Position numbers and translations under genes: made by a program. A stretch of 64,000 bases of DNA, from contig JASGCO010000001.1 in assembly GCA_030054095.1 (NCBI GenBank), forward strand, positions 272,831-336,830, read 5' to 3'. The notes below the pieces were generated by a model. The model was not told the origin of the DNA, ran no database searches, and saw nothing but the letters and a program-made list of their open reading frames with translations. Source of the DNA: Sediminibacterium sp. (GTDB lineage Bacteria > Bacteroidota > Bacteroidia > B-17B0 > Aurantibacillaceae). Below are positions 1 through 64,000 of this stretch, piece by piece. Position 1 is the stretch's first letter. Every line of letters begins with the position of its first letter.

Positions 1-522
1 CACGCCTTGCTCTTCCGCCGCTACTATATAAAATGCCAGAATGGGCAATACCGCGCCATTCATGGTCATTGATACACTCATTTCGTTTAATGGAATACCA
101 TCAAACAGTACTTTCATATCCAGTATGCTATCAATGGCTACCCCTGCTTTACCCACATCGCCTTCTACCCGTTCGTTATCGCTATCGTACCCACGGTGGG
201 TGGCCAAATCAAATGCCACCGACAACCCCTTCTGTCCTGCCGCCAGATTACGCCTGTAAAAGGCGTTACTTTCTTCCGCTGTACTAAACCCGGCATACTG
301 ACGCACCGTCCAGGGACTCTTTACATACATGCTGCTGTAAGGTCCGCGCAGAAAAGGCGCGATACCGGCTGTAAATCCGGTATGAGGTAATTCTTTCATT
401 ACTGAAGCATCGTAATTGGCCTGTACTTCAATTTGTTCAGGGCTTACAAATACCTTTGTTTCCCGCTGAGACAAAGGTGTACTTACGCGTTTGTAAGCTA
501 TTGTTTCAAAAGACTTTCTCAT
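1..522 (-). CDS. Methylmalonyl-CoA mutase large subunit, N-terminal part (cut by window edge)
   Basis: Reading the minus strand from the ATG at 522 gives 174 uninterrupted codons to the window edge. The translation carries family hallmarks: RGPYSSMY near residue 67, then [25 protein letters not shown], and [10 protein letters not shown] near the edge. These belong to the substrate-binding TIM barrel of the B12-dependent mutase that interconverts methylmalonyl-CoA and succinyl-CoA. The cobalamin-binding domain would lie beyond the window. The ATG overlaps the stop of the small-subunit gene as ATGA, so the two subunits are probably translationally coupled and form the heterodimer typical of this group. 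The product assignment is firm; only the 3' end is missing. Confidence 0.93.
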
Positions 523-1838
523 AGCGTACCGGTTAAATACTGTTGCACAATAGGTTGAAAAGGACTTGCGACAAGAGGCGCCGCTTTCAGCTTAATATCA
601 GTCGTTTCTCCCGCGTTCTGAAATTTATTAACGCCTACCATTATTTTTTTGGCGGATTGAACCAGTTCCTGTTGCGCACGGCAATCGGCAGCAATGCGGC
701 CTTGCAGACTTCCTGTTTCAAATGCTTTAATAAAACCACCTTCGGCTTCTATTTCCTTAAAAATGCCCCATGCCCTTTCGGCCAACTGATCCATTAAATG
801 CTCTGCATAATACGAACCAGCGCTTACATCTGCCAGCTGATCAAAATAACTTTCTCCTTTCAGTAATAACTGCTGATTACGGGCAATACGCCGCGAAAAA
901 GACGTATCCGGCTCTAGTCCACGCTTAAACGGCAGCGTAGTTAAACTATTACATCCGCCTAATACCGCGCTCATACTTTCGGTGGTGGTACGTAATAAAT
1001 TTGTATTGACATCTTTCTCACTCTTATTAAAAACGCCCGTTTGCGCGTGAATATGAATGATTGGCGTTACACCGTACTGATCGTACAACAAGGTTAAAAG
1101 ATGGCGGGCCGCTTTTAACTTAGCAATCTCTGTAAAAAAACTACTTCCTATACCAAACGATACATGTAAGACTGACGGAATGTTTGCTTTGACATCAGTT
1201 AAAAACTGAAGGTATTCATTTACATGCGCAAGCAATACGCCTAATTGCGTGGCTGCATAAGCGCCTGCCTCGTAATATAAACTACCATTAACGTTTAAGT
1301 ACGGGCGACCGCATTGCGTCGCCATATCCTCTGCGGCAGAATGATGCCATTCGCCATACTGTGCCAGTAGTGAGAGTGGATCCAACGTCACAAAACATTT
1401 CTGCGTGCCATCAAACGCGTTCGTTTTTCCATCCCATTCTTTAAGCCCTTCCAATACACCAATCGCATCGTTACTGATACTAAACTGCGTATAAATATGT
1501 TCTACGGAAATATCCTTTAATAAAACAGTAAGGTTTACCGGTTTGCGGATATCAAAACACAATCCGCTCGCCCCACCCTGAAGAGCCTCCAGAGCCACGG
1601 CATTCGCCTCTTTCTCGTCCGTTACCACAACGTGTTCACACACCTCCCAATTGGTATGCTCAAAAACAGGCATTGCCGTTTGCTGTAAATGCTCCTGTGT
1701 ATAAAACGGTTCCACGGTAAACCCATTCTCATTTTGCCATAACAAACTCTCGAAGGATTCACCTTTCAGATCTTTTAGCACCTGATCTTTCCATTGTGCA
1801 TAAGAAGATGGGGTAAATTCAGAAAAAAGACATTGCAT
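519..1838 (-). CDS. Methylmalonyl-CoA mutase small subunit
   Basis: The 439-residue protein is a paralogue of the large subunit without a complete cobalamin-binding domain, as expected for the non-catalytic subunit. Visible family features are an N-terminal arm ([19 protein letters not shown]), the barrel segment VEPFYT, FDIRKP, and a C-terminal barrel region with [18 protein letters not shown] and [20 protein letters not shown]. The last two match the conserved R-N-x-Q and D-P-x-x-G-S-Y regions of mutases, with DP replaced by VSA. It overlaps the large-subunit gene by four bases (ATGA). Propionate or odd-chain and branched-chain catabolism, or succinate-to-propionate flow, is the likely pathway. 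Confidence 0.9.
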
Positions 1839-1939
1839 ACACCATTAACTAATCAGACTGAAAGTTACTGATAATAAAGCTGTACAACACTAAAAATTTT
1901 GACTTTTTATTATTGGAATTGTGCCTTTCGGATTCGTTT

Positions 1940-2932
1940 TTATTTTCCGTCGTAAGCCCATTTTACATATATCGCGCCCCAGGTAAAACCGCCACCAAAA
2001 GCCGATAAAATGAGGTTATCGCCTTTCTTCAACTGCTTTTCGTAATCCCATAATAGCAACGGAATGGTTCCGGCAGTAGTATTGCCATAACGCTCAATGT
2101 TCATCATCACTTTCTCGCTGCCAATACCCATGCGCGAAGCCGTAGCGTCAATAATACGCTTATTGGCCTGATGCGCTACCAGCCATTTAACATCACCGGC
2201 CGTAAGTCCGTTCTTTTCCATAATAGCGGCACTTACCTCCGCCATATTATACACCGCGTTTTTAAACACAGCCTGCCCTTCCTGATACACGTAATGCATT
2301 TTATTCGTAACCGTATCAATGGTAGCCGGGTTCAGCGATCCACCCGCTTTCATGTGTAAATGCGTGGCTCCGTTTCCATCGGCATGCAGTAAAAAATCCT
2401 TTACACCATTATCTTCCTCTGTCGGTTCCAGTAAAACAGCGCCCGCGCCATCACCAAAAATAACACAGGTCGTGCGGTCTTCAAAATTGAGAATACGGCT
2501 CATCATGTCGGCACCTACCACTACCACTTTCTTATAGCGCCCTGTTTCAATAAACTGCGCGCCAGTAGCCAAACCGTAAATAAACCCAGAACAAGCAGCC
2601 GATAAATCGTAACCCCATGCTTTTTTTGCCCCCAGTTTAGCGCAAATCAGGTTGGAAGTAGAAGGAAATACCATATCCGGCGTTACCGTTCCGCAAATCA
2701 ACATATCAATTTCATCGGGTGCAATGCCCCGCTTGCTACACAATTCCTTCACCGCCTCCACACACATATCCGAAGTCGCTTTTTTAGGATCCTTTTCGAT
2801 ATGACGTTGCTTTATGCCGGTGCGGGTGGTAATCCATTCATCGGTGGTGTCAATAATTTTTTCCAGATCAAAATTAGTTACCACATTCTCCGGCACATAT
2901 CCTCCAACCGCTGTTATTGCTGCTCTTACCAT
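1940..2932 (-). CDS. fabH: 3-oxoacyl-ACP synthase III (FabH)
   Basis: The enzyme condenses an acyl-CoA primer with malonyl-ACP to start type II fatty acid synthesis in the cytoplasm. At 330 residues it has the usual length. The catalytic Cys114 lies in DLSAACSGF. The His is in WLVAHQANKRI and the Asn in IERYGNTTAGTIPL, completing the Cys-His-Asn triad. GDGAGAVLL and the C-terminal SAFGGGFTWGA are also typical. The ATG overlaps the plsX stop codon as TAATG, so it is expressed with plsX. The 101-bp gap to the mutase genes downstream holds no clear promoter or terminator, so the four genes may form one transcript. Confidence 0.97.
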   Translation of the reverse strand: MVRAAITAVGGYVPENVVTNFDLEKIIDTTDEWITTRTGIKQRHIEKDPKKATSDMCVEAVKELCSKRGIAPDEIDMLICGTVTPDMVFPSTSNLICAKLGAKKAWGYDLSAACSGFIYGLATGAQFIETGRYKKVVVVGADMMSRILNFEDRTTCVIFGDGAGAVLLEPTEEDNGVKDFLLHADGNGATHLHMKAGGSLNPATIDTVTNKMHYVYQEGQAVFKNAVYNMAEVSAAIMEKNGLTAGDVKWLVAHQANKRIIDATASRMGIGSEKVMMNIERYGNTTAGTIPLLLWDYEKQLKKGDNLILSAFGGGFTWGAIYVKWAYDGK

Positions 2933-3870
2933 TATTGAAATACTTGTTTTATTTTTTCTGTCAGTTTAACATCCACTACATCTTTCGATAAAAGCAACAT
3001 GTTTTTAAACGCCAGCGCGCTGCTGATGCCGTGACCTATCATTACATTGCTGTTTACACCTAAAATAGGGGTACCACCATATAATTCATAATTAAACCGG
3101 TCAAAATACTCATCGCTGCGGCGACGGGTTTTAATCAGTTTATAAAATGCCTCTGCCGTTTTTAATACCACATTTCCCACAAATCCTTCACACACAATAA
3201 CGTCTGCTTTATCGTCAAACAAATCGCGGCCCTCTACGTTACCAATAAAATTAAAATCCTTGCTATCTTTCATCAGCACATGAGCCGCCTGCGATACAAG
3301 ATTACCTTTTTCCGCTTCTTCACCTATATTCAGTAATCCCACTTTAGGATTATCAATTTTATACACTTCTTTGGCCAGAATAGATCCCAGAACACCAAAC
3401 TGATACAACACATCAGGTTTACAATCGGCATTTGTTCCTACATCCAGCATAATGCCGTAGCCTCCGTTTTCTTTTGGGAGAATAGTCGTAATACACGGAC
3501 GTATAACACCCGGAATAGATTTAACCGAAAACATGGCGCCCACCAGCATAGCTCCGGTGTTACCGGCACTGGCAAACACCTGAATCTTATCGTCTTTTAA
3601 GAGCTTAAACCCAACACTAATACTACTTTGCGGCTTTTGCGACAAGGCTTTAGTAGGGTGTTCACTCATTTCAATTACTTCTGTCGTGTGCACATACTCT
3701 ATCCGGCTATCATCGAATCCCTGCTCTTTAAAATAGGTTCTTGCTTTTTCTGAATCACCCACCAAAACCAGAGTTACCTCTTCCGGTAATTCTTTAGTAG
3801 CAAGTATCACCCCATCCAGACAATTTTTAGGAGCATAGTCCCCTCCCATTATATCTAATCCAATTTTCAT
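2932..3870 (-). CDS. plsX: Phosphate acyltransferase PlsX
   Basis: PlsX converts acyl-ACP to acyl-phosphate at the inner face of the membrane, feeding PlsY in phospholipid synthesis. The 312-residue protein begins with the family signature KIGLDIMGGDYAPKN. It also has SAGNTGAMLVGAMF, LDVGTNADCKP, GLLNIGEEAEKGN and CEGFVGNVVLKTAE, all in the expected order. It is first in the plsX-fabH unit. In many Bacteroidota rpmF and a DUF177 gene sit just upstream; here neither is present and an 872-bp gap follows instead. Confidence 0.97.
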   Translation of the reverse strand: MKIGLDIMGGDYAPKNCLDGVILATKELPEEVTLVLVGDSEKARTYFKEQGFDDSRIEYVHTTEVIEMSEHPTKALSQKPQSSISVGFKLLKDDKIQVFASAGNTGAMLVGAMFSVKSIPGVIRPCITTILPKENGGYGIMLDVGTNADCKPDVLYQFGVLGSILAKEVYKIDNPKVGLLNIGEEAEKGNLVSQAAHVLMKDSKDFNFIGNVEGRDLFDDKADVIVCEGFVGNVVLKTAEAFYKLIKTRRRSDEYFDRFNYELYGGTPILGVNSNVMIGHGISSALAFKNMLLLSKDVVDVKLTEKIKQVFQ

Positions 3871-3928
3871 GCGTTATGCCAAATACTAATAAAACGCTAA
3901 AAATACAAAAATGAAGGGTTTTTTGAGC

Positions 3929-3954
3929 AGGTTAAACGAATAAGTTTTTAACCT
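3929..3954. repeat. 8-bp inverted repeat upstream of plsX
   Basis: AGGTTAAA and TTTAACCT are perfect inverted arms around a 10-base spacer, centred about 70 bp before the plsX start. Neither strand has a T-run directly after it, so it is not an intrinsic terminator. Its position suggests an operator for the fatty-acid operon, but no known regulator site is recognised and an AT-rich repeat of this size could arise by chance. Confidence 0.4.
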
Positions 3955-4308
3955 AATAAAGAGGATATTTTAAAGGAGCAAACAGCTAACTGACTATTAT
4001 TCAAACATTTATTTAAGAGGCCGGAAATATTCACATACTGATGATTAACACACTTTCTTTATGCACAGCCTGAAACCATTTTAACAGTTATTTCTTTATG
4101 GCAGGTCGGTATGCCATTGATAAGTTCCTTCTACTGAAATAATTCTACACTTCCACGAGCATACGTTACACATTTTTTCCTGCAAATCATCCATTACTAC
4201 CATCTGGTTAATGCTGATTTTGTAAAAAAGAAATTATTTCTACAAACTCAATCTACTATTCCACTCACTCAAATTCCATTTCACGTAATTTAAATTGTTT
4301 TTAAGCAA

Positions 4309-4344
4309 GCTCCGGAACAATTGATTTTAAAGGGATTCCGGAGC
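4309..4344. repeat. 9-bp GC-rich inverted repeat
   Basis: GCTCCGGAA and TTCCGGAGC form perfect 9-bp arms with an 18-base spacer, in surroundings that are strongly AT-rich. Neither strand shows a following T-run, so a terminator is unlikely. It lies 48 to 83 bp before the promoter of the rtcB2 leader, a place where a transcription activator or repressor could bind. Confidence 0.5.
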
Positions 4345-4391
4345 GTCACACTTTATCAGAGATAAAAAAATTCAAATAATAGTAAATCACC

Positions 4392-4425
4392 TTTCATATT
4401 CTTTTCAAAAAATCATTTATCTTTG
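4392..4425 (+). promoter_or_regulatory. Probable promoter of the rtcB2 leader
   Basis: TATCTTTG at 4418-4425 matches the Bacteroidota -7 consensus TAnnTTTG exactly. A weak -33 element (TTTC at 4392-4395) lies about 22 bases upstream. Transcription would start near 4432, giving a leader of roughly 310 bases before rtcB2. No second TAnnTTTG box was found between the terminator at 4563 and the rtcB2 start, so the operon probably depends on read-through from here. Confidence 0.55.
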
Positions 4426-4474
4426 CATTCAGAAAAATTATTTAATCAATAAAAGCAAGTAGAATTAAAAAGAT

Positions 4475-4507
4475 ATGTTAGTGTTACATTCAAATAAGAA
4501 ACCGTAA
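4475..4507 (+). CDS. Candidate 10-codon leader peptide
   Basis: An ATG at 4475 opens a 10-codon frame (MLVLHSNKKP) that stops with TAA at 4505-4507. It begins about 45 bases after the predicted transcription start and is preceded by A-rich sequence, the usual Bacteroidota initiation context. Its stop codon is part of an 8-base element, TAAGCCGG, that can pair with the 5' arm of the terminator 30 bases further on. This is the layout expected of a translation-sensing attenuator. Translation itself is unproven, and short ORFs are common by chance. Confidence 0.4.
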   Translation: MLVLHSNKKP

Positions 4508-4538
4508 GCCGGAACACTCGTATTCACAATACTTTCAG

Positions 4539-4563
4539 CCCGGTTTATAAGCCGGGTTTTTTA
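4539..4563 (+). terminator. Intrinsic terminator in the rtcB2 leader (possible attenuator)
   Basis: CCCGGTT and AGCCGGG pair (five G-C pairs, one G-U, one A-U) around a TATA loop and are followed directly by six T residues. The direct repeat TAAGCCGG at 4505-4512 copies 4548-4555 of the 3' side, so it can pair with 4540-4547 instead and block the terminator hairpin. The terminator lies after the predicted promoter and 180 bases before rtcB2. It may end a small RNA or act as a conditional stop for the operon. Confidence 0.8.
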
Positions 4564-4573
4564 TTGATTTCAA

Positions 4574-4657
4574 ATGACCGTTCGTCATAAAAAATCAAAA
4601 TGGTTTCGGGGAGTCGGAACCCATCCGGAAATAATCAGAAAAATTAAAACAAGTTAA
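4574..4657 (+). CDS. Short basic ORF, 27 codons, in the rtcB2 leader
   Basis: The frame starts with ATG 11 bases after the terminator T-run and encodes 27 residues, including VRHKKSKWFRG and PEIIRKIKTS, which is strongly basic. It ends 10 bases before the next short ORF. I do not recognise the sequence. It may be a translated upstream ORF or a chance frame. Confidence 0.25.
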   Translation: MTVRHKKSKWFRGVGTHPEIIRKIKTS

Positions 4658-4705
4658 TAGGCTTGTTATGTCCGCTTTGCTGCTATACATCTTTAACAGC
4701 AAGGC
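4648..4705 (+). promoter_or_regulatory. Tandem hairpins in the rtcB2 5' leader
   Basis: Two adjacent stems are visible: AACAAG/CTTGTT (4648-4653 with 4662-4667) and a 9-bp stem GCTTTGCTG/CAGCAAGGC with one G-U pair (4674-4682 with 4697-4705). A third, AGGCA/TGCCT (4702-4706 with 4718-4722), shares bases with the second, so they exclude one another. None is followed by a T-run. They could affect initiation at rtcB2 or transcript stability. Confidence 0.4.
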
Positions 4706-4730
4706 AGGGAATGAACATGCCTGTATTTAA
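4668..4730 (+). CDS. Short ORF, 20 codons, directly before rtcB2
   Basis: ATG at 4668 opens 20 codons (beginning MSALLYIF) ending with TAA at 4728-4730, 12 bases before the rtcB2 ATG. With the two short ORFs upstream it makes a near-continuous chain of short frames from the promoter to the operon. It is unrecognised and its translation is unproven; the spacing would allow coupling to rtcB2. Confidence 0.22.
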   Translation: MSALLLYIFNSKAGNEHACI

Positions 4731-4742
4731 ACAAAATCTCTT

Positions 4743-6146
4743 ATGGGAAAAAATAAGGTGAAGGGAAAGCACCTGCGTGGTATCGGTTTCCCTTCCGATG
4801 TAGCCAAGAGTCTGGCTACACATCTCCTCACACGGCATTTTAAGTACGTACCGCTTGAGGAAAAATTAAACGTGTTACAAAACGTTCTTTCTAATCCTGA
4901 AAGCTACCTCGAAGATAGCATCTTTCATCCTTTGGCGCATTCTATTTGTGGAACACCCAAACTGAAAACAGATTATGAGGTATTCGCACTGCAAGACAAC
5001 GGGCTTCTGAATATCTACGGTCGTGAGCATATCGCACACAACGCCATCCAGCAAATGGAAAACGCCATGAAACTGCCCATTGCCGCTAAAGGTGCTTTAA
5101 TGCCCGATGCGCATCATGGTTATGGTTTGCCCATTGGCGGTGTGCTGGCGGCTAAAAACGCGGTGATTCCTTTTGGCGTTGGACTGGATATTGGCTGCCG
5201 TATGGCACTCAGTATTTTCGACGCACCAGTAGATCTGCTAAAACACAAAGCGTACGAGTTGCAAAAAGCGCTTAAGTTTTATACCCATTTTGGTAACGAT
5301 GGCGCACTTGAAAAGCAAGCCAGTCATGCCATTACAGATGATCCACGGTTTCAGGCTACCGGTTTGCTAAAGCACCTTCATGCCAAAGCCCGTTATCAGT
5401 TGGGCTCTTCTGGCACAGGCAATCACTTTGTGGAGTTTGGTTCGGTAACACTTAACGCGGATAATATCCTTGAACTTCCGCCGGGCAACTACCTTGGACT
5501 ATTAAGCCATAGTGGCTCAAGAGGTTTTGGGGCGAGCATTGCAGATACCTACACCAGAATTGCCATGAATAAATGTCGCCTGCCAAAACAATTACAGGCT
5601 ATGGCCTGGCTGAATCTGGACTCAGAAGAAGGGCAGGAATACTGGCTATCTATGAATCTGGCGGGAGATTATGCCAAAGCCTGCCACGATGTAATCCACA
5701 AACAGCTTGCTGATACTATGGGGTTCGAATGCCTGCACAAAGTAGAAAATCATCACAACTTTGCCTGGAAAGAGCAGCACGATGGTGAGGAATATGTGGT
5801 ACACCGAAAGGGCGCTACACCAGCCGCCAAAGGTGAAACCGGCATTATTCCCGGCAGCATGTGCAGCCGTGGGTTTATTGTAAGTGGCTTAGGTAATAAC
5901 GCGGCCTTACATTCCGCGTCGCACGGTGCCGGACGGCGCTGGTCGAGGCAAGAGGCCCGTGAAAAAATCACCAAATCGCTGATGACCAAACAACTGACCG
6001 AAAAACGGATCCACCTGATAGGTGGCAGTGTAGAGGAAGCTGCTCAGGCTTATAAAGACATAGAACAGATTATGAACAGCCAGCAGGATCTGGTAAAAAT
6101 AGAAGGATCCTTTTTGCCGGCTATTGTAAGAATGAATAAACCATAA
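4743..6146 (+). CDS. rtcB2: RtcB-family RNA ligase, RtcB2 type
   Basis: RtcB enzymes use Mn2+ and GTP to join RNA ends bearing 2',3'-cyclic phosphate or 3'-phosphate to 5'-OH ends. The 467-residue protein has all core motifs in order: PDAHHGYGLPIGG, the metal-binding Asp149 and Cys152 in DIGCRM, GTGNHFVEF, HSGSRGFG, NHHNFAW, VHRKGATPAAKGE, and SHGAGRRWSR with the His394 expected to be guanylylated. Adjacency to prfH with four bases between them marks the RtcB2 subtype, whose known role is resealing 16S rRNA cut in the decoding centre, as by colicin E3. No archease gene is present. The ATG at 4743 is preceded by A-rich sequence. Confidence 0.93.
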   Translation: MGKNKVKGKHLRGIGFPSDVAKSLATHLLTRHFKYVPLEEKLNVLQNVLSNPESYLEDSIFHPLAHSICGTPKLKTDYEVFALQDNGLLNIYGREHIAHNAIQQMENAMKLPIAAKGALMPDAHHGYGLPIGGVLAAKNAVIPFGVGLDIGCRMALSIFDAPVDLLKHKAYELQKALKFYTHFGNDGALEKQASHAITDDPRFQATGLLKHLHAKARYQLGSSGTGNHFVEFGSVTLNADNILELPPGNYLGLLSHSGSRGFGASIADTYTRIAMNKCRLPKQLQAMAWLNLDSEEGQEYWLSMNLAGDYAKACHDVIHKQLADTMGFECLHKVENHHNFAWKEQHDGEEYVVHRKGATPAAKGETGIIPGSMCSRGFIVSGLGNNAALHSASHGAGRRWSRQEAREKITKSLMTKQLTEKRIHLIGGSVEEAAQAYKDIEQIMNSQQDLVKIEGSFLPAIVRMNKP

Positions 6147-6150
6147 ACAC

Positions 6151-6795
6151 ATGGACACAAAAATTATACAAATTACATCAGGAAAAGGCCCCGCCGAGTG
6201 CGCTCTGGCGGTGGCATTAGCTCTGCGCGAAATGATAAAGGAAGCTGGTGAAAAACAATTACACCACGAAACCCTTCACCGGCAAAACGGCACAGAGCCT
6301 TCTACATTATACTCGGCCACACTAAAGCTGAGTGGCCCCCGGCTCAACGATTTTATACAATCGTGGCAGGGCGCGTTATTGTGGGTCGCTCAAAGTCCGT
6401 ATCGCCGTTATCATAAACGCAAAAACTGGTTCATTGGCATACATGTTTACGACCTTACCCAATTACCTCCCTGGAAGGAAACCGATATACAGTTTCAAAC
6501 CATGCGGGCTTCGGGACCTGGCGGGCAAAACGTAAACAAAGTAGAAACCGCCGTGCGCGCCACGCATCTTAAAAGTGGCGTACAGGTGGTAGCCAGCGAA
6601 TCGCGCTCACAATTACAAAACAAAAAACTGGCATTACAAAAATTAAGGGCAGCTTACGAAAACTGGCAGATTGCCCAATTGCAGCAATCGGCACAGGCAC
6701 AGTGGTGGCAACACCATAATCTGGAACGTGGGCGGCCAAACCGTGTATATGCCGGACGAACCTTTCAACTTGAAAAAATAAATGGAAACCACTAA
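6151..6795 (+). CDS. prfH: Peptide chain release factor homologue PrfH
   Basis: The 214-residue protein is a short class I release-factor relative. It carries the peptidyl-tRNA hydrolysis motif GGQ at residues 124-126 within SGPGGQNVNKVETAVRATH, and the conserved ESRSQLQNKKLALQKL after it. It lacks the full stop-codon-recognition and N-terminal domains of RF1 and RF2. In characterised cases PrfH acts on ribosomes with a damaged decoding centre and is encoded with RtcB2, as here. Its last codons overlap the ATG of the next gene by 14 bases, which implies that the AAA/M41 protein is translated together with it. Confidence 0.93.
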   Translation: MDTKIIQITSGKGPAECALAVALALREMIKEAGEKQLHHETLHRQNGTEPSTLYSATLKLSGPRLNDFIQSWQGALLWVAQSPYRRYHKRKNWFIGIHVYDLTQLPPWKETDIQFQTMRASGPGGQNVNKVETAVRATHLKSGVQVVASESRSQLQNKKLALQKLRAAYENWQIAQLQQSAQAQWWQHHNLERGRPNRVYAGRTFQLEKINGNH

Positions 6796-8824
6796 CGTAT
6801 ATTCAGATATTATACAAAAACGTAACTACTTACAGGATGTTGCAAAAACACTGAAACAGGAATTCATTGGATTGGATGAGATTATTGAAGAAATTACTGC
6901 GCTCCTCTCCTCCTGGTACCTGTTTCCGCAGGCGCAACTAAGGCCCCTTATTATCAATATGTGGGGCATGACCGGATCCGGAAAAACCGCTCTTGTTCAA
7001 CGCTTAGTAGAGTTGCTCGACTATAAAAAACTCTACGCACAAATGGACATGGGCGAATTTGAATCGGATTCGGCTTCATGGATGAAAGCCATGTTCACCG
7101 ATGAACTTGAATTTTTCCACGAAAAGCCAAACATCATTTGCTTTGATGAATTTCAATTTGCCCGTACCTTAAATAAGGAAGGTGCCGAAATTGGCAAAGA
7201 TAAACTCAGGGTAATATGGGACATGATTGACAGCGGGAAAATAGGTTACATTTCCAGCAACGGCACCTATTACCTGAAACGCGCTGATATGGCCCTTATG
7301 AACATTTTCAGGTGTCTGGAACGCGGCGTTGAAATAAGCGGCGGCAATGTTACCAAAGGAGAAGATAGTTTCCTGGAAATTTTCAAAAATTTCTTTTTCG
7401 AAAGCGAAGAACGTAACGGTGAAGTGATTGGTTTAAATTACTTCAACTCACGTGATTTCCTCGATGGCTTATATTACCTGTATGTAGATGACAACATTAC
7501 ACGCGAAGTTATTCGTGATCAGGTAAAAAACACAGACTTAGAGGGCATCGTTGGCATTATTGAACGTGGCATACGAACCCGTACCGCTCTCAAAATACTG
7601 GATCTCTCCAAATCGGTTATTTTCATTTTAGGAAACCTGGATGAGGCATACCACATGAGTCATTCCGTAAATCCTGATATCCACGCGGATGAATTACATG
7701 CCGCTACGCTGAAAATCAATATCACCCATATAAAATCTGCGTTGGGAAAACGTTTCCGTCCTGAACAAATCGCGCGACTGGGAAATAATCATATTATTTA
7801 CCGCTCCTTTAAATCGGTGCACTTCAGGGAACTCATCTATCGCGAATTACAACGTGTGGGACGCTACATGGAAACTCAGTTTGGGTTTAGTCTTCACTTT
7901 CATGCACCGGTTTACGATATGTTGTACAAAGAAGGCGTGTTTCCTGCCCAAGGCACCCGTCCGGTTTTAACCACTATCAAAAACTATATTGAGGCATGGA
8001 CAGGAAAACTGGTGGTCACCGTTCTGGAATCCGGGTTACCCATTACCCGTGTGGAATGGAGTTGTATGAACGATTGTTACTACTTTTCGTTACTGGATGC
8101 AAACGGTGCCATACTTAAAACCTTTGAAGAAAAAGTGTATTTTAAATTAGGGGACCTTCGTAAAAAAGCAAATCCGAATGTACAAGCACATACGGCTGTT
8201 CATGAAGCTGGTCATGCCGTGTTGGCTGTTCTTACGTTACGGATTATCCCTTCGCTGGTTGTATCAAAATCTATGGAAAGTGAGTCCGACGGGTTTTGTA
8301 TGGTAAACATGCCGGAAGGAATTTTAACCCGCGATGTATTGAAAAAAGACATTATGATCAGTTTAGGCGGTTATCTGGCTGAAAAAATGATATTCGGCGA
8401 ACAAAATACCTCATCGGGAGTGGAGCAGGACATTGAACGTGCCAGTGAAATGGCGAACCTCGCTATAAAAAAATTCGCGATGGGATCAGACCCGGTATCT
8501 ATTGCTGTATATGCGCAAGGGAATAATGAGTTCTTTTATACGGAAGATAAATACAAACAGGAAGCCATGAACCTGATACGTGAGTGCGAAGACGAAGCGG
8601 AAAAGTTACTTTTGCAGCACAAGCGTCTATTACTGGCAGTAGCTGAGTTCCTCAGCCGGAACTATAAACTGGAAGAAAACAGACTGGAAGAACTGGTTAT
8701 CCGGTATTGTGACGAAGAGTGGATCAGAACAGAAGGGTTTAAACGCAAAGAGAACTACTTTTCCTTTCAGGAAGAACTCAGGAAACAATTTATTGCCAGT
8801 AACTGTCTTGAACGGGTAGCCTGA
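6782..8824 (+). CDS. Clp-like AAA+ ATPase fused to FtsH-type M41 metalloprotease, soluble
   Basis: The 680-residue protein has Walker A GMTGSGKT at residues 62-69, Walker B IICFDE ending at D122-E123, and a later FRPEQIARLGN segment like the arginine-finger region of Clp/Hsp100 ATPases. The C-terminal part is an M41 peptidase: HEAGH at 474-478 supplies two zinc ligands and catalytic Glu475, and D550 in SSGVEQDIERASEMAN fits the third ligand, with spacing close to FtsH. No membrane segment is visible, unlike FtsH, and the ATPase resembles Clp rather than FtsH. It overlaps prfH by 14 bases. An ATP-driven protease acting on damaged ribosomes, stalled products or a toxin is a reasonable inference; the substrate is unknown. 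Confidence 0.85.
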   Translation: METTNVYSDIIQKRNYLQDVAKTLKQEFIGLDEIIEEITALLSSWYLFPQAQLRPLIINMWGMTGSGKTALVQRLVELLDYKKLYAQMDMGEFESDSASWMKAMFTDELEFFHEKPNIICFDEFQFARTLNKEGAEIGKDKLRVIWDMIDSGKIGYISSNGTYYLKRADMALMNIFRCLERGVEISGGNVTKGEDSFLEIFKNFFFESEERNGEVIGLNYFNSRDFLDGLYYLYVDDNITREVIRDQVKNTDLEGIVGIIERGIRTRTALKILDLSKSVIFILGNLDEAYHMSHSVNPDIHADELHAATLKINITHIKSALGKRFRPEQIARLGNNHIIYRSFKSVHFRELIYRELQRVGRYMETQFGFSLHFHAPVYDMLYKEGVFPAQGTRPVLTTIKNYIEAWTGKLVVTVLESGLPITRVEWSCMNDCYYFSLLDANGAILKTFEEKVYFKLGDLRKKANPNVQAHTAVHEAGHAVLAVLTLRIIPSLVVSKSMESESDGFCMVNMPEGILTRDVLKKDIMISLGGYLAEKMIFGEQNTSSGVEQDIERASEMANLAIKKFAMGSDPVSIAVYAQGNNEFFYTEDKYKQEAMNLIRECEDEAEKLLLQHKRLLLAVAEFLSRNYKLEENRLEELVIRYCDEEWIRTEGFKRKENYFSFQEELRKQFIASNCLERVA

Positions 8825-8833
8825 CTCCAAGTA

Positions 8834-9241
8834 TTATTCTTTTTCCTTCTGGCTACTTAGTAACCATTCAGTGGCTAAATCTTCCCGGTCAAATACTTTC
8901 GACAAAATAACGGGTTTCTTGAGTTTAAAATAAAAATTAGCCGCTAGTTTAAGCGCGGGTGAGTTAAGGACAAATGCCTCTCTGATTACCTTTTCCGCCC
9001 GTGCTTTATCCGCATAAAAATCATAAGCGAAGGCGGTTGGACTGACTTTATCATCCATATTGGTTAACAGAAAGTAAGGATTGCCATTCGTTAAGGTATC
9101 AATGGTATCCTGTATGGTCATCAAAATTTCCTGACCCAATAAAACCTTATCTGTAAAAACAACCTTTACCAAATGATCAACCTGTGTATAGCTGACTATA
9201 CAATACCCCAGATTTACTTCGGCATTTAAGGCATTATCCAT
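8834..9241 (-). CDS. Hypothetical protein, possible STAS/SpoIIAA-like fold
   Basis: The 135-residue protein has no signal peptide or membrane segment. Its pattern of alternating hydrophobic strands and helices (KVVFTDKVLLGQEILMTIQDTIDTL, then PYFLLTNMDD, AEKVIREAFV, and a C-terminal REDLATEWL helix) resembles small STAS/SpoIIAA-like proteins common in Bacteroidota, where the end of the protein often reads as a helix with an invariant Trp-Leu. This is a fold guess, not a function. It is convergent with the AAA/M41 gene, leaving nine bases and no clear terminator between them. Confidence 0.7.
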   Translation of the reverse strand: MDNALNAEVNLGYCIVSYTQVDHLVKVVFTDKVLLGQEILMTIQDTIDTLTNGNPYFLLTNMDDKVSPTAFAYDFYADKARAEKVIREAFVLNSPALKLAANFYFKLKKPVILSKVFDREDLATEWLLSSQKEKE

Positions 9242-9388
9242 GATGAGTCTATTGCCAGATGTGTTTTAACTGTAAATGGACTGTAAGTTTTTAATTACAA
9301 TTTAACACTATGACTATTAGTAAAGATAAACTAAAATACGATTCCTGTTGCTACAAAAAAAGCGGATATATTTAGCTAAATAGCGGAA

Positions 9389-11041
9389 CTACTTCTGAAA
9401 ATAAGGCTGTAAAAGTTCTGCAATGCAGGCGTTAGGGTAATTAAGTTTTAACAACGCACTAAGCGTTGGGGCAATCTGTGTTATGGTCACGTATTCAAAA
9501 CTATTCCCTTTTGAAATTCCTTTTCCAAAAAAGAGCAAGGGAACATGCGTATCATATAAATAAGAACTCCCGTGGGTTGTTCCGGTTTCTACATACTCCA
9601 TCCAGGCAGGCTGCAATACATAGAGTACATCACCGCTTCTCAAATGGTTAAATCCACGTTGCAACAAGGCTTTATCATCTCTTCCACCAAAAGAAGATGT
9701 TTTAAACACTTCCGACGGATACGCTTCTGCCACGCCTTTATAGTTCAGTAAAAAATTACAAAGGTCTTGTTTTATGTTATCCACAGACAATTTCTGACGT
9801 TGTATCTTACCACGGTCTAAAAACACCTGGCTATTACTTACATTCACTACCAGGGCAGAATCACCAAACTGATTGAATGCAAATTGTTTAATCGCTTTGG
9901 TAATCGAATCTTCGTTTATTACACCCGCGGGAATTTTATTATCCAATAAATGATTGGGCACATCCGCTCCACCATGGTCCGCGGTTAAAAACGCCATATA
10001 ATTACCATTCCCCACTTCTTTGTCCAGCTCATTAAAAAGCAGTTCCAGTTCTTTATCCAATCGTAAATAGGTATCTTCTATTTCTACAGAACGGGGGCCA
10101 TAAGAATGACCGATAATATCCGGACTGGAAAAACTAACCGCCAACAAATCGCACTCATCGTCTTTTCCCATCTGTTCCCCTTTAAGACAAGCCACCGCCA
10201 GTTCACGGGTTAATGTATTTCCATAAGGTGTGATGGCAACGGTGCCGTAATTTTTGTTCTTGATTTGCGTTTCGTATGTATAAGGGAAAACAGGTAAATC
10301 CTTTTTTACATGTGCCCGTTCATAACGATTGGTATCGTTTATGGAACTGGTGTACGTTACCAGTGGATAAAGCGTATTCCATCCTCCCGACAAATACGAC
10401 AAAATTAAATTCCGTTCATTAAATGCTTTAAGCCATTGTGGCAGCGCTTTCATATACCAGGATGAGGACACAAAATTTCCAGTTTTATCATCCAGCCAGA
10501 ATGCGCCGTTTGCCGCATGTCCTGCCGGAAAAATAGCGCTGCGGTCTTTAAGCGCCACTCCAAATACCTTTGCTCTGTTGTTAGAAGAAATCTTTAATTC
10601 ATCTCCAATAGTTGTAGCCAATAGATTAGCAGGGGAACGCCGGTGCCGCTCATTGTCAGTTCCTACAGGCGTTACCGCTTTGTCTTCAACGCAGTTCATC
10701 ATTTTGCCTGACGAACGGTTATACCATTCATTAGCAATAATCCCATTACGGGACGGTGTACTTCCTGTATATACGCAGGCGTGTCCCGGTCCTGTATAGG
10801 TTGGCACATAGTTATAATGCGCATTCTTAAAATAATAGCCATTATTTACCAGACGTTTAAATCCACCCTGACCATAACGGTTCCAAAAGCGGTAAATGTA
10901 ATCATCCCGCATCTGATCTATGATAATTCCTACTACTAATTTTGGTTTATCCCCAGTTTCCTTTGCTGTAGCCGGTTTTTGTGCCCATCCAAAAACAACT
11001 TGAATGACTGCCACCAATCCTAAAAAATATCGTTGTAACAT
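9389..11041 (-). CDS. pafA: PafA-type alkaline phosphatase, secreted
   Basis: This is a phosphomonoesterase of the alkaline phosphatase superfamily, exported by an N-terminal signal sequence ending near GWA-QKP. It is 550 residues, like PafA of flavobacteria. Metal and catalytic residues are visible: Asp42 in GIIIDQMR, the nucleophile Thr83 in PTYTGPGHA, SSPDIIGHSYGP, ADHGGADVPNH, and a late TTHGSSY. Such enzymes scavenge phosphate in the periplasm. Its ATG overlaps the stop of the upstream dehydratase gene (TAATG), so it is probably co-transcribed although the functions appear unrelated. Confidence 0.92.
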   Translation of the reverse strand: MLQRYFLGLVAVIQVVFGWAQKPATAKETGDKPKLVVGIIIDQMRDDYIYRFWNRYGQGGFKRLVNNGYYFKNAHYNYVPTYTGPGHACVYTGSTPSRNGIIANEWYNRSSGKMMNCVEDKAVTPVGTDNERHRRSPANLLATTIGDELKISSNNRAKVFGVALKDRSAIFPAGHAANGAFWLDDKTGNFVSSSWYMKALPQWLKAFNERNLILSYLSGGWNTLYPLVTYTSSINDTNRYERAHVKKDLPVFPYTYETQIKNKNYGTVAITPYGNTLTRELAVACLKGEQMGKDDECDLLAVSFSSPDIIGHSYGPRSVEIEDTYLRLDKELELLFNELDKEVGNGNYMAFLTADHGGADVPNHLLDNKIPAGVINEDSITKAIKQFAFNQFGDSALVVNVSNSQVFLDRGKIQRQKLSVDNIKQDLCNFLLNYKGVAEAYPSEVFKTSSFGGRDDKALLQRGFNHLRSGDVLYVLQPAWMEYVETGTTHGSSYLYDTHVPLLFFGKGISKGNSFEYVTITQIAPTLSALLKLNYPNACIAELLQPYFQK

Positions 11042-12927
11042 TATGTATCTAATTTTTCGAAAACGGAATTATTGCTTTTGAATTCTGGCACCAGTTCTTT
11101 CATTTGCTGAACAATGTACTCGTTATTCTGAGTTTTGAAAGAAATGATCAACTGGTCAATGATATGTTTAACCTCTTCAAAATCGTACACCCTTACTTTA
11201 CCGGCAAGAATTTGCGTATGTCTGGTTGCAATCGTATTCTCCGTATCCGCCAGAAGCTCTTCATATAACTTCTCTCCCGGCCGTAAGCCAGTATATACAA
11301 TCTGAATATCTTTCCCTTCTTCCAGCCCACTTAACTTAATCATCTTTCGCGCCAACTCCACAATCTTAACACTTTTGCCCATATCAAACACAAAGATTTC
11401 CCCTCCTTTACCCATTGTAGCAGCTTCTAACACTAATTGGCAAGCTTCCGGAATAGTCATAAAATAACGGGTAATCTCGGGATGTGTAATCGTTACCGGC
11501 CCGCCACTTTCTATTTGCCTCTTAAACCGCGGGATAACAGAACCATTACTTCCCAAAACATTTCCAAAACGGGTGGTAATAAAACGCGTGTTGGTATGAT
11601 GTCCTAAACTCTGAATGTATATTTCAGCGATACGTTTGCTGGCTCCCATTACATTGGTGGGATTTACCGCCTTATCGGTACTTACAAAAACAAATTTATG
11701 AACCCCAAACTCTACGGATAAATCGGCAGCGATGCGGGTACCCAATACGTTGGTAAGGATAGACTCAGAAGGATTGTGCTCCATCAGAGGGACATGCTTA
11801 TAGGCCGCGGCGTGAAATACTATTTGCGGTTTAAATGTGCTAAATACGTTTCGCATACGCTCGCCGTTGCGCACATCCGCTACCACCACCTCATATTTCT
11901 GCTCTTTGTATTTATCGGCAAATTCAAGTTCCATTTCGTGCAAAGGGCTCTCTGCCTGATCAAGTAAATAAATGCATTTTGGTTTATACCGCACACATTG
12001 CCGTGCCAATTCACTTCCTATACTGCCAGCTGCTCCGGTAATCAAAATTACTTTTCCCTTTATTTCCTCTTCCAGCAACTCTGTACTTAAAACAATAGGA
12101 TCGCGCTCCAGCAATTCCTCAATATTAATGCCTTTAATCTGATTAAAACTCAACTCCCCATTAATCCATTTACTTACTGGCGGCACATTAAGCACTTTTA
12201 CATTGTATGAAAGACAAAGATCTGTTATCGCATTTTTTTTAGAAGGTGCTATTTTCTGGATACTTAACACCACAATTTCGACTTGCTTTTCCCTGATCAG
12301 TTCTTCCATTTTTGAAGGCGCATAAATAAATATCCCCTCCAGACTTCGTCCCGATTTTTTTTCATCATCATCAATAAATCCGACTACTTTATATTTGATG
12401 GCCGCGTCCCGGTCAAGGGTCCGTTTGGTAATAATTCCCGCTTCGCCGGCGCCATAAATCAAAACACTGATCTTTTCACGATCGGGGTTTTTGCTTTCAA
12501 AAAATATTGCTTTCACCGCCAGTCGCGAACTTATCATTATAAACAACGTGCAAAGCGCGTCAATGATGATAACAGAATTAGGAATGAAATAAACATCCAA
12601 AATGAATTTATACGCTATCACGTTCAACAGGAAAACTACTACACTTCCCATTAAAACAACCGTAAAAATGCGAACGGCATCGCGCGAACTGGTATAGCGT
12701 ACTACACCCTTGTACGTTTTGGAAATGAAAAAAGACAATAAACGCACGCTTAACACCACCAGATAGCCTAAGGGTAAATTACGCCGATCCACTTCGGGGA
12801 TATCATCAAAATTGAATCGTAATAAAAAGGCCAGTGTTAAGGCAAAAGCACAAATAAATGTATCAATCAGTAAAATAGACCACCTCGGGAGATTGAATTT
12901 CCAAAAGAGATTTAATAAACGATACAT
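11041..12927 (-). CDS. Membrane nucleotide-sugar 4,6-dehydratase, FlaA1/CapD/WbpM family
   Basis: The 628-residue protein begins with about four membrane helices (LIDTFICAFALTLAFLLRF and following). A first Rossmann-like region, VLIYGAGEAG, precedes the catalytic short-chain dehydrogenase domain with VILITGAAGSIGSELARQ. STDKAVNPTNVMGASKR shows the Met-for-Tyr active-site replacement (MGASK) typical of this family. Members remove water from UDP-GlcNAc or similar sugars at the inner membrane to begin rare-sugar synthesis. It lies far from the polysaccharide locus at the right and may serve the same glycan. The exact sugar cannot be read from sequence. Confidence 0.9.
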   Translation of the reverse strand: MYRLLNLFWKFNLPRWSILLIDTFICAFALTLAFLLRFNFDDIPEVDRRNLPLGYLVVLSVRLLSFFISKTYKGVVRYTSSRDAVRIFTVVLMGSVVVFLLNVIAYKFILDVYFIPNSVIIIDALCTLFIMISSRLAVKAIFFESKNPDREKISVLIYGAGEAGIITKRTLDRDAAIKYKVVGFIDDDEKKSGRSLEGIFIYAPSKMEELIREKQVEIVVLSIQKIAPSKKNAITDLCLSYNVKVLNVPPVSKWINGELSFNQIKGINIEELLERDPIVLSTELLEEEIKGKVILITGAAGSIGSELARQCVRYKPKCIYLLDQAESPLHEMELEFADKYKEQKYEVVVADVRNGERMRNVFSTFKPQIVFHAAAYKHVPLMEHNPSESILTNVLGTRIAADLSVEFGVHKFVFVSTDKAVNPTNVMGASKRIAEIYIQSLGHHTNTRFITTRFGNVLGSNGSVIPRFKRQIESGGPVTITHPEITRYFMTIPEACQLVLEAATMGKGGEIFVFDMGKSVKIVELARKMIKLSGLEEGKDIQIVYTGLRPGEKLYEELLADTENTIATRHTQILAGKVRVYDFEEVKHIIDQLIISFKTQNNEYIVQQMKELVPEFKSNNSVFEKLDT

Positions 12928-12940
12928 CTCCTAAATTTAA

Positions 12941-13624
12941 TTATTTTTTCTGAGGTTGAGTGGTTTTTGTGTCCGCCGGCCGTGGTGCCTGAATGGGTGG
13001 CACAACTTTAATAACCGGTTTAAAAGGTTTATCGCTGGCCAGAATTTCACAGGTTGTACATATCTCCCTGAACTTTACACGCATGGCGCAGTCGGTAGGC
13101 TGTATGTAAATTTTTTTCTTCGTAGAGTCCGGCATGGTAAACTCCATATCTGTTGCCAGTGTTTTGGGGCCTTCGAACACAAAAGGATCTTTAAAATACT
13201 CTTCGAGGTGTATATCCTTAATATGTACTTTTTTTCCGAATATCATCGTATATAATTCGAAGATGGCCCGCGATATCTGAAGTGAGATCTGATTTTTGGC
13301 ATTATCGTAGTTAATTTTCACATTTCCCACAACCTGAGTTTTATAATTAAAAGGCCCTACATCTACTATAGCGTCACAGGTAAAATCACTACTATCCGGT
13401 TTAAGGTTAATACGGGGGTTTTTAATTGTCCAATAGTACTTTCCTTTAATTAACATCACCTCATAGTCATTGGCACCCTTTATATCGCCAATGGCTGTAA
13501 ATACTTTATTAATTCCCTCTTCATGAAGCGTTGCGCCAAAATCATTCAACACAGGCGTTGGCGTTTGCGCCGCAATACTTAAAGAAAACCCCGCGGTTAG
13601 TATTGCTGCGAACACTTTCTTCAT
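12941..13624 (-). CDS. Secreted hypothetical protein
   Basis: I start this at an internal ATG that gives a clean signal peptide (MKKVFAAILTAGFSLSIAAQ); an upstream ATG at 13648 would add eight residues before it. The mature part of about 207 residues is rich in beta-type sequence (YYWTIKNPRINL, VVGNVKINYDNAKNQISLQISR) with a Pro/Lys-rich tail. A Cys-rich segment, CTTCEI, lies near the C-terminus. I do not recognise a family. It sits between MltG and the dehydratase, 12 to 36 bp from each, so it is likely in the same transcript. Confidence 0.75.
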   Translation of the reverse strand: MKKVFAAILTAGFSLSIAAQTPTPVLNDFGATLHEEGINKVFTAIGDIKGANDYEVMLIKGKYYWTIKNPRINLKPDSSDFTCDAIVDVGPFNYKTQVVGNVKINYDNAKNQISLQISRAIFELYTMIFGKKVHIKDIHLEEYFKDPFVFEGPKTLATDMEFTMPDSTKKKIYIQPTDCAMRVKFREICTTCEILASDKPFKPVIKVVPPIQAPRPADTKTTQPQKK

Positions 13625-13660
13625 CGTCTGTTTACTAATCAATCTCATTTCTTTTAGTTT

Positions 13661-14704
13661 CTACCGTTTAATTCCTCTTTTATCCATTTCCTTCTGATAC
13701 GCCCGCGCGTACTTCTCGTGTTGTGCATACGTTTCGCTAAAATCACTGTATCCGTTAAGGCTTGGTTTGGCACAAAAGAAAATATAATTATGCCGTGTAT
13801 AATTCAATACCGCGTCAATAGCCTGTACCGATACCAGCGCAATGGGAGAAGGCGGTACCCCTTTATAACGGTAGGTATTGTAAGGCGAATCAATGTCTTT
13901 ATCGGCATTAAGTACCCGTTGTGCATCGTACGTTTTATTGGCATACTTAAGCGTAGGGTCTGCCTGAAGCAACATGTCTTTCTTTAAACGGTTCAGATAC
14001 ACACCTGCTATTTTCTGCTGTTCGCTCGCTATATTGCTTTCTCCCTGCACAATAGAAGCTAATGTGATTAACTGCCCTCTGCTATACTTTAATTTCTTTG
14101 CCAGCACGGATCTACTATCCGTCCACACTTTTTTATAATTACCAGATAAAAAAACTTTAAAATCCTCCTTTGACATCGCCCAACTTACCTCATAAACACC
14201 TGGCACAATAGCTGCAAAAGCGTTATCAGGATCCAGGCCAAATTCACTTTCCAGAAACCCATCGTCGGTAAAAACGCTTTCTATATCTTCTTCATTCAAC
14301 TCCAGTTTATCACTTACATATTCCATAAACTCATCCAAATCGTGTATTTGTGAATTAAACGACAACTTTATTTTCTCCTGTTTATTATATTTAATCAGGT
14401 TGATGATCTGGCGCATTGTCATACCGTTGGTTATCCGGTATTTCCCGGCATGAATATTCTTATCGAGTTCCATTTTTTGTGCCAGCCATTTAAACGACTC
14501 AGGGTTCTCAATAATTCCTTCTTTGTTTATATCCGATAACACATCTTCAAATGTGTCGTCGTGTTCAATATAAATGAACGTGTAGTTTTTATCTTTGAGA
14601 TGAATACTACCCGCAAAATAATGCTTATAAATGTAATACCCTGTTCCCAGTAAGGCTATCAGAACAAGTATCCAAACGATTTTCTTTTTTCCCTTTGATG
14701 CCAT
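13661..14704 (-). CDS. mltG: Endolytic peptidoglycan transglycosylase MltG
   Basis: MltG cleaves newly made glycan strands at the outer face of the inner membrane and is thought to set strand length. The 347-residue protein has one N-terminal membrane helix (IVWILVLIALLGTGYYIY), a LysM-like segment, and the catalytic YceG domain with LASIVQGESNIASEQQKIAGVY, LQADPTLKY, SPYNTYRYKGVPPSPI and FCAKPSLNGYSDFSET. The catalytic segment reads VQGES where many homologues have Glu-x-Glu, so only the second acidic residue is present. It abuts the cytochrome gene with no gap. Confidence 0.93.
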   Translation of the reverse strand: MASKGKKKIVWILVLIALLGTGYYIYKHYFAGSIHLKDKNYTFIYIEHDDTFEDVLSDINKEGIIENPESFKWLAQKMELDKNIHAGKYRITNGMTMRQIINLIKYNKQEKIKLSFNSQIHDLDEFMEYVSDKLELNEEDIESVFTDDGFLESEFGLDPDNAFAAIVPGVYEVSWAMSKEDFKVFLSGNYKKVWTDSRSVLAKKLKYSRGQLITLASIVQGESNIASEQQKIAGVYLNRLKKDMLLQADPTLKYANKTYDAQRVLNADKDIDSPYNTYRYKGVPPSPIALVSVQAIDAVLNYTRHNYIFFCAKPSLNGYSDFSETYAQHEKYARAYQKEMDKRGIKR

Positions 14705-16750
14705 TTAAAAATGTGTTTTTACCTGCTGTAAGGCCCTTTTAGCCACTTCATTATCCGGATGCCGGGCCAACAAATGCTTTAATACATCGGCTGCGTTTTT
14801 AAAGTTGCCCGACATAAGGTAATACTGCGCGTAATTTAACAATAACTGTTCATCATCCGGATCAAGAGCTCGCCCCTTTTCCAGAAAAGATCTTGCTTCG
14901 TCAGGCTTGTTCTCCAACAAACTGATATAGGCAAGATTGGTAAGTGCGTTAACCTTTTTGGGGTTCTCTTTTAAAATAAACGTGTACTGCTCTTTCGCCA
15001 GGCTCAGGTTTCCCACTTTCACATACGCTGAACCAGCCTTGTTACGAAAATCGAGGTTATACGGTGCCAATTTAATAGCCTGCTCAAACCATTTAATGGC
15101 CTTAGGCAACTGATTGGTATAATGAAACGCTTCTGCTATACGGTAAGCTGACCACGCATCTGTGTTTTCATAACTTTGATGGATAAGTTTTTTCTCTAAA
15201 AGCAGCCCTTCCCCCACAGTATTTACCACATTTAAAAGCTTAGTAAAGTTCTGCTCTATAAAATACAGCTGCACCAATTCATGAAAATTACCTTCTATGT
15301 TCTTTGAGGATCCGGATCTGAGGTACTTTTTAGCGGAATCAAGATACATTTTCTTTTGCTCAAACTTATCGTATTGATTAAGGTAAGCCCGTGCTTTCGT
15401 TAAGCTATCCGGATGTTTTTCATTAATAGAAAAAAGGCCTACAAATGTTTTAATCTTTTCTTTTTCCGTTTTACTGATTGGTTTGCGGATATAATGGTCA
15501 TGAACGGAAACGTGGGGAATATCCGTGGATCCTGAAACCGGCATGTGACAGGATACGCAATTTGCCTCACGCAGGCTAGAACCAAATGCCCGTACCGCTT
15601 TTTGGACTTCTGGTTCCGTGCAGAATAAGGTCTCTGGCCGACCGACCGTATGGCATTTTAAACACGCTTCATTAAAACTGTTTTTATTCGTTTCCCTTAC
15701 ACTGACATGTGGATTGTGACAGGTTATACACGTAAGTGCGTCTTTATAGGGGCGAAGTGCATTTTTATGCGCTACTTTTTCGTACGATTTAATGAAACAC
15801 GCGCTTTGTTTTAAACGGTCCGCATGCGATGCCATTATAAAATCTTCATCAGCATTTGCATACTTTGGTAGAAACACACTCATGTAATTGCTTAACCGTT
15901 TGCCGGGCTTAAAGTCATAAAAACTCTTCCCGGGTTTCAAAACCGCATTTCCCTGCAAATGGCAACGCTGACAAATATCAAACTGACGATCAATGGGTAA
16001 TTTGGCAGGGTTAACAATACTGTAATCAATGTACCGCGATGTATCTACGTTGCTTCCTGTTTGTCGTTGACTTACGTGAACACTTCCCGGTCCATGACAG
16101 CGTTCACAATCAATGCCCTGAGGGACAGAACGAAATTTATTTTCTGAACCCATTACAAAATCCGGGTAGGCGTTATGACAACTCATACATTCTAGTCCTA
16201 TCTTACGGCTAAAACGCGTGTTCATACCATTTTCAAAACCGGGAGGCAAATCCCACTTCCGCTTTTGTGTATAAAAGGTCATTGGCATCTGGTGAATGTA
16301 CCCATTGGTATTCTGCAAGTGCGAATTGGTATGCTGGCCCGACCCGATAATATAATTAACGGGTTCTAACCGCTGATATATAGTATCTTGCCCGTTCTTT
16401 AGCCTGTATTCTTTAAACATCAACTGATCTTTGTTCCAGTAAGCATGGTAGTTATAATCCATCAGCGGATCATGAATTCGGGCAGTGGAAAAATCGCCTG
16501 AAGATTTTTGTGGTGTAGCCAAATCGAACGATTTACCCATGCCTGTTTTAATAAAGGTGTTATAAATGTCCTGATGACACAGTTTACAGGTAGCCATACC
16601 GACGTATTTTGCGCTATCGCTATGATTAAGATATGTAAGAGAATCGTCCGGATCAGAAACTTTGCTTTCAGGCGCTTTTTCCGGAACCGGATCGCAGGCG
16701 CACAAAAGCCATATCATTACAATTACCGCTATCCTACCACTAGCCTTCAT
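14705..16750 (-). CDS. Seven-haem cytochrome c with C-terminal TPR repeats, lipoprotein
   Basis: The 681-residue protein starts with a lipoprotein signal (lipobox LCAC, Cys19). Seven CxxCH haem-binding motifs follow: CKLCH, CMSCH, CERCH, CQRCH, CITCH, CLKCH and CVSCH. The spacing and the phrase CHNPHVS resemble the cytochrome c554/NrfA-like multihaem families. From about residue 440 to the end are tetratricopeptide repeats (AIKWFEQAIKLAPYNLDFRNKAGSAY and similar). It would be anchored in a periplasm-facing membrane. No partner reductase or quinol oxidase is nearby, so the electron donor and acceptor are unknown. It overlaps the acetyltransferase upstream by 11 bases. Confidence 0.88.
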   Translation of the reverse strand: MKASGRIAVIVMIWLLCACDPVPEKAPESKVSDPDDSLTYLNHSDSAKYVGMATCKLCHQDIYNTFIKTGMGKSFDLATPQKSSGDFSTARIHDPLMDYNYHAYWNKDQLMFKEYRLKNGQDTIYQRLEPVNYIIGSGQHTNSHLQNTNGYIHQMPMTFYTQKRKWDLPPGFENGMNTRFSRKIGLECMSCHNAYPDFVMGSENKFRSVPQGIDCERCHGPGSVHVSQRQTGSNVDTSRYIDYSIVNPAKLPIDRQFDICQRCHLQGNAVLKPGKSFYDFKPGKRLSNYMSVFLPKYANADEDFIMASHADRLKQSACFIKSYEKVAHKNALRPYKDALTCITCHNPHVSVRETNKNSFNEACLKCHTVGRPETLFCTEPEVQKAVRAFGSSLREANCVSCHMPVSGSTDIPHVSVHDHYIRKPISKTEKEKIKTFVGLFSINEKHPDSLTKARAYLNQYDKFEQKKMYLDSAKKYLRSGSSKNIEGNFHELVQLYFIEQNFTKLLNVVNTVGEGLLLEKKLIHQSYENTDAWSAYRIAEAFHYTNQLPKAIKWFEQAIKLAPYNLDFRNKAGSAYVKVGNLSLAKEQYTFILKENPKKVNALTNLAYISLLENKPDEARSFLEKGRALDPDDEQLLLNYAQYYLMSGNFKNAADVLKHLLARHPDNEVAKRALQQVKTHF

Positions 16751-17267
16751 TCAAACATTGTAAAAACCAAACATCTTCATATTTACCTAACCCGGTTCGA
16801 TTCCAGGCCTTCTTTAATCCTGCCTTCTCAAAACCACATTTTTCAAATACGGCTAAACTAGCGGTGTTGTCGGCACCTACATGCACGTATATCTGCTTTA
16901 ACAAAAGATTCAGGAAGGCATACTCTTTAGCAAGTTGAATGGTTTCGGTCGCATATCCATTTCGACGATACTGTGCATGGATATAAATTCCTAATCCAGC
17001 TCTTTGATGCTGAGGATCAAACTCAAACCAATCTAATGTGCCTATTGTTTGTTTTGTGGCGGCAATGGTTACCATTAGGCGTAACTGACGGGCAGTATAA
17101 ATATCCTGATGGAGGCTGTTCACAAATTCATCAAGTACCGCTTTGCTAAATGGCATCTGCGAATAACTTACAGCCCATAACGTACGATCATTCTCCCACT
17201 CGTATAAAACTTCTGTATCCGAAGGTTCCATGGCCCTTAAGGCGATATGTTCTCCACTGATAAACAT
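16740..17267 (-). CDS. GNAT-family N-acetyltransferase
   Basis: The 175-residue protein is a complete GNAT domain of the RimJ/SpeG type. It opens with ISGEHIALRAMEPSDTEVLYEWEND. The acetyl-CoA-binding region is YIHAQYRRNGYATETIQLAKEYAF, with the R-x-x-G-x-A signature slightly altered to RRNGYA, and FEKCGFEKAG closes the fold. The substrate is not predictable. It lies immediately after the hypothetical gene upstream with no gap and overlaps the cytochrome gene downstream, so it belongs to the dapF-to-pafA run of genes. Confidence 0.9.
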   Translation of the reverse strand: MFISGEHIALRAMEPSDTEVLYEWENDRTLWAVSYSQMPFSKAVLDEFVNSLHQDIYTARQLRLMVTIAATKQTIGTLDWFEFDPQHQRAGLGIYIHAQYRRNGYATETIQLAKEYAFLNLLLKQIYVHVGADNTASLAVFEKCGFEKAGLKKAWNRTGLGKYEDVWFLQCLNEG

Positions 17268-17828
17268 TTAGTCATTGTAAAAAACAGCCCGTTCCTGATG
17301 AATGCGGGAATTAAGTACTTCTTTGGTATAAAATGGCAACGCAAATCCCTGAGGAGTAAGTTCCATATTTAAGGCCGAAACAGATTGAATGTATTTATTG
17401 TCTGCTGTCCGCTTTATTAATTCAAACAGCATCTCATCAGGACGTTTAGTTAACGCGTAAAACTCTTCCAGAAATAATTTAACGGGATCGAGACACGTTG
17501 CTTCATTTTGCTTTACTACCACAAACTGTTTAATCTGCTCACGAAAGATATCTGACTGATAACTTGTACTAAAAACCGGATGAGGAATCAGGCGCAAAAA
17601 AAGTGCATTTATTTTGCGTTGATGAATGGTCTTTAAAAGTGCTTCCGCAGATACATCTAATTCATGTCCTTTGATGGTAAGAGAGTGATAAAGACCAGCC
17701 ATCATGAGTCCAATATGCGGTGGCACACGTTTTGCATGAAGAATAACCATCCAGGTTTGTTTCAATAAATCATTAGCTGCCAATGACTGTACTGGTGTTT
17801 CAATAAATATGTAATCTTCCGCTATCAA
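17268..17828 (-). CDS. Hypothetical protein next to dapF
   Basis: The 186-residue protein has no signal peptide, membrane helix or recognised motif. Its predicted content is mainly helical, with several short hydrophobic stretches (WMVILHAKRVPPHIGLMMAGLYHSL, KINALFLRLIPHP). The gene overlaps dapF by four bases (ATGA) and abuts the acetyltransferase gene, so it is surely translated with them. I do not recognise its family and assign no function. Confidence 0.72.
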   Translation of the reverse strand: MIAEDYIFIETPVQSLAANDLLKQTWMVILHAKRVPPHIGLMMAGLYHSLTIKGHELDVSAEALLKTIHQRKINALFLRLIPHPVFSTSYQSDIFREQIKQFVVVKQNEATCLDPVKLFLEEFYALTKRPDEMLFELIKRTADNKYIQSVSALNMELTPQGFALPFYTKEVLNSRIHQERAVFYND

Positions 17829-18613
17829 TTATCTATAACAATATCCCCTTCGTAAACAAATGTAGCCGGGCCCTCGAGCCAGATGTTGTAAAAAGTATTT
17901 TCGAGTACTTTATCAAACTTCACATTTAATGAGCCGCCGGGCGTACTAATCCGGCATTGGTTCTTCCCGGTTGCCAAACCATTAACCGCGGCTACCAAAG
18001 CGGCCGCTGTGACACCCGTACCGCAACTTAAGGTTTCATCCTCTACCCCCCTCTCATACGTTCTTACAAAAAGAGTATCTTCTTTCTTTTCAATAAAATT
18101 AACATTCGTACCCTGTAGGGCAAAACGCTCATTGTAACGAACTTTTCTCCCTTCTTCTTTTACATTTATATCCTGCAACGCATCAACAATCGTTACATAA
18201 TGAGGGGATCCGGTATTCAGGAAGAAAAAATCAGATCCTTTTTCGATCCCTTTTACATCCTGCATTTTTAGCGACACTGTTCCATCCTCCAGAATTACAG
18301 CATCGTGTGGTCCATCTGTGGCTATAAAATGTGATCTTTCCGCCACTACTCCTAAACGACGGGCAAATGCCATTAAACACCGCCCCCCATTACCACACAT
18401 GCTGCTTTCGTTACCGTCACTGTTAAAATAAACCATTTTAAAATCGTAACCAACTTCCGTTTCCAGTAACATTAACCCATCCGCACCAACACCAAAACGG
18501 CGGTCACATAAAAACTTTATCTGTTCCTGAGTCAATAGGATGGATTTATCTCGATTATCCAGTAAAACAAAATCATTACCGGTACCCTGGTATTTAAAAA
18601 AATGAAGTTTCAT
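17825..18613 (-). CDS. dapF: Diaminopimelate epimerase
   Basis: DapF interconverts LL- and meso-diaminopimelate, supplying lysine and the peptidoglycan cross-link residue. The 262-residue length is normal. The two catalytic cysteines are Cys73 in MCGNGGRC and Cys197 in SCGTGVTAAA. The start, KYQGTGNDFVLLDN, is the usual N-terminus. It overlaps the next gene as ATGA and sits four bases after the hypothetical gene upstream. Together with mltG this makes the transcript partly a cell-wall operon. Confidence 0.97.
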   Translation of the reverse strand: MKLHFFKYQGTGNDFVLLDNRDKSILLTQEQIKFLCDRRFGVGADGLMLLETEVGYDFKMVYFNSDGNESSMCGNGGRCLMAFARRLGVVAERSHFIATDGPHDAVILEDGTVSLKMQDVKGIEKGSDFFFLNTGSPHYVTIVDALQDINVKEEGRKVRYNERFALQGTNVNFIEKKEDTLFVRTYERGVEDETLSCGTGVTAAALVAAVNGLATGKNQCRISTPGGSLNVKFDKVLENTFYNIWLEGPATFVYEGDIVIDN

Positions 18614-18616
18614 GAT

Positions 18617-19267
18617 TTAAAACAAACGGGCCAGAAGGCCGTTATCGAGTACTCGCTCTAATGGTTTAAAATCGCTGCCAGGAGCTATTTTATAAACCTG
18701 CTCAGAATTCTTTATATAATATCCGCCATCCACTTTAAAAATACTGACATTACTTATATCGTTAAAGCCATAGAGCATAACCTTATTTTTAGTCATGCGG
18801 TATCCTTTAGAATTCAGAGGTGTTTTCCAGAATTCAATAAAATAAAGATCAGCATATTTCTGCGGATTAATCCCAGCCAGTGTTGCAGCAGCGGTATCAC
18901 TTGCTGGCGCATCCGAATCCAGATTTATCAGTTTAATGTTTTTAACGGTTAGCAACTCATCTGTTGCTACATTCAACGCCTCTTCCTCAATATTCTGATC
19001 CGTTCCAATCAAGCTATCTACTTCTTTATAATTGACTCTTCCTGATTTGCCGGTATTAATCTTGAATTTGTTTTTAGAAGTGTAATTTTCGACGCTGTTT
19101 TTTTCTGGCGCAACAGGTTGTTCAACTACTTTTACAGTGTTTAACGTTGCGTGCTTCATCTTTGTAAAATAATCATCCAGTTTAAAAAGAAAAAAGGCAA
19201 CGCCAATGATTAAACCAATAGACACTCCAAAAACAAAACTTGGTATTTTACGTTTGATGCGCATCAT
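18617..19267 (-). CDS. Hypothetical single-span membrane protein
   Basis: The 216-residue protein has a basic N-terminus (MMRIKRKIPS) and one membrane helix (FVFGVSIGLIIGVAFFLF), with the remainder predicted outside the cytoplasm. The soluble part ends in a compact region with YFIEFWKTPLNSKGYRMTKNKVMLYGF and GGYYIKNSEQVYKI. I do not recognise a family. It is the first gene of the leftward run that includes dapF and is divergent from the HtrA protease gene, with 129 bp of AT-rich sequence between them. Confidence 0.75.
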   Translation of the reverse strand: MMRIKRKIPSFVFGVSIGLIIGVAFFLFKLDDYFTKMKHATLNTVKVVEQPVAPEKNSVENYTSKNKFKINTGKSGRVNYKEVDSLIGTDQNIEEEALNVATDELLTVKNIKLINLDSDAPASDTAAATLAGINPQKYADLYFIEFWKTPLNSKGYRMTKNKVMLYGFNDISNVSIFKVDGGYYIKNSEQVYKIAPGSDFKPLERVLDNGLLARLF

Positions 19268-19396
19268 TTTATAATCGTTAAATATACTAAAAATTGGCTT
19301 TAAAAAAGGCAGTTAAGCATTGTTAAAAACAAAAGATTTCAATACCAACTGTATTAATTTTACGTTATAGAAAACAGAAACAAAAAATACAAAAGT

Positions 19397-20860
19397 ATGA
19401 AACGCTTAATATCCACAGTACTTGTAGCTAGTTTAGGCGGATTAATTGCCTTAACTGCTAACGACATTATCAGAAGTAAGTCCGGAAAAGTTAAACAAAA
19501 TACCCTCTCGGGTTCTGTTGCACCGGTAACACTTACCAACTACGGTAACGCTATCGGCAGCGGCGTTAACACTGATTTTACAATGGCAGCTGAAAAAAGT
19601 TTAAATGCCGTTGTTCATATTAAAACTACAGCGGAGCGAGCCAATAACCTGAGTTACGATCCGTTTGCGGAATGGTTTTTCGGATACCGGAACAATCCAC
19701 AGCCTTATGTTCAACAAGGAAGCGGTAGTGGTGTAATTATCAGTGGAGATGGTTACATTGTTACCAATAATCATGTTATTCAGGGAGCAGATAAAATTGA
19801 AGTAGTGCTTAATGATAAACGGAGTTATATAGCCGAGGTCGTTGGTACAGATCCTAATACGGACGTAGCACTCATTAAAATTTCGGAAAAAGAACTTCCC
19901 TATCTTAATTACGGTAACAGCGATATGGTTAAGATTGGCGAATGGGTTTTAGCCGTGGGGAATCCGTTTAACCTTAACAGCACCGTTACAGCAGGTATTA
20001 TCAGCGCTAAAGGCCGAAACAATATTTTGGCAGGGAAAAGTAATCCGGTAGAGAGCTTTCTTCAAACTGACGCTGCTGTTAACCCCGGTAATAGTGGTGG
20101 CGCGCTTGTAAACACTAATGGGGAACTGATAGGTATTAATACCGCTATTGCCAGCAATAACGGTTCCTATCAGGGGTACTCGTTTGCGATACCGGTTAAT
20201 ATTGTGAAAAAAATTGTCAGCGACTTGTCAGAATTCGGAGCGGTTCAACGGGCGTATCTTGGCATCAGCATCCGTGATATTGACGCTAAATTTGCCGAAG
20301 ATGCTAATCTTAAATTACTGAAAGGCGTTTATGTGAACGGTTTAACAAATGGCGGAAGCGCCGAAGATGCAGGGATCGAAATCGGCGATGTTATAACAAA
20401 AATACAAGACGTTCCTGTTTCCAGTGTCAGCGAATTGCAGGAGCAGATCAGCAAATACCGCCCGGGCGACAAAATTAATGTTGCTGTAGTACGCAATAAT
20501 AAAGATTTAAACATTTTAACTACTCTTAAAAGTTTAGATAATACTACCTCGATTGTAAAACGTTCCGAAGTAAAACGTAGTTCTATTGCATCGTTAGGAG
20601 CTGCCTTCGAAGACGTTAACCCAGATGAGTTAAGTAAGTTAAGATTACAAAATGGCGTAAAGGTTGCCAAGCTTAGTGACGGACGCTTATATAGGGCAGG
20701 AATTAAAGAAGGATTTATCATAACCAGTATTGACAAGAAAAAGATAGGTTCTTTTAATGATCTGGAGAAAATCCTTACTGCTAAAACAGCCGGAGAAGGT
20801 GTTCTTATTGAAGGTGTATATCCTAATGGGATGAGAGCTTATGTAGGTTTTGGCATGTAA
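19397..20860 (+). CDS. Periplasmic serine protease/chaperone, HtrA/DegQ family
   Basis: The 487-residue protein has an N-terminal signal or anchor sequence and a trypsin-like domain with triad His126 (VTNNHVIQ), Asp156 (NTDVALIKI) and Ser233 (NPGNSGGAL). Two PDZ domains follow: one around YLGISIRD and DAGIEIGDVITKI, the other around GVKVAKLSDGRLYRAGIKEG. This is the Do-type layout for degrading or holding misfolded envelope proteins. It is a single-gene unit ended by a strong terminator. No clear TAnnTTTG box was found in the 129-bp upstream gap. Confidence 0.95.
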   Translation: MKRLISTVLVASLGGLIALTANDIIRSKSGKVKQNTLSGSVAPVTLTNYGNAIGSGVNTDFTMAAEKSLNAVVHIKTTAERANNLSYDPFAEWFFGYRNNPQPYVQQGSGSGVIISGDGYIVTNNHVIQGADKIEVVLNDKRSYIAEVVGTDPNTDVALIKISEKELPYLNYGNSDMVKIGEWVLAVGNPFNLNSTVTAGIISAKGRNNILAGKSNPVESFLQTDAAVNPGNSGGALVNTNGELIGINTAIASNNGSYQGYSFAIPVNIVKKIVSDLSEFGAVQRAYLGISIRDIDAKFAEDANLKLLKGVYVNGLTNGGSAEDAGIEIGDVITKIQDVPVSSVSELQEQISKYRPGDKINVAVVRNNKDLNILTTLKSLDNTTSIVKRSEVKRSSIASLGAAFEDVNPDELSKLRLQNGVKVAKLSDGRLYRAGIKEGFIITSIDKKKIGSFNDLEKILTAKTAGEGVLIEGVYPNGMRAYVGFGM

Positions 20861-20891
20861 ACCGATCCTTTCACCCAAACTTATATTACTA

Positions 20892-20926
20892 AAAAAGTCC
20901 GCTAATATATAGTTAGCGGACTTTTT
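20892..20926. terminator. Strong bidirectional intrinsic terminator
   Basis: Perfect 11-bp arms AAGTCCGCTAA (20895-20905) and TTAGCGGACTT (20913-20923) surround a 7-base loop. A-runs before and T-runs after allow termination in both directions. It follows the protease gene by about 30 bp. The leftward TPR gene ends its coding further right, at 21020, so this can also end that transcript. Confidence 0.88.
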
Positions 20927-21019
20927 CTTTTTAAGTTTTTCCTACTAAACCTGGCTTATCTCATAAAGTAAAAGCAGACAGCCGATTTTGGAGGTAGTAA
21001 CAAAAAGGATGTTGCCTCT

Positions 21020-22069
21020 TTATTTTTTACCATTCAATTCATTCAATCCCTGTACTGCCCCTTCGTAATTAGGAACCAACTGGAGACACATATTATAATC
21101 TGCTTTAGCGTTCTCTTTATCATTCATGAGGGCATAGGTATATCCTCTTGAATAATAAGCTGCTGTGTAAGATGGGTCATTTTCGATGGCTTTGGAGAAT
21201 AAGGTCAATGCCTTGGCTTTATCCCTTTTTTCCAACAGGTAAATAGCTCCCAAATTATAGCATACCTGTGCGTCGGTTTTATCAACCTGTATCAAAGTCT
21301 CATAAACACGAATTGCCTCGTTTGTTTTTTTAAGGTTTTGGAAAAGTTTAGCTTTTGCGTATAGTACTTTAGGATCGTTTGTTCGGATCCGCAGAGCATT
21401 ATCGTAGTAGTCAAACGCTAAAGGGTTTTTAGACGCAGCGTATAAAATTCCTATATCATAAAACGCTTCAAAGTACTTATTGTCTTGTTCTGTGGCGGTA
21501 ACAAAACTTGAGATGGCTCTGGCTGTATCCCCATTTTCAGCATATATCGTTCCTTTTAAATGGTAAGCACGGGCCATATTTTCATCCACTTTAAGCGCCT
21601 TGTTTATATAGTCCAGAGCTGGCTGGTATTGTTTTACGATGTAATATAATTCCGCTGCCTTTAACAAGGCCTCTACGTTATCAGGAAATTTTTTAATAGT
21701 GGACTCCAGAACATCACGGGCATCTCTGGTCTTATTATTGGCATAGGCAAGATCCACTTTGGTAAGATAGTACTCCACTTTGGAACTATCAATACTTAAA
21801 GCACGCCTGACATCACCGGCTGCCAGATCGAACTGTTTTATACCGAGGTATAAACGTGCTCGTTTGTTATACAATGCCGCATTATCAGGATCCTTAAGGA
21901 TTTCCGCATTAAGTTGCTTAAGTGCCGGCAAATTGATTTTAGCATTAATACTATCTGTCTTTGCATTGCCGGGGTCATCCTTCTTTTCCACGTCTGATTT
22001 ACATTGAGTAAAGAGCAGCGTCGAACAGATACCTGAAATAAAAAAAATAGTGTGTAATCTACAGATCAT
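21020..22069 (-). CDS. TPR-repeat lipoprotein
   Basis: I start at the ATG at 22069, which gives MICRLHTIFF followed by a lipobox ending in FTQC (Cys23); an upstream TTG is possible. The rest, about 325 residues, is a run of roughly eight tetratricopeptide repeats (AALYNKRARLYLGIKQFDLAAGDVRRAL, AYHLKGTIYAENGDTARAISSF, VCYNLGAIYLLEKRDKAKAL and others). Such proteins act as scaffolds in envelope complexes; the partner is unknown. The gene overlaps the iron-sulphur gene upstream by 11 bases, which suggests a link to that redox unit or merely shared transcription. Confidence 0.88.
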   Translation of the reverse strand: MICRLHTIFFISGICSTLLFTQCKSDVEKKDDPGNAKTDSINAKINLPALKQLNAEILKDPDNAALYNKRARLYLGIKQFDLAAGDVRRALSIDSSKVEYYLTKVDLAYANNKTRDARDVLESTIKKFPDNVEALLKAAELYYIVKQYQPALDYINKALKVDENMARAYHLKGTIYAENGDTARAISSFVTATEQDNKYFEAFYDIGILYAASKNPLAFDYYDNALRIRTNDPKVLYAKAKLFQNLKKTNEAIRVYETLIQVDKTDAQVCYNLGAIYLLEKRDKAKALTLFSKAIENDPSYTAAYYSRGYTYALMNDKENAKADYNMCLQLVPNYEGAVQGLNELNGKK

Positions 22070-22853
22070 TGGCATTAGCAATTAGTTCAGCAACATCTAA
22101 AACTTTGGTCTTATCCTCTTTATTAAAATGTTTAACACCATCCGTCATCATGGTGTTACAAAACGGACAACCTACCGCAATAATATCCGGATTCAAGGCT
22201 AAAGCTTCTTCCGCTCTTTCTGTATTTACTTCTTTTGTTCCTTTTTCCGCCTCTTTAAACATCTGTGCTCCTCCGGCTCCACAGCAAAAACCTTTAGCAC
22301 GACTTCGTTTCATTTCAGCCAGTTCAGCATCCAGCCTACTTATTACCTGCCGGGGCGCTTCGTACACCTCATTGGCACGTCCAAGGTAACAAGGATCATG
22401 GAATACAATTTTTTTTCCTTTAAACGCACCGCCCTGCACCTTTAAGCGTCCCTGATCAATTAGTTCCTGCACTAACTGAGTATGATGCACAACTTCATAG
22501 TTGCCACCCAGTGCCGGGTATTCATTTTTAATGGTATTAAAACAATGCGGACATCCTGTTACGATCTTCTTTACCCCATATCCGTTCATTACAGTAATGT
22601 TCTGCATCGCCTGCATCTGATAGAGGAATTCATTCCCCGCACGTTTTGCCGGGTCGCCCGTACACCCTTCCTCAGTACCTAATATGGCAAACTTTATGCC
22701 CACATGGTCCAGTATGCGCACGATTGCCTTCGTAATTTTTTTTGCACGGTCATCAAAACTACCGCTGCATCCCACCCAAAATAAAATTTCTGGCGTTTCG
22801 CCATTAGCCATCATTTCGGCCATTGTTGGCACTTTAACCGGAGTTCCGCTCAT
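22059..22853 (-). CDS. HdrB-like (CCG-domain) iron-sulphur oxidoreductase subunit
   Basis: The 264-residue protein has two CCG-type cysteine-rich domains. The first shows VGCSGSFD, EGCTGDPAKRAGNE and VTGCPHCFN; the second shows HDPCYLGR, FCCGAGGAQMF and VGCPFCNTMM. These bind unusual Fe-S clusters in heterodisulphide-reductase-like and lactate/glycerol-3-phosphate dehydrogenase-like complexes. With the membrane HdrC/HdrE-like gene two positions upstream it probably forms a membrane electron-transfer module, but the substrate is unknown. A small HAD-like gene lies between them. Confidence 0.88.
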   Translation of the reverse strand: MSGTPVKVPTMAEMMANGETPEILFWVGCSGSFDDRAKKITKAIVRILDHVGIKFAILGTEEGCTGDPAKRAGNEFLYQMQAMQNITVMNGYGVKKIVTGCPHCFNTIKNEYPALGGNYEVVHHTQLVQELIDQGRLKVQGGAFKGKKIVFHDPCYLGRANEVYEAPRQVISRLDAELAEMKRSRAKGFCCGAGGAQMFKEAEKGTKEVNTERAEEALALNPDIIAVGCPFCNTMMTDGVKHFNKEDKTKVLDVAELIANANDL

Positions 22854-22868
22854 GTTATTCCGTTCTGT

Positions 22869-23291
22869 TTAATTTTCAAAAACTTCTATTGTTGTTTCCT
22901 TTTTGACAAGATCTGTAAACCGTCCTGTATAACGCGTAGCACGTACCATGTGATTATCTATCCAATGGTAATTTCCGCCCCGGGGTTTTCCCATCAGCAA
23001 ACCATGATATTTGAACCCATGCAGCTTTAACCACTGTTCTGTTACCACACGGTGTTCTTCAGTCCGGGAAGTGAAGAATGTAATAATATGTCCTTCGTCG
23101 AACCATTTATTGAGGGTTACAAGTGCTTCAGGATATAGCTCCGCTGTGGCCATACGCTCTGGTTCTTCGTTGGGGATATCGTCGCAGATAGTTCCATCAA
23201 TATCAATCAGATAATTCTTAACAGCGTCCGGTAAAACAGGACTTAATTTCTTCCCGTTTTCTTCTATTTCTATCAATCGTTTATCGCGCAT
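22869..23291 (-). CDS. Small HAD-superfamily phosphatase-like protein
   Basis: I choose the ATG at 23291, which follows A-rich sequence and lies 10 bases after the upstream stop; longer alternatives begin at 23312 or 23387 and would overlap that gene. The 140-residue protein has NYLIDIDGTI (HAD motif I, nucleophile Asp plus the second Asp), FFTSRTEEH (motif II Thr/Ser) and a short C-terminal part with KPRGGNYHWIDNH. It matches Bacteroidota proteins often labelled as phosphoheptose isomerase by mistake. The substrate is unknown. Confidence 0.82.
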   Translation of the reverse strand: MRDKRLIEIEENGKKLSPVLPDAVKNYLIDIDGTICDDIPNEEPERMATAELYPEALVTLNKWFDEGHIITFFTSRTEEHRVVTEQWLKLHGFKYHGLLMGKPRGGNYHWIDNHMVRATRYTGRFTDLVKKETTIEVFEN

Positions 23292-23301
23292 ACTTTTTAT
23301 T

Positions 23302-24612
23302 TTAATTTTCATTAACCCAGTTTGCTCTGTCAGCCGGACTAAACTGCCAGGGTGCTCCGTTGTTTTCCATGTTACTGAACATTCCATTCAATTCCTGTGG
23401 GTTTGAGCTTTGTTCCATTACCAGAAAACGGCGCATTTCAACAATAATTTCCAAAGGATTTATATTTACCGGACATTCCTGTACGCAGGCATTACACGTG
23501 TTACAAGCCCATATTTCTTCGGTCGTTATATAATCACCCAATAAACTCTTCCCGTCGTCCTTAAATGTTCCTCCGTTCGCATCAATGTTTTTACCGACCT
23601 CCGTTAAACGGTCGCGGGTATCCATCATAATTTTACGGGGTGATAATTTTTTTCCGGTTGCGTTTTGAGGGCAGGAAGATGTGCAGCGTCCGCACTCGGT
23701 ACAAGTATAAGCATCCAGCAGGTTTTTCCATGTAAGATCTGTAACATCTTTTACGCCAAACCGCTGAGGATTGTTAGGGTCAGTTTTAGACTGATAGGAA
23801 GGATCAAAATTTGGTGCTACTACATCCGTTACACTCTCCAACGTATTTAGTTTACCTTTTGGCATCAGATTAGAATAGTAGGTATTAGGGAAAGCCAATA
23901 CAATGTGTAAATGTTTGGAAAGTGGTAAATAGTTAAGGAACGCAAATATTCCTATGATGTGTACCCACCAGCAAACACGCTCTATTACCACCAGAGTTTC
24001 TGAATTTATACCACTGACAAGGCCACCAAATACTAACGATGATACCGGAAAAGCGCCTGCCTGCGTATAGTGATCATAAGCCCTGCGTTGTAATTCCTGA
24101 TCTGCGGCATTCATAAGAAACAGACATGTCATAAGAATTATTTCAGTAACAAGAATAATGTTAGCGTCACGTGCCGGAAATCCTTTTAATTCAGGATTGG
24201 TAAAACGCGTTACCTTTACAACATTACGCCGGAACCAGAATACAACCACACCAATAAATACTCCCAAAGCGAGCAATTCAAAGAAACCGATCAGGAAATC
24301 ATAGAAGCCTCCAAGAAAGGAAAACGCTCTATGTGTATTAAATATTCCGTCTATAAGCATCTCAAAAACTTCTATATTGATAAGCACAAAACCCACATAC
24401 ACCAAAATATGCATAATGGCACTGACCGGTCGCGTTACCATTTTACTCTGCCCCAAAGCTACACGTATCATGGTTTTCCAACGTTCCGATGAGTCACCGG
24501 TAAGAGTAACATCTCTTCCCAGAAGTATATTCCGACGAATCTTACGGGCGTTATAAGTAAACAGGCCTACTGATGCTACTAAAAGAATACAAAAAAGAAT
24601 AGAACTTATCAT
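23302..24612 (-). CDS. Membrane iron-sulphur protein, HdrC/NarI-like fusion
   Basis: The 436-residue protein has about five or six membrane helices in the first 260 residues (FCILLVASVGLFTYNAR, LVYVGFVLINIEVFEMLIDG, ELLALGVFIGVVVFW and more). A soluble domain follows with two 4Fe-4S motifs: CTECGRCTSSCP and CNTCNACVQECP. The N-terminus resembles the haem-b-binding gamma subunit of nitrate reductase, the C-terminus HdrC. It would pass electrons between the quinone pool and the HdrB-like partner encoded just downstream. No catalytic dehydrogenase subunit is seen nearby. Confidence 0.88.
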   Translation of the reverse strand: MISSILFCILLVASVGLFTYNARKIRRNILLGRDVTLTGDSSERWKTMIRVALGQSKMVTRPVSAIMHILVYVGFVLINIEVFEMLIDGIFNTHRAFSFLGGFYDFLIGFFELLALGVFIGVVVFWFRRNVVKVTRFTNPELKGFPARDANIILVTEIILMTCLFLMNAADQELQRRAYDHYTQAGAFPVSSLVFGGLVSGINSETLVVIERVCWWVHIIGIFAFLNYLPLSKHLHIVLAFPNTYYSNLMPKGKLNTLESVTDVVAPNFDPSYQSKTDPNNPQRFGVKDVTDLTWKNLLDAYTCTECGRCTSSCPQNATGKKLSPRKIMMDTRDRLTEVGKNIDANGGTFKDDGKSLLGDYITTEEIWACNTCNACVQECPVNINPLEIIVEMRRFLVMEQSSNPQELNGMFSNMENNGAPWQFSPADRANWVNEN

Positions 24613-24626
24613 ACTGTTTTAACTCG

Positions 24627-25613
24627 TTATGGATTGGGTTTGTTTTTCGCTTTTTCTTTTCTTCCGAACACTGAAAAATGAATATAGCGTTCAGGATTCA
24701 CGCGAAGGTCTTTCAAGAGTTTATCAAGATCTTCGCTTGATTTATTAAGGTTATTGTACAATGAATCGTTTTTAGCCAGTTTACCCAGTGTTCCCTGGCC
24801 CTGGTTAATTTTTGCCAACAGTATATTTAACTCCTGCAGCGATTTATCCGCATTGGCAATTGCTTCTTTTAGTTGCGCTTTTGCCAAACTATCACTCAAA
24901 TTACTGAAGTTTGTAATAATATTGTCAATTTTTTGACCATTCTTATCAAGATTAGAAGTAATTCCATTAAGATGTGATAGGATAGAAGATATCTTCACTT
25001 TCTCAGAACCAATCAAATCATCCATTTTGTAAGCCGTTTGCTCTAAACTGAGTATTGCTTTGCGTACACTTTCAAACGACTTATCCAGATTATCGCGTGT
25101 TTTTTTATTAAGAACAGCATTTACTACAGTCATTACACTATCTATACTACTGATCAGATTTTCCGCCTTGGCCTGTAAAGGCGCTATCCGCTTATCTACC
25201 GATTGCTTAAGGCTCTCTTCCGTTTCCGCCACTAATGTATCGCCGCTTTGCATGTACTCAGAACTAATCCCGTAAATAACTTCCACTGCCTTCGACCCTA
25301 GCAAATCGGAACTAACCGCTTTTGCAACAGAGTGTTTTGGGATCTGAACATCTTCCGTTAATAAAAATTTAACCAGTACAGCATACCCACTATCCCGTTT
25401 TACAAGACTGATTTTATTAACCTGACCTATCTTATATCCATTTACCAAAAGCGGATTTGCTTCAATCAAACCATCAATCTTAGGGTAAACAGCATAGAGG
25501 TAATATTTATGGGAAAAAAGATTTGATCCCTTTAAAAAGAACAAACCCCATAAAAAAGCGGCAATGGCAACAATTACAACCATACCGATCTTAAATTCCT
25601 TACTTATTTTCAC
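24627..25613 (-). CDS. MCE/MlaD-family lipid-transport protein
   Basis: The 328-residue protein has an N-terminal membrane anchor (IGMVVIVAIAAFLWGLFFLKG) followed directly by an MCE domain (YPKIDGLIEANPLLVNGYKIGQVNKI, LLGSKAVEVIYG). A long helical, coiled-coil-like C-terminal tail of about 180 residues follows (SLEQTAYKMDDLIGSEKVKI, NITSNLDKNGQKIDNI). MCE proteins form rings that carry phospholipids between the inner and outer membranes. The permease and ATPase partners are not in the window. It is first in the leftward unit with the iron-sulphur genes. Confidence 0.92.
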   Translation of the reverse strand: MKISKEFKIGMVVIVAIAAFLWGLFFLKGSNLFSHKYYLYAVYPKIDGLIEANPLLVNGYKIGQVNKISLVKRDSGYAVLVKFLLTEDVQIPKHSVAKAVSSDLLGSKAVEVIYGISSEYMQSGDTLVAETEESLKQSVDKRIAPLQAKAENLISSIDSVMTVVNAVLNKKTRDNLDKSFESVRKAILSLEQTAYKMDDLIGSEKVKISSILSHLNGITSNLDKNGQKIDNIITNFSNLSDSLAKAQLKEAIANADKSLQELNILLAKINQGQGTLGKLAKNDSLYNNLNKSSEDLDKLLKDLRVNPERYIHFSVFGRKEKAKNKPNP

Positions 25614-25731
25614 AAATACAATTTAAACTCTAAATATACGGATTTTTATTATAGTACTTATCCTTCGCATCTCTCAAAACTCCCTGATAATCAGCGGTTA
25701 AAACACTTACTTTTCTTCTAAGGCTTTCTTA

Positions 25732-25739
25732 TATCTTTG
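25732..25739 (+). promoter_or_regulatory. -7 promoter box of the SpoU methyltransferase gene
   Basis: TATCTTTG matches TAnnTTTG exactly. Transcription should start about seven bases downstream, essentially on the ATG at 25746. The mRNA would therefore be leaderless or nearly so. A TTTTC element about 17 bases upstream is a weak -33 candidate. Confidence 0.5.
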
Positions 25740-25745
25740 CCATCT

Positions 25746-26276
25746 ATGCAAAAGATAAAGAATGAAGATTTAAACCGTTTAAGTCCGGAAGGCTTTAAAC
25801 ATGCCAAAAAATTACCTATTGTTCTGGTACTCGACAATATCCGTAGTCTAAACAATGTTGGCTCTGTTTTCAGAACAGCCGATGCCTTTCTTCTTGAATC
25901 CGTTTATCTATGTGGTGTAACCGGTTGTCCACCTAACAAGGAAATTGAAAAAACAGCATTGGGCGCTACCGAAACGGTTAACTGGCAACATGTCCGTTCA
26001 ACCACTGAGGCTTTATCGCTACTACGACAAAGGGGGTACACCATTTATGCTGTTGAACAGGTAGAAGGTAGCTTTCCACTACAAGCATTTCCCTATAATC
26101 AAAATAGCAGCATTGCTCTGGTACTTGGTAACGAGGTTTATGGTGTAGAACAAGAGGTAATTAATCAGTGCGATGGAAGTATAGAAATTCCTCAACTGGG
26201 GAGTAAGCACTCTCTAAACGTTTCGGTTAGCGCAGGCATTGTAATATGGGAACTGGCTAAACGACACTTGCCCTAA
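25746..26276 (+). CDS. SpoU/TrmH-family RNA 2'-O-methyltransferase
   Basis: The 176-residue protein is a SPOUT-fold enzyme using S-adenosylmethionine. Its three signature regions are present: LDNIRSLNNVGSVFRTADAF (motif 1, with the catalytic Arg), LVLGNEVYGV (motif 2) and IPQLGSKHSLNVSVSAGIVIWEL (motif 3). A tRNA or rRNA ribose is the likely target, but which one cannot be told. I prefer ATG 25746 over a TTG at 25737, since the latter lies within the promoter box. The histidine-kinase gene follows after about 52 bases. Confidence 0.93.
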   Translation: MQKIKNEDLNRLSPEGFKHAKKLPIVLVLDNIRSLNNVGSVFRTADAFLLESVYLCGVTGCPPNKEIEKTALGATETVNWQHVRSTTEALSLLRQRGYTIYAVEQVEGSFPLQAFPYNQNSSIALVLGNEVYGVEQEVINQCDGSIEIPQLGSKHSLNVSVSAGIVIWELAKRHLP

Positions 26277-26328
26277 GTTAAACCTATTGTCATTACTGTT
26301 TTTTGTATATTTAACCTATAATTCATCC

Positions 26329-28287
26329 TTGAGTCTAAAATCTATAATCAGTTTTTTTCTGTTTCTTACCATATCACTAAACGCCCAGTTTGACAGAAAG
26401 CGTTTTTTAGATAGTTTCTATCAAGGGACAACAAAAGAAAAGCTTGTTCTCCTGAGCAACACTCCTTATGAAGACATTTTATCAATTGAAAACATCCTTA
26501 AGGACTCTATCGCACAACTCAAAAAAATTATTTACGCTAAAACAGAAAGTAAAGAGCCACGATTTTTACTCGATATTGTCAACATCAACAGAGAGGAGTT
26601 CTACCAGAATTATTTCGGTGTCATCTCCATCTGCGAAAACGCGCTAAAACATCACACAAGAAATCTGAATGATTCACTGAAAATACTAAAGTCGATTATC
26701 CCGGCATATATTAAAACAAAAAACATAAATCGGGTATTTGAACTGAATAACGTTATTGAAAATAACCGGGCAGGTATTCCTGTAGATGTATTTAACAGCA
26801 TCCAGTCTAAAAAGAGTGACCTGTATTCTTTGCTTGGCTTACCGCTTGTAGCACTTAAGTACAGAAAACTGGAGTTTAAAGCGGAAAACACCACAGATCT
26901 TGTTCGTTTTGCCAGTTACAATAATGATATTGGAGTATTTTACAATCACGCCAAACTTCCTGACAGTGCTATTATATATTTGACTATAGCCAGCAAAATA
27001 ATGGACAAAGTACTAACCATTTACCCTAATAACACTAACCATATTTTTTTTAAGAATTTAATTGAGGGCAATAAAGCGTCATCGTATGAACAACAGGGGA
27101 AATATATGGAAGCGATCCCTTTGTTAAAGAAAGATATTTACTACAGCCGCCTTACGAATAATATGGGGAGCGCGGCTAGTAGCTACCTTGCCATTATAGA
27201 TTGCTACCTTCAGATTCCACAACTCCATTTGGCAAAACTCTATCTTGATACAGCGGAACGCTTTATTTCCGGGGTTGACGAATTTGACATCAGGGTAAAA
27301 CTATGTGAAACCAAATCGGCTTATTACAGGCAAAAAGGTGATCTTACTAACGCGTTGTATTATCTTAATCACTACATAACCCAAAAAGATTCTATATCGC
27401 AGGTTGAAAAAGAAAAACAACTGTTAAACCAACAGGTTGCATTCGACGTTTATACTAAAGAACAGCAATTACTGGAAAAAGAAAAAATTATTGAATCCGG
27501 GAAACTGGAAGAAGCTAAACAAAAAACCTTCAGAGCTTATCTGATTTCAGGTTTACTAATGCTGATAGGGATCGTTGTTTTTCTTTTTTTGAACAACAAC
27601 CTCTCTAAAAAAAGAGAAGCAGAACTCCAGTTAAAAAACAAGCATATCTGGCGGCAAAACAAACAAATTGAAACGTCACTAAAAGAAAAAGAATTGCTCA
27701 TTCAGGAAATTCATCACAGAGTTAAGAACAATTTACAGATAATCAGCAGTATGCTAAGTTTACAAGCTGGGAAAACGGATAACGAAGAGGCGGTAGTTAT
27801 TCTAAATGACGCGCGTCAACGTATCGCGTCTATGGCACTGACTCACCAGATGCTTTACCAGAAAAGCACACTAAATACGGTTTCGGTAAAAGAATACGTT
27901 GATACACTCATTAAGCAAATTGCCGGATCGTTTGAATTACCCAACATTCAATTAAATACTATTATAGAGTGTGATAACAGAGTAATAGACCTTGACACCG
28001 CTATACCACTCGGCCTACTTATAAACGAATTGATTACAAATGCCTACAAACACGCTTTTACAGGTCGTTCGCAGGGGGTTATAACCGTAAAGTTGTGGCA
28101 GGTAAAAGCTGATTGCTTTTTATCGATACAAGATAATGGTATTGGTTTACCGGTTGGTGTAGAAAAGAACAGCACTTCGCTGGGCATGGAACTGATCCAT
28201 ATTCTTGCGGATCAACTTAACAGTACGTTAAAAATAGACCGGGAGAACGGAACTTCCTTTATGATTGGCTTATTTTGTAAGTCGTAA
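26329..28287 (+). CDS. Sensor histidine kinase with TPR sensing region (HisKA_2 type)
   Basis: No ATG is available; I choose TTG at 26329, which yields a signal sequence (SLKSIISFFLFLTISLNAQ), over a TTG at 26287. The 652-residue protein has a periplasmic region of TPR-like helices to about residue 400, one membrane helix (LISGLLMLIGIVVFLFL), a short coiled coil, the HisKA_2 dimerisation domain with the phospho-acceptor in EIHHRVKNNLQ (about His463), and an HATPase domain (LGLLINELITNAYKHAF, DNGIGLP, LGMELI). This is a common Bacteroidota design. No response regulator is adjacent, so its partner is elsewhere. Confidence 0.9.
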   Translation: MSLKSIISFFLFLTISLNAQFDRKRFLDSFYQGTTKEKLVLLSNTPYEDILSIENILKDSIAQLKKIIYAKTESKEPRFLLDIVNINREEFYQNYFGVISICENALKHHTRNLNDSLKILKSIIPAYIKTKNINRVFELNNVIENNRAGIPVDVFNSIQSKKSDLYSLLGLPLVALKYRKLEFKAENTTDLVRFASYNNDIGVFYNHAKLPDSAIIYLTIASKIMDKVLTIYPNNTNHIFFKNLIEGNKASSYEQQGKYMEAIPLLKKDIYYSRLTNNMGSAASSYLAIIDCYLQIPQLHLAKLYLDTAERFISGVDEFDIRVKLCETKSAYYRQKGDLTNALYYLNHYITQKDSISQVEKEKQLLNQQVAFDVYTKEQQLLEKEKIIESGKLEEAKQKTFRAYLISGLLMLIGIVVFLFLNNNLSKKREAELQLKNKHIWRQNKQIETSLKEKELLIQEIHHRVKNNLQIISSMLSLQAGKTDNEEAVVILNDARQRIASMALTHQMLYQKSTLNTVSVKEYVDTLIKQIAGSFELPNIQLNTIIECDNRVIDLDTAIPLGLLINELITNAYKHAFTGRSQGVITVKLWQVKADCFLSIQDNGIGLPVGVEKNSTSLGMELIHILADQLNSTLKIDRENGTSFMIGLFCKS

Positions 28288-28313
28288 AATCTGAGTGTTT
28301 TAACTCTTGAGGC

Positions 28314-29429
28314 TTAGCGTTGTAGGATGGCCTGATAATTCAAACGTTGACTTTCTTTTGTGAAATGGCGAAGTGCTAACTGGCGGGCTGATTGCTTTTT
28401 ATCAAAGTCAGGGGCAACAACAGGATACGCTCCCGGAATAATGTATCCACACATATTATTACGTACAAATTCTGAATAATCTCCGAGTTTATCAGACAAA
28501 AGTACTTCCAATCCACAGGACAGATATTCTGCAAATTTCACAGGCGATGCCACTTCGTTGGTAACCGATTGCTCTCTGATGAGCAAACCGTAATCGGCAC
28601 CAATTAATAAATACGGTACTTCGTCAGGACGGGCCTGCCTGAAAAAAACCTGCTCCGGGAATTGATTCGCGATACTTTGTAACTGACTGGTTTTTGCCCC
28701 CAGAAATAACAGCTTACAATGCTTACCTGATTGCAATACAGGAAGCATAAACTCTTGTAGCAAATTAAACGACTGCCAGCCAGCAACAGATCCGGAATAA
28801 ACATATACGATATCCTTTTCCTGAAATCCCATTTCTCTTCTGGTAGTATGTATCAGTTTCTCCGAAAAATCCAATCGGGTAAAGGCTTCATTTAACGTGC
28901 ATGGTATTATCACATGCGCATTACCTGAATATGCATAACATTGTTGCCAATGCTTTATCAACTGCTCCGAAACAGCGATTCTGTATGATGCGTCGTGTAT
29001 GGCGTCCCGTTCCCAGTACCTGATATTTGCCAACAGGTACGGATCCTGCACCACGTTATATTCGCTCCATTCCGCCGCAATGGCTCCTCTACCGTCGTAA
29101 ATGAAATTTCCGGGGCTTACTATTTTGGCCAGTAGGGTAGCCAACACACTCCGGCCAATAACAAGTGAAGGGCGGCATTTCCAAAATAGAATCTTCAGCA
29201 GTATCGCGTTCCATTTCCATCGTTTCAATCCGGGCACCATGGGCATAACAATCGCGTCCGGGCATTCCTGCTTTAGTTTACGCCGGCTACGTGTAAACCC
29301 CCTCAACGATATGAATGCAATCAACCGGATGTCCCGGTCAAACTCACGTCTGGTAAATTTTACCACATCTATTACCTGACTGGAATAGATACCTGAAGGT
29401 AAGTCATTATACGTAAGATACCAGATCAA
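28314..29429 (-). CDS. Glycosyltransferase, GT-B fold
   Basis: The 371-residue protein appears to start with TTG at 29429, overlapping the wecB stop as TTGA; no ATG is near. The N-terminal half holds a Rossmann-like region (VIDVVKFTRREFDRD, PSLVIGRSVLATLLAK). The C-terminal half shows the nucleotide-sugar-binding pattern: VYVYSGSVAGWQS, FLGAKTSQ, RPDEVPYLLIGADYGLLIRE and SPVKFAEYLSCGLEV. It is the last gene of the polysaccharide locus before the convergent kinase gene. The donor and acceptor sugars are unknown. Confidence 0.85.
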   Translation of the reverse strand: MIWYLTYNDLPSGIYSSQVIDVVKFTRREFDRDIRLIAFISLRGFTRSRRKLKQECPDAIVMPMVPGLKRWKWNAILLKILFWKCRPSLVIGRSVLATLLAKIVSPGNFIYDGRGAIAAEWSEYNVVQDPYLLANIRYWERDAIHDASYRIAVSEQLIKHWQQCYAYSGNAHVIIPCTLNEAFTRLDFSEKLIHTTRREMGFQEKDIVYVYSGSVAGWQSFNLLQEFMLPVLQSGKHCKLLFLGAKTSQLQSIANQFPEQVFFRQARPDEVPYLLIGADYGLLIREQSVTNEVASPVKFAEYLSCGLEVLLSDKLGDYSEFVRNNMCGYIIPGAYPVVAPDFDKKQSARQLALRHFTKESQRLNYQAILQR

Positions 29430-30517
29430 AACCCTGCAATTACATTTAATATTCTCTCTGTTGCCTGCCCATCCCAGTATTCGGGGATCGTGCCTGTTTT
29501 ATAGGTACCGGTTTCTATTGCCTGAATCTCTGAAAAAACAGCGTTCGTTTCAAACGGCACAAGTGTATTTGTTCCTTTATCAACCGTTACGGGACGTTCC
29601 GTATTAGGTCGCAATGTTAAGCATGGCTTTTTCCTGAAAGTGGATTCTTCCTGTATTCCACCACTATCGGTAATAATGAAAGCACACTCCTTAATCAGTT
29701 TCTGAAAAGCGAAGTAATCCAACGGCTCTGTACATTTTACGTTTACATTAGTTATCAATCGTTCATAGAGTTCAAAATCCTTTGCCTGCTTTACGGTTCT
29801 GGGGTGAACCGGAAACACTACAGCATACTTCTCTGAAAGTTTCTCCATGATCTGAACTAATTTACTAAAAGCCTCCTTATTATCAACCGTAGCCGGACGG
29901 TGCATGGTCATTAATACAAAGGGGGCGCCGCCAAGTTGTAACTTATTCAAAACATCACTTACATCAATCTCCTTTTCAAAAGCGATCATTGTATCAATCA
30001 TCGTATTCCCTACCATGTGTACTTTCTCCTTAGCCCGGTTCTCAGCCAGTAAATGTTTCACCCCACTCGGCTCACTCACAAAAAAAAGATCAGTAAGTTC
30101 ATCTGTTAAACACCGGTTAAACTCTTCCGGCATTGTTCGGTCAAAACTTCGCAATCCGGCTTCAATGTGTCCTAAAGGAATACCTGCCTTATTAGCGAAC
30201 AGTGCCCCTGCCAGTGTCGAGTTTACATCACCGGGCACCAGAATCAGATCCGGTCTCCCTTCAGAAAGCACATAGGCCTCCAGACGCAACATAATCTGGG
30301 CAATCTGCGAAGAAGGCGATGCGGCATCAATATCAAGATAATGATCGGGCCACATGTTAAATTGCCTGAAAAACACATCCGCCATGTTTTCGCTATAATG
30401 TTGTCCTGTATGCACAATTTTTATCTCTATATTCGGATGCCGTTCCTTTGCTACCCGCTTAAACTGCGTTACTTTAATAAAATTTGGTCGCGTTCCGACC
30501 AGTATTAGTAGTTTCAT
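29426..30517 (-). CDS. wecB: UDP-N-acetylglucosamine 2-epimerase, non-hydrolysing
   Basis: The enzyme converts UDP-GlcNAc to UDP-ManNAc, a precursor for ManNAc-containing glycans. I start at the ATG at 30517 (MKLLILVGTRPNFIKV), trimming nine residues of a longer frame. The 363-residue protein has HTGQHYS, VPGDVNSTLAGALFANK, GHIEAGLRSFDRTMPEEFNR, MTMHRPATVDN, VFPVHPRT, ITDSGGIQEES and RPNTERPVT, all in family order. In this locus ManNAc could also feed the NeuB reactions, though a hydrolysing epimerase is the more usual route to sialic acid. Confidence 0.95.
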   Translation of the reverse strand: MKLLILVGTRPNFIKVTQFKRVAKERHPNIEIKIVHTGQHYSENMADVFFRQFNMWPDHYLDIDAASPSSQIAQIMLRLEAYVLSEGRPDLILVPGDVNSTLAGALFANKAGIPLGHIEAGLRSFDRTMPEEFNRCLTDELTDLFFVSEPSGVKHLLAENRAKEKVHMVGNTMIDTMIAFEKEIDVSDVLNKLQLGGAPFVLMTMHRPATVDNKEAFSKLVQIMEKLSEKYAVVFPVHPRTVKQAKDFELYERLITNVNVKCTEPLDYFAFQKLIKECAFIITDSGGIQEESTFRKKPCLTLRPNTERPVTVDKGTNTLVPFETNAVFSEIQAIETGTYKTGTIPEYWDGQATERILNVIAGF

Positions 30518-30589
30518 GTATTTACTTTTCGTTTTTATAACCATCAGGCTTGCTCAAAGCGTAGCGCGTTTCTAACTCATCATCCGGTT

Positions 30590-31594
30590 TCATAAATGCA
30601 TGGCTCGTCTTTCCTGCTCAATAATATCTACAGGAAACGACTGATGTTTCAATTTGCACTTCCAGTACAATACTAAATCATACAACTTGCACCGCCATTC
30701 GCTAAGGTCTTTTTTCCATAAATACCCGCTCTCCAACTCGGATCCGAAACGGCGCTTAAAATCCTGAATACCTTTTAGCTTAGGGCTTATATTGCCTGAT
30801 AATCGTGCTCCTACAAAATCATAGAATACCACACCTTCATCTATTAAGCGACACATAACTTCGTAATGCAAAAATTTAATAGCGCCAGATGCTTCGGGAT
30901 GATCAGACGATGCGCCGTGCATGTAATAGGCTCCAAAAGTGCTGTAATGAAGTAAAAGCCCCCCCTGAAGTTCGTTATTGATGTAAACTGTTGCCAATAG
31001 TGCATTATCCTTTAACGCGTTAAGCACTTGTTCTATCTGGGCTGATGTTTCATACCAACTATTACTTCGCTGCATGGTTTTCTCGTGCAATCTGGCAAAA
31101 GCGTCTAATTCGTTTAGTCCATATCTTACTTCGGCCTGCATGCGGCGTGCCTGAGCAATAGCGGTTCTATATCTTGGCTGCATAGCCGCTAGTAAGCTCT
31201 GTGGGGTTTTACCTGTCAGTTCAATTTTATAGGTACCAAATGGTACACTGGTACATTCACCCGGTGGTAACTGGAACAGACAATAATTAACCGGCTGCAC
31301 TATACGATGGACATTTTCCGTTTTTGCAAGGTAACGGATCACATCTTCACAAAACGCCGCTTCCTTCTCTGGCGTCAGTTTTTTCCCGCGCTTATCCAGT
31401 GGCGGAAAATAAAACCGGGCTGTTTTGAAACCCTTGTTTGTAGTAAGCTGCACTAATGCAAACGTTTCATCTGTATTACTCAAAATCAGCATGCCAGCGT
31501 GCATTTTCAAAAACCCTGGAGCATAACAGAAAGGTAACGTTAGTGAAGCAGAATACTTTTGATAAAATGCTCCCGGCTGAACAGGTTTCATCAT
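30590..31594 (-). CDS. FemAB/GNAT-type acyltransferase-like protein
   Basis: The 334-residue protein resembles the double-GNAT FemAB family. Supporting features are LQLPPGE-like strands early, TPQSLLAAMQPRYRTAIAQARR, FARLHEKTMQRSN, and the C-terminal segment GGLLLHYSTFGAYYMHGASS followed by YDFVGARLSGN and GIQDFKRRFGSEL. Members add amino acids to peptidoglycan or acylate polysaccharide precursors; in a glycan locus the second is more likely. The stop of the methyltransferase gene overlaps the ATG (TGATG); a GTG one codon upstream is another possible start. Confidence 0.83.
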   Translation of the reverse strand: MMKPVQPGAFYQKYSASLTLPFCYAPGFLKMHAGMLILSNTDETFALVQLTTNKGFKTARFYFPPLDKRGKKLTPEKEAAFCEDVIRYLAKTENVHRIVQPVNYCLFQLPPGECTSVPFGTYKIELTGKTPQSLLAAMQPRYRTAIAQARRMQAEVRYGLNELDAFARLHEKTMQRSNSWYETSAQIEQVLNALKDNALLATVYINNELQGGLLLHYSTFGAYYMHGASSDHPEASGAIKFLHYEVMCRLIDEGVVFYDFVGARLSGNISPKLKGIQDFKRRFGSELESGYLWKKDLSEWRCKLYDLVLYWKCKLKHQSFPVDIIEQERRAMHL

Positions 31595-32337
31595 CACTTC
31601 TTACGAGCAATAAGCAGGTACCCGTTCTTAAATGTTTTTGAATCGGTCGGATAAGGTGTTTTATCGTAGCGACAAGTATCGCGCCCGTCAAAACTTTGCT
31701 TATTCTCTATAACATTAAAGTGTTTTGACGCAAGAGCCGTGATCCTTTCCGGAGAATAGTTAATATAATTACGATCGGGATAATATAAATCGAGTTTCTG
31801 TAATGCATGCGGATACTGAATAAAAATAATCCCACCGGGTTCCAAAAGCGCTGCACACTTCTCAAAAAAACGAGTAATTTGACTTACGGGTACATATTCT
31901 AAAACACTGATGGAATATATAGCCTGAAACGTTTCCTGAATCGGGATCTTCAGAAAATTGCCATGATAAAATTTATGCGTTGGCAGTAATCTGGACGCGT
32001 GCTCCAACATTCCTTCACTAACATCGACGCCAACTACATTGTACTGTTCCTTAAGCATATCCATATAAATACCAGGACCACATCCAAAATCTAAAACACT
32101 GGCCTTAGGTCTACAATATGCAGCAAGCGTTGATTTCAACTTTTCCTTTACAATTTTAAGTGATTCCTCCACCTCTTCCTTATGCGAAAAACCAGCGTTT
32201 TGCTGAATGGTCTTTTCCGGGTTATAGGTAAAAACTTTCCAGTGCCCAGCTGATAACTCCTTTTCTGCATCTACCTTCAATGCGATCAGGATATTATTTA
32301 CTATAATATTATTGGTTAAAAAACTATACAGACTCAT
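31594..32337 (-). CDS. Class I SAM-dependent methyltransferase (paralogue 1)
   Basis: The 247-residue protein has a classic methyltransferase fold: SVLDFGCGPGIYMDMLKE (motif I), VVGVDVSEGMLEHA (motif II), IYSISVLEYVP and LEPGGIIFIQYPH (motifs III-IV). It is about the same length as the next gene's product and shares its layout, including NIIVNNIL near the start, NAGFSHKEEVEESL, and the C-terminal FDGRDTCRYDKTPYPT. The two are therefore duplicates. It probably methylates a sugar of the glycan. The ATG overlaps the upstream stop as TGATG. Confidence 0.92.
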   Translation of the reverse strand: MSLYSFLTNNIIVNNILIALKVDAEKELSAGHWKVFTYNPEKTIQQNAGFSHKEEVEESLKIVKEKLKSTLAAYCRPKASVLDFGCGPGIYMDMLKEQYNVVGVDVSEGMLEHASRLLPTHKFYHGNFLKIPIQETFQAIYSISVLEYVPVSQITRFFEKCAALLEPGGIIFIQYPHALQKLDLYYPDRNYINYSPERITALASKHFNVIENKQSFDGRDTCRYDKTPYPTDSKTFKNGYLLIARKK

Positions 32338-33113
32338 CACTTCTTTTTTGCAATTAACAGATAGGAATTTTTATACGTTCGGTTTGTATTCGGATTCAGG
32401 CTTTGGTATGGCGCTTTATCGTACGAGCCAATTGTGCGGCCATCAAAAGCGTGTTCGTGTTTGATAACATCGAATTTATCTTTTAGTTCCTGCTCAATAA
32501 CATTGGGAGAATACTGAACATACGTCATATCATTATATACAACATCCAGCCATGACAAGGCATGAGGATAATTTAAATAGAGGACTCCTCCATCTTCAAG
32601 ATTATCGTACAGCTTACCGAAAAATACTTTCAGATCATAGGGTGGTATATACACAAGAACACCAATACAATATATTAATTTATATTTAAACGGAATATGA
32701 ATGTGTGTATAGCTACCACAGAATGTTTCAGAAACGCTGGTATGATTTCTGGCGTTTGCCAGCATATCCGGATTTATATCCGTTGCGTGAGTTATCCACT
32801 TGCTGTTGCTAAACAGATCAAGGTAAAACCCAGGTCCACACCCGACATCCAGCAACTTATCACCTTCATGACAAAAAGACTCTACAGTATCGAGTAAATC
32901 CCGTTTTGATTTCCGAAGTACTTCATTAATTTCAGGCCGATCAGAATACCCCGCATTCTCTTGTACTGACTTGGTCTCACTCGGTCTAAACGACAGGTAT
33001 GGATTTTTGCTTCCATAAATCCACCTGTCTATTCCCGCTATTCTGAAAAGAGCATTCATAATAAAATTATTAATCAGAATACGGAATACTATTTGTTTAA
33101 TGCTTTCTGGCAT
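32337..33113 (-). CDS. Class I SAM-dependent methyltransferase (paralogue 2)
   Basis: The 258-residue protein has KLLDVGCGPGFYLDLF (SAM-binding motif I), HATDINPDMLANARNH (motif II), IYCIGVLVYIPP, and LEDGGVLYLNYPHALSW. It ends with FDGRTIGSYDKAPYQSLN, nearly the same pattern as paralogue 1. Both share an N-terminal segment around NNFIMNALF. The divergent copies may methylate different positions of one sugar. It overlaps the glycosyltransferase gene upstream by 17 bases. Confidence 0.92.
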   Translation of the reverse strand: MPESIKQIVFRILINNFIMNALFRIAGIDRWIYGSKNPYLSFRPSETKSVQENAGYSDRPEINEVLRKSKRDLLDTVESFCHEGDKLLDVGCGPGFYLDLFSNSKWITHATDINPDMLANARNHTSVSETFCGSYTHIHIPFKYKLIYCIGVLVYIPPYDLKVFFGKLYDNLEDGGVLYLNYPHALSWLDVVYNDMTYVQYSPNVIEQELKDKFDVIKHEHAFDGRTIGSYDKAPYQSLNPNTNRTYKNSYLLIAKKK

Positions 33114-34338
33114 ACACTTCCTTAATTAACTCATAATATGCGGCACTAATTACCTCTACATCAAACTCACTAAGCATCTTTTCGTCAACTGCCATAGGTG
33201 TTTTTGTTAACTCGTCTAAGAGTGTTTTATTCGAAAGCGTATCATTCTCACTATAACAAAAGCCACTTCGGTTTTTAAATTTATCTACAAGTGAATTATG
33301 GCGGGAAATGTAAATCACTTTCTTATTATACAGAATGGCATCAAAAATCTTAGAACCATACGCGTAATAAAACTCCCTGTCATTTATAATCAGGTGGTAA
33401 TCGGCATGAAAAAAATAAGGATGTAACGCTGAGTGCGGCAAGTGACCGGCGAGATGAACGTTTGGAAACTGTTCTGCCAGCTGACGCGTAGATGCATTAA
33501 AATAACCAAAACAATACCACTCTATCTGGTTGGTTTGTATGTCCCCAACCAGTTTTATAAACTCAAGGTCCCTTCCGAAATCCAATGTTCCAAAATGACA
33601 AATATTAATTTTATCAGTATTAAAAACGGACGGATAAGGTGGCTCCTGTTTGTTAAGATCGGCACGATCGCAGCCATTGGTTAACAGACGCTGTATCCGG
33701 CTCGTATCTTGAAATTTTGTGCCAATTTTCTCAACCGCTTCCGGCGTCACACTAACCAGAGCATCACAATGCTCGAGTGAAAACCGTTCCATCTCTACCT
33801 GTTTAAGATAAAATGGACTTTGTGTTGTAAGTTGGGGATTCCAAGACAAAAAGCCATCTGTCCATACATCCCTGAAATCCAGAATTAACGACTTTTCGGG
33901 ATACTTCTGTTTTAACCGAGCCATAAAGTATGCCGTAGAAAATGCCGGCACACTGGCTATAATAACGTCGGGCTTTAAATACCCCATGTGCCTGCTGACA
34001 TAGTCGCAAGCCCTCTGAGAAAACCCATACCCTTCGTCTGTATATCCCCGCACGCGCCGCCATTTATGCTCTATGACGTTAAATAGCCACTTTCCTATCT
34101 TCATTTGCTCGCTAAGATAAGCGGGCAATGAGCGTCTTAAGTGGATGACTTTTACCGAAGGTTTTAAATCAATATTCCACGGGTTTGTATTATTCGGCAG
34201 TATCTCTGATTGCTGGGTAATTACCGTTACCCTAAGATCTTCGTAACGCTGAAGATAATTTACAAACTTTGACCACCTGCGTGCCCCCACTTTATCATAA
34301 GGGTGAAATCTATGCGTAACCAACAACAGATTAATCAT
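33097..34338 (-). CDS. Glycosyltransferase, GT4-like
   Basis: The 413-residue protein begins LLLVTHRFHPYDKVGARRWSKF, the typical N-terminal loop of GT4 enzymes that act on polymer intermediates. DVIIASVPAFSTAYFMARL, LILDFRDVWTDGFL and CDALVSVTPEAVEKI follow. The C-terminal domain has INICHFGTLDFGRD, YCFGYFNASTRQLAEQFPNVHLAGHLPHS and a degenerate donor-binding segment. It resembles the N-terminal half of the next protein upstream, so the two probably arose by duplication. The ATG overlaps the preceding stop (TGATG). Confidence 0.9.
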   Translation of the reverse strand: MINLLLVTHRFHPYDKVGARRWSKFVNYLQRYEDLRVTVITQQSEILPNNTNPWNIDLKPSVKVIHLRRSLPAYLSEQMKIGKWLFNVIEHKWRRVRGYTDEGYGFSQRACDYVSRHMGYLKPDVIIASVPAFSTAYFMARLKQKYPEKSLILDFRDVWTDGFLSWNPQLTTQSPFYLKQVEMERFSLEHCDALVSVTPEAVEKIGTKFQDTSRIQRLLTNGCDRADLNKQEPPYPSVFNTDKINICHFGTLDFGRDLEFIKLVGDIQTNQIEWYCFGYFNASTRQLAEQFPNVHLAGHLPHSALHPYFFHADYHLIINDREFYYAYGSKIFDAILYNKKVIYISRHNSLVDKFKNRSGFCYSENDTLSNKTLLDELTKTPMAVDEKMLSEFDVEVISAAYYELIKEVYARKH

Positions 34339-36674
34339 CAGAACATTTTCCTGAAATCTGTATTAAGTTTATACCTTGCTTTAGCCTTCGAAATAAACAT
34401 TTCAAAAGAATCTAATCCATACTTGCTAAACACTTTCGGATGAGAGAGAAAATGGATGTAATTAGCCTCTTTCAACTGCTTTGTACACATTAAAGCTTTA
34501 TACCTCGTAAGATAATCCATAGAAACAACCTCTTTCGCCTCTGCAAAAAAGGAAATATTAAGACCATAGCGTGAAATAAAATTCTCTTCTGATTTAATAA
34601 CAGAAAACCCATCACCAAAGGTTTGTTTATGTTCTTTGGGGATAACAAATTTTACAAAAACCCGGCTAATAAACACAAAATAGTTTTTAAGTTGCACAGT
34701 AGAAATCCGAAATTCGCGGAATATACCTGATTTCTCTTCTCGATCTACCATTTCGCTGAATCTGTAGATCGGACGTAATGGTGTGTCTTCAAAGTTAAAG
34801 TAGAAATTAACGTTATCATTCTTGTAGCCATTTAAAACTGAAAACTCATTTCTAATGCCATACTTTTCAAACTGCCGCTTAAAAGATGAAAAAGGCTGAA
34901 TACATAGTCCACCCGCCCGATAACCATCTATCGGTTGATCTACTTGTGCCATACTTTGTACCTTTTTAATAAATCTGAAAGAATAATCAAACAATTCTTC
35001 CTTGATATCCTCGTTCAATACGCTATACCTGTAACGATTGTATTGTTCAAGCCGCCATGTATTTGTTTCTTTCTGATAAACAGCATCCAGCCAATGTGGA
35101 TGCAGGTGCGGAAAAATAGAGTGTCCCCGTTTAAGAATCTCCACCAATTGACTAACTATTCTCTCATAGTCTTTCGATACAGCATCTATCGCTAAATATT
35201 TCTCCATCTGGTAGAGATACGTTGTATCTACAAAAAAAATGGCAGATTTAAGCTGGTGCCGGTCTAAAATAGCGAGTAAATATTCTGTTGGCCGCAACAT
35301 ACATTGTTCTACCGATCCCGAATTAGTACCAAGGAACAATTCATAATCAAACGTCAACAAAACGTGCTTTGTACCAAAATCGTTCACTCCCTCAGGTACG
35401 GTATTATTAATGATATCGCACAATTGTCTCGTTAAAACAGGTAAAGAAAACTGTTCGATAATATCCATTCCTTCTGCCTCATTATCGTTACCAGGGGCGC
35501 CGTGCCGATAACAATTAATAATATTGAGCAGTCTTTCGGAACAATTATCCGGGGTGATATTAAAGCCAAGCTGATGCCTATTAATAAAATCCGCAGTAGG
35601 TCCTTCATTTGCGCACACAATAATTTTTTTGTTCTGGCTGATATACTCACAGAACTTTGTACTCATTGCAAAACGATAGGTATCGTTCAAAAATAACAGG
35701 CATAAATCAGCGCTTTTTATTCGGGTATAGGTTTCACTTAAAGAAACTCGTCCATACACTTTCACATTTTCATGAATCGCGTATTTATTTATTAAATTTT
35801 TGTACTCATCCGGGAATGTGCCATAAAATTCAACCCGTAAGCGTTCTCTTAGTTCTGCGTCGTTCCTGCAGATATTACTAACTTCCTTAAAAAAGGGCTC
35901 TATGATGTATGATAAATTGATGTACAATGTTCCGGTAAATACCAGCCGTATTTTATCATCTTTTTCAAAATCTGGCACTTGCCTGAAGTCATCCAGATCA
36001 AAACCATTTGGCAGCGTATATACAGGCTTATTTACACATAGATTATTGAAATACTCGCTCATTGTATCTGCAACTGTTAAAACAGCATCAGCCAACAAGA
36101 TTGTCTTACGTTCATAGTACTTTTCAGAACTTACTCTCTTTGCATTAAGTCTGGAAAAAGATGTTATTTCCTTATCTTCCGTCCATAAATCCCTGTAATC
36201 GCAAATAAAACTAATTTCCGGAAACTTCTGTTTCAATCGCATAACATAATACGATAAGATAAAAGGCCCCGAAGTTACAATAACAGTATCTATTTTCTCT
36301 TGTTTAATTTTCCGGCTAAGAACGCGCTGTATTTGGCATTTCCAGAAAATAGCCCGATCGTAATAGTTGCCACGATAAATCAGCTGCAATAAAAAAAGCC
36401 AGAACCGGTATTTAAGTTTATCACTAAACGTGTTTGCCTTTTTCATGAAAACCTTAGGGTATTTTACCGGTAAGTACTCCACTGAAATACCTTCAATATC
36501 TTTTAACCAGTCAGACGTTGTAGCATGTACATTTTCGGAGGCCACAACACTTACCCCGTATCCCTCACGCTTTAAATATTTGGCAAACTTCGCCCAACGC
36601 CTGCCTGCTACCCCAGGATTAGGAGGAAAACCATAGCATACAATAAGAACATTCTTTCTCTTTAGCGTTTCCAA
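34338..36674 (-). CDS. Glycosyltransferase fused to polysaccharide-deacetylase-like domain
   Basis: The 778-residue protein has two parts. Residues 1 to about 430 are a GT4-like glycosyltransferase: VLIVCYGFPPNPGVAGRRW, FICDYRDLWTEDKEI, VNKPVYTLPNGFDLDDF, IRLVFTGTLYINLS and SADLCLLFLND. From about residue 440 there is a NodB-like carbohydrate esterase region: LTFDYELFLG (Asp near 443), SAIFFVDTTYLYQME, GHSIFPHLHPHWLDA (metal-type His pair) and a C-terminal HFLSHPKVFSKYG. Start is probably TTG at 36674, overlapping the amidotransferase stop. The fused enzyme may transfer and then deacetylate the same sugar. Confidence 0.85.
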   Translation of the reverse strand: METLKRKNVLIVCYGFPPNPGVAGRRWAKFAKYLKREGYGVSVVASENVHATTSDWLKDIEGISVEYLPVKYPKVFMKKANTFSDKLKYRFWLFLLQLIYRGNYYDRAIFWKCQIQRVLSRKIKQEKIDTVIVTSGPFILSYYVMRLKQKFPEISFICDYRDLWTEDKEITSFSRLNAKRVSSEKYYERKTILLADAVLTVADTMSEYFNNLCVNKPVYTLPNGFDLDDFRQVPDFEKDDKIRLVFTGTLYINLSYIIEPFFKEVSNICRNDAELRERLRVEFYGTFPDEYKNLINKYAIHENVKVYGRVSLSETYTRIKSADLCLLFLNDTYRFAMSTKFCEYISQNKKIIVCANEGPTADFINRHQLGFNITPDNCSERLLNIINCYRHGAPGNDNEAEGMDIIEQFSLPVLTRQLCDIINNTVPEGVNDFGTKHVLLTFDYELFLGTNSGSVEQCMLRPTEYLLAILDRHQLKSAIFFVDTTYLYQMEKYLAIDAVSKDYERIVSQLVEILKRGHSIFPHLHPHWLDAVYQKETNTWRLEQYNRYRYSVLNEDIKEELFDYSFRFIKKVQSMAQVDQPIDGYRAGGLCIQPFSSFKRQFEKYGIRNEFSVLNGYKNDNVNFYFNFEDTPLRPIYRFSEMVDREEKSGIFREFRISTVQLKNYFVFISRVFVKFVIPKEHKQTFGDGFSVIKSEENFISRYGLNISFFAEAKEVVSMDYLTRYKALMCTKQLKEANYIHFLSHPKVFSKYGLDSFEMFISKAKARYKLNTDFRKMF

Positions 36675-37789
36675 AATAACAATACCTTTAGTTTTTTAAT
36701 CAGACTAAAATAAAAATTCCAGTATTTATCTATGCTATCGTATTCATAATGAGATCTGGCAGAAGCCTTAATATATTCAGAAAAAGACACTTCACTAAAA
36801 TTGAGCTTTTTAATTACAAAGTCGCGATCGGTTCGCATTTGCTTTTCTTCATAAGCCGGCTTTTTAAATTCTTCCAACGCGGCTTCCCGTGTTAGTTGCC
36901 CGCTTTGTACCAAAACTGACAAGTGAAACTGCCGCTTATCTATATGAAATTTTTCGTTAAGAATATATCCCTGATAAAAACGTGTAAATACATTTTCATA
37001 ATGCTTTCCCCCATAATCACGCCACCCCATCTCTTTCTGTATAAACTGTTTTACCTCGTCCTTATTATATCCCACAAAGTTTAGCAGATTTACGTACTTC
37101 AATCTCCGGTCCAGAAAAAATTTCTGCCTGAAAAATGAATAGTACGGAAATGTTTTCATTTTCCGTTGTCCATGCCGGCGATGAATGTCTTTTATATTAA
37201 GAATATCCATTTTGTTATGCCTCCAGCTTTTTGGAAGATACGTGCCTTCTGTTGCTACATTATGACCTGTTAAAACATAACTGACATTATGTTTTAAGGC
37301 AGCCTTATACATTGTAACTGTCAACGCATAGTCATACGGCAACTCCAGATCAACAACATGCGCCTTAAAAAACGACAACTGAATATCTTTAAACTCTTCC
37401 CAGTCCAGCACCAGCGTATAAAGGTCAAAACCGGTGTATTTACAAATGTTCTGAATGTTCTGTACTGCCAATTCGCTGTTCCAGCCATTATCGCAGTGTA
37501 CCAGCAATGTTCTCAACCCCGCTTTCTTAGCTACATGCGCCAGATAGGTACTGTCAACACCACCGCTAACGCCAATCAAACAATCGTATTTTTTTGTTTT
37601 ACCTTCTGTCTTTATACGACTTGTTAAGGCTTCAAATTCCCTCTGTGCCCGCTCCTCCGACGGCAATTTAGCTACCGCCTTTTCAAAATTATGACAATGG
37701 TTACAAACACCATCCGAATCCAATACCAGATCAGGATCGTTTACATTGTCCATTATACATCGTTTACAAACTTGCATACTTCTATTCAT
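36662..37789 (-). CDS. N-acetyl sugar amidotransferase, WbpG/PseA-like
   Basis: The 375-residue protein starts CKRCIMDNVNDPDLVLDSDGVCNHC (zinc-finger-like cysteines), then the PP-loop ATP-pyrophosphatase signature CLIGVSGGVDSTYLAHVAKKAGL. YVLTGHNVATEG and KEMGWRDYGGKHYENVFTRFYQGYIL are typical of the family that turns an N-acetyl group of a nucleotide sugar into an acetamidino group. In Pseudomonas such enzymes work with HisH- and HisF-like partners that supply ammonia; none is in this window. The gene upstream encodes an AsnB-type glutaminase, which could serve that role (inference). Confidence 0.9.
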   Translation of the reverse strand: MNRSMQVCKRCIMDNVNDPDLVLDSDGVCNHCHNFEKAVAKLPSEERAQREFEALTSRIKTEGKTKKYDCLIGVSGGVDSTYLAHVAKKAGLRTLLVHCDNGWNSELAVQNIQNICKYTGFDLYTLVLDWEEFKDIQLSFFKAHVVDLELPYDYALTVTMYKAALKHNVSYVLTGHNVATEGTYLPKSWRHNKMDILNIKDIHRRHGQRKMKTFPYYSFFRQKFFLDRRLKYVNLLNFVGYNKDEVKQFIQKEMGWRDYGGKHYENVFTRFYQGYILNEKFHIDKRQFHLSVLVQSGQLTREAALEEFKKPAYEEKQMRTDRDFVIKKLNFSEVSFSEYIKASARSHYEYDSIDKYWNFYFSLIKKLKVLLFWKR

Positions 37790-39587
37790 TAACTTTAAAC
37801 CAGGCTCCTAACGCGTAGAGCAGGAACCTGTCACTTACCTTATAATTTCTGTACGGCTCCGGAAGGTAATTCAGATACGTTTCGAACGCTTCACGGTTCG
37901 ACTCCAGCCATATATCCTGAGGGGTAGTATATCCTTTTTTATCTTTGCGGTAACGGATAGCGTCCGGCATTGCGGTGTCAATCTGCCGCAATAACCACTT
38001 TTGCCAGCCCTCTTTTATCTTATAGGTGTCCGGTAATGAAAAACAAAAATCAACTAAGCGGTAATCCAGAAACGGATGCCGTGTTTCTAAACCGAAGGCC
38101 ATGGCATCGCGATCATCCGAACGTAGATAAGCAGGCAGCATCGTTTCTGTCAAATCCGTTTTTAACACCTCCGTGAGCGTATTTATTTTATTCCATTTTT
38201 CCTGTAAACCATTTCCAAAAGAAGCAAGCCCAAACCTGAACTTAACCGCTAATTTTACTTCATTAAGTACTTTGCGGTGTACATCGGAAGCAGCGACACC
38301 TTTTAAGCCGGCGTATTGCTTTACCTGCGACAAATAAGCAGGTATCTGCCCTCTTAAAATCAACTGCCGGCAATATCTGTAAAAATGATGGTGGTACCCG
38401 GCCAGAAGTTCATCGCCTCCTTGTCCTATCAACAACACTTTTACTCCCTGCTGATTTACTTTCCTTGCTACACACCATTCTGCGTAATACGACGTGGATG
38501 TTACCGGCATATCCTGATGATAAATATGCTTTTCAAAATCGTCCATTGAAAATAACTCAAGCGGATTCACGTAATTTGCGTTGACCTCCAGATCTTTCTC
38601 CACCAAACGGATGAATTCCGATTCATCACCATCTAAGCCAGGAAATATTGCAGAAAAGGTTTGTACATTCTTTTGAAGTCCCTCTGACTTCAAAAGCGAA
38701 TGAGCCATATAAAGAATGGAACTGGAGTCAAGCCCCCCTGAAGAGGCAAAGCCAACAGGCACATCGCTGCGCAACCTCAATTTAACAGCATCGGTTAGTA
38801 AACTGTGAAACTGTTCCGGGACGCTTTTTTCATGTAATGAAACGCGTTTAATACTGTAATATCTCTCAAACTTCAACTCGGGCGACTCCGACCACGGAAT
38901 AATACAGTAATGACTCTTTGGGAATCGTCTGATTTCTTTGTAAAATGTCTCCTCTGAATAATCCACGTACTGTGTATCCAGAAAATAACGAATCACCTCA
39001 TCATTTACTGTTAACTTTAAATCGTAACATTTGAATTGCTTCAATTCAGATGCCAGTAACAGAACATCATCTTTTAAGTAATAGTACAACGGCTTAACAC
39101 CAAAACGATCGTTCGCTATAAATAAGACCTTCTTTTTCCGATCAGCGATCACAAATGAGAACATCCCGTTAAACTTTGACAAACAGTTACTTCCCCATCG
39201 ATCGTAAGCGGCCAGAATGACTTCAGTATCAGTATGAGTACGAAACGTATACCCCAAGCCCTGCAGCTCTGAACGGATTTCTATGTAATTGTAAATCTCG
39301 CCATTAAATGTAATCGTGTAGCGTTCATAATGCAGGGGTTGCTTTCCCGCCTCGGACAAATCAAGAATACTTAAACGAACATGCCCCAATGCTAAATTCG
39401 CGGAAAAGGGTTGCCTGCTAAACGGTTCCTCTACATCATTCAAAATGCCCGTTTCTGTGTTGAATAAGGTTATTCCGGAACCATCCGGTCCGCGGTGACG
39501 AATAACCATAAGACTTTTTTCAAAAGACTGCCAGTCAGACTCTGAAAATGCTGAATTAAATTGATATGCTACGGAAATTCCACACAT
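37782..39587 (-). CDS. asnB: Asparagine synthase (glutamine-hydrolysing) family protein
   Basis: The 601-residue protein has an N-terminal glutaminase domain with catalytic Cys2 (MCGISVAYQF), RHRGPDGSG, LGHVRLSILDLSEAGKQP and FNGEIYNYIEIR. A C-terminal PP-loop synthetase domain follows with VPVGFASSGGLDSSSILYMA, LIGQGGDELLAGYHHH and LETRHPFLDYRLVDF. Such proteins are common in glycan loci, where they often amidate sugar acids rather than make asparagine. It overlaps the amidotransferase gene by eight bases, so the two act together or at least in step. Confidence 0.92.
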   Translation of the reverse strand: MCGISVAYQFNSAFSESDWQSFEKSLMVIRHRGPDGSGITLFNTETGILNDVEEPFSRQPFSANLALGHVRLSILDLSEAGKQPLHYERYTITFNGEIYNYIEIRSELQGLGYTFRTHTDTEVILAAYDRWGSNCLSKFNGMFSFVIADRKKKVLFIANDRFGVKPLYYYLKDDVLLLASELKQFKCYDLKLTVNDEVIRYFLDTQYVDYSEETFYKEIRRFPKSHYCIIPWSESPELKFERYYSIKRVSLHEKSVPEQFHSLLTDAVKLRLRSDVPVGFASSGGLDSSSILYMAHSLLKSEGLQKNVQTFSAIFPGLDGDESEFIRLVEKDLEVNANYVNPLELFSMDDFEKHIYHQDMPVTSTSYYAEWCVARKVNQQGVKVLLIGQGGDELLAGYHHHFYRYCRQLILRGQIPAYLSQVKQYAGLKGVAASDVHRKVLNEVKLAVKFRFGLASFGNGLQEKWNKINTLTEVLKTDLTETMLPAYLRSDDRDAMAFGLETRHPFLDYRLVDFCFSLPDTYKIKEGWQKWLLRQIDTAMPDAIRYRKDKKGYTTPQDIWLESNREAFETYLNYLPEPYRNYKVSDRFLLYALGAWFKVNE

Positions 39588-39798
39588 AAATTAAATACAC
39601 GAACTGATATCAATTATATAAATTATGAGTCCCATTTTAGCTGTTCAAGCGAAACCGAGAACACTTTGCCATTTTGAGTTGAACGGATGTGAAAGGTGTA
39701 AAATACTAAACGATCTTATCTTGTACATCTGGTATTCGTTTAAAAATATATACTGTTAAAAGATCCATGAAATACACACTGCACAAACGGCTAGGTTT
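39588..39798. other. 211-bp gap inside the polysaccharide locus
   Basis: This is the longest gap in the leftward locus from 28314 to 64000. It is AT-rich. On the minus strand no exact TAnnTTTG box and no intrinsic terminator was found. It may hold an internal promoter for asnB and the genes after it, or mark an old rearrangement. Confidence 0.5.
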
Positions 39799-41054
39799 TC
39801 ATAACTGCTGGCATAGAGGCCCGTAGATAGCATCTACCAACGAGGCTAATTCCATCTTTGTAGAAACAAAACGTAAGTACTCATCCTCATATGGCAATGG
39901 AAATAAGTTTTCCTTAAAATAAACAATAGCTGAACGACGTTTAAAGTAAGCGCGTTCAAAAATGAGTGTACTCATGTACGCTAATGCCAGATACACCTCG
40001 TCAAAACGCTGATTAGATGGCAAAGAGGTATCGCTAATGTTGAAATTGGTATTACCCAAAAAAGTTTGATAATACTGCTTGAGTCGCCCTATGTCCCCTT
40101 CATAATAATTCAGTTCTCTGGGATGCGGATATAGTATTAATTCAATATGCGGACGCGTATTTAAAATATCGCTCAAATCATTTAAAATACGTTCTTCGTT
40201 AAATCTTAAACCTGTTCCTTGCTCTATATGTCCTAATTTTTCCCGTACCCATCCACCAGTAGAAATAAAACCCATTTTTAAAGAAAATGGCTGTCGCTCA
40301 GTGTATAACTGTCTTATAGCGGGGGCGGTTTCTGGAAAACCGGAATGCTTTGTTTTGTAAACTACACCGGGCAAATAGCTTAACTCCACGTTCTGGTATG
40401 GGCTGCATAATACTAAATCATCAGCTATGAGGATGCTATTCCATTTGTACAACGGCACCTCCGATGGAACGACAGTAACTTTGATTTTGTAGCGTTGAAG
40501 CAATACCGCCAGAAAGGCAGAATTTGTATCGTATGCACTAAAAAAAACACATTCCTTCACTGCGTTTTGCCTTAATACCTTTAGGGCGTTAAAGCTAACC
40601 AAGAGATTACTATATGCCTGCGATAATCCTGAACGATCGGTTTTAAACAGTGCGATAAGAAGCACACTCAAAATCACCGGCATGGTTGCAGACACAAAGA
40701 TTAATTTTTGACGAATGGAAAAAAAGCCTTTTAGCTGTTTGGCTGACAAGAATGAAAACTCTTTTTCAGAATCGTAACCTTTCAACTCTCTCACATAACG
40801 AAAACGAAGTTCTGTACTGCCTGGATCCACATCGTAAATAACAACAGGCTTTAGTTTCGCAGCATTTTTTAGAACCGGAGCCTTTATAACAGTCAGGACA
40901 TTCGAAAACAGGGTCTTAATTTTATACCTATCTTTTTGGCGAATTTCAAAACTAGTTGCAATTAACTTTTTAAACGCCAAAGCTTCATGGCTTGTAAAGT
41001 TTATTACATAGTTCAGATATCCTCTAAAATAAATGCTGAGTAGCTGAAACAACA

Positions 41055-41055
<1 letters not shown>
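39799..41055 (-). CDS. Unrecognised protein of a nonulosonic acid locus, possible GT-B transferase
   Basis: The 418-residue protein has no signal peptide; one hydrophobic stretch, LIFVSATMPVILSVLLIALF, lies near residue 130. The C-terminal half suggests a nucleotide-sugar-binding fold: MGFISTGGWVREKLGH, IELILYPHPRELNYYEGD and EVYLALAYMSTLIFERAYFKR. This recalls sialyl- and polysialyltransferase-like proteins that carry a YPHPRE-type segment. Its place directly downstream of the NeuB and KdsC-like genes fits a nonulosonyl transferase, but this is inference. The ATG overlaps the upstream stop as TGATG. Confidence 0.7.
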
Positions 41056-42169
<1,114 letters not shown>

Positions 42170-42173
42170 GATG

Positions 42174-43208
42174 TTATCCGATCATTTTTTGATAAATAAT
42201 CTCGTTGAAAGACAGATCGTTTAATAGAGTCTTCCCAATCACCTTATCCTTTTCAGCCCAACGGAAACCATCCCCTGGCGAGAGCATATGAATATCATTT
42301 TCGGTAATCACATGTCCTTTTTTTAAATCTTTATTCGTGGCAATGGAACGCTCCAACTTCACCCGGGAACTCATTACGGAGGGCTCGATGAATATTTCCT
42401 CTTTGCCAAGACTCATTTCAAACACGCGAATATCACGCACCATACGAAAAATTCCATCAGGCCCCAGTGATCCCTTCTGATCGGTACCTTTCATACGGCG
42501 ATCGAGCGTAATGTGTTTTTCTATAATCTGAGCACCCATGGCAACCGCCGCCAGTGGTGTAGCAATACCAATAGTATGATCGGAAAAACCGATGACATAT
42601 TTCCCGTAGTTTTTTTGAAGATAGCGGATCGTATTGAGGTTTACGTTTTCAGGCTTGGTAGGGTATTCCGATACGCAATGCAGGATACTTATGTCATTGT
42701 GATATTTTGAAATTACCTCTATGGCATCATCCAGTTCCTTTTTCCCGGCCATTCCGGTTGAGAGAATAATAGGTATGCTAGTTTCTGCTAAAGCAGAAAG
42801 AAGTGGTAAATTGGTTAAATCGCGACTGGCAACCTTTAATTTATCAGGTGTAAAATACCGGAGTATACTTAAACATCCCGTAGCGCATAACGTTTCTACA
42901 AATTCCAAACCAAATGACTTGGCATACTTATAAATTTCAAAATGTTGCTCATCGTTTAGTTCCAGTTTTTCCCTGTGTTCGCCATAGGTGGCACCAAATG
43001 AGTTGGAATTATTGTAAGGCGCCGCCATCTGCGAAGCAGATAGTTCCTGCTTAAGATCACGTTTGGTTAATTTTACGGCATCCATACGCTTCAGTTCGTA
43101 ACCGAAAAGTTCTTCCTTTATCGGATGAGCCACCGCATCTACAATCAGTTTGGCAATGTCTACAGAGCCATTGTGATTTTGTCCTATTTCACCTATAATG
43201 TATGTCAT
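42174..43208 (-). CDS. neuB: N-acetylneuraminate/nonulosonate synthase, NeuB family
   Basis: NeuB condenses a six-carbon N-acyl sugar with phosphoenolpyruvate to make a nine-carbon nonulosonic acid. I use ATG 43208 (MTYIIGEIGQNHNG), not the TTG two codons before. The 344-residue protein has the TIM-barrel motifs KLTKRDL, EFVETLCATGCLSIL, PIILSTGMAGKKEL, ILHCVSEYPT, IGFSDHTIGIATPLAAVAMGAQIIEKHITLD, and the C-terminal SAF domain (RSIATNKDLKKGHVI). It is complete, unlike the NeuB part of the neighbouring fusion. Confidence 0.94.
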   Translation of the reverse strand: MTYIIGEIGQNHNGSVDIAKLIVDAVAHPIKEELFGYELKRMDAVKLTKRDLKQELSASQMAAPYNNSNSFGATYGEHREKLELNDEQHFEIYKYAKSFGLEFVETLCATGCLSILRYFTPDKLKVASRDLTNLPLLSALAETSIPIILSTGMAGKKELDDAIEVISKYHNDISILHCVSEYPTKPENVNLNTIRYLQKNYGKYVIGFSDHTIGIATPLAAVAMGAQIIEKHITLDRRMKGTDQKGSLGPDGIFRMVRDIRVFEMSLGKEEIFIEPSVMSSRVKLERSIATNKDLKKGHVITENDIHMLSPGDGFRWAEKDKVIGKTLLNDLSFNEIIYQKMIG

Positions 43209-43219
43209 TCCCAATAAAT

Positions 43220-44881
43220 TTATAAGTTATATGTTTCTTTGTAAACATAAGCCGTATCGTCTATCAGTTTCATGTATTCACTGTAAAGCATAGTGATTCC
43301 TCCCGGTAATTTTATAGCCTTAGTGACATCCACCACATGCTTATCCGATATATGATTCATTACATCCGACAAGGTAACGGATGAAAATGGCGACTTATTT
43401 ATTTTTCTCAGTACTTCTGTTGCATATTCGTAGTCTTCAGGATAATCAATACTTAAATTGACAAACTTGACAAAGTCTCTTTCATCTTTAAATTCAATGC
43501 AGGCCTTTCTGCAATGCTCGTCCTTTAGAACGAACCAGGAAAGATACTCACTTACGGAGGGGTCTTCCATCCGCAAATACAAATCCCATAAATAGCCTGT
43601 TCGGAATAACTCAGCGCTTGTTCCGAAAGGCACATTATTGACACGAACATAATCTACGTCATGGGTTCTGAAAATGGCTACCATTTGATCCATCAACCGG
43701 GGATCTGTAAATGGATTGTCACCTGTTACACGAAATATAGCCGCCGATTTATTTTTTATGGCCACTTCCAATAGGCGATCAATGACACTTTCGGGATGAC
43801 CTGCATACTGAGGTAATCCCTTTTCCTCAAATAAGTCGGACAATGGTGCATCCTCCAGAAGGTAGCTGGTTGCTAATTCGACGTGATTGACTTCTTTACA
43901 ATTTACCTTTAAACGATGATACAGGGCTAGAATGGATTCATGCTCGCCAAATGGCTTGAGAACTTTTAATTTCAGGCGTTTCGATTTTAGTCTGGCAATG
44001 AGTGCTGCTGTGACGTTTTTTTTGTCGAAACCAGCTATTTCATTTTCGATAAAGGTCTTACCTTCATTATCACGCTTAAAAACTCCATTACCAAGATATT
44101 TCTTAAATAAAATATCACGGTAACCTTTTTCCGATTTAACAGGATGCTTCACGCCATTTCCTAAACTCTGTTTGTAATGGCGCAGCGTATTCATCATGAC
44201 AGCAAACTCGTTCTCCTCAAGGGACACCTGATAATCAAACTGACGATCTGCCCTGCTTACTGTAATGTGCTTTTCAAGATAAGCGCAACCGAGACTCATG
44301 GCCATGCAGGGAATGATCTGAGTATCGAGGCTATGGTCGGCAAAACCTACCGGAAGTTGATATCGTTTCAGGTAGTTTATCGCCAGAAGGTTATGTTCAT
44401 TTATTTCTGTGGGGTAGTTACTGAAACCATGGAACAGGCATTCAATTGCATCTCCTAAAACAGACACAGCAAAACCAATCTCATAATCTGTACTGCATTG
44501 TGTTTCCAGAATGACCTTACAATCCCCTTTAGACCTGATATACTCGAGCAAGGGTTTATTGGTTAAATCAGTTCCATGAATTTTTACCAGTCGATAACCA
44601 AAGTTATAAGCCAGGTCGAAAGAAGACTTTTCAAGTGTGCAGGGAATAAGATCTATCTGCAACTCCTTACACCAGTTAAACAATTCATTCCACTGTATTT
44701 TTGTAAACTCGGTATCCTTATACAATTGGTACTTTACATATTCTTTAGTACAAAACTCTTCCACATTCATCATCTGAACGGTAAAATAATCGGCTCCTGC
44801 TTGTTTAGCAGCTGAAGCAAGCTTTTTAAGGTACTCAAAATTTCCCTGATGATTATAGGCACTTTCCGCAATAACTTTCAT
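43220..44881 (-). CDS. NeuB-like synthase fused to SpsF/CMP-sugar cytidylyltransferase-like domain
   Basis: I start at the ATG at 44881 (MKVIAESAYNHQG), since a longer frame adds 33 unrelated residues over the upstream gene. Residues 1 to about 265 are a NeuB barrel: VQMMNVEEF, LIPCTLEKSS, KVILETQCSTD, GFSNYPTEIN, VGFADHSLDTQIIPCMAMSLGCAYLEKHIT. A degenerate linker replaces most of the SAF domain. From about residue 290 a nucleotidyltransferase region appears: ALIARLKSKRL (compare the usual Q-A-R-x-x-S-x-R-L), RVTGDNPFTDP and LSIDYPEDYEYA. Synthesis and CMP activation of a nonulosonic acid in one polypeptide is the inference. Confidence 0.88.
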   Translation of the reverse strand: MKVIAESAYNHQGNFEYLKKLASAAKQAGADYFTVQMMNVEEFCTKEYVKYQLYKDTEFTKIQWNELFNWCKELQIDLIPCTLEKSSFDLAYNFGYRLVKIHGTDLTNKPLLEYIRSKGDCKVILETQCSTDYEIGFAVSVLGDAIECLFHGFSNYPTEINEHNLLAINYLKRYQLPVGFADHSLDTQIIPCMAMSLGCAYLEKHITVSRADRQFDYQVSLEENEFAVMMNTLRHYKQSLGNGVKHPVKSEKGYRDILFKKYLGNGVFKRDNEGKTFIENEIAGFDKKNVTAALIARLKSKRLKLKVLKPFGEHESILALYHRLKVNCKEVNHVELATSYLLEDAPLSDLFEEKGLPQYAGHPESVIDRLLEVAIKNKSAAIFRVTGDNPFTDPRLMDQMVAIFRTHDVDYVRVNNVPFGTSAELFRTGYLWDLYLRMEDPSVSEYLSWFVLKDEHCRKACIEFKDERDFVKFVNLSIDYPEDYEYATEVLRKINKSPFSSVTLSDVMNHISDKHVVDVTKAIKLPGGITMLYSEYMKLIDDTAYVYKETYNL

Positions 44882-44894
44882 AAACAATTCATTT

Positions 44895-45338
44895 TCATAG
44901 TTTAACCTTAAACACCAATTTATGAAGTTGCTTTGTCTCCAGCAATGGCACGTGAGCATCTTCTGGAAAAAAAACAGCAAACATTCCTTCGCTTAATGAA
45001 AACTTTATAAAATCGGTATCTGCAAACAATATATGATCTTCTTTTTCCTGATATATCCCAATGGGGCTGACACAGGATGATAACGGCTTCCAGCCTAACG
45101 TATCTTCACCCTTCATAACAACATGAATATCGACATAGCGGAGGTGCGCTTCAAGTTTATAATCCGATTTTGAATCGCCATTACGCAATACGATCACAAA
45201 AAGATGATCGCCTTGCAGTTCATGCTTTCCATCAGGCAATTCCGCCGCCTGCCCTTGTTTCAAAAACTCAAATACTTTTTCAAATAAGGGATGCAGACAT
45301 TCATAACGGCCAGCCTCGGTAAGCACATCTATAATCAT
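44895..45338 (-). CDS. YhcH/YjgK/YiaL (DUF386) family protein
   Basis: The 147-residue protein is a small cupin-like protein with the family pattern GKHELQGDHLFVIV, LEAHLRYVDIHVVMKGEDTLGW and FAVFFPEDAHVPLL, which includes the metal-binding type His and Glu positions. In other bacteria the family is linked to sialic acid catabolism and may act as a sugar anomerase or isomerase. Its place before the NeuB fusion agrees with a sialic-acid-like sugar. The ATG overlaps the upstream stop as ATGA. Confidence 0.9.
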   Translation of the reverse strand: MIIDVLTEAGRYECLHPLFEKVFEFLKQGQAAELPDGKHELQGDHLFVIVLRNGDSKSDYKLEAHLRYVDIHVVMKGEDTLGWKPLSSCVSPIGIYQEKEDHILFADTDFIKFSLSEGMFAVFFPEDAHVPLLETKQLHKLVFKVKL

Positions 45339-47059
45339 GTTATTATTTTATAAATTAATACTGCCTTTGACACAGGTTTTCCTACCAGCACTTTTTCTAG
45401 TTGCAGACCAAGTTGTCTGGCATTTCCTATTAGGATGGAAGAGATTAGATAGTGACAATTCATTTGCTTCAAATATGTTGTATTAATACTCAATTCAGGC
45501 TCATAAAGCCAACCGTTTTTCACCTCCAACATGTTTCTAAAACTATTAGCCGATTCCAGATAACACCGGGATCCCCAGTTATCGAAATACGCTTTCAATG
45601 CCGGTGATTTCTCCAGCTCACCTTCTATTACTTTTCTGAATTCCGCTTTATAGGTTTTTGGATAATCGCCCTGATAATCATCCAGTACATGTAATCCGAA
45701 GTGCTTAGAGGGCGATGGCGATAAGCCAAAGTGGATCACATTCCCTTTATATTCTCCCAAATAGGAGTTGATTTTTCCGTAAAGATCTTTGTCAAAAAAC
45801 TCACTGTAGGTTACCTTTTGATCATTGCAAATACTGACACCGGTAGTAGTGAAGCCACTTCGGGCATGACTGATATTTCCTCTCCAGATAAATACAAACA
45901 GCAATAACAAAAACAACATAACCAAGGCCTGAATACGGTTGCCAAATGACTTAACCGAAAACAATATGGTAAGTAATAAGGTGATAAAAAACACAGAAGG
46001 CAATATACTGGTAAACCGTTTCATGTTAAACACTTTGGCAAAAGGTAGGCGTTCATAAAATACGGTCATTGCTTTCCAATCCAGAATATTAATACAAAGT
46101 GCCAAAAGAAAACAAACGAGCATTCCGCCAATTGCCAGATTAAGCCATTGATGGGAGATGCGTTTAACGAATTTGTAGTACACCGCCATTCCCATAAACG
46201 GGGAAAGTAAAAACCCCGCGTATGCCGCCGTACTATAATCGCCTGTAAAAAACGTTTTTACGGATGACCCTAACACACCATTTATATTCAACCCGAGTGT
46301 TTTTTCCATGGCATTACGGGAGCTTTCATATTCTGTATTAAAGTAATGGGTGTAAAACAACATATAATCACTGGCAATATAAAGAACTGCTATGTAAACA
46401 CAGGCCAACACCATGCGCCATTTGATGCTGCGGCTTTTGACCGTCAGGTACAACAGCCAGACACCAAGGAATATTAAAAGGTGTACACCCACCAACACAA
46501 AATTAGACCACAGTACGAACAGGGTAAAAATCAGAAAAGATGCCTTTAGTTTCACGCCTTTGTACACATTGATAAATGCCCAGAACAACAATGGCAATCC
46601 GGCTACCGTTAACCCATGAATGATAAAAAATGGCAGACAGGCAAAGAGTACCGATACCATTAGCAGTAATCCGTTGTGATCGTCAGGCACATTCAAATGA
46701 TCTTTTCCTAAACGGTATAAACCAATAGCGGCTAATAGACGCACCAATAAAAACGTTAAAGCATATCCGCCCAGTGAACCAAAGCACCACATCAAAACGG
46801 AAGTGATTTCGGTATTGCGTGGAAAAACACCTCTGGGCAATCCATTCATAATTCCCGGTACCTCTGCAGATGGATTCAGGTCAAATAAATGTCCAGAGCG
46901 TATCAGCACTTCGCGGGTAGTAAAATTACCATCAAATGTATCGTGTACACGAATTTCCTGCCAGGGGGCCGGCATGAAATACAACAGGAACGCGCTAAAC
47001 AACAGTAAAGGCATCCAGCGCGGTAATCTTAAGGATGTTGTATTGGTGTATTGATTCAT
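45335..47059 (-). CDS. Polytopic membrane protein, GT-C-like
   Basis: The 574-residue protein has roughly ten membrane helices in its first 400 residues (LLFSAFLLYFMPAPW, ALTFLLVRLLAAIGLYRLG, GLLLMVSVLFACLPFFII and others) and a soluble C-terminal domain. The first loop contains VHDTFDGNFTTREVLI with acidic residues, the usual place for the catalytic Asp of GT-C glycosyltransferases. This supports a transferase using a lipid-linked sugar, or another role in glycan assembly. No flippase (Wzx) or polymerase (Wzy) was otherwise recognised, so a polymerase-like role is also possible. Confidence 0.75.
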   Translation of the reverse strand: MNQYTNTTSLRLPRWMPLLLFSAFLLYFMPAPWQEIRVHDTFDGNFTTREVLIRSGHLFDLNPSAEVPGIMNGLPRGVFPRNTEITSVLMWCFGSLGGYALTFLLVRLLAAIGLYRLGKDHLNVPDDHNGLLLMVSVLFACLPFFIIHGLTVAGLPLLFWAFINVYKGVKLKASFLIFTLFVLWSNFVLVGVHLLIFLGVWLLYLTVKSRSIKWRMVLACVYIAVLYIASDYMLFYTHYFNTEYESSRNAMEKTLGLNINGVLGSSVKTFFTGDYSTAAYAGFLLSPFMGMAVYYKFVKRISHQWLNLAIGGMLVCFLLALCINILDWKAMTVFYERLPFAKVFNMKRFTSILPSVFFITLLLTILFSVKSFGNRIQALVMLFLLLLFVFIWRGNISHARSGFTTTGVSICNDQKVTYSEFFDKDLYGKINSYLGEYKGNVIHFGLSPSPSKHFGLHVLDDYQGDYPKTYKAEFRKVIEGELEKSPALKAYFDNWGSRCYLESANSFRNMLEVKNGWLYEPELSINTTYLKQMNCHYLISSILIGNARQLGLQLEKVLVGKPVSKAVLIYKIIT

Positions 47060-47068
47060 CTTGTCGTA

Positions 47069-48193
47069 TTAAGCCAATAATGCTTTAACTGTTTCGATCA
47101 CCTTGGCAATTTCCTCTTCCTTCATTGGATAAAACAGAGGAATAACCACACTGTTATCTGAATAATAGTTGGTTGCCGGAAGGGATACATGTTTACACTC
47201 TTCTTTATAAGCTGACTCACGGTGCGCGGTCATGATACCACGACGGGTAGCAACACCTTGCTCCAGCATTTTCTCCATAAACGCGTTGCGGGTTAATTTG
47301 GCTTCATTGGTAAACAATAAAGTATAAGACTGGTAATTGGTAAAATACCCCTCCTCTTCCTTCTGAACACTTACACCTTTTAAATCGGAAAACGCGGCAT
47401 TATATCGTTCCGCTATTTTACGCCGTTCAGCAACAATACTATCAAGTTTTTCCAATTGTTTGATGCCTACAGAGGCTTGTATATCCGTCATACGGTAATT
47501 GTAGCCTATTTCCAAATGGTCTTCAAAAATAATTTTATTGGCTGCATGACGTTCACGGTCGTTAACCGACATGGCATGCTGGCGTAACAATTTAATCCGT
47601 TTATAATAATCCTCATTGTTTGTGGTAATCATACCTCCATCTCCGGTTGTAATTACTTTCCGTGGGTGAAACGAAAAACATACCAGTTCGGAATGCGATC
47701 CGATTCTTTTTCCCTTATACGCAGAACCTGCCGCACAGGCCGCATCTTCAATTAACTTTAATCCCTGCTGCTCACAGAGTAATTTAAACGCGTCAATATC
47801 GGCCGGCATTCCAATCTGATGCACCAGTAAAATGGCTTTGGTATTCAGGGTAATCTTCTTCTTAACGTCTTCTATGTCGAGGTTAAAATGTTCGTCTACT
47901 TCCGCAAAAACCGGTGTAGCACCAACATACTTAATGCTATTGGCCGTTGCTACATAACTCATGCTTGGGCAAATGACTTCGTCTCCTGCTTTTACGCCGG
48001 CTACAATCATAGCTAAATGAAGTGCTGTCGTACAATTCGACAGGGCAACCGCGTATTTGGCACCAGTATATGCCGCGAATTTTTCTTCGAATTCCTGAAC
48101 TTTCGGACCTTGTGTTACCCAGCCCGATAATATTGTATCATAGGCGTACTGCGCTTCGTCGGCAGTTAAATAGGGTTTTGCTATTGCAATCAT
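47069..48193 (-). CDS. DegT/DnrJ/EryC1/StrS aminotransferase
   Basis: The 374-residue protein is a PLP-dependent sugar aminotransferase of the VI-beta type. It starts IAKPYLTADEAQYAYDTILSG. The PLP lysine lies in CFSFHPRKVITTGDGG, and ALSNCTTALHLAM, VICPSMSYVATANSIKYVG, EDAACAAG and IGYNYRMTDIQASVGIKQL complete the family pattern. It converts a 4-keto (or 3-keto) nucleotide sugar to an amino sugar, with the epimerase/dehydratase encoded upstream as a likely supplier. Start and upstream stop overlap (ATGA). Confidence 0.94.
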   Translation of the reverse strand: MIAIAKPYLTADEAQYAYDTILSGWVTQGPKVQEFEEKFAAYTGAKYAVALSNCTTALHLAMIVAGVKAGDEVICPSMSYVATANSIKYVGATPVFAEVDEHFNLDIEDVKKKITLNTKAILLVHQIGMPADIDAFKLLCEQQGLKLIEDAACAAGSAYKGKRIGSHSELVCFSFHPRKVITTGDGGMITTNNEDYYKRIKLLRQHAMSVNDRERHAANKIIFEDHLEIGYNYRMTDIQASVGIKQLEKLDSIVAERRKIAERYNAAFSDLKGVSVQKEEEGYFTNYQSYTLLFTNEAKLTRNAFMEKMLEQGVATRRGIMTAHRESAYKEECKHVSLPATNYYSDNSVVIPLFYPMKEEEIAKVIETVKALLA

Positions 48194-49170
48194 TGTTGTG
48201 TTTGTTTTTGTTTTTCAAAATACCAGTGCGATAGTTCAGACAGCCCCTGCTCTAATGACAAAGATGGCTCATACCCTAAAAGGCGCTTGGCCTTAGAGAT
48301 ATCCGCCAAACGGCGACTAACCGGGTTCACGCTATTCGCTTCCTTATATACAGGTTCCAAGTTAGAAGTATTGACTTTTAACAACGCGTCCAGCATTTGT
48401 TTTAAATTGGTTTCTACCTGATCGCCAACATTAAACGCTTCATCCGTTACATCACTCAATAAAGCCAGCACATTGGCATGCGCCACATCCTTAACATGTA
48501 CAAAATCCATACTATCTGTTCCGTCGCCAAAAATGGCCGGCTGACGGTTATCGCGCACGCAATCCAGCCACTTAATCATCACTTCCGTATATTTCCCGTC
48601 GGTATCCATGCGTGGGCCATACACATTAAAGTAACGTAAAGCCACATAATCCAATCCATACATAAATTTATATGAGCGGAACAATTGTTCACCCCATACT
48701 TTGGCACCGCCATAAAACGTTTGATTATTGTAAGGATTATCTGTTTCAGGTGTTGGAAAATGCTGCGCCAATCCATATACCGAAGCCGTTGATGAATAGA
48801 TGACCTTTTTCACCTTATGCTTCACGCATAAATTTGCCAAATTAAATGTGGCCTGCAACATGACTTCAAATCCCTCTTGTGGATTTGCCGCACAGGCATT
48901 GATACGAAGCGCGGCCATGTGAAATACATAATCGGAACCTGCTACACACTTTTCGAGTAGGGCAGTATCGCGGATATCCCCTTCATGAAATTCTACACGT
49001 GGATCATTGCTATAACTCTCCATGTTGGCATAACTCCCCCGGATGAAATTATCCAGAATAATAATTTTTTTAGGTTCATGCTTTGCCAATAACTCTTCTA
49101 TTACATAAGAGCCAATAAATCCGGCGCCGCCAGTTACAAAAATGGTACTGTCTTTAATTTTATCCATCAT
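48190..49170 (-). CDS. NAD-dependent epimerase/dehydratase (extended SDR)
   Basis: I start at the ATG at 49170 (MMDKIKDSTIFVTGG); a longer frame runs back over the upstream gene without homology. The 326-residue protein has VTGGAGFIGSYVIEEL (NAD binding), DIRDTALLEKC, the active site STASVYG with YGGAK (Tyr and Lys), and LRYFNVYGPRMD. It could be a 4-epimerase or 4,6-dehydratase of UDP- or dTDP-sugars. Position between a GT2 and a DegT aminotransferase suggests that it makes the keto-sugar substrate. Confidence 0.92.
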   Translation of the reverse strand: MMDKIKDSTIFVTGGAGFIGSYVIEELLAKHEPKKIIILDNFIRGSYANMESYSNDPRVEFHEGDIRDTALLEKCVAGSDYVFHMAALRINACAANPQEGFEVMLQATFNLANLCVKHKVKKVIYSSTASVYGLAQHFPTPETDNPYNNQTFYGGAKVWGEQLFRSYKFMYGLDYVALRYFNVYGPRMDTDGKYTEVMIKWLDCVRDNRQPAIFGDGTDSMDFVHVKDVAHANVLALLSDVTDEAFNVGDQVETNLKQMLDALLKVNTSNLEPVYKEANSVNPVSRRLADISKAKRLLGYEPSLSLEQGLSELSHWYFEKQKQTQQ

Positions 49171-49171
49171 T

Positions 49172-50101
49172 TTAATTAAGGTCTGTAATTTCGTCAATAA
49201 TAAATACGGGGCGTTTACGTGAACTATCGAGTGTACGCCAAAGGTATTCGGCAATAATCCCTAAGGAAATATTGGTAATTCCAAAACCGAACATCAGAAT
49301 AGAGATCAACATTGGCCAACCCGATTCCAAATCATTATAGATCAGTTTCCGGATAATCAGATAGGTTGAAAACAATGCGCCCAATATAAAAAGTAGAATT
49401 CCCACCATGGTTACAAAGCGAATGGGCGCGTAGGAAAAAGCAATGAACGAATCAATAAACAACTTTATTTTTTTACTGAGTGTCCATTTCGACTTGCCTT
49501 TATGGCGGGGCAATTTATCGTAATAAATAAAATCCTGCTTAAAGCCAAGGGTAAGGATCTGAAGAAAAATGGACGAATTAGCTTCGATGTGATGATTCAG
49601 TATCCCTGCCACTTTTTTAGAGAAGAAGACGATGTCAAACCCCTTTGCCGGATAAGCCGCAGACACGTATTTTTTCATTAATCCTGAATAGAATGCGGAA
49701 AATGTCCGCTCAGCCAGTCCGTTTTCTGTACTGTTGCGTGTAGCCCACACTATGTCACTTCTGGTTTGCGTTACCGCCTGATACATTTTCGTAATCAGTT
49801 CCAGAGGGTCCTGCAAATCGGCATACATAAAAGTAACATAATCGCCAGAGGCTTGTTGTATCCCTGCACGAAGTGCCGCGTGCGATCCAAAGTTTTTGGA
49901 AAACGAAACCACTTTACAGGTATAGTGCGTGTGTGTTTGTTTTTTTAATAGCGTCACAGAAGCATCGGTGGAACCATCGTTTACAAAAATCACTTCCGCG
50001 GTATATGTCTTCTGTTCTGAAAAGAACGTATTTAAAGCCGCGGTTAAAGCCGGTATATTTTCCTCTTCGTTTAAAAAGGGTATGATGACAGAAATTTTCA
50101 C
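49172..50101 (-). CDS. GT2 glycosyltransferase, DPM1/GtrB-like, with C-terminal membrane helices
   Basis: The 309-residue protein has a GT-A domain: ISVIIPFLNEEENIPAL, VIFVNDGSTDASVTLLKK, and YADLQDPLELITKM (the DxD-like DLQD). Two membrane helices follow near the C-terminus (FVTMVGILLFILGALFSTYLII and GWPMLISILMFGFGITNISLG). This is the layout of enzymes that place a sugar on undecaprenyl phosphate for use by GT-C transferases, which fits the polytopic protein encoded downstream. It ends one base before the epimerase start. Confidence 0.93.
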   Translation of the reverse strand: MKISVIIPFLNEEENIPALTAALNTFFSEQKTYTAEVIFVNDGSTDASVTLLKKQTHTHYTCKVVSFSKNFGSHAALRAGIQQASGDYVTFMYADLQDPLELITKMYQAVTQTRSDIVWATRNSTENGLAERTFSAFYSGLMKKYVSAAYPAKGFDIVFFSKKVAGILNHHIEANSSIFLQILTLGFKQDFIYYDKLPRHKGKSKWTLSKKIKLFIDSFIAFSYAPIRFVTMVGILLFILGALFSTYLIIRKLIYNDLESGWPMLISILMFGFGITNISLGIIAEYLWRTLDSSRKRPVFIIDEITDLN

Positions 50102-50104
50102 GTC

Positions 50105-50737
50105 CTACGTTTTAGTTTGGATAGATTTAGCGGGGTTACCAGCCATTTTACTACCAGAAGGTACCGACCGGATGACATTACTTCCTATTCCGATGAGTGT
50201 ATTATCTCCCACCTCAATCCCGTTAATAATCCGCGTGCCGCTGCCAATATAACAATAACTACCAATACGAGTATTTCCGGCAATGGTCACATTAGACCCC
50301 ACAAGCGTATAATCTCCCACACTGCTATCGTGATGAACAACGGTGTTAGGCAGTACACAAACATGATCACCAATAACAGCGTTTGCGGTTACCACTACGC
50401 CGGCCATAATTAAGGTATTGTATCCAATTTTAGCGAAAGGCGAAACGCTGGCCGAAGGGTGAATCAACGTGATGAAACGTGAGGGTTCTGTATTTACCCC
50501 TGCAATAATTTTATCGCGTACCGTGTAGCTGGCCGGACTCCCCGGCACAGCCAACAATCTGGCTTCAGGGTAATGTTCTAACACTTCTCTTCCAAACACT
50601 GTAAATCCCAAGGGATGTGTTCCTTTTTTTTCAGGAGTATCATCAATAAATCCCATAAACTCATACTGTCCCCTGATGCAATCCAGAGCCTCTAATCCGT
50701 TACCATTAAATGGGAATATGAACAACTTCTCTTTCAC
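50105..50737 (-). CDS. PglD/NeuD-type sugar O/N-acetyltransferase
   Basis: The 210-residue protein has an N-terminal Rossmann-like part (KLFIFPFNGNGLEALDCI, FMGFIDDTPEKKG) and a hexapeptide beta-helix with HPSASVSPFAKIGYNTLIMAGVVV, GDHVCVLPNTVVHHDSSVGDYTLVG and GIGSNVIRSVPSGSKMAGNPAK. The His of VVHHDS is in the usual catalytic place. It acetylates the amino group made by an aminotransferase; the DegT gene three bases upstream is the natural partner. Confidence 0.92.
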   Translation of the reverse strand: MKEKLFIFPFNGNGLEALDCIRGQYEFMGFIDDTPEKKGTHPLGFTVFGREVLEHYPEARLLAVPGSPASYTVRDKIIAGVNTEPSRFITLIHPSASVSPFAKIGYNTLIMAGVVVTANAVIGDHVCVLPNTVVHHDSSVGDYTLVGSNVTIAGNTRIGSYCYIGSGTRIINGIEVGDNTLIGIGSNVIRSVPSGSKMAGNPAKSIQTKT

Positions 50738-50739
50738 TT

Positions 50740-51837
50740 TTAAAACTGATTCACAATGTTGATGACATGATTTACTTGTTCGTCAGTTAATTCGGCATAC
50801 ATTGGTAAACTCACACAATGCGCTGCCAGATACTCCGAATTTGGGAAATCGCCGGTTTTATAGTTCAGATGGGCATAAGCTTTTTGTAAATGACAAGGCA
50901 CCGGGTAATGATACGCCGCATTAATATTGTTATCGGCCAGATGTTTTACAAATGCGTCTTTGTTATCTGTGGTTACAACAAACAGGTGATAGATACCGTC
51001 AGACCATGTTGGTTTCGCCTGCATCTTCACCTTCGGATTATTTATTTCAGACTGATAGCGCGTAGCAATTGCTCTCCTGCGGTTATTCCAACCTTCGAGG
51101 TATTTTAACTTTACACTTAATGAAGCACCTTCTAATCCCCCCATTCGGTAATTGTATCCGATTTCATCGTGATAATAGCGCACTACACTTCCATGATTGC
51201 GGAGCGATTGTAAATGTTTTAAATAGCTTTCGTTATTGGTTGTTAAGCCACCTGCCTCTCCGCAGGCCCCCAAATTTTTACCGGGATAAAAACTATAGCA
51301 GGCCATCTCTCCAAATACACCAACTGTTATTCCTTTGTAACGTGCACCCTGAGCTTGCGCAGCATCTTCCACCAGATAAAGTTTATGTTTATCACAAATA
51401 GCTTTCACCGCTTCCACATCAAATGGCTGGCCATATAAGTGAACACCAATCACTGCCTTTGTTTTGGGTGTAATGGCCGCTTCAATTTTAGTTACATCTA
51501 TTTCCCAGGTATCGGCATCACAATCTACAAATACAGGCGTTGCGCCAGCATGTGATACACCCCAGGCAGTTGCAATAAATGTATTAGCCGGAATAATCAC
51601 TTCATCTCCCACACCAATATTGAGGGCCAGCATCGCCAGATGTAAGGCAATTGTACCATTACTTACGCCTACAGCATGGTTAGATCCAACGTATTTCGCA
51701 AAAGCTTTCTCAAATTCTTCAACAAACGGGCCGCCTGAAAAAGCTGTTTTTTCGTACACTTTTTCAAAGGCTTCAAAAATTTCCTGTTTAATTTGTTTGT
51801 GTTGACCGGATAAGTCCAGGCAATTAATCTTTTCCAT
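50740..51837 (-). CDS. DegT/DnrJ/EryC1/StrS aminotransferase (second copy)
   Basis: The 365-residue protein has FSGGPFVEEFEKAFAKYVG, VGVSNGTIALHLAMLAL, VIIPANTFIATAWGV and the PLP lysine in SFYPGKNLGACGEAGG. EIGYNYRMGGLEGASLSVKL and PVPCHLQKAY are characteristic of the WbpE/WlbC type that makes 3-amino sugars. It is preceded by a WbpD-like acetyltransferase and a Gfo/Idh/MocA dehydrogenase. That trio matches the 2,3-diacetamido-sugar pathway known from Pseudomonas and Bordetella. Confidence 0.95.
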   Translation of the reverse strand: MEKINCLDLSGQHKQIKQEIFEAFEKVYEKTAFSGGPFVEEFEKAFAKYVGSNHAVGVSNGTIALHLAMLALNIGVGDEVIIPANTFIATAWGVSHAGATPVFVDCDADTWEIDVTKIEAAITPKTKAVIGVHLYGQPFDVEAVKAICDKHKLYLVEDAAQAQGARYKGITVGVFGEMACYSFYPGKNLGACGEAGGLTTNNESYLKHLQSLRNHGSVVRYYHDEIGYNYRMGGLEGASLSVKLKYLEGWNNRRRAIATRYQSEINNPKVKMQAKPTWSDGIYHLFVVTTDNKDAFVKHLADNNINAAYHYPVPCHLQKAYAHLNYKTGDFPNSEYLAAHCVSLPMYAELTDEQVNHVINIVNQF

Positions 51838-51841
51838 ATTT

Positions 51842-52333
51842 TTACTTTAAGTATTTAATAATTTTTGCGGGGTTGCCAACAACTACTGCATTAGCGGGAA
51901 CATTCTTCGTAACCACAGCTCCGGCTCCAATTAAAGAATTTTCGCCAATGGTAACACCACACACAATGGTACAATTACTTCCAATCGATGCTCCCTTTTT
52001 AACAAAAGTTTCTACTAAGGTCCAATCCTCTTCTGTTTGTGGTGATCCATCAGGTCGGGTAGCCCGCGGAAATAAATCGTTTGTAAACATGACCCCATGC
52101 CCGATAAAACAGTTATCTTCTATATGAACGCCTTCACAAATAAAAGTATGCGATGATATTTTACAATTCTTGCCTATTGTGGCCCCTTTTTGAATTTCTA
52201 CAAAAGCGCCTACTTTACTATTATCATCTATACTACAGCCATACGCGTTTACAAAATTAAAAATCCGTACCCCCTGACCTACTTTTACATTCACCAGGCT
52301 TTTGCGTGGCTCGTCTATGTTTAGTATTTCCAT
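51842..52333 (-). CDS. WbpD/WlbB-like N-acetyltransferase (hexapeptide)
   Basis: The 163-residue protein is nearly all left-handed beta-helix: RIFNFVNAYGCSIDDNSKVGAFVEIQKGATIGKNCKI, SSHTFICEGVHIED, HGVMFTNDLFPRATRPDGS, and GAVVTKNVPANAVVVGNPAK. The VMFTNDLFPRA segment is typical of enzymes acetylating the 3-amino group of UDP-2,3-diamino sugars. It lies four bases after the aminotransferase start and eight bases from the dehydrogenase gene, so the trio forms one pathway. Confidence 0.93.
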   Translation of the reverse strand: MEILNIDEPRKSLVNVKVGQGVRIFNFVNAYGCSIDDNSKVGAFVEIQKGATIGKNCKISSHTFICEGVHIEDNCFIGHGVMFTNDLFPRATRPDGSPQTEEDWTLVETFVKKGASIGSNCTIVCGVTIGENSLIGAGAVVTKNVPANAVVVGNPAKIIKYLK

Positions 52334-52341
52334 ATCTTATT

Positions 52342-53343
52342 CTATAAAATTATTTCTTTTCCGCCGCTTTTAATGGATTGCTGGGCAGCTTCCAGTATGC
52401 GTATAACTTCGAGTCCCAGATTTGCATTAGAAACCGGTTCACCACCATTACGGATACACGCCACAAAATCGTTCGCCATTCCCGAAAGCGCCTCTTTCAT
52501 CTCCAGTTTCGGAATATGTACGTCGCCCGTGCGGTAATCCACTAACAGGCGTTTTTTATCTTCATCTGATTTATAATTGTATCCTGTATCGTAAATCCTT
52601 ATTTTTTCAGATGGCTCCAAGTCATTAAATACTACCATCTTTTTATCGCCTCCCAACAACATGGTCCGTAACTTAACCGGAGAGGTCCACGAACAACTAA
52701 AGTGGGCGATAAAATTACTTTTATAGTTCACTGTCAGATAAGCAATATTTTCAATTCCATTGTTGGTATGCGACACCCCTGTGGCATTTACACTGAATGG
52801 CTTTTCGTTAATCAGGTACAACAACATGGATATATCATGCGGTGCCAAATCCCATAATACATTTACATCCGGCTGAAATAAGCCAAGGTTAATACGGGTA
52901 GAATCGAAATACTGGATGGCACCCAGGGTATTCGTATCTATCAGTTCCTTCATCTTCTTGATAGCACCGGTATATAAAAACGTATGATCTACCATTAACA
53001 GCAACTTTTTTGTTGTTGCTATACGAACCAGTTCCTCAGCTTCCTTTACAGTTGCCGTCATTGGCTTCTCAATAAGAACGTGCTTACCTTGCTCAAGAGC
53101 CTTTTTTGCTAATGAATAATGGGCAAACACCGGCGTTGCAATAATCAACGCGTCCACCTCCGGATCAGCTATTACAGCCTCCGCATCTGAACTGGTAAGT
53201 ATTCCGGGGTATGTGCGTTTCACCAACGCCAATCGTTCCTCCCGAAAATCGATCACATATTTTACCTTGCAGTTTTCAACCCCTGCAAAATTACGTACCA
53301 GGTTAGGTCCCCAGTAACCATATCCGATAATTGCTACATTCAT
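52342..53343 (-). CDS. Gfo/Idh/MocA oxidoreductase, WbpB/WlbA-like
   Basis: The 333-residue protein starts VAIIGYGYWGPNLVRNF (NAD binding) and has VLIEKPMTATVKEAEEL (catalytic Lys of the EKP motif), MVDHTFLYTGAIKKMKEL and LWDLAPHDISMLLYL (the His of the active site). These are typical of dehydrogenases that oxidise UDP-N-acetylglucosaminuronate at C3. The aminotransferase and acetyltransferase downstream would complete the change to a 2,3-diacetamido sugar. The UDP-sugar 6-dehydrogenase (WbpA) is not in the window. Confidence 0.94.
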   Translation of the reverse strand: MNVAIIGYGYWGPNLVRNFAGVENCKVKYVIDFREERLALVKRTYPGILTSSDAEAVIADPEVDALIIATPVFAHYSLAKKALEQGKHVLIEKPMTATVKEAEELVRIATTKKLLLMVDHTFLYTGAIKKMKELIDTNTLGAIQYFDSTRINLGLFQPDVNVLWDLAPHDISMLLYLINEKPFSVNATGVSHTNNGIENIAYLTVNYKSNFIAHFSCSWTSPVKLRTMLLGGDKKMVVFNDLEPSEKIRIYDTGYNYKSDEDKKRLLVDYRTGDVHIPKLEMKEALSGMANDFVACIRNGGEPVSNANLGLEVIRILEAAQQSIKSGGKEIIL

Positions 53344-53348
53344 TTTAA

Positions 53349-54560
53349 TTAAAGTTTGGTGATGGTTTCCGCAAACCGTTTATAATTTGTTTCCGCGCTA
53401 AATTGTTCCTGCCAGAAACGCCGGCATTGCTTATGGAAATCCGTCGTATTTTTATGACTGTTTTTAAATGTTTCTATTTTTTTCGCGACTTCTGCCGGGT
53501 TAAAGTCCTTTTCAATTAGAAATCCGGTTTGCTCGTTACAAATTTCATTGCATCCGCCCACATCGGTACTCATAATGGGAATACCAAAACTAAGCACTTC
53601 CATCATTGAAACCGGCAACCCTTCTGAACTGCTTAAACTCACAAACAAATTTAAAGAATGCTGCGCGTAAAAATCCAGAATTGCTTCGTTCGACAAGGCA
53701 CCATGAAAGATGACGTTTATATTAGATGGCAAAGTACTAGATAACTCCTTCAGTTTCGGCAAATCCTCTCCATCTCCTAATACATGCCATACCAGATTTG
53801 CTCTGATGTGTTTCAGTATTTCAGGCAGTAAATGTAACCGTTTTATGCTGCGTACAAACGAACAGGTGACAATCGAAAAAACAGCTTGCTCTGAAAACGG
53901 GCTCATTCCCTTATCGGGTGTACCAACATACGCGCAATCGTTCTTTCCCTTGTAAGACTGGTATTTAGGATTTGCGTTCAAATGTAATAATCCCCGTTTG
54001 GAATCGGTATATAACTTTGACAGGTAACGGTACTGGAAACTGCGGAAGGGTATAACCCCATAACGCGTTTGTTCTTCAAATACTTCAAAGCCATGTCCGC
54101 GCGTTACTACTTTTACTTTGTGGTATTTCTGATGAATGATGCAGGCCGTAGTTGCCAGATCGTCTGCCCAGTAAGCATACACAATAGGCTCATTTTTAAA
54201 CCAATTGCTGTAGCGACTGATTTTGGCTGCCCGTGCATGCAAATTTTTCACCAGAGTAAGATTATAACGAAAGGTTTTTATGAAATCTGTTTTAGAAGGA
54301 TAATTTACAAAATCGGAACATACTATCCGAAAACAATTCCAAAAATCGGAGAAGCCAAATTTTACATCCGTTTGTTCTTCTATATTCAACACGGCAACAT
54401 TGGGAGGCAACACCACATCAGGTTGTTCGTACTGCAAGGGCACAATGGCAATATCCGCGTACATAGCCACTGTGATACCCAGTTCCGTGTACAGCCAGTT
54501 CTCTGACTTAGCCTTCCCTCCCGGAAACTGATTGGTTAATATAATAAGGTTCTTTTTCAG
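53349..54560 (-). CDS. Glycosyltransferase, GT4 family, probable CTG start
   Basis: The frame runs past a GTG at 54470 for 30 more codons with good glycosyltransferase sequence (KKNLIILTNQFPGGKAKSENW). No ATG, GTG or TTG occurs there. The best start is CTG at 54560, which overlaps the upstream TGA stop as CTGA, in the way neighbouring genes use ATGA and TTGA. The 403-residue product has VVTRGHGFEVFEEQ, LHLNANPKY, HVLGDGEDLPKLKEL, FHGALSNEAILDFYAQHSLNLFVSLSSSEGLPVSMMEVLSFG and TDVGGCNEIC, all typical of GT4. An ATT start a few codons on cannot be excluded. Confidence 0.85.
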   Translation of the reverse strand: MKKNLIILTNQFPGGKAKSENWLYTELGITVAMYADIAIVPLQYEQPDVVLPPNVAVLNIEEQTDVKFGFSDFWNCFRIVCSDFVNYPSKTDFIKTFRYNLTLVKNLHARAAKISRYSNWFKNEPIVYAYWADDLATTACIIHQKYHKVKVVTRGHGFEVFEEQTRYGVIPFRSFQYRYLSKLYTDSKRGLLHLNANPKYQSYKGKNDCAYVGTPDKGMSPFSEQAVFSIVTCSFVRSIKRLHLLPEILKHIRANLVWHVLGDGEDLPKLKELSSTLPSNINVIFHGALSNEAILDFYAQHSLNLFVSLSSSEGLPVSMMEVLSFGIPIMSTDVGGCNEICNEQTGFLIEKDFNPAEVAKKIETFKNSHKNTTDFHKQCRRFWQEQFSAETNYKRFAETITKL

Positions 54561-55492
54561 GAACGGTTCGCGTAAGTGGTGTTTAAAATATGACCTAAGC
54601 CCTCTTTAAGATGAGTGGATGGCTTAAAGCCAACCGCTTCAAATAATTTTTGTGAACTGCCAAAACGGCGCTCTACTTCATAATCGTAGCGCTTTTTGGG
54701 CGCATCTACCAATACAATCTCTGAAGACGAATGGGTAATCTCCTTCATCAGCTTTGCCAACTCATAAATCGAAAACTCATTTTCGTTTGCCACGTTAAAA
54801 ATTTCGCACCCTTTTACTTTATCCGCTAACAGCAAACAGGCTTTTATGGTATCGTCAATATATGTGAAATCGCGGGTTTGGCGACCATTTCCAAAAACGG
54901 TAATAGGTTCGCCCGCCAGGCACTGTTCAAAAAACCGTGGAATTACCATACGGTTATCCTGCGCGGTTCCATAAACATTGAAAAATCGTACCGAAATAGA
55001 ATTTAATCCCTTTTCTTCGTAAGCGGCCTTTAAATAAATTTCATTATAGCGTTTCGCCATGGCATAACTGGTACGGGGATCTACCTGTATGTTTTCCGTT
55101 ACCGATTTTTCAATGGCGGAATGTCCGTAAATACCACTGGTTGAGGCGTAAATGACTTTTCCGACATTATTCAACAACGCGGCATCTACCACATTCTTCA
55201 TGCCAATTACCTCGGTATCCATGGTTTCTACAGGGTTATCGGCCACTACATCTACACCCAGTACTGCCGCAAAATGATAAATATAATCGCATTGTTGAGA
55301 TAATTTTTTTACAATCTCAAAATTCCGCACGTCCTCTTTAACAAATTGAATTTTCTCAAAAACCTCTCTCTCGATCTTGTTTCCACGAAGCAGGTTATCC
55401 AATACCACCACTTCGTTTCCTGCATTCACCAGATGTTTCACCAAATGCGAACCTATAAATCCGGCACCGCCTGTTACTAAAATTTTACTCAT
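54557..55492 (-). CDS. NAD-dependent epimerase/dehydratase
   Basis: The 311-residue protein is an extended SDR with ILVTGGAGFIGSHLVKHLV, FAAVLGVDVVADNP, STSGIYGHSAIEKSVTEN, the active-site YAMAK, and VRFFNVYGTAQDN. VFGNGRQTRDFTYIDDTIKACLLL is the usual substrate-site segment. It is of the UDP-glucuronate decarboxylase/4-epimerase type, and its exact reaction is not assignable. The 19-bp gap to the WbqC gene and the four-base overlap with the glycosyltransferase gene place it in the same transcript. Confidence 0.93.
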   Translation of the reverse strand: MSKILVTGGAGFIGSHLVKHLVNAGNEVVVLDNLLRGNKIEREVFEKIQFVKEDVRNFEIVKKLSQQCDYIYHFAAVLGVDVVADNPVETMDTEVIGMKNVVDAALLNNVGKVIYASTSGIYGHSAIEKSVTENIQVDPRTSYAMAKRYNEIYLKAAYEEKGLNSISVRFFNVYGTAQDNRMVIPRFFEQCLAGEPITVFGNGRQTRDFTYIDDTIKACLLLADKVKGCEIFNVANENEFSIYELAKLMKEITHSSSEIVLVDAPKKRYDYEVERRFGSSQKLFEAVGFKPSTHLKEGLGHILNTTYANRS

Positions 55493-55511
55493 GTTCGGGA
55501 TTCTAAATTTA

Positions 55512-56195
55512 TTATACTAAATGACTCGTTTCGGGTCCAACATTAAACAACACATCTAAAACCGAAAGATTAGGAATAAAAGTGCCGTGTAACTGCGGGT
55601 ATTCTTTTGAGGCAAAATCTGAATACATCAGTTTAACCTTATGCTCTTCATACAAAACTTCATCGTTATACTTTCTGGCTCCACCTCCCGAAAGGTATTC
55701 TGTTGCATTAAAATGTAAACATATATTTAAGTTACGATCATTCTTTGCGCCAAGAGTACCATCATCAAAGGAAGAAGCAATGTGTAAGGGGGTCTCAATT
55801 TTGAGTTGCTCAACAGCCCATTTGATGAATGCTATGTTCAATTCGGCCAGTGAAGCATAGCGTGTTTTAAGTAACTGCTCTATTTCAGGGAAGTAGCGCT
55901 TAAAAAACGGGGCTTTAATGTAGGCATCCTTAATCTGGTTAAGGTGCTTAGTATTCCATTTGCCATCATAATCCAGGGCCAGTTCATTGTAATTCTGAAA
56001 AGCACCATTTGATTTTTTTACAGCCACACTTAGCATCACCTTATCCCCATTCTTTCCCTTAATAAAATTACGGGCTGCCGGGCTCTCTTTTGGAAACTGT
56101 ACATTATCCAAGATTACAAACAGATCTGATTTTTTTATTTTATAAAAATAGCCTAACCAGGGAATATAATTGGGCTGATGTATGGCAACGATCAT
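55512..56195 (-). CDS. WbqC-family protein
   Basis: The 227-residue protein starts with the family signature IVAIHQPNYIPWLGYFYKI followed by DLFVILDNVQFPK and RNFIKG. It also has ELNIAFIKWAVEQL, NICLHFNATEYLSGGGARKY and the late FIPNLSVLDVLFNVG. WbqC proteins occur in many O-antigen and capsule loci; their reaction is not established, with amino-acid or acyl transfer to a sugar proposed. The start is three bases after the PIG-L stop. Confidence 0.93.
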   Translation of the reverse strand: MIVAIHQPNYIPWLGYFYKIKKSDLFVILDNVQFPKESPAARNFIKGKNGDKVMLSVAVKKSNGAFQNYNELALDYDGKWNTKHLNQIKDAYIKAPFFKRYFPEIEQLLKTRYASLAELNIAFIKWAVEQLKIETPLHIASSFDDGTLGAKNDRNLNICLHFNATEYLSGGGARKYNDEVLYEEHKVKLMYSDFASKEYPQLHGTFIPNLSVLDVLFNVGPETSHLV

Positions 56196-56198
56196 AAA

Positions 56199-56843
56199 TT
56201 ACAAGATTAAACGGGTGACTTCGAACGTTTCTGCGTACTTCTTCTCAATTTGCGTACCCCTGACTCTGGCCAGAGAAGTAATGAAATCGGCATTGCAGTA
56301 ATTACGATGCGCCTGTGATTTGTAACAGGCCATTGCTTCTACTTTACGTTTTACATGTTCTTCTTCCAGTTCAATAAAACAGGTAGAGTTGAATGAAAAA
56401 TTATTCCAGGGCAACTCGTAATTTAATACGGTAGAAAATTTAAACGCCCGCATGGCTTCGTTAGTTATCGTAAAATGGTCTTGATGTATGTCGTTAATAG
56501 ACGGCATAAATACGATCTGTGGTTTCAGATCAGCTTTCAGGCGGATCATTTTATCGAGGATTTCCTGACGACGGTAATTAAACGTGCGCACTTCAAAATC
56601 ATACAGAAATAAATTTTCCGGTTTTATGCCCAATACCGCGGTGGCCTCTTTCACTTCCGTGATTAAAATATCAGAAGGAAATTCCTTAATAACCGATTGC
56701 TGGCAAGCCGAAAACGCCGCGTAATACACTTCGTTTCCTGCCTGGGTGAGTTTACTGATTGTTCCTCCGCATCCCAGCTCTCCGTCATCAGTATGCGGTG
56801 CCAGAATTAAAATACGCTTATTGGTAAATGATAAACTATTCAT
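56199..56843 (-). CDS. PIG-L family deacetylase
   Basis: The 214-residue protein is a LmbE/PIG-L zinc-dependent N-deacetylase. The metal motif reads LAPHTDDGELGCGG, where the common form is H-P-D-D-E; the His and both Asp are kept. MPSINDIHQDHFTITNEAMRAF supplies the second His pair. Removing an N-acetyl group from a sugar would expose an amine for another acyl group, which fits the acyl-making genes upstream. It overlaps the SGNH-like gene by eight bases. Confidence 0.93.
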   Translation of the reverse strand: MNSLSFTNKRILILAPHTDDGELGCGGTISKLTQAGNEVYYAAFSACQQSVIKEFPSDILITEVKEATAVLGIKPENLFLYDFEVRTFNYRRQEILDKMIRLKADLKPQIVFMPSINDIHQDHFTITNEAMRAFKFSTVLNYELPWNNFSFNSTCFIELEEEHVKRKVEAMACYKSQAHRNYCNADFITSLARVRGTQIEKKYAETFEVTRLIL

Positions 56844-57789
56844 GAATGCTCTTTTTTAAACTATCTGCCAGATCGGCTGCAAAAATCCTGGATCCTTTTT
56901 CGTTAAAGTGATTATTATCGTAAAAATTAAGGGTATCGTTTGCCATTGTATAGGTTGGCACATCAAATGTAATGTAGGGAATTTTCAAACTATCTGCCTG
57001 CTGCTGTATGAGTTCGTAAATCGCTTTTGTATTCAGTTGGAAACGGCGCGTAGCACTATAGAAAGGCGCTGAATAAAAAATTAACCGGGTGTTGTTTGCC
57101 TTAGCCAAAGCCAAGATATTTTTAAAGTACTTCCAGTCCGTTGAATTTACGGTCCAATACCGGCAGGTGTGATTGTTATCGCGGTACGGCATGTTTTCGT
57201 AACGTCCACCTCGTAACGAATCGTATCCCAGATCCTGCTGACATTCGAATCCACCCTTTACTGTTTTATAAAGTACATAACGGTTACTAAACTCCATGTA
57301 ACGGGCAAACGGAATGTATTTCCATATCAGAAATTTATGCAAGGGCACGTTGTCCTTATAGACTTCCTGTACCTGAGTATCGTGAAACAAATTCATGTAC
57401 GTGGGTAAATGGAGTTTAAATGGCAGCTTTGTATAATCAAAACTAATCATATCCAGCTGCAACACGAGATAAGCCGCTTTATTTCCCTTTTTGTAAAACT
57501 GGTCGAGTACTAAAAACTGTTCCGATAAATTACTTCCGGTAATACCAATATTAATAACCGTTTTGCTCAGCTTCTTTTCCAGCTGAGGCGCATCCAACAT
57601 GTTATACACCCGAGAGTTTCCCATAAAAGCCAGATCATAGGACTGATTAGTGTGACTAAAAATCCAGTCGGGTTTCTGACAAACGTTTAAGCGCGTATTG
57701 TAATACCGGGTATAATACCCATCCAGCAGCCATAGCAGTACAAAACTGATGCTAAAGAAAATGAGTGCGTTAATCAGCAGGCGTTTCAT
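56836..57789 (-). CDS. SGNH-like membrane-anchored protein (partner of MBOAT)
   Basis: The 317-residue protein has one N-terminal membrane helix (LLINALIFFSISFVLLWLLDG) and an extracytoplasmic domain. It shows FMGNSRVYN (possible block I Ser near residue 58), NIGITGSNLSEQ, and DNNHFNEKGSRIFA near the end, which holds the Asp/His-type pair. This is the DltD/AlgJ/AlgX-like layout of proteins that accept an acyl group from an MBOAT partner and transfer it to a polymer outside the cell. The stop of the MBOAT gene overlaps its ATG (TAATG). Confidence 0.82.
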   Translation of the reverse strand: MKRLLINALIFFSISFVLLWLLDGYYTRYYNTRLNVCQKPDWIFSHTNQSYDLAFMGNSRVYNMLDAPQLEKKLSKTVINIGITGSNLSEQFLVLDQFYKKGNKAAYLVLQLDMISFDYTKLPFKLHLPTYMNLFHDTQVQEVYKDNVPLHKFLIWKYIPFARYMEFSNRYVLYKTVKGGFECQQDLGYDSLRGGRYENMPYRDNNHTCRYWTVNSTDWKYFKNILALAKANNTRLIFYSAPFYSATRRFQLNTKAIYELIQQQADSLKIPYITFDVPTYTMANDTLNFYDNNHFNEKGSRIFAADLADSLKKSIHE

Positions 57790-59237
57790 TAAAACTGGAA
57801 ATAAATAAATTCGGTGTCACTATGAAATACTCCTAGTGTGCAAATCAGCAAAAGCAATACAAAACAAAATGCCCATCGGAGCAATTTACTCTTACCCTGA
57901 AACAAAACGTTGTTATAATTCGCATTTACGTATTGTACCACCTCCATAAATAAAATAGCGAATAAGGCTACGACAAAAAAATCCTGTCCGTTATTAAGGT
58001 ATATATCACGCTGTACATTCAATCCCTGAAACTTAAACGCGTGTTTAATAACATACACCGCATCCTTAAAACTTTGCGCCCTGAAAAATAACCAGGCAAA
58101 TGTGGTGAGACCAAACACCATTCCGACATTCAGCAGGCGGTACATTACTGCTGTAAATCCCTTGTCAAATATTTTACGTATTTTTTCCGCAATGGGTTTA
58201 GTCACTAATGCAAAAATAAGGTAAGCCCCGTGCAAGGCGCCCCATAAAATAAACGTCCAGTTTGCCCCATGCCAGATACCACTTACCAGAAACACAAAAA
58301 ATAAATTAAAATACCAGCGCGGTACTTTTACACGGTTACCGCCAAGCGGAATGTAAAGGTAATCGCGGAACCAGGTGGATAAGGAAATGTGCCAGCGACT
58401 CCAGAATTCGGAAATGGTAGTAGCCGCATACGGGCGGTTAAAATTTTCCATTAGCCGGAATCCCATTACCCGCGCAGAACCCAAAGCAATATCGGAATAA
58501 CCGGAGAAATCGCAGTAAATTTGAATAGAAAACATGGCCGTTGCCAAAATCAAAGGAATGCCCGTATATTGATCCAAATGCTCGTACACTTCATTTACAC
58601 CAATAGCCAAACGATCAGCAATAACTACCTTTTTAAAGAAACCCCACAGCATCAGTTTTAATCCCGCCGATATATTTTCGTAGAGTAAAGGATGCTTCTC
58701 ATAAAACTGGTGCAGCACATTTTGTGGTCGCTCAATGGGCCCGGCCACCAATTGCGGGTAAAACATCACGTATAACGCATAAATACCAAAATGACGCTCT
58801 GCTTTTTGATTACCACGATATACCTCAATGGTATAACTCATGGCCTGGAATGTATGGAAGGATAAACCAATCGGCAGCAAAATTTTGAGGTAAGGAATGG
58901 GGTTACCCATGCCCATTTGCATTAACAGAGTAGTAATGTTCTCATTAATAAAATTATAATATTTAAATACCACCAGTACCCCAATGTTAGCAATGAGGCT
59001 TATTATTAAGAACCACTTTTTCCGTTTTTTATCCTGAATTTTTTCTAATTGCAACCCCGCGTAATAATCAATTACAATGGTTCCTGCCAGAATTAAAATA
59101 TACACCGGCTTAAAGAACATGTAAAAGAAACAACTTGCCGCCAGTAACATGAACCAACGGAAGCGATGCGGCAACAGGTAATAAAGACCCGTTACCACAA
59201 TAAAGAAAAATACAAATGACAGCGAATTAAAGATCAC
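57789..59237 (-). CDS. MBOAT-family membrane O-acyltransferase, AlgI/DltB-like
   Basis: The 482-residue protein starts with GTG (MIFNSLSFVFFFIVVTGLYYL) and has many membrane helices. The family signatures are YPQLVAGPIERPQNVL, FCDFSGYSDIALGSARVMGF, FWSRWHISLSTWFRDYLYIPLGGNR, and the catalytic His in SGIWHGANWTFILWG. It moves acyl groups across the inner membrane for export to a polymer. With the SGNH-like protein and a carrier-linked acyl source next door, it is the probable last step in decorating the glycan. Confidence 0.95.
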   Translation of the reverse strand: MIFNSLSFVFFFIVVTGLYYLLPHRFRWFMLLAASCFFYMFFKPVYILILAGTIVIDYYAGLQLEKIQDKKRKKWFLIISLIANIGVLVVFKYYNFINENITTLLMQMGMGNPIPYLKILLPIGLSFHTFQAMSYTIEVYRGNQKAERHFGIYALYVMFYPQLVAGPIERPQNVLHQFYEKHPLLYENISAGLKLMLWGFFKKVVIADRLAIGVNEVYEHLDQYTGIPLILATAMFSIQIYCDFSGYSDIALGSARVMGFRLMENFNRPYAATTISEFWSRWHISLSTWFRDYLYIPLGGNRVKVPRWYFNLFFVFLVSGIWHGANWTFILWGALHGAYLIFALVTKPIAEKIRKIFDKGFTAVMYRLLNVGMVFGLTTFAWLFFRAQSFKDAVYVIKHAFKFQGLNVQRDIYLNNGQDFFVVALFAILFMEVVQYVNANYNNVLFQGKSKLLRWAFCFVLLLLICTLGVFHSDTEFIYFQF

Positions 59238-59243
59238 GCTTGT

Positions 59244-60125
59244 TTAGTGCTTTGTCTGTTCCAATAAAAATGACTTAACAAACTCAGAGTTTTTCTCCAC
59301 AATGCCGTCACCGTGCACCAGTGAATAGGATTCAATAATTCCGGATTTCACATAGGTATTGGGCATTACCACTACATAATCCTGAATAACAACTCCCGGC
59401 GACACAGAACAATTCGGACCTATCCATACATTATTCCCGATGCGGATGGGTGCCCGGAAATCGAGCGACTTAATATTCGGCTTATACCCCGGATTACCGA
59501 GGTGTTCTCCATTAAGCGCCATTTTCATTCCTGAGTGGGTGTAAATACTGGTTCCGGGACCAGCAATGTGTACCGAATTTCCTAATTCCAGACCAGCGTG
59601 TCCCTCCATCCAAACATAAGGACCAATGTAACAATTAGAGCCAATGATCATTTTTTCGTGGCTGCTGTAAACCGTTGCGTGTTTATTGATCCATACCTGA
59701 TCGCCCATTTCAAGGTTTTTAAGCGTAGCCCCTTCAGAGATAAAACAATTTTTTCCGTGTTTGATGTTTGGAAAATCGTTGATGTAATTACGCAGGTAAC
59801 TCGGCAAATTCGCCTGATCCTGCATAGCGGGTTTTACCACTACCTCTGTTACCTCTTCTACTGGTTTGGCCGCATCGGATGTTGCATTTAGCTTATTCTG
59901 AATACTCCCTATCATTTCCCCCACATCCTTCCAGTTCGATATTTCGGTAGAGCTGAATTTTAATTTGAACTGTTTTTCGATTGCTACAATTAACTGAATA
60001 TGCGTCAGAGAATCCCACTCCTCAATATCGCCCGAGGTGGTAGTATAGGTTACCTGTACGTCCTCATTATCTAATACGTCTCTGAAAATAGCGGTGATCT
60101 GTTGTAAAATTAATTCTTTTGTCAT
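59244..60125 (-). CDS. Acyl carrier domain fused to hexapeptide acyltransferase
   Basis: The 293-residue protein has an N-terminal carrier domain of about 80 residues: ILQQITAIFRDVL, EEWDSLTHIQLIVAIEKQF, in which Ser39 would carry phosphopantetheine. A linker rich in Ala, Val and Glu follows. The C-terminal part (from about 110) is a left-handed beta-helix of maltose/galactoside acetyltransferase type: NCFISEGATLKNLEMGDQVWIN, SHEKMIIGSNCYIG, IRIGNNVWIGPNCSVSPG. The fusion suggests transfer of a carrier-bound acyl group straight to a sugar. Phosphopantetheinyl transferase is not in the window. Confidence 0.9.
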   Translation of the reverse strand: MTKELILQQITAIFRDVLDNEDVQVTYTTTSGDIEEWDSLTHIQLIVAIEKQFKLKFSSTEISNWKDVGEMIGSIQNKLNATSDAAKPVEEVTEVVVKPAMQDQANLPSYLRNYINDFPNIKHGKNCFISEGATLKNLEMGDQVWINKHATVYSSHEKMIIGSNCYIGPYVWMEGHAGLELGNSVHIAGPGTSIYTHSGMKMALNGEHLGNPGYKPNIKSLDFRAPIRIGNNVWIGPNCSVSPGVVIQDYVVVMPNTYVKSGIIESYSLVHGDGIVEKNSEFVKSFLLEQTKH

Positions 60126-60140
60126 GGTTAAAGTATTCGG

Positions 60141-60860
60141 TTAATCAATATCAGAAGCGGCATTCAGCACAATGTTTTCTCCATTCAGGTGCGCGGATAC
60201 CTGTGTTAGATACGCCACCGTATCGGCCACTTCCTCTGGCGTTATCAAACGTTTTAAAGGATGCGCGTTAATCATTTCTTCCATCACCCGCTCATCGGTT
60301 GACGCTGTTAACGCCGTTTGCATGGTGGACGGAGAAATACAGTTAGAGGTAATATTGAACCGTGCGTTTTCCACTGCCCAGGATTTGCTTAACGATAACA
60401 GGTAATTTTTTGAAGCCACATATTCACTTAATCCGATAGGTGGCTTATTAATTAAATACGACGACAGTATCGTAATAATCTTGCCGTTTTTTTGTTTCCG
60501 GAACAATTGAATAGCCTGCTGCGTGATGCGTATAACCGGCATGACGTTTCGGCTAAAATTTTGCTCAAAATACGACGCGTCCGTTTTGTGAAAATAGTTC
60601 ATTTCCATACCGGAAAAGGCATTATTAACGATTACGTGAAGTTCCATTTGATTCATGGCGGCAAGTAGTTGGGTTACCGATTCATTATTGGTAAAATCGC
60701 ATACCACCCCTTTTACATTTGGAAATTCCTTTTCAAGTGCCAACGCCATTTCCGAAGAACGGTGCCAGGTAAAATAAACCGTTCCCGTTTGCTCCTTCGC
60801 CAACCGGCGGGTGATGGCTAATCCTAATCCCGACGCGCCTCCTGTAACTAAAGTATTCAT
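60141..60860 (-). CDS. Short-chain dehydrogenase/reductase, FabG-like
   Basis: The 239-residue protein has VTGGASGLGLAITRRL (cofactor binding), VCDFTNNESV, VNNAFSGMEM, and the catalytic SSYLINKPPIGLSEYVASK with Ser, Tyr and Lys. It would reduce a 3-oxo group or oxidise a hydroxyl in a carrier- or CoA-bound acyl chain. Its ATG overlaps the MaoC stop as ATGA, and the carrier-fusion gene follows 15 bases on, so the substrate is probably the acyl carrier domain. A sugar substrate cannot be excluded. Confidence 0.92.
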   Translation of the reverse strand: MNTLVTGGASGLGLAITRRLAKEQTGTVYFTWHRSSEMALALEKEFPNVKGVVCDFTNNESVTQLLAAMNQMELHVIVNNAFSGMEMNYFHKTDASYFEQNFSRNVMPVIRITQQAIQLFRKQKNGKIITILSSYLINKPPIGLSEYVASKNYLLSLSKSWAVENARFNITSNCISPSTMQTALTASTDERVMEEMINAHPLKRLITPEEVADTVAYLTQVSAHLNGENIVLNAASDID

Positions 60861-61252
60861 GCTGTTAATCCAATTTGTATTTCACCTTTGGCTACGCGTT
60901 TGCCTTCCGCGTTTTTAAACGTGTATTTAAAGCTCACCACTTTTACCGATTCAATCACCTCAGCTACCTGCGCTTCGAGTAACAAGGTGTCGTTTAAAAA
61001 AACAGGTTTATTAAACTGAATACTTTGTGAATGAATGATCACATCTTTTGTTGGCAAGCATTCCCCAATAAAGTAAGATAAAAACCCATTCAGAATATTT
61101 CCGTGCATCACCCGTCCCTGAAATCCCTTTTGCATGGCATACGCTTCATCGGTATGCAAAGGGTTCCGGTCTCCAAAAGCGTTCAAAAATCCGTTATATA
61201 CGGCTTCCGTAACGGTAAATTGTTGTGTGTAACTATCTCCCTGGTTAAACAT
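60857..61252 (-). CDS. MaoC-like hydratase/dehydratase
   Basis: I use ATG 61252 instead of a TTG four codons before. The 131-residue hotdog-fold protein has the active-site pair in NAFGDRNPLHTDEAYA (Asp and His) and RVMHGNILNGFLSYFIG. Such enzymes hydrate enoyl thioesters to (R)-3-hydroxyacyl thioesters or reverse. Together with the FabG-like reductase it could build a hydroxy- or enoyl-acyl group. It overlaps the FkbH gene by eight bases and the SDR gene by four. Confidence 0.92.
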   Translation of the reverse strand: MFNQGDSYTQQFTVTEAVYNGFLNAFGDRNPLHTDEAYAMQKGFQGRVMHGNILNGFLSYFIGECLPTKDVIIHSQSIQFNKPVFLNDTLLLEAQVAEVIESVKVVSFKYTFKNAEGKRVAKGEIQIGLTA

Positions 61253-62987
61253 TCCTGCGTTCAATATAACATGTTCCTGGCAAATAGTTTTTTACATCCA
61301 TTTCCCATAAGCCGTTGATGGCTTTAAATCCTAAATTTTCGTAATGATCTTTTACCATTGAGTTTTTAGGCGTAGCAAGGTATTCGCCGCTTACGGTTTC
61401 AAAGCCCTGTTGTCGTGCCGTTTCCATAATGGTATTCAGTACAAACTGTTCCATACCCCGTTTCAGTACCCGGCAACTCATTAGCCAGGTTTCTATAAAC
61501 AGTTTTCTTTGATCTTTCTTAAGAATCACTACCGCTATGAGTCCGTTATCGCCAAAGCGGTCGGTTAAAGTAAACGCAAAGGGTATGTACTCCTCCGACC
61601 CGGCGATGCGCGCAATATCCGCTTCGGTATAACGCACTGTCCGCAAATTAAACTGATTAGACCGTTGCGAAAGCTGCGCCACTCTGGGGGTATTAAACGT
61701 ATTAAAAGCCGATACTTCCGAATACATGTCCAGACTTTTTAAAAAGTCATCTTCATTAGTAAAGTTCTGTTGTGCCTGTACGCGACCTGCTTCCTGCTGG
61801 TACTGACGGGTGCGATCCGCATCGGTTTCAGAATAAGAGGCCGTTTCAAATAAATTCAGGGTGAGTAAATACTCTAAATATAAAGAAGGGTCTTCGGGCA
61901 ATTCCGGTACCGTAACTTCCGGTAAATTCATCCGTACAATACTGCGCTCCGCTGGATTATCGTCGAGAAACACCATACTATCGAAACCAATGTTCAGAAT
62001 GCTTTGAATGGAACGGATGTTATCGGCCTTGTTGTTCCAGTTGGCAACAAACACGGCAATATCTTCCAGTTTCAATATCATGTCCGGATGCTTTTCGAAT
62101 GGTTCTTTTGCTGTAGCCTCATTATTTTTACTGCAAACCGCCAGAATAATACCACGTTGTTGCAATTGTTTGTACCACAGTTGCAGTTCTGTAAACGCTT
62201 TACCTATTCCCAGATCACCGATTTGAATGTTTTCGATACCATCATCGCCAATGATACCGCCCCACATGGTATTGTCCAGATCTATGATGAGGCATTTTTT
62301 AAAACGGCCTTTCACCGCGGCAATCGCGTCGCCAATTAATTTGGCAACCAATGGCAGGGCATCCATACTCAGTACCATATCTGCCGTATAATACATTTTG
62401 GCATCAAACAAGTGCTGACTACCATAACGGCTATGCAGTAGCGAAAAATCAACCAGTGTAAATGCCGTTTGTTCTGCAGCCATATTCAGTAAGCCATCAT
62501 TGATAGCGCGTAACTGATGTAAAAACGTATGCTTTAATTTAGCGGCGTAAGACCCGAATAAGCCATCGTTAAATTCGGGGAAGTTAAAATATAAAACCGT
62601 GGTGCCCGGTTGAGCAGTGATTAAACCTGTGTATTGCTTTACCTTTTCGAGGTGTTGCTCCGCAAAGGTAGCGGGATTCGTTTTTGCGTACTGCTTCCGT
62701 AGTTTTTGTACACTTTGAAACACAATAACAAACTCAGGTTTAAACGCATATAATTCAGAAGAAGTATCTAAAATTTGTGCGTCAATCTGATTATAGTCCG
62801 CTTCGTAAATATCGAAATCAAATCCAAGTTCTACCGCGTAGCCTTTAATGGCTTGTTTTAGAAACTGCGTGGCAGAATCGCCGAGCAAAGCTACTTTAAC
62901 GGTCTTGAAACCCGTGGTATCTTTTTTAAGATTTTTCTTTAAATGATTAAATGATAGAATTTCCGGTAACACGTGTATTGTTGGCAT
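61245..62987 (-). CDS. FkbH-like HAD-IIIC protein with SGNH-like and GNAT-like domains
   Basis: I start at ATG 62987, which overlaps the upstream stop as TAATG; a frame ten codons longer also exists. The 580-residue protein has an SGNH-like N-terminus (VALLGDSATQFLKQ), the HAD-IIIC core with Asp236 and Asp238 in CLIIDLDNTMWGGIIGDDG, AVCSKNNEATA, FLDDNPAERSIV, and a GNAT-like C-terminus (FGDNGLIAVVIL, LIETWLMSCRVLKRGMEQ-type helix). FkbH relatives load glyceryl groups from 1,3-bisphosphoglycerate onto carrier proteins. A matching carrier is encoded three genes downstream. Confidence 0.93.
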   Translation of the reverse strand: MPTIHVLPEILSFNHLKKNLKKDTTGFKTVKVALLGDSATQFLKQAIKGYAVELGFDFDIYEADYNQIDAQILDTSSELYAFKPEFVIVFQSVQKLRKQYAKTNPATFAEQHLEKVKQYTGLITAQPGTTVLYFNFPEFNDGLFGSYAAKLKHTFLHQLRAINDGLLNMAAEQTAFTLVDFSLLHSRYGSQHLFDAKMYYTADMVLSMDALPLVAKLIGDAIAAVKGRFKKCLIIDLDNTMWGGIIGDDGIENIQIGDLGIGKAFTELQLWYKQLQQRGIILAVCSKNNEATAKEPFEKHPDMILKLEDIAVFVANWNNKADNIRSIQSILNIGFDSMVFLDDNPAERSIVRMNLPEVTVPELPEDPSLYLEYLLTLNLFETASYSETDADRTRQYQQEAGRVQAQQNFTNEDDFLKSLDMYSEVSAFNTFNTPRVAQLSQRSNQFNLRTVRYTEADIARIAGSEEYIPFAFTLTDRFGDNGLIAVVILKKDQRKLFIETWLMSCRVLKRGMEQFVLNTIMETARQQGFETVSGEYLATPKNSMVKDHYENLGFKAINGLWEMDVKNYLPGTCYIERRNV

Positions 62988-64000
62988 TAAGAGGCCCGGT
63001 TTAAGGTTTTCGTCCAAAAATCCTCAATTTGGGTTTTAAAATTTTCAAATGTATGTATCTCTTTTGTCAGGCGTATGCTTTCGCGCTGCATGGATTCATG
63101 GTGTTCAGGATGCTGAATGTACGAAAGGATGGCTTCCGCAAACCCTGCGGCATCTTCTGTTTTTGTCAATATCCCGTTCAGCCCATTTTTCACAAATAGA
63201 TGGGTTTGCCCAACGTTTCGGGCAATAATCGCATTTCCTGCTGCCATGGCTTCATTCATTGCCAACGAAGGAAAATTTTCATAAGCCTGTGTGGATACAA
63301 AGCATTTCGATTGTTCTAATACGTTTGTCACATTAGGCGTATGTGAAAGCGCCATCAGATCCTGAAGTTGATGTGCTTCAATGTAAGCACGAATCTCTTC
63401 TTCCTGATTTCCTTTTCCGTAGATAAAAAATTTCCAGTTACTAATATCAGCCCCTTGGCTTTTCAAAAGTTGAACAGCTTCTACAAACAACATGGGTTGT
63501 TTGGCAATGGTTAAACGGGACACTAGTACGATGTGATTTTTTTTTGGTACTGTTGTATTAAATACCTTTCCTGTATAACGCGATTGAATACAATCTATCG
63601 GAGGATTACTTTTTACAATTTTATGCTCTGTTGCAAATGATTTAAACAATTCGTACCAACTAACAATTCTATCTATTTTAATAGAACTGAAAAGACCATC
63701 CAGATAGGCTTTAAAATTATAGCCCCGGTTCTGATCATCGAAATAGAAATGCGGAATAAACGCATCCGTAACAGTATAAACTAATTTAGGACGGTTACGT
63801 CCCATATTATCAATGGCTTTCAGTAAAGGATACTGATACTTATTATAAAGTGGGATCTGAATGAGCCTTATTTTCTTGGACCGGATGATGGCGCGCAATT
63901 GCCATGCCTCCAGCCAATGCTTAAACCGGTTATTGAAGGTTCGGAACGTTAGTACATTCGTTCTGTTCTTTAACTGTCCGGCTTCCGATAAATGATACAA
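62987..64000 (-). CDS. Glycosyltransferase, GT4 family (5' end outside window)
   Basis: The reading frame is open to the right window edge, so the N-terminus is missing; 337 residues are visible. The C-terminal domain is a standard GT4: HIVLVSRLTIAKQPMLFVEAV, FFIYGKGNQEEEIRAYI, ALSHTPNVTNVLEQSKCFVSTQAYENFPSLAMNEAMAAGNAIIA and the acidic EAMAAG-type donor site. The stop overlaps the FkbH-like gene's ATG (TAATG). Its donor is unknown. Confidence 0.92.
   Translation of the reverse strand: MYHLSEAGQLKNRTNVLTFRTFNNRFKHWLEAWQLRAIIRSKKIRLIQIPLYNKYQYPLLKAIDNMGRNRPKLVYTVTDAFIPHFYFDDQNRGYNFKAYLDGLFSSIKIDRIVSWYELFKSFATEHKIVKSNPPIDCIQSRYTGKVFNTTVPKKNHIVLVSRLTIAKQPMLFVEAVQLLKSQGADISNWKFFIYGKGNQEEEIRAYIEAHQLQDLMALSHTPNVTNVLEQSKCFVSTQAYENFPSLAMNEAMAAGNAIIARNVGQTHLFVKNGLNGILTKTEDAAGFAEAILSYIQHPEHHESMQRESIRLTKEIHTFENFKTQIEDFWTKTLNRAS

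Follow-up and report, generated by a model that had tools for sequence, protein, structure and literature searches.

How bacteria sense that their ribosomes need repair is an open question. The RtcB2-PrfH pair repairs the break that colicin E3 makes in the 16S rRNA of the decoding centre (PMC9223846), and no regulation of RtcB2-PrfH is described in the literature we searched. By analogy, the nearest known system is the PA5471.1 leader of the armZ (PA5471)-prfH (PA5470) operon of Pseudomonas aeruginosa, where complete translation of PA5471.1 leads to a terminator, and where its deletion, or a stop at codon 3, raises ArmZ (PMC13041342, PMC12057347). This leader-peptide control of an anti-repressor has been termed unique to MexXY (PMC12057347). 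A second relevant class is that of the trp-type four-segment attenuators, in which a ribosome on a short open reading frame (ORF) likewise determines which of the exclusive hairpins forms.

The leader described here occupies positions 4418-4565 of the window (the whole 64 kb stretch of DNA analysed, part of a 4.6 Mb Bacteroidota genome), with divergent genes on one side and the rtcB2 operon on the other, and consists of a promoter box, a 10-codon ORF, an antiterminator helix (P1) and an intrinsic terminator. It is likely to be a ribosome-mediated transcription attenuator of the rtcB2-prfH repair operon, with the reservation that promoter use, translation of the ORF, the direction of the effect in vivo and the natural signal are all inferred, and that no Bacteroidota RNA or reporter data are available. 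The features of the locus are listed below in window coordinates.

4418..4425, + strand: Bacteroidota -7 promoter box TATCTTTG, the sole + strand TANNTTTG in 4380-4742
4475..4507, + strand: leader ORF, 10 codons (MLVLHSNKKP) plus TAA; ATG at 4475, TAA at 4505-4507
4493..4498, + strand: AATAAG, a decayed CATATC word with 3/6 letters retained
4505..4512, + strand: P1 5' strand (antiterminator), overlapping the ORF stop codon; pairs with 4540-4547
4520..4532, + strand: P2 hairpin within P1 (GTATT-CAC-AATAC); several relatives also have a hairpin inside P1
4540..4547, + strand: P1 3' strand, doubling as the terminator 5' arm; pairs with 4505-4512
4537..4565, + strand: intrinsic terminator, stem 4537-4558, six T's at 4557-4562
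4564..4742, + strand: strongly structured region from the terminator to the rtcB2 start (z -4.22), role unknown
4743..6146, + strand: rtcB2, RNA ligase (Pfam RtcB, 2.4e-76)
6151..6795, + strand: prfH, release-factor homologue (NCBIfam TIGR03072, 230.8 bits vs cut-off 166.65)
6782..8824, + strand: AAA + M41-peptidase protein (Pfam), third gene of the operon

The downstream genes meet the criterion for an RtcB2-PrfH repair operon, namely a TIGR03072 match above cut-off adjoining an RtcB ligase. The ligase also matches NCBIfam release_rtcB and PRK09588, both below their curated cut-offs. The AAA/M41 gene overlaps the end of prfH, and such a gene also follows rtcB2 in L010, L011 and L012. As in P. 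aeruginosa, an RtcB-family ligase gene followed by prfH is preceded by a short leader ORF (13 codons in PA5471.1). The two systems differ in phylum and in the Bacteroidota promoter of our leader, and ArmZ is additionally an anti-repressor of MexZ; their leader sequences were not compared.

Within the leader, the 8-mer TAAGCCGG occurs at 4505-4512 and again at 4548-4555, and CCGGTTTA at 4540-4547 complements the first copy with one G-U pair. P1 and the terminator have strand 4540-4547 in common and are mutually exclusive. The initial annotation had reported the box, the ORF, the 8-mer repeat, the P1 pairing with its single G-U, the terminator and the six T's, all of which held, exact to the base. 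The pattern TAAGCCGG-N25-50-CCGGTTTA occurs once in the 64 kb and in 0/100 shuffles, and a terminator scan gave one site at the leader vs 0.4 expected.

Comparison shows that this leader design, built from different sequences, precedes rtcB2-prfH genes across the Bacteroidota. When 60 related genomes were searched at the DNA level, three strong matches emerged: one was the window's own copy, and the other two, in genomes of the same genus, also lie before rtcB2, with nucleotide similarity that stops at the terminator. We also surveyed 80 rtcB2-like loci from GTDB genomes, 78 of which have upstream DNA. In 26/78 loci an ATG, 14-15 nt and the word CATATC follow one another within 800 nt 5' of the gene, vs 0.94 expected (a figure computed from the remainder of the same loci), and a TANNTTTG box lies 20-110 nt before the leader ATG in 25 of these 26 exact-motif relatives. 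The six background matches that also have the box all proved to be the same leader about 1 kb upstream, before an extra gene. A prfH gene is present in 27/31 loci with the exact leader vs 18/47 others (p 2e-5); among prfH loci that lack the exact word, most have a different leader version, and four loci (L013, L014, L032, L057) retain leader and rtcB2 with no detectable prfH. The same picture emerged from a second sample, for which 396 Bacteroidia genomes supplied 29 additional prfH loci; a few of its species overlap with the first. Automatic detection of the complete layout under strict criteria, which proved too narrow, succeeded in 12/47 prfH-positive vs 3/33 prfH-negative loci (p 0.08, not significant alone). 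We rejected the possibility of a dispersed element, as the leader is single-copy in the window genome and the only strong matches in the 60 relatives were that copy and the two before rtcB2.

The leaders fall into three versions. Type A, found in the window, Cytophagales, Saprospiraceae and others, has a 10-18-codon ORF and a terminator that uses the P1 3' strand. Its ATG is invariant across the alignment and the P1 5' strand begins about 28-32 nt after the A of the ATG in 18/19 leaders; stop codons lie anywhere from +31 to +52 while the start of P1 stays fixed, that is, the distance to P1 tracks the start codon independently of ORF length. Type B, found in Sphingobacteriaceae and Chitinophaga, has an ORF like MTEQIHISPLSLIA followed by a stop, and a P1-like helix from about +25, but no clear terminator was seen in these leaders. 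A type B sequence model matched in 11/121 Sphingobacteriaceae genomes, once each, and all matches adjoin rtcB2 or a gene for a protein of about 240 aa that precedes rtcB2. Structured RNA persists without a visible terminator in type B, as it does in L018, L024 and L031. L029 has no good P1. In type C, the flavobacterial version, the ORF has 25-28 codons with indels in multiples of three, and the sequence directly 5' of the ATG pairs with the ORF end, which also pairs with the 5' arm of the terminator. These four segments give the 1:2, 2:3 and 3:4 pairings of trp-type attenuators, whereas type A has segments 2, 3 and 4 only. Strong Shine-Dalgarno sites stand before many leader ATGs. No repeated codon type is common to the leader ORFs across relatives and, unlike trp-type leaders, those of Bacteroidota lack a run of codons for a single amino acid, the apparent cue being failure to elongate at all.

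The MAFFT alignment A3 misregisters P1, shifting it by one base in some rows, and we therefore relied on a swap test and on hand-registered arms. Because hand registration biases the P1 double-change and type C pairing tests toward structure, the swap test is our primary pairing evidence. It is alignment-free, setting each upstream strand against its own and every other leader's terminator arm. For 27 leaders the own pairings had a mean of -12.8 kcal/mol vs -8.9 +/- 0.49 when permuted (0/20,000 permutations), and the type B helix gave 7/20,000. In 14 distinct hand-picked leaders, double changes occur in 6/7 P1 pairs and 92% of cells are paired (0/500 shuffles). The exclusivity of antiterminator and terminator is thus kept by compensatory change, and the relatives carry a real, conserved attenuator architecture as regards pairing, fixed geometry and the tie to rtcB2. 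The attenuator reading of the initial annotation would have failed had relatives kept neither pairing nor ORF, which is not the case: same-genus genomes retain the ORF, P1 and the terminator before rtcB2, and in remote Bacteroidota the design is kept with different, compensated sequences. That reading is supported, in the absence of any Bacteroidota data on transcript start, ORF translation or induction by ribosome damage.

Folded at full length and at equilibrium, the terminator is more stable than P1, so that P1 matters only in nascent RNA and read-through needs kinetic trapping or pausing. For masked folding, we computed the partition function of nascent RNA ending in the terminator loop, with the ribosome footprint masked. 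Antiterminator occupancy was 0.82 (type A) and 0.98 (type C) with a ribosome at the AUG, and 0.12 and 0.10, respectively, with a ribosome at the stop codon. The position of the ribosome on the leader thus changes which hairpin forms, a result obtained in silico only; since a ribosome at the start spares P1 and one at the stop removes it, early arrest means read-through. The anatomy of type C alone gives the same direction. Without any ribosome P1 still forms in the window leader (0.67), and any loss of leader translation, not damage alone, would therefore induce; in L087, L062 and L012, placing a ribosome at the start codon turns a P1 that is weak in the ribosome-free RNA into a strong one. 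The direction of the effect, left unsettled in the initial annotation, is now proposed from geometry, ribosome-masked folding, the four-segment flavobacterial version and the P. aeruginosa analogue, in which full translation terminates and stalling or an early stop results in read-through (PMC13041342, PMC3516279, PMC12057347).

In the mechanism we propose, transcription would start just after 4425. A healthy ribosome would reach the ORF stop and cover the P1 5' strand, the terminator would form and transcription would end at about 4562. A ribosome able to initiate but unable to pass about codon 5 would not cover the P1 5' strand, which begins at about +29; P1 would then form in the nascent RNA, no terminator would appear and rtcB2-prfH would be transcribed.

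We infer that decoding-centre damage is the natural signal. In vitro, E3-cleaved ribosomes show near-normal initiation and a stepwise loss of aminoacyl-tRNA binding, the yield of pentapeptide is about 15% and peptides longer than about 8 residues are essentially absent, i.e. the ribosomes stop within about 5-8 codons (PMC2615495). In a type A leader, a ribosome must read about five codons to mask P1 and ten to reach the stop. Because cleaved ribosomes initiate but stop so early, the leader could be a processivity ruler that reports damage, and it would report the very damage that its operon mends. The match between leader length and the processivity limit is suggestive, not proof, and drugs that block early elongation should, by inference, act like damage. 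If this is true, the operon needs no protein sensor and detects ribosome damage directly, in that a damaged ribosome fails to get across ten codons; the PA5471.1 drug-resistance leader is one case of a widespread repair switch; and the leader offers a simple RNA reporter for early-elongation failure. A bolder reading holds that the ruler is set to the limit of cleaved ribosomes (about 5-8 codons), that damage-sensing attenuation is old in the rtcB2-prfH operons of several phyla, that the MexXY drug response is a later use of it, and that CATATC, at its fixed distance from the start codon, adds a further RNA signal of the stalled initiating ribosome; taken as one joint claim, we lean slightly against it.

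The most serious rival is a general sensor of translation inhibition, induced by any early-elongation block (antibiotics, scarce charged tRNA), with damage as only one input. It differs from the damage reading only in the breadth of the signal, and we could as readily accept it as reject it. In its favour are the lack of a common repeated codon type in the leader ORFs, the masked folding, in which P1 is freed whenever codons 5-10 go untranslated, and the finding that many drugs acting on the ribosome, as well as loss of suhB, cca, fmt or folD function, elicit a response from PA5471.1 (PMC12057347, PMC13041342). Against it stand the fit of leader length to the processivity limit of E3-cleaved ribosomes and the fact that every type B model match in the 121 Sphingobacteriaceae genomes precedes a repair operon.

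Two other explanations appear very unlikely. One is that 4418-4565 constitutes an independent small RNA gene, complete with promoter and terminator, rtcB2 being transcribed from elsewhere, as might be suggested by nucleotide conservation that ends at the terminator in the closest relatives. However, the element lies directly before rtcB2 in each close relative, its P1/terminator exclusivity is conserved by compensation, and no further TANNTTTG was found on the + strand from 4565 to rtcB2. Rfam gave no match for the leader at gathering score, and none up to E 1 for three relatives, an absence that argues neither for nor against such a gene. The other is autoregulation, with RtcB2, PrfH or another protein binding the leader and controlling termination, the ORF being incidental. 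Structured RNA that remains where no terminator is visible (type B, L018, L024, L031) and the conservation of CATATC as a nucleotide word across two frames would suit such binding, but the distance of P1 is fixed to the start codon and not to another motif, many ATGs have strong Shine-Dalgarno sites, type C indels come in multiples of three, and the P. aeruginosa analogue requires leader translation.

We found no mention of a Bacteroidota leader before rtcB2-prfH in the literature searched, which was largely without subscription journals, and a prior mention cannot be excluded; transcriptome papers on Bacteroides and Flavobacterium refer to leader ORFs but, in the passages searched, not to the rtcB2-prfH operon. 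Neither the start-to-P1 ruler nor the CATATC word of the Bacteroidota has been described for P. aeruginosa. The region before E. coli rtcB2-prfH resembles our leaders in having a strong Shine-Dalgarno site and a 15-codon ORF (MTNPLSMTLCRPFQD and a stop) with competing pairings before rtcB2, but has no clear terminator and no CATATC word (one leader, read by eye). The competing pairings in this region (L161:2110-2358) are CTGCAAGG/CTTTGCAG and GCAGAC/GTCTGC. It is identical in four variants, among which the downstream DNA differs.

In many type A and B relatives CATATC stands 17-18 nt downstream of the A of the ATG, a fixed distance (26/78 exact, e.g. L017:4798-4803). What is conserved is the nucleotide word, which occurs in two reading frames; its function is unexplained. 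We rejected a peptide motif, given the two frames and one occurrence behind a stop codon; pairing with the Shine-Dalgarno region, for which no conserved complementary partner was seen by eye; and a MazF-type ACA site, since the preceding A is not constant (L017, L036 and L027 have CCATATC).

In several Sphingobacteriia the protein of about 240 aa encoded between leader and rtcB2 is basic (RLKSARQKKRL...VPLExPYQKGWKRxF). Its gene is found in L025, L032, L036, L037, L045 and L059 (about 750 nt before rtcB2) and also in L151, L153, L155 and L157. The one member scanned had no Pfam or NCBIfam match, and the protein may possibly be a third repair component. A hairpin of the form GGGUAUAUCC-loop-GGAYGAA is conserved in type B leaders (e.g. 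L056:4876-4900), where it precedes either rtcB2 or the 240-aa gene. Finally, L069 carries two attenuator-like leaders in tandem, at 4360-4480 and 4724-4890, before one rtcB2.
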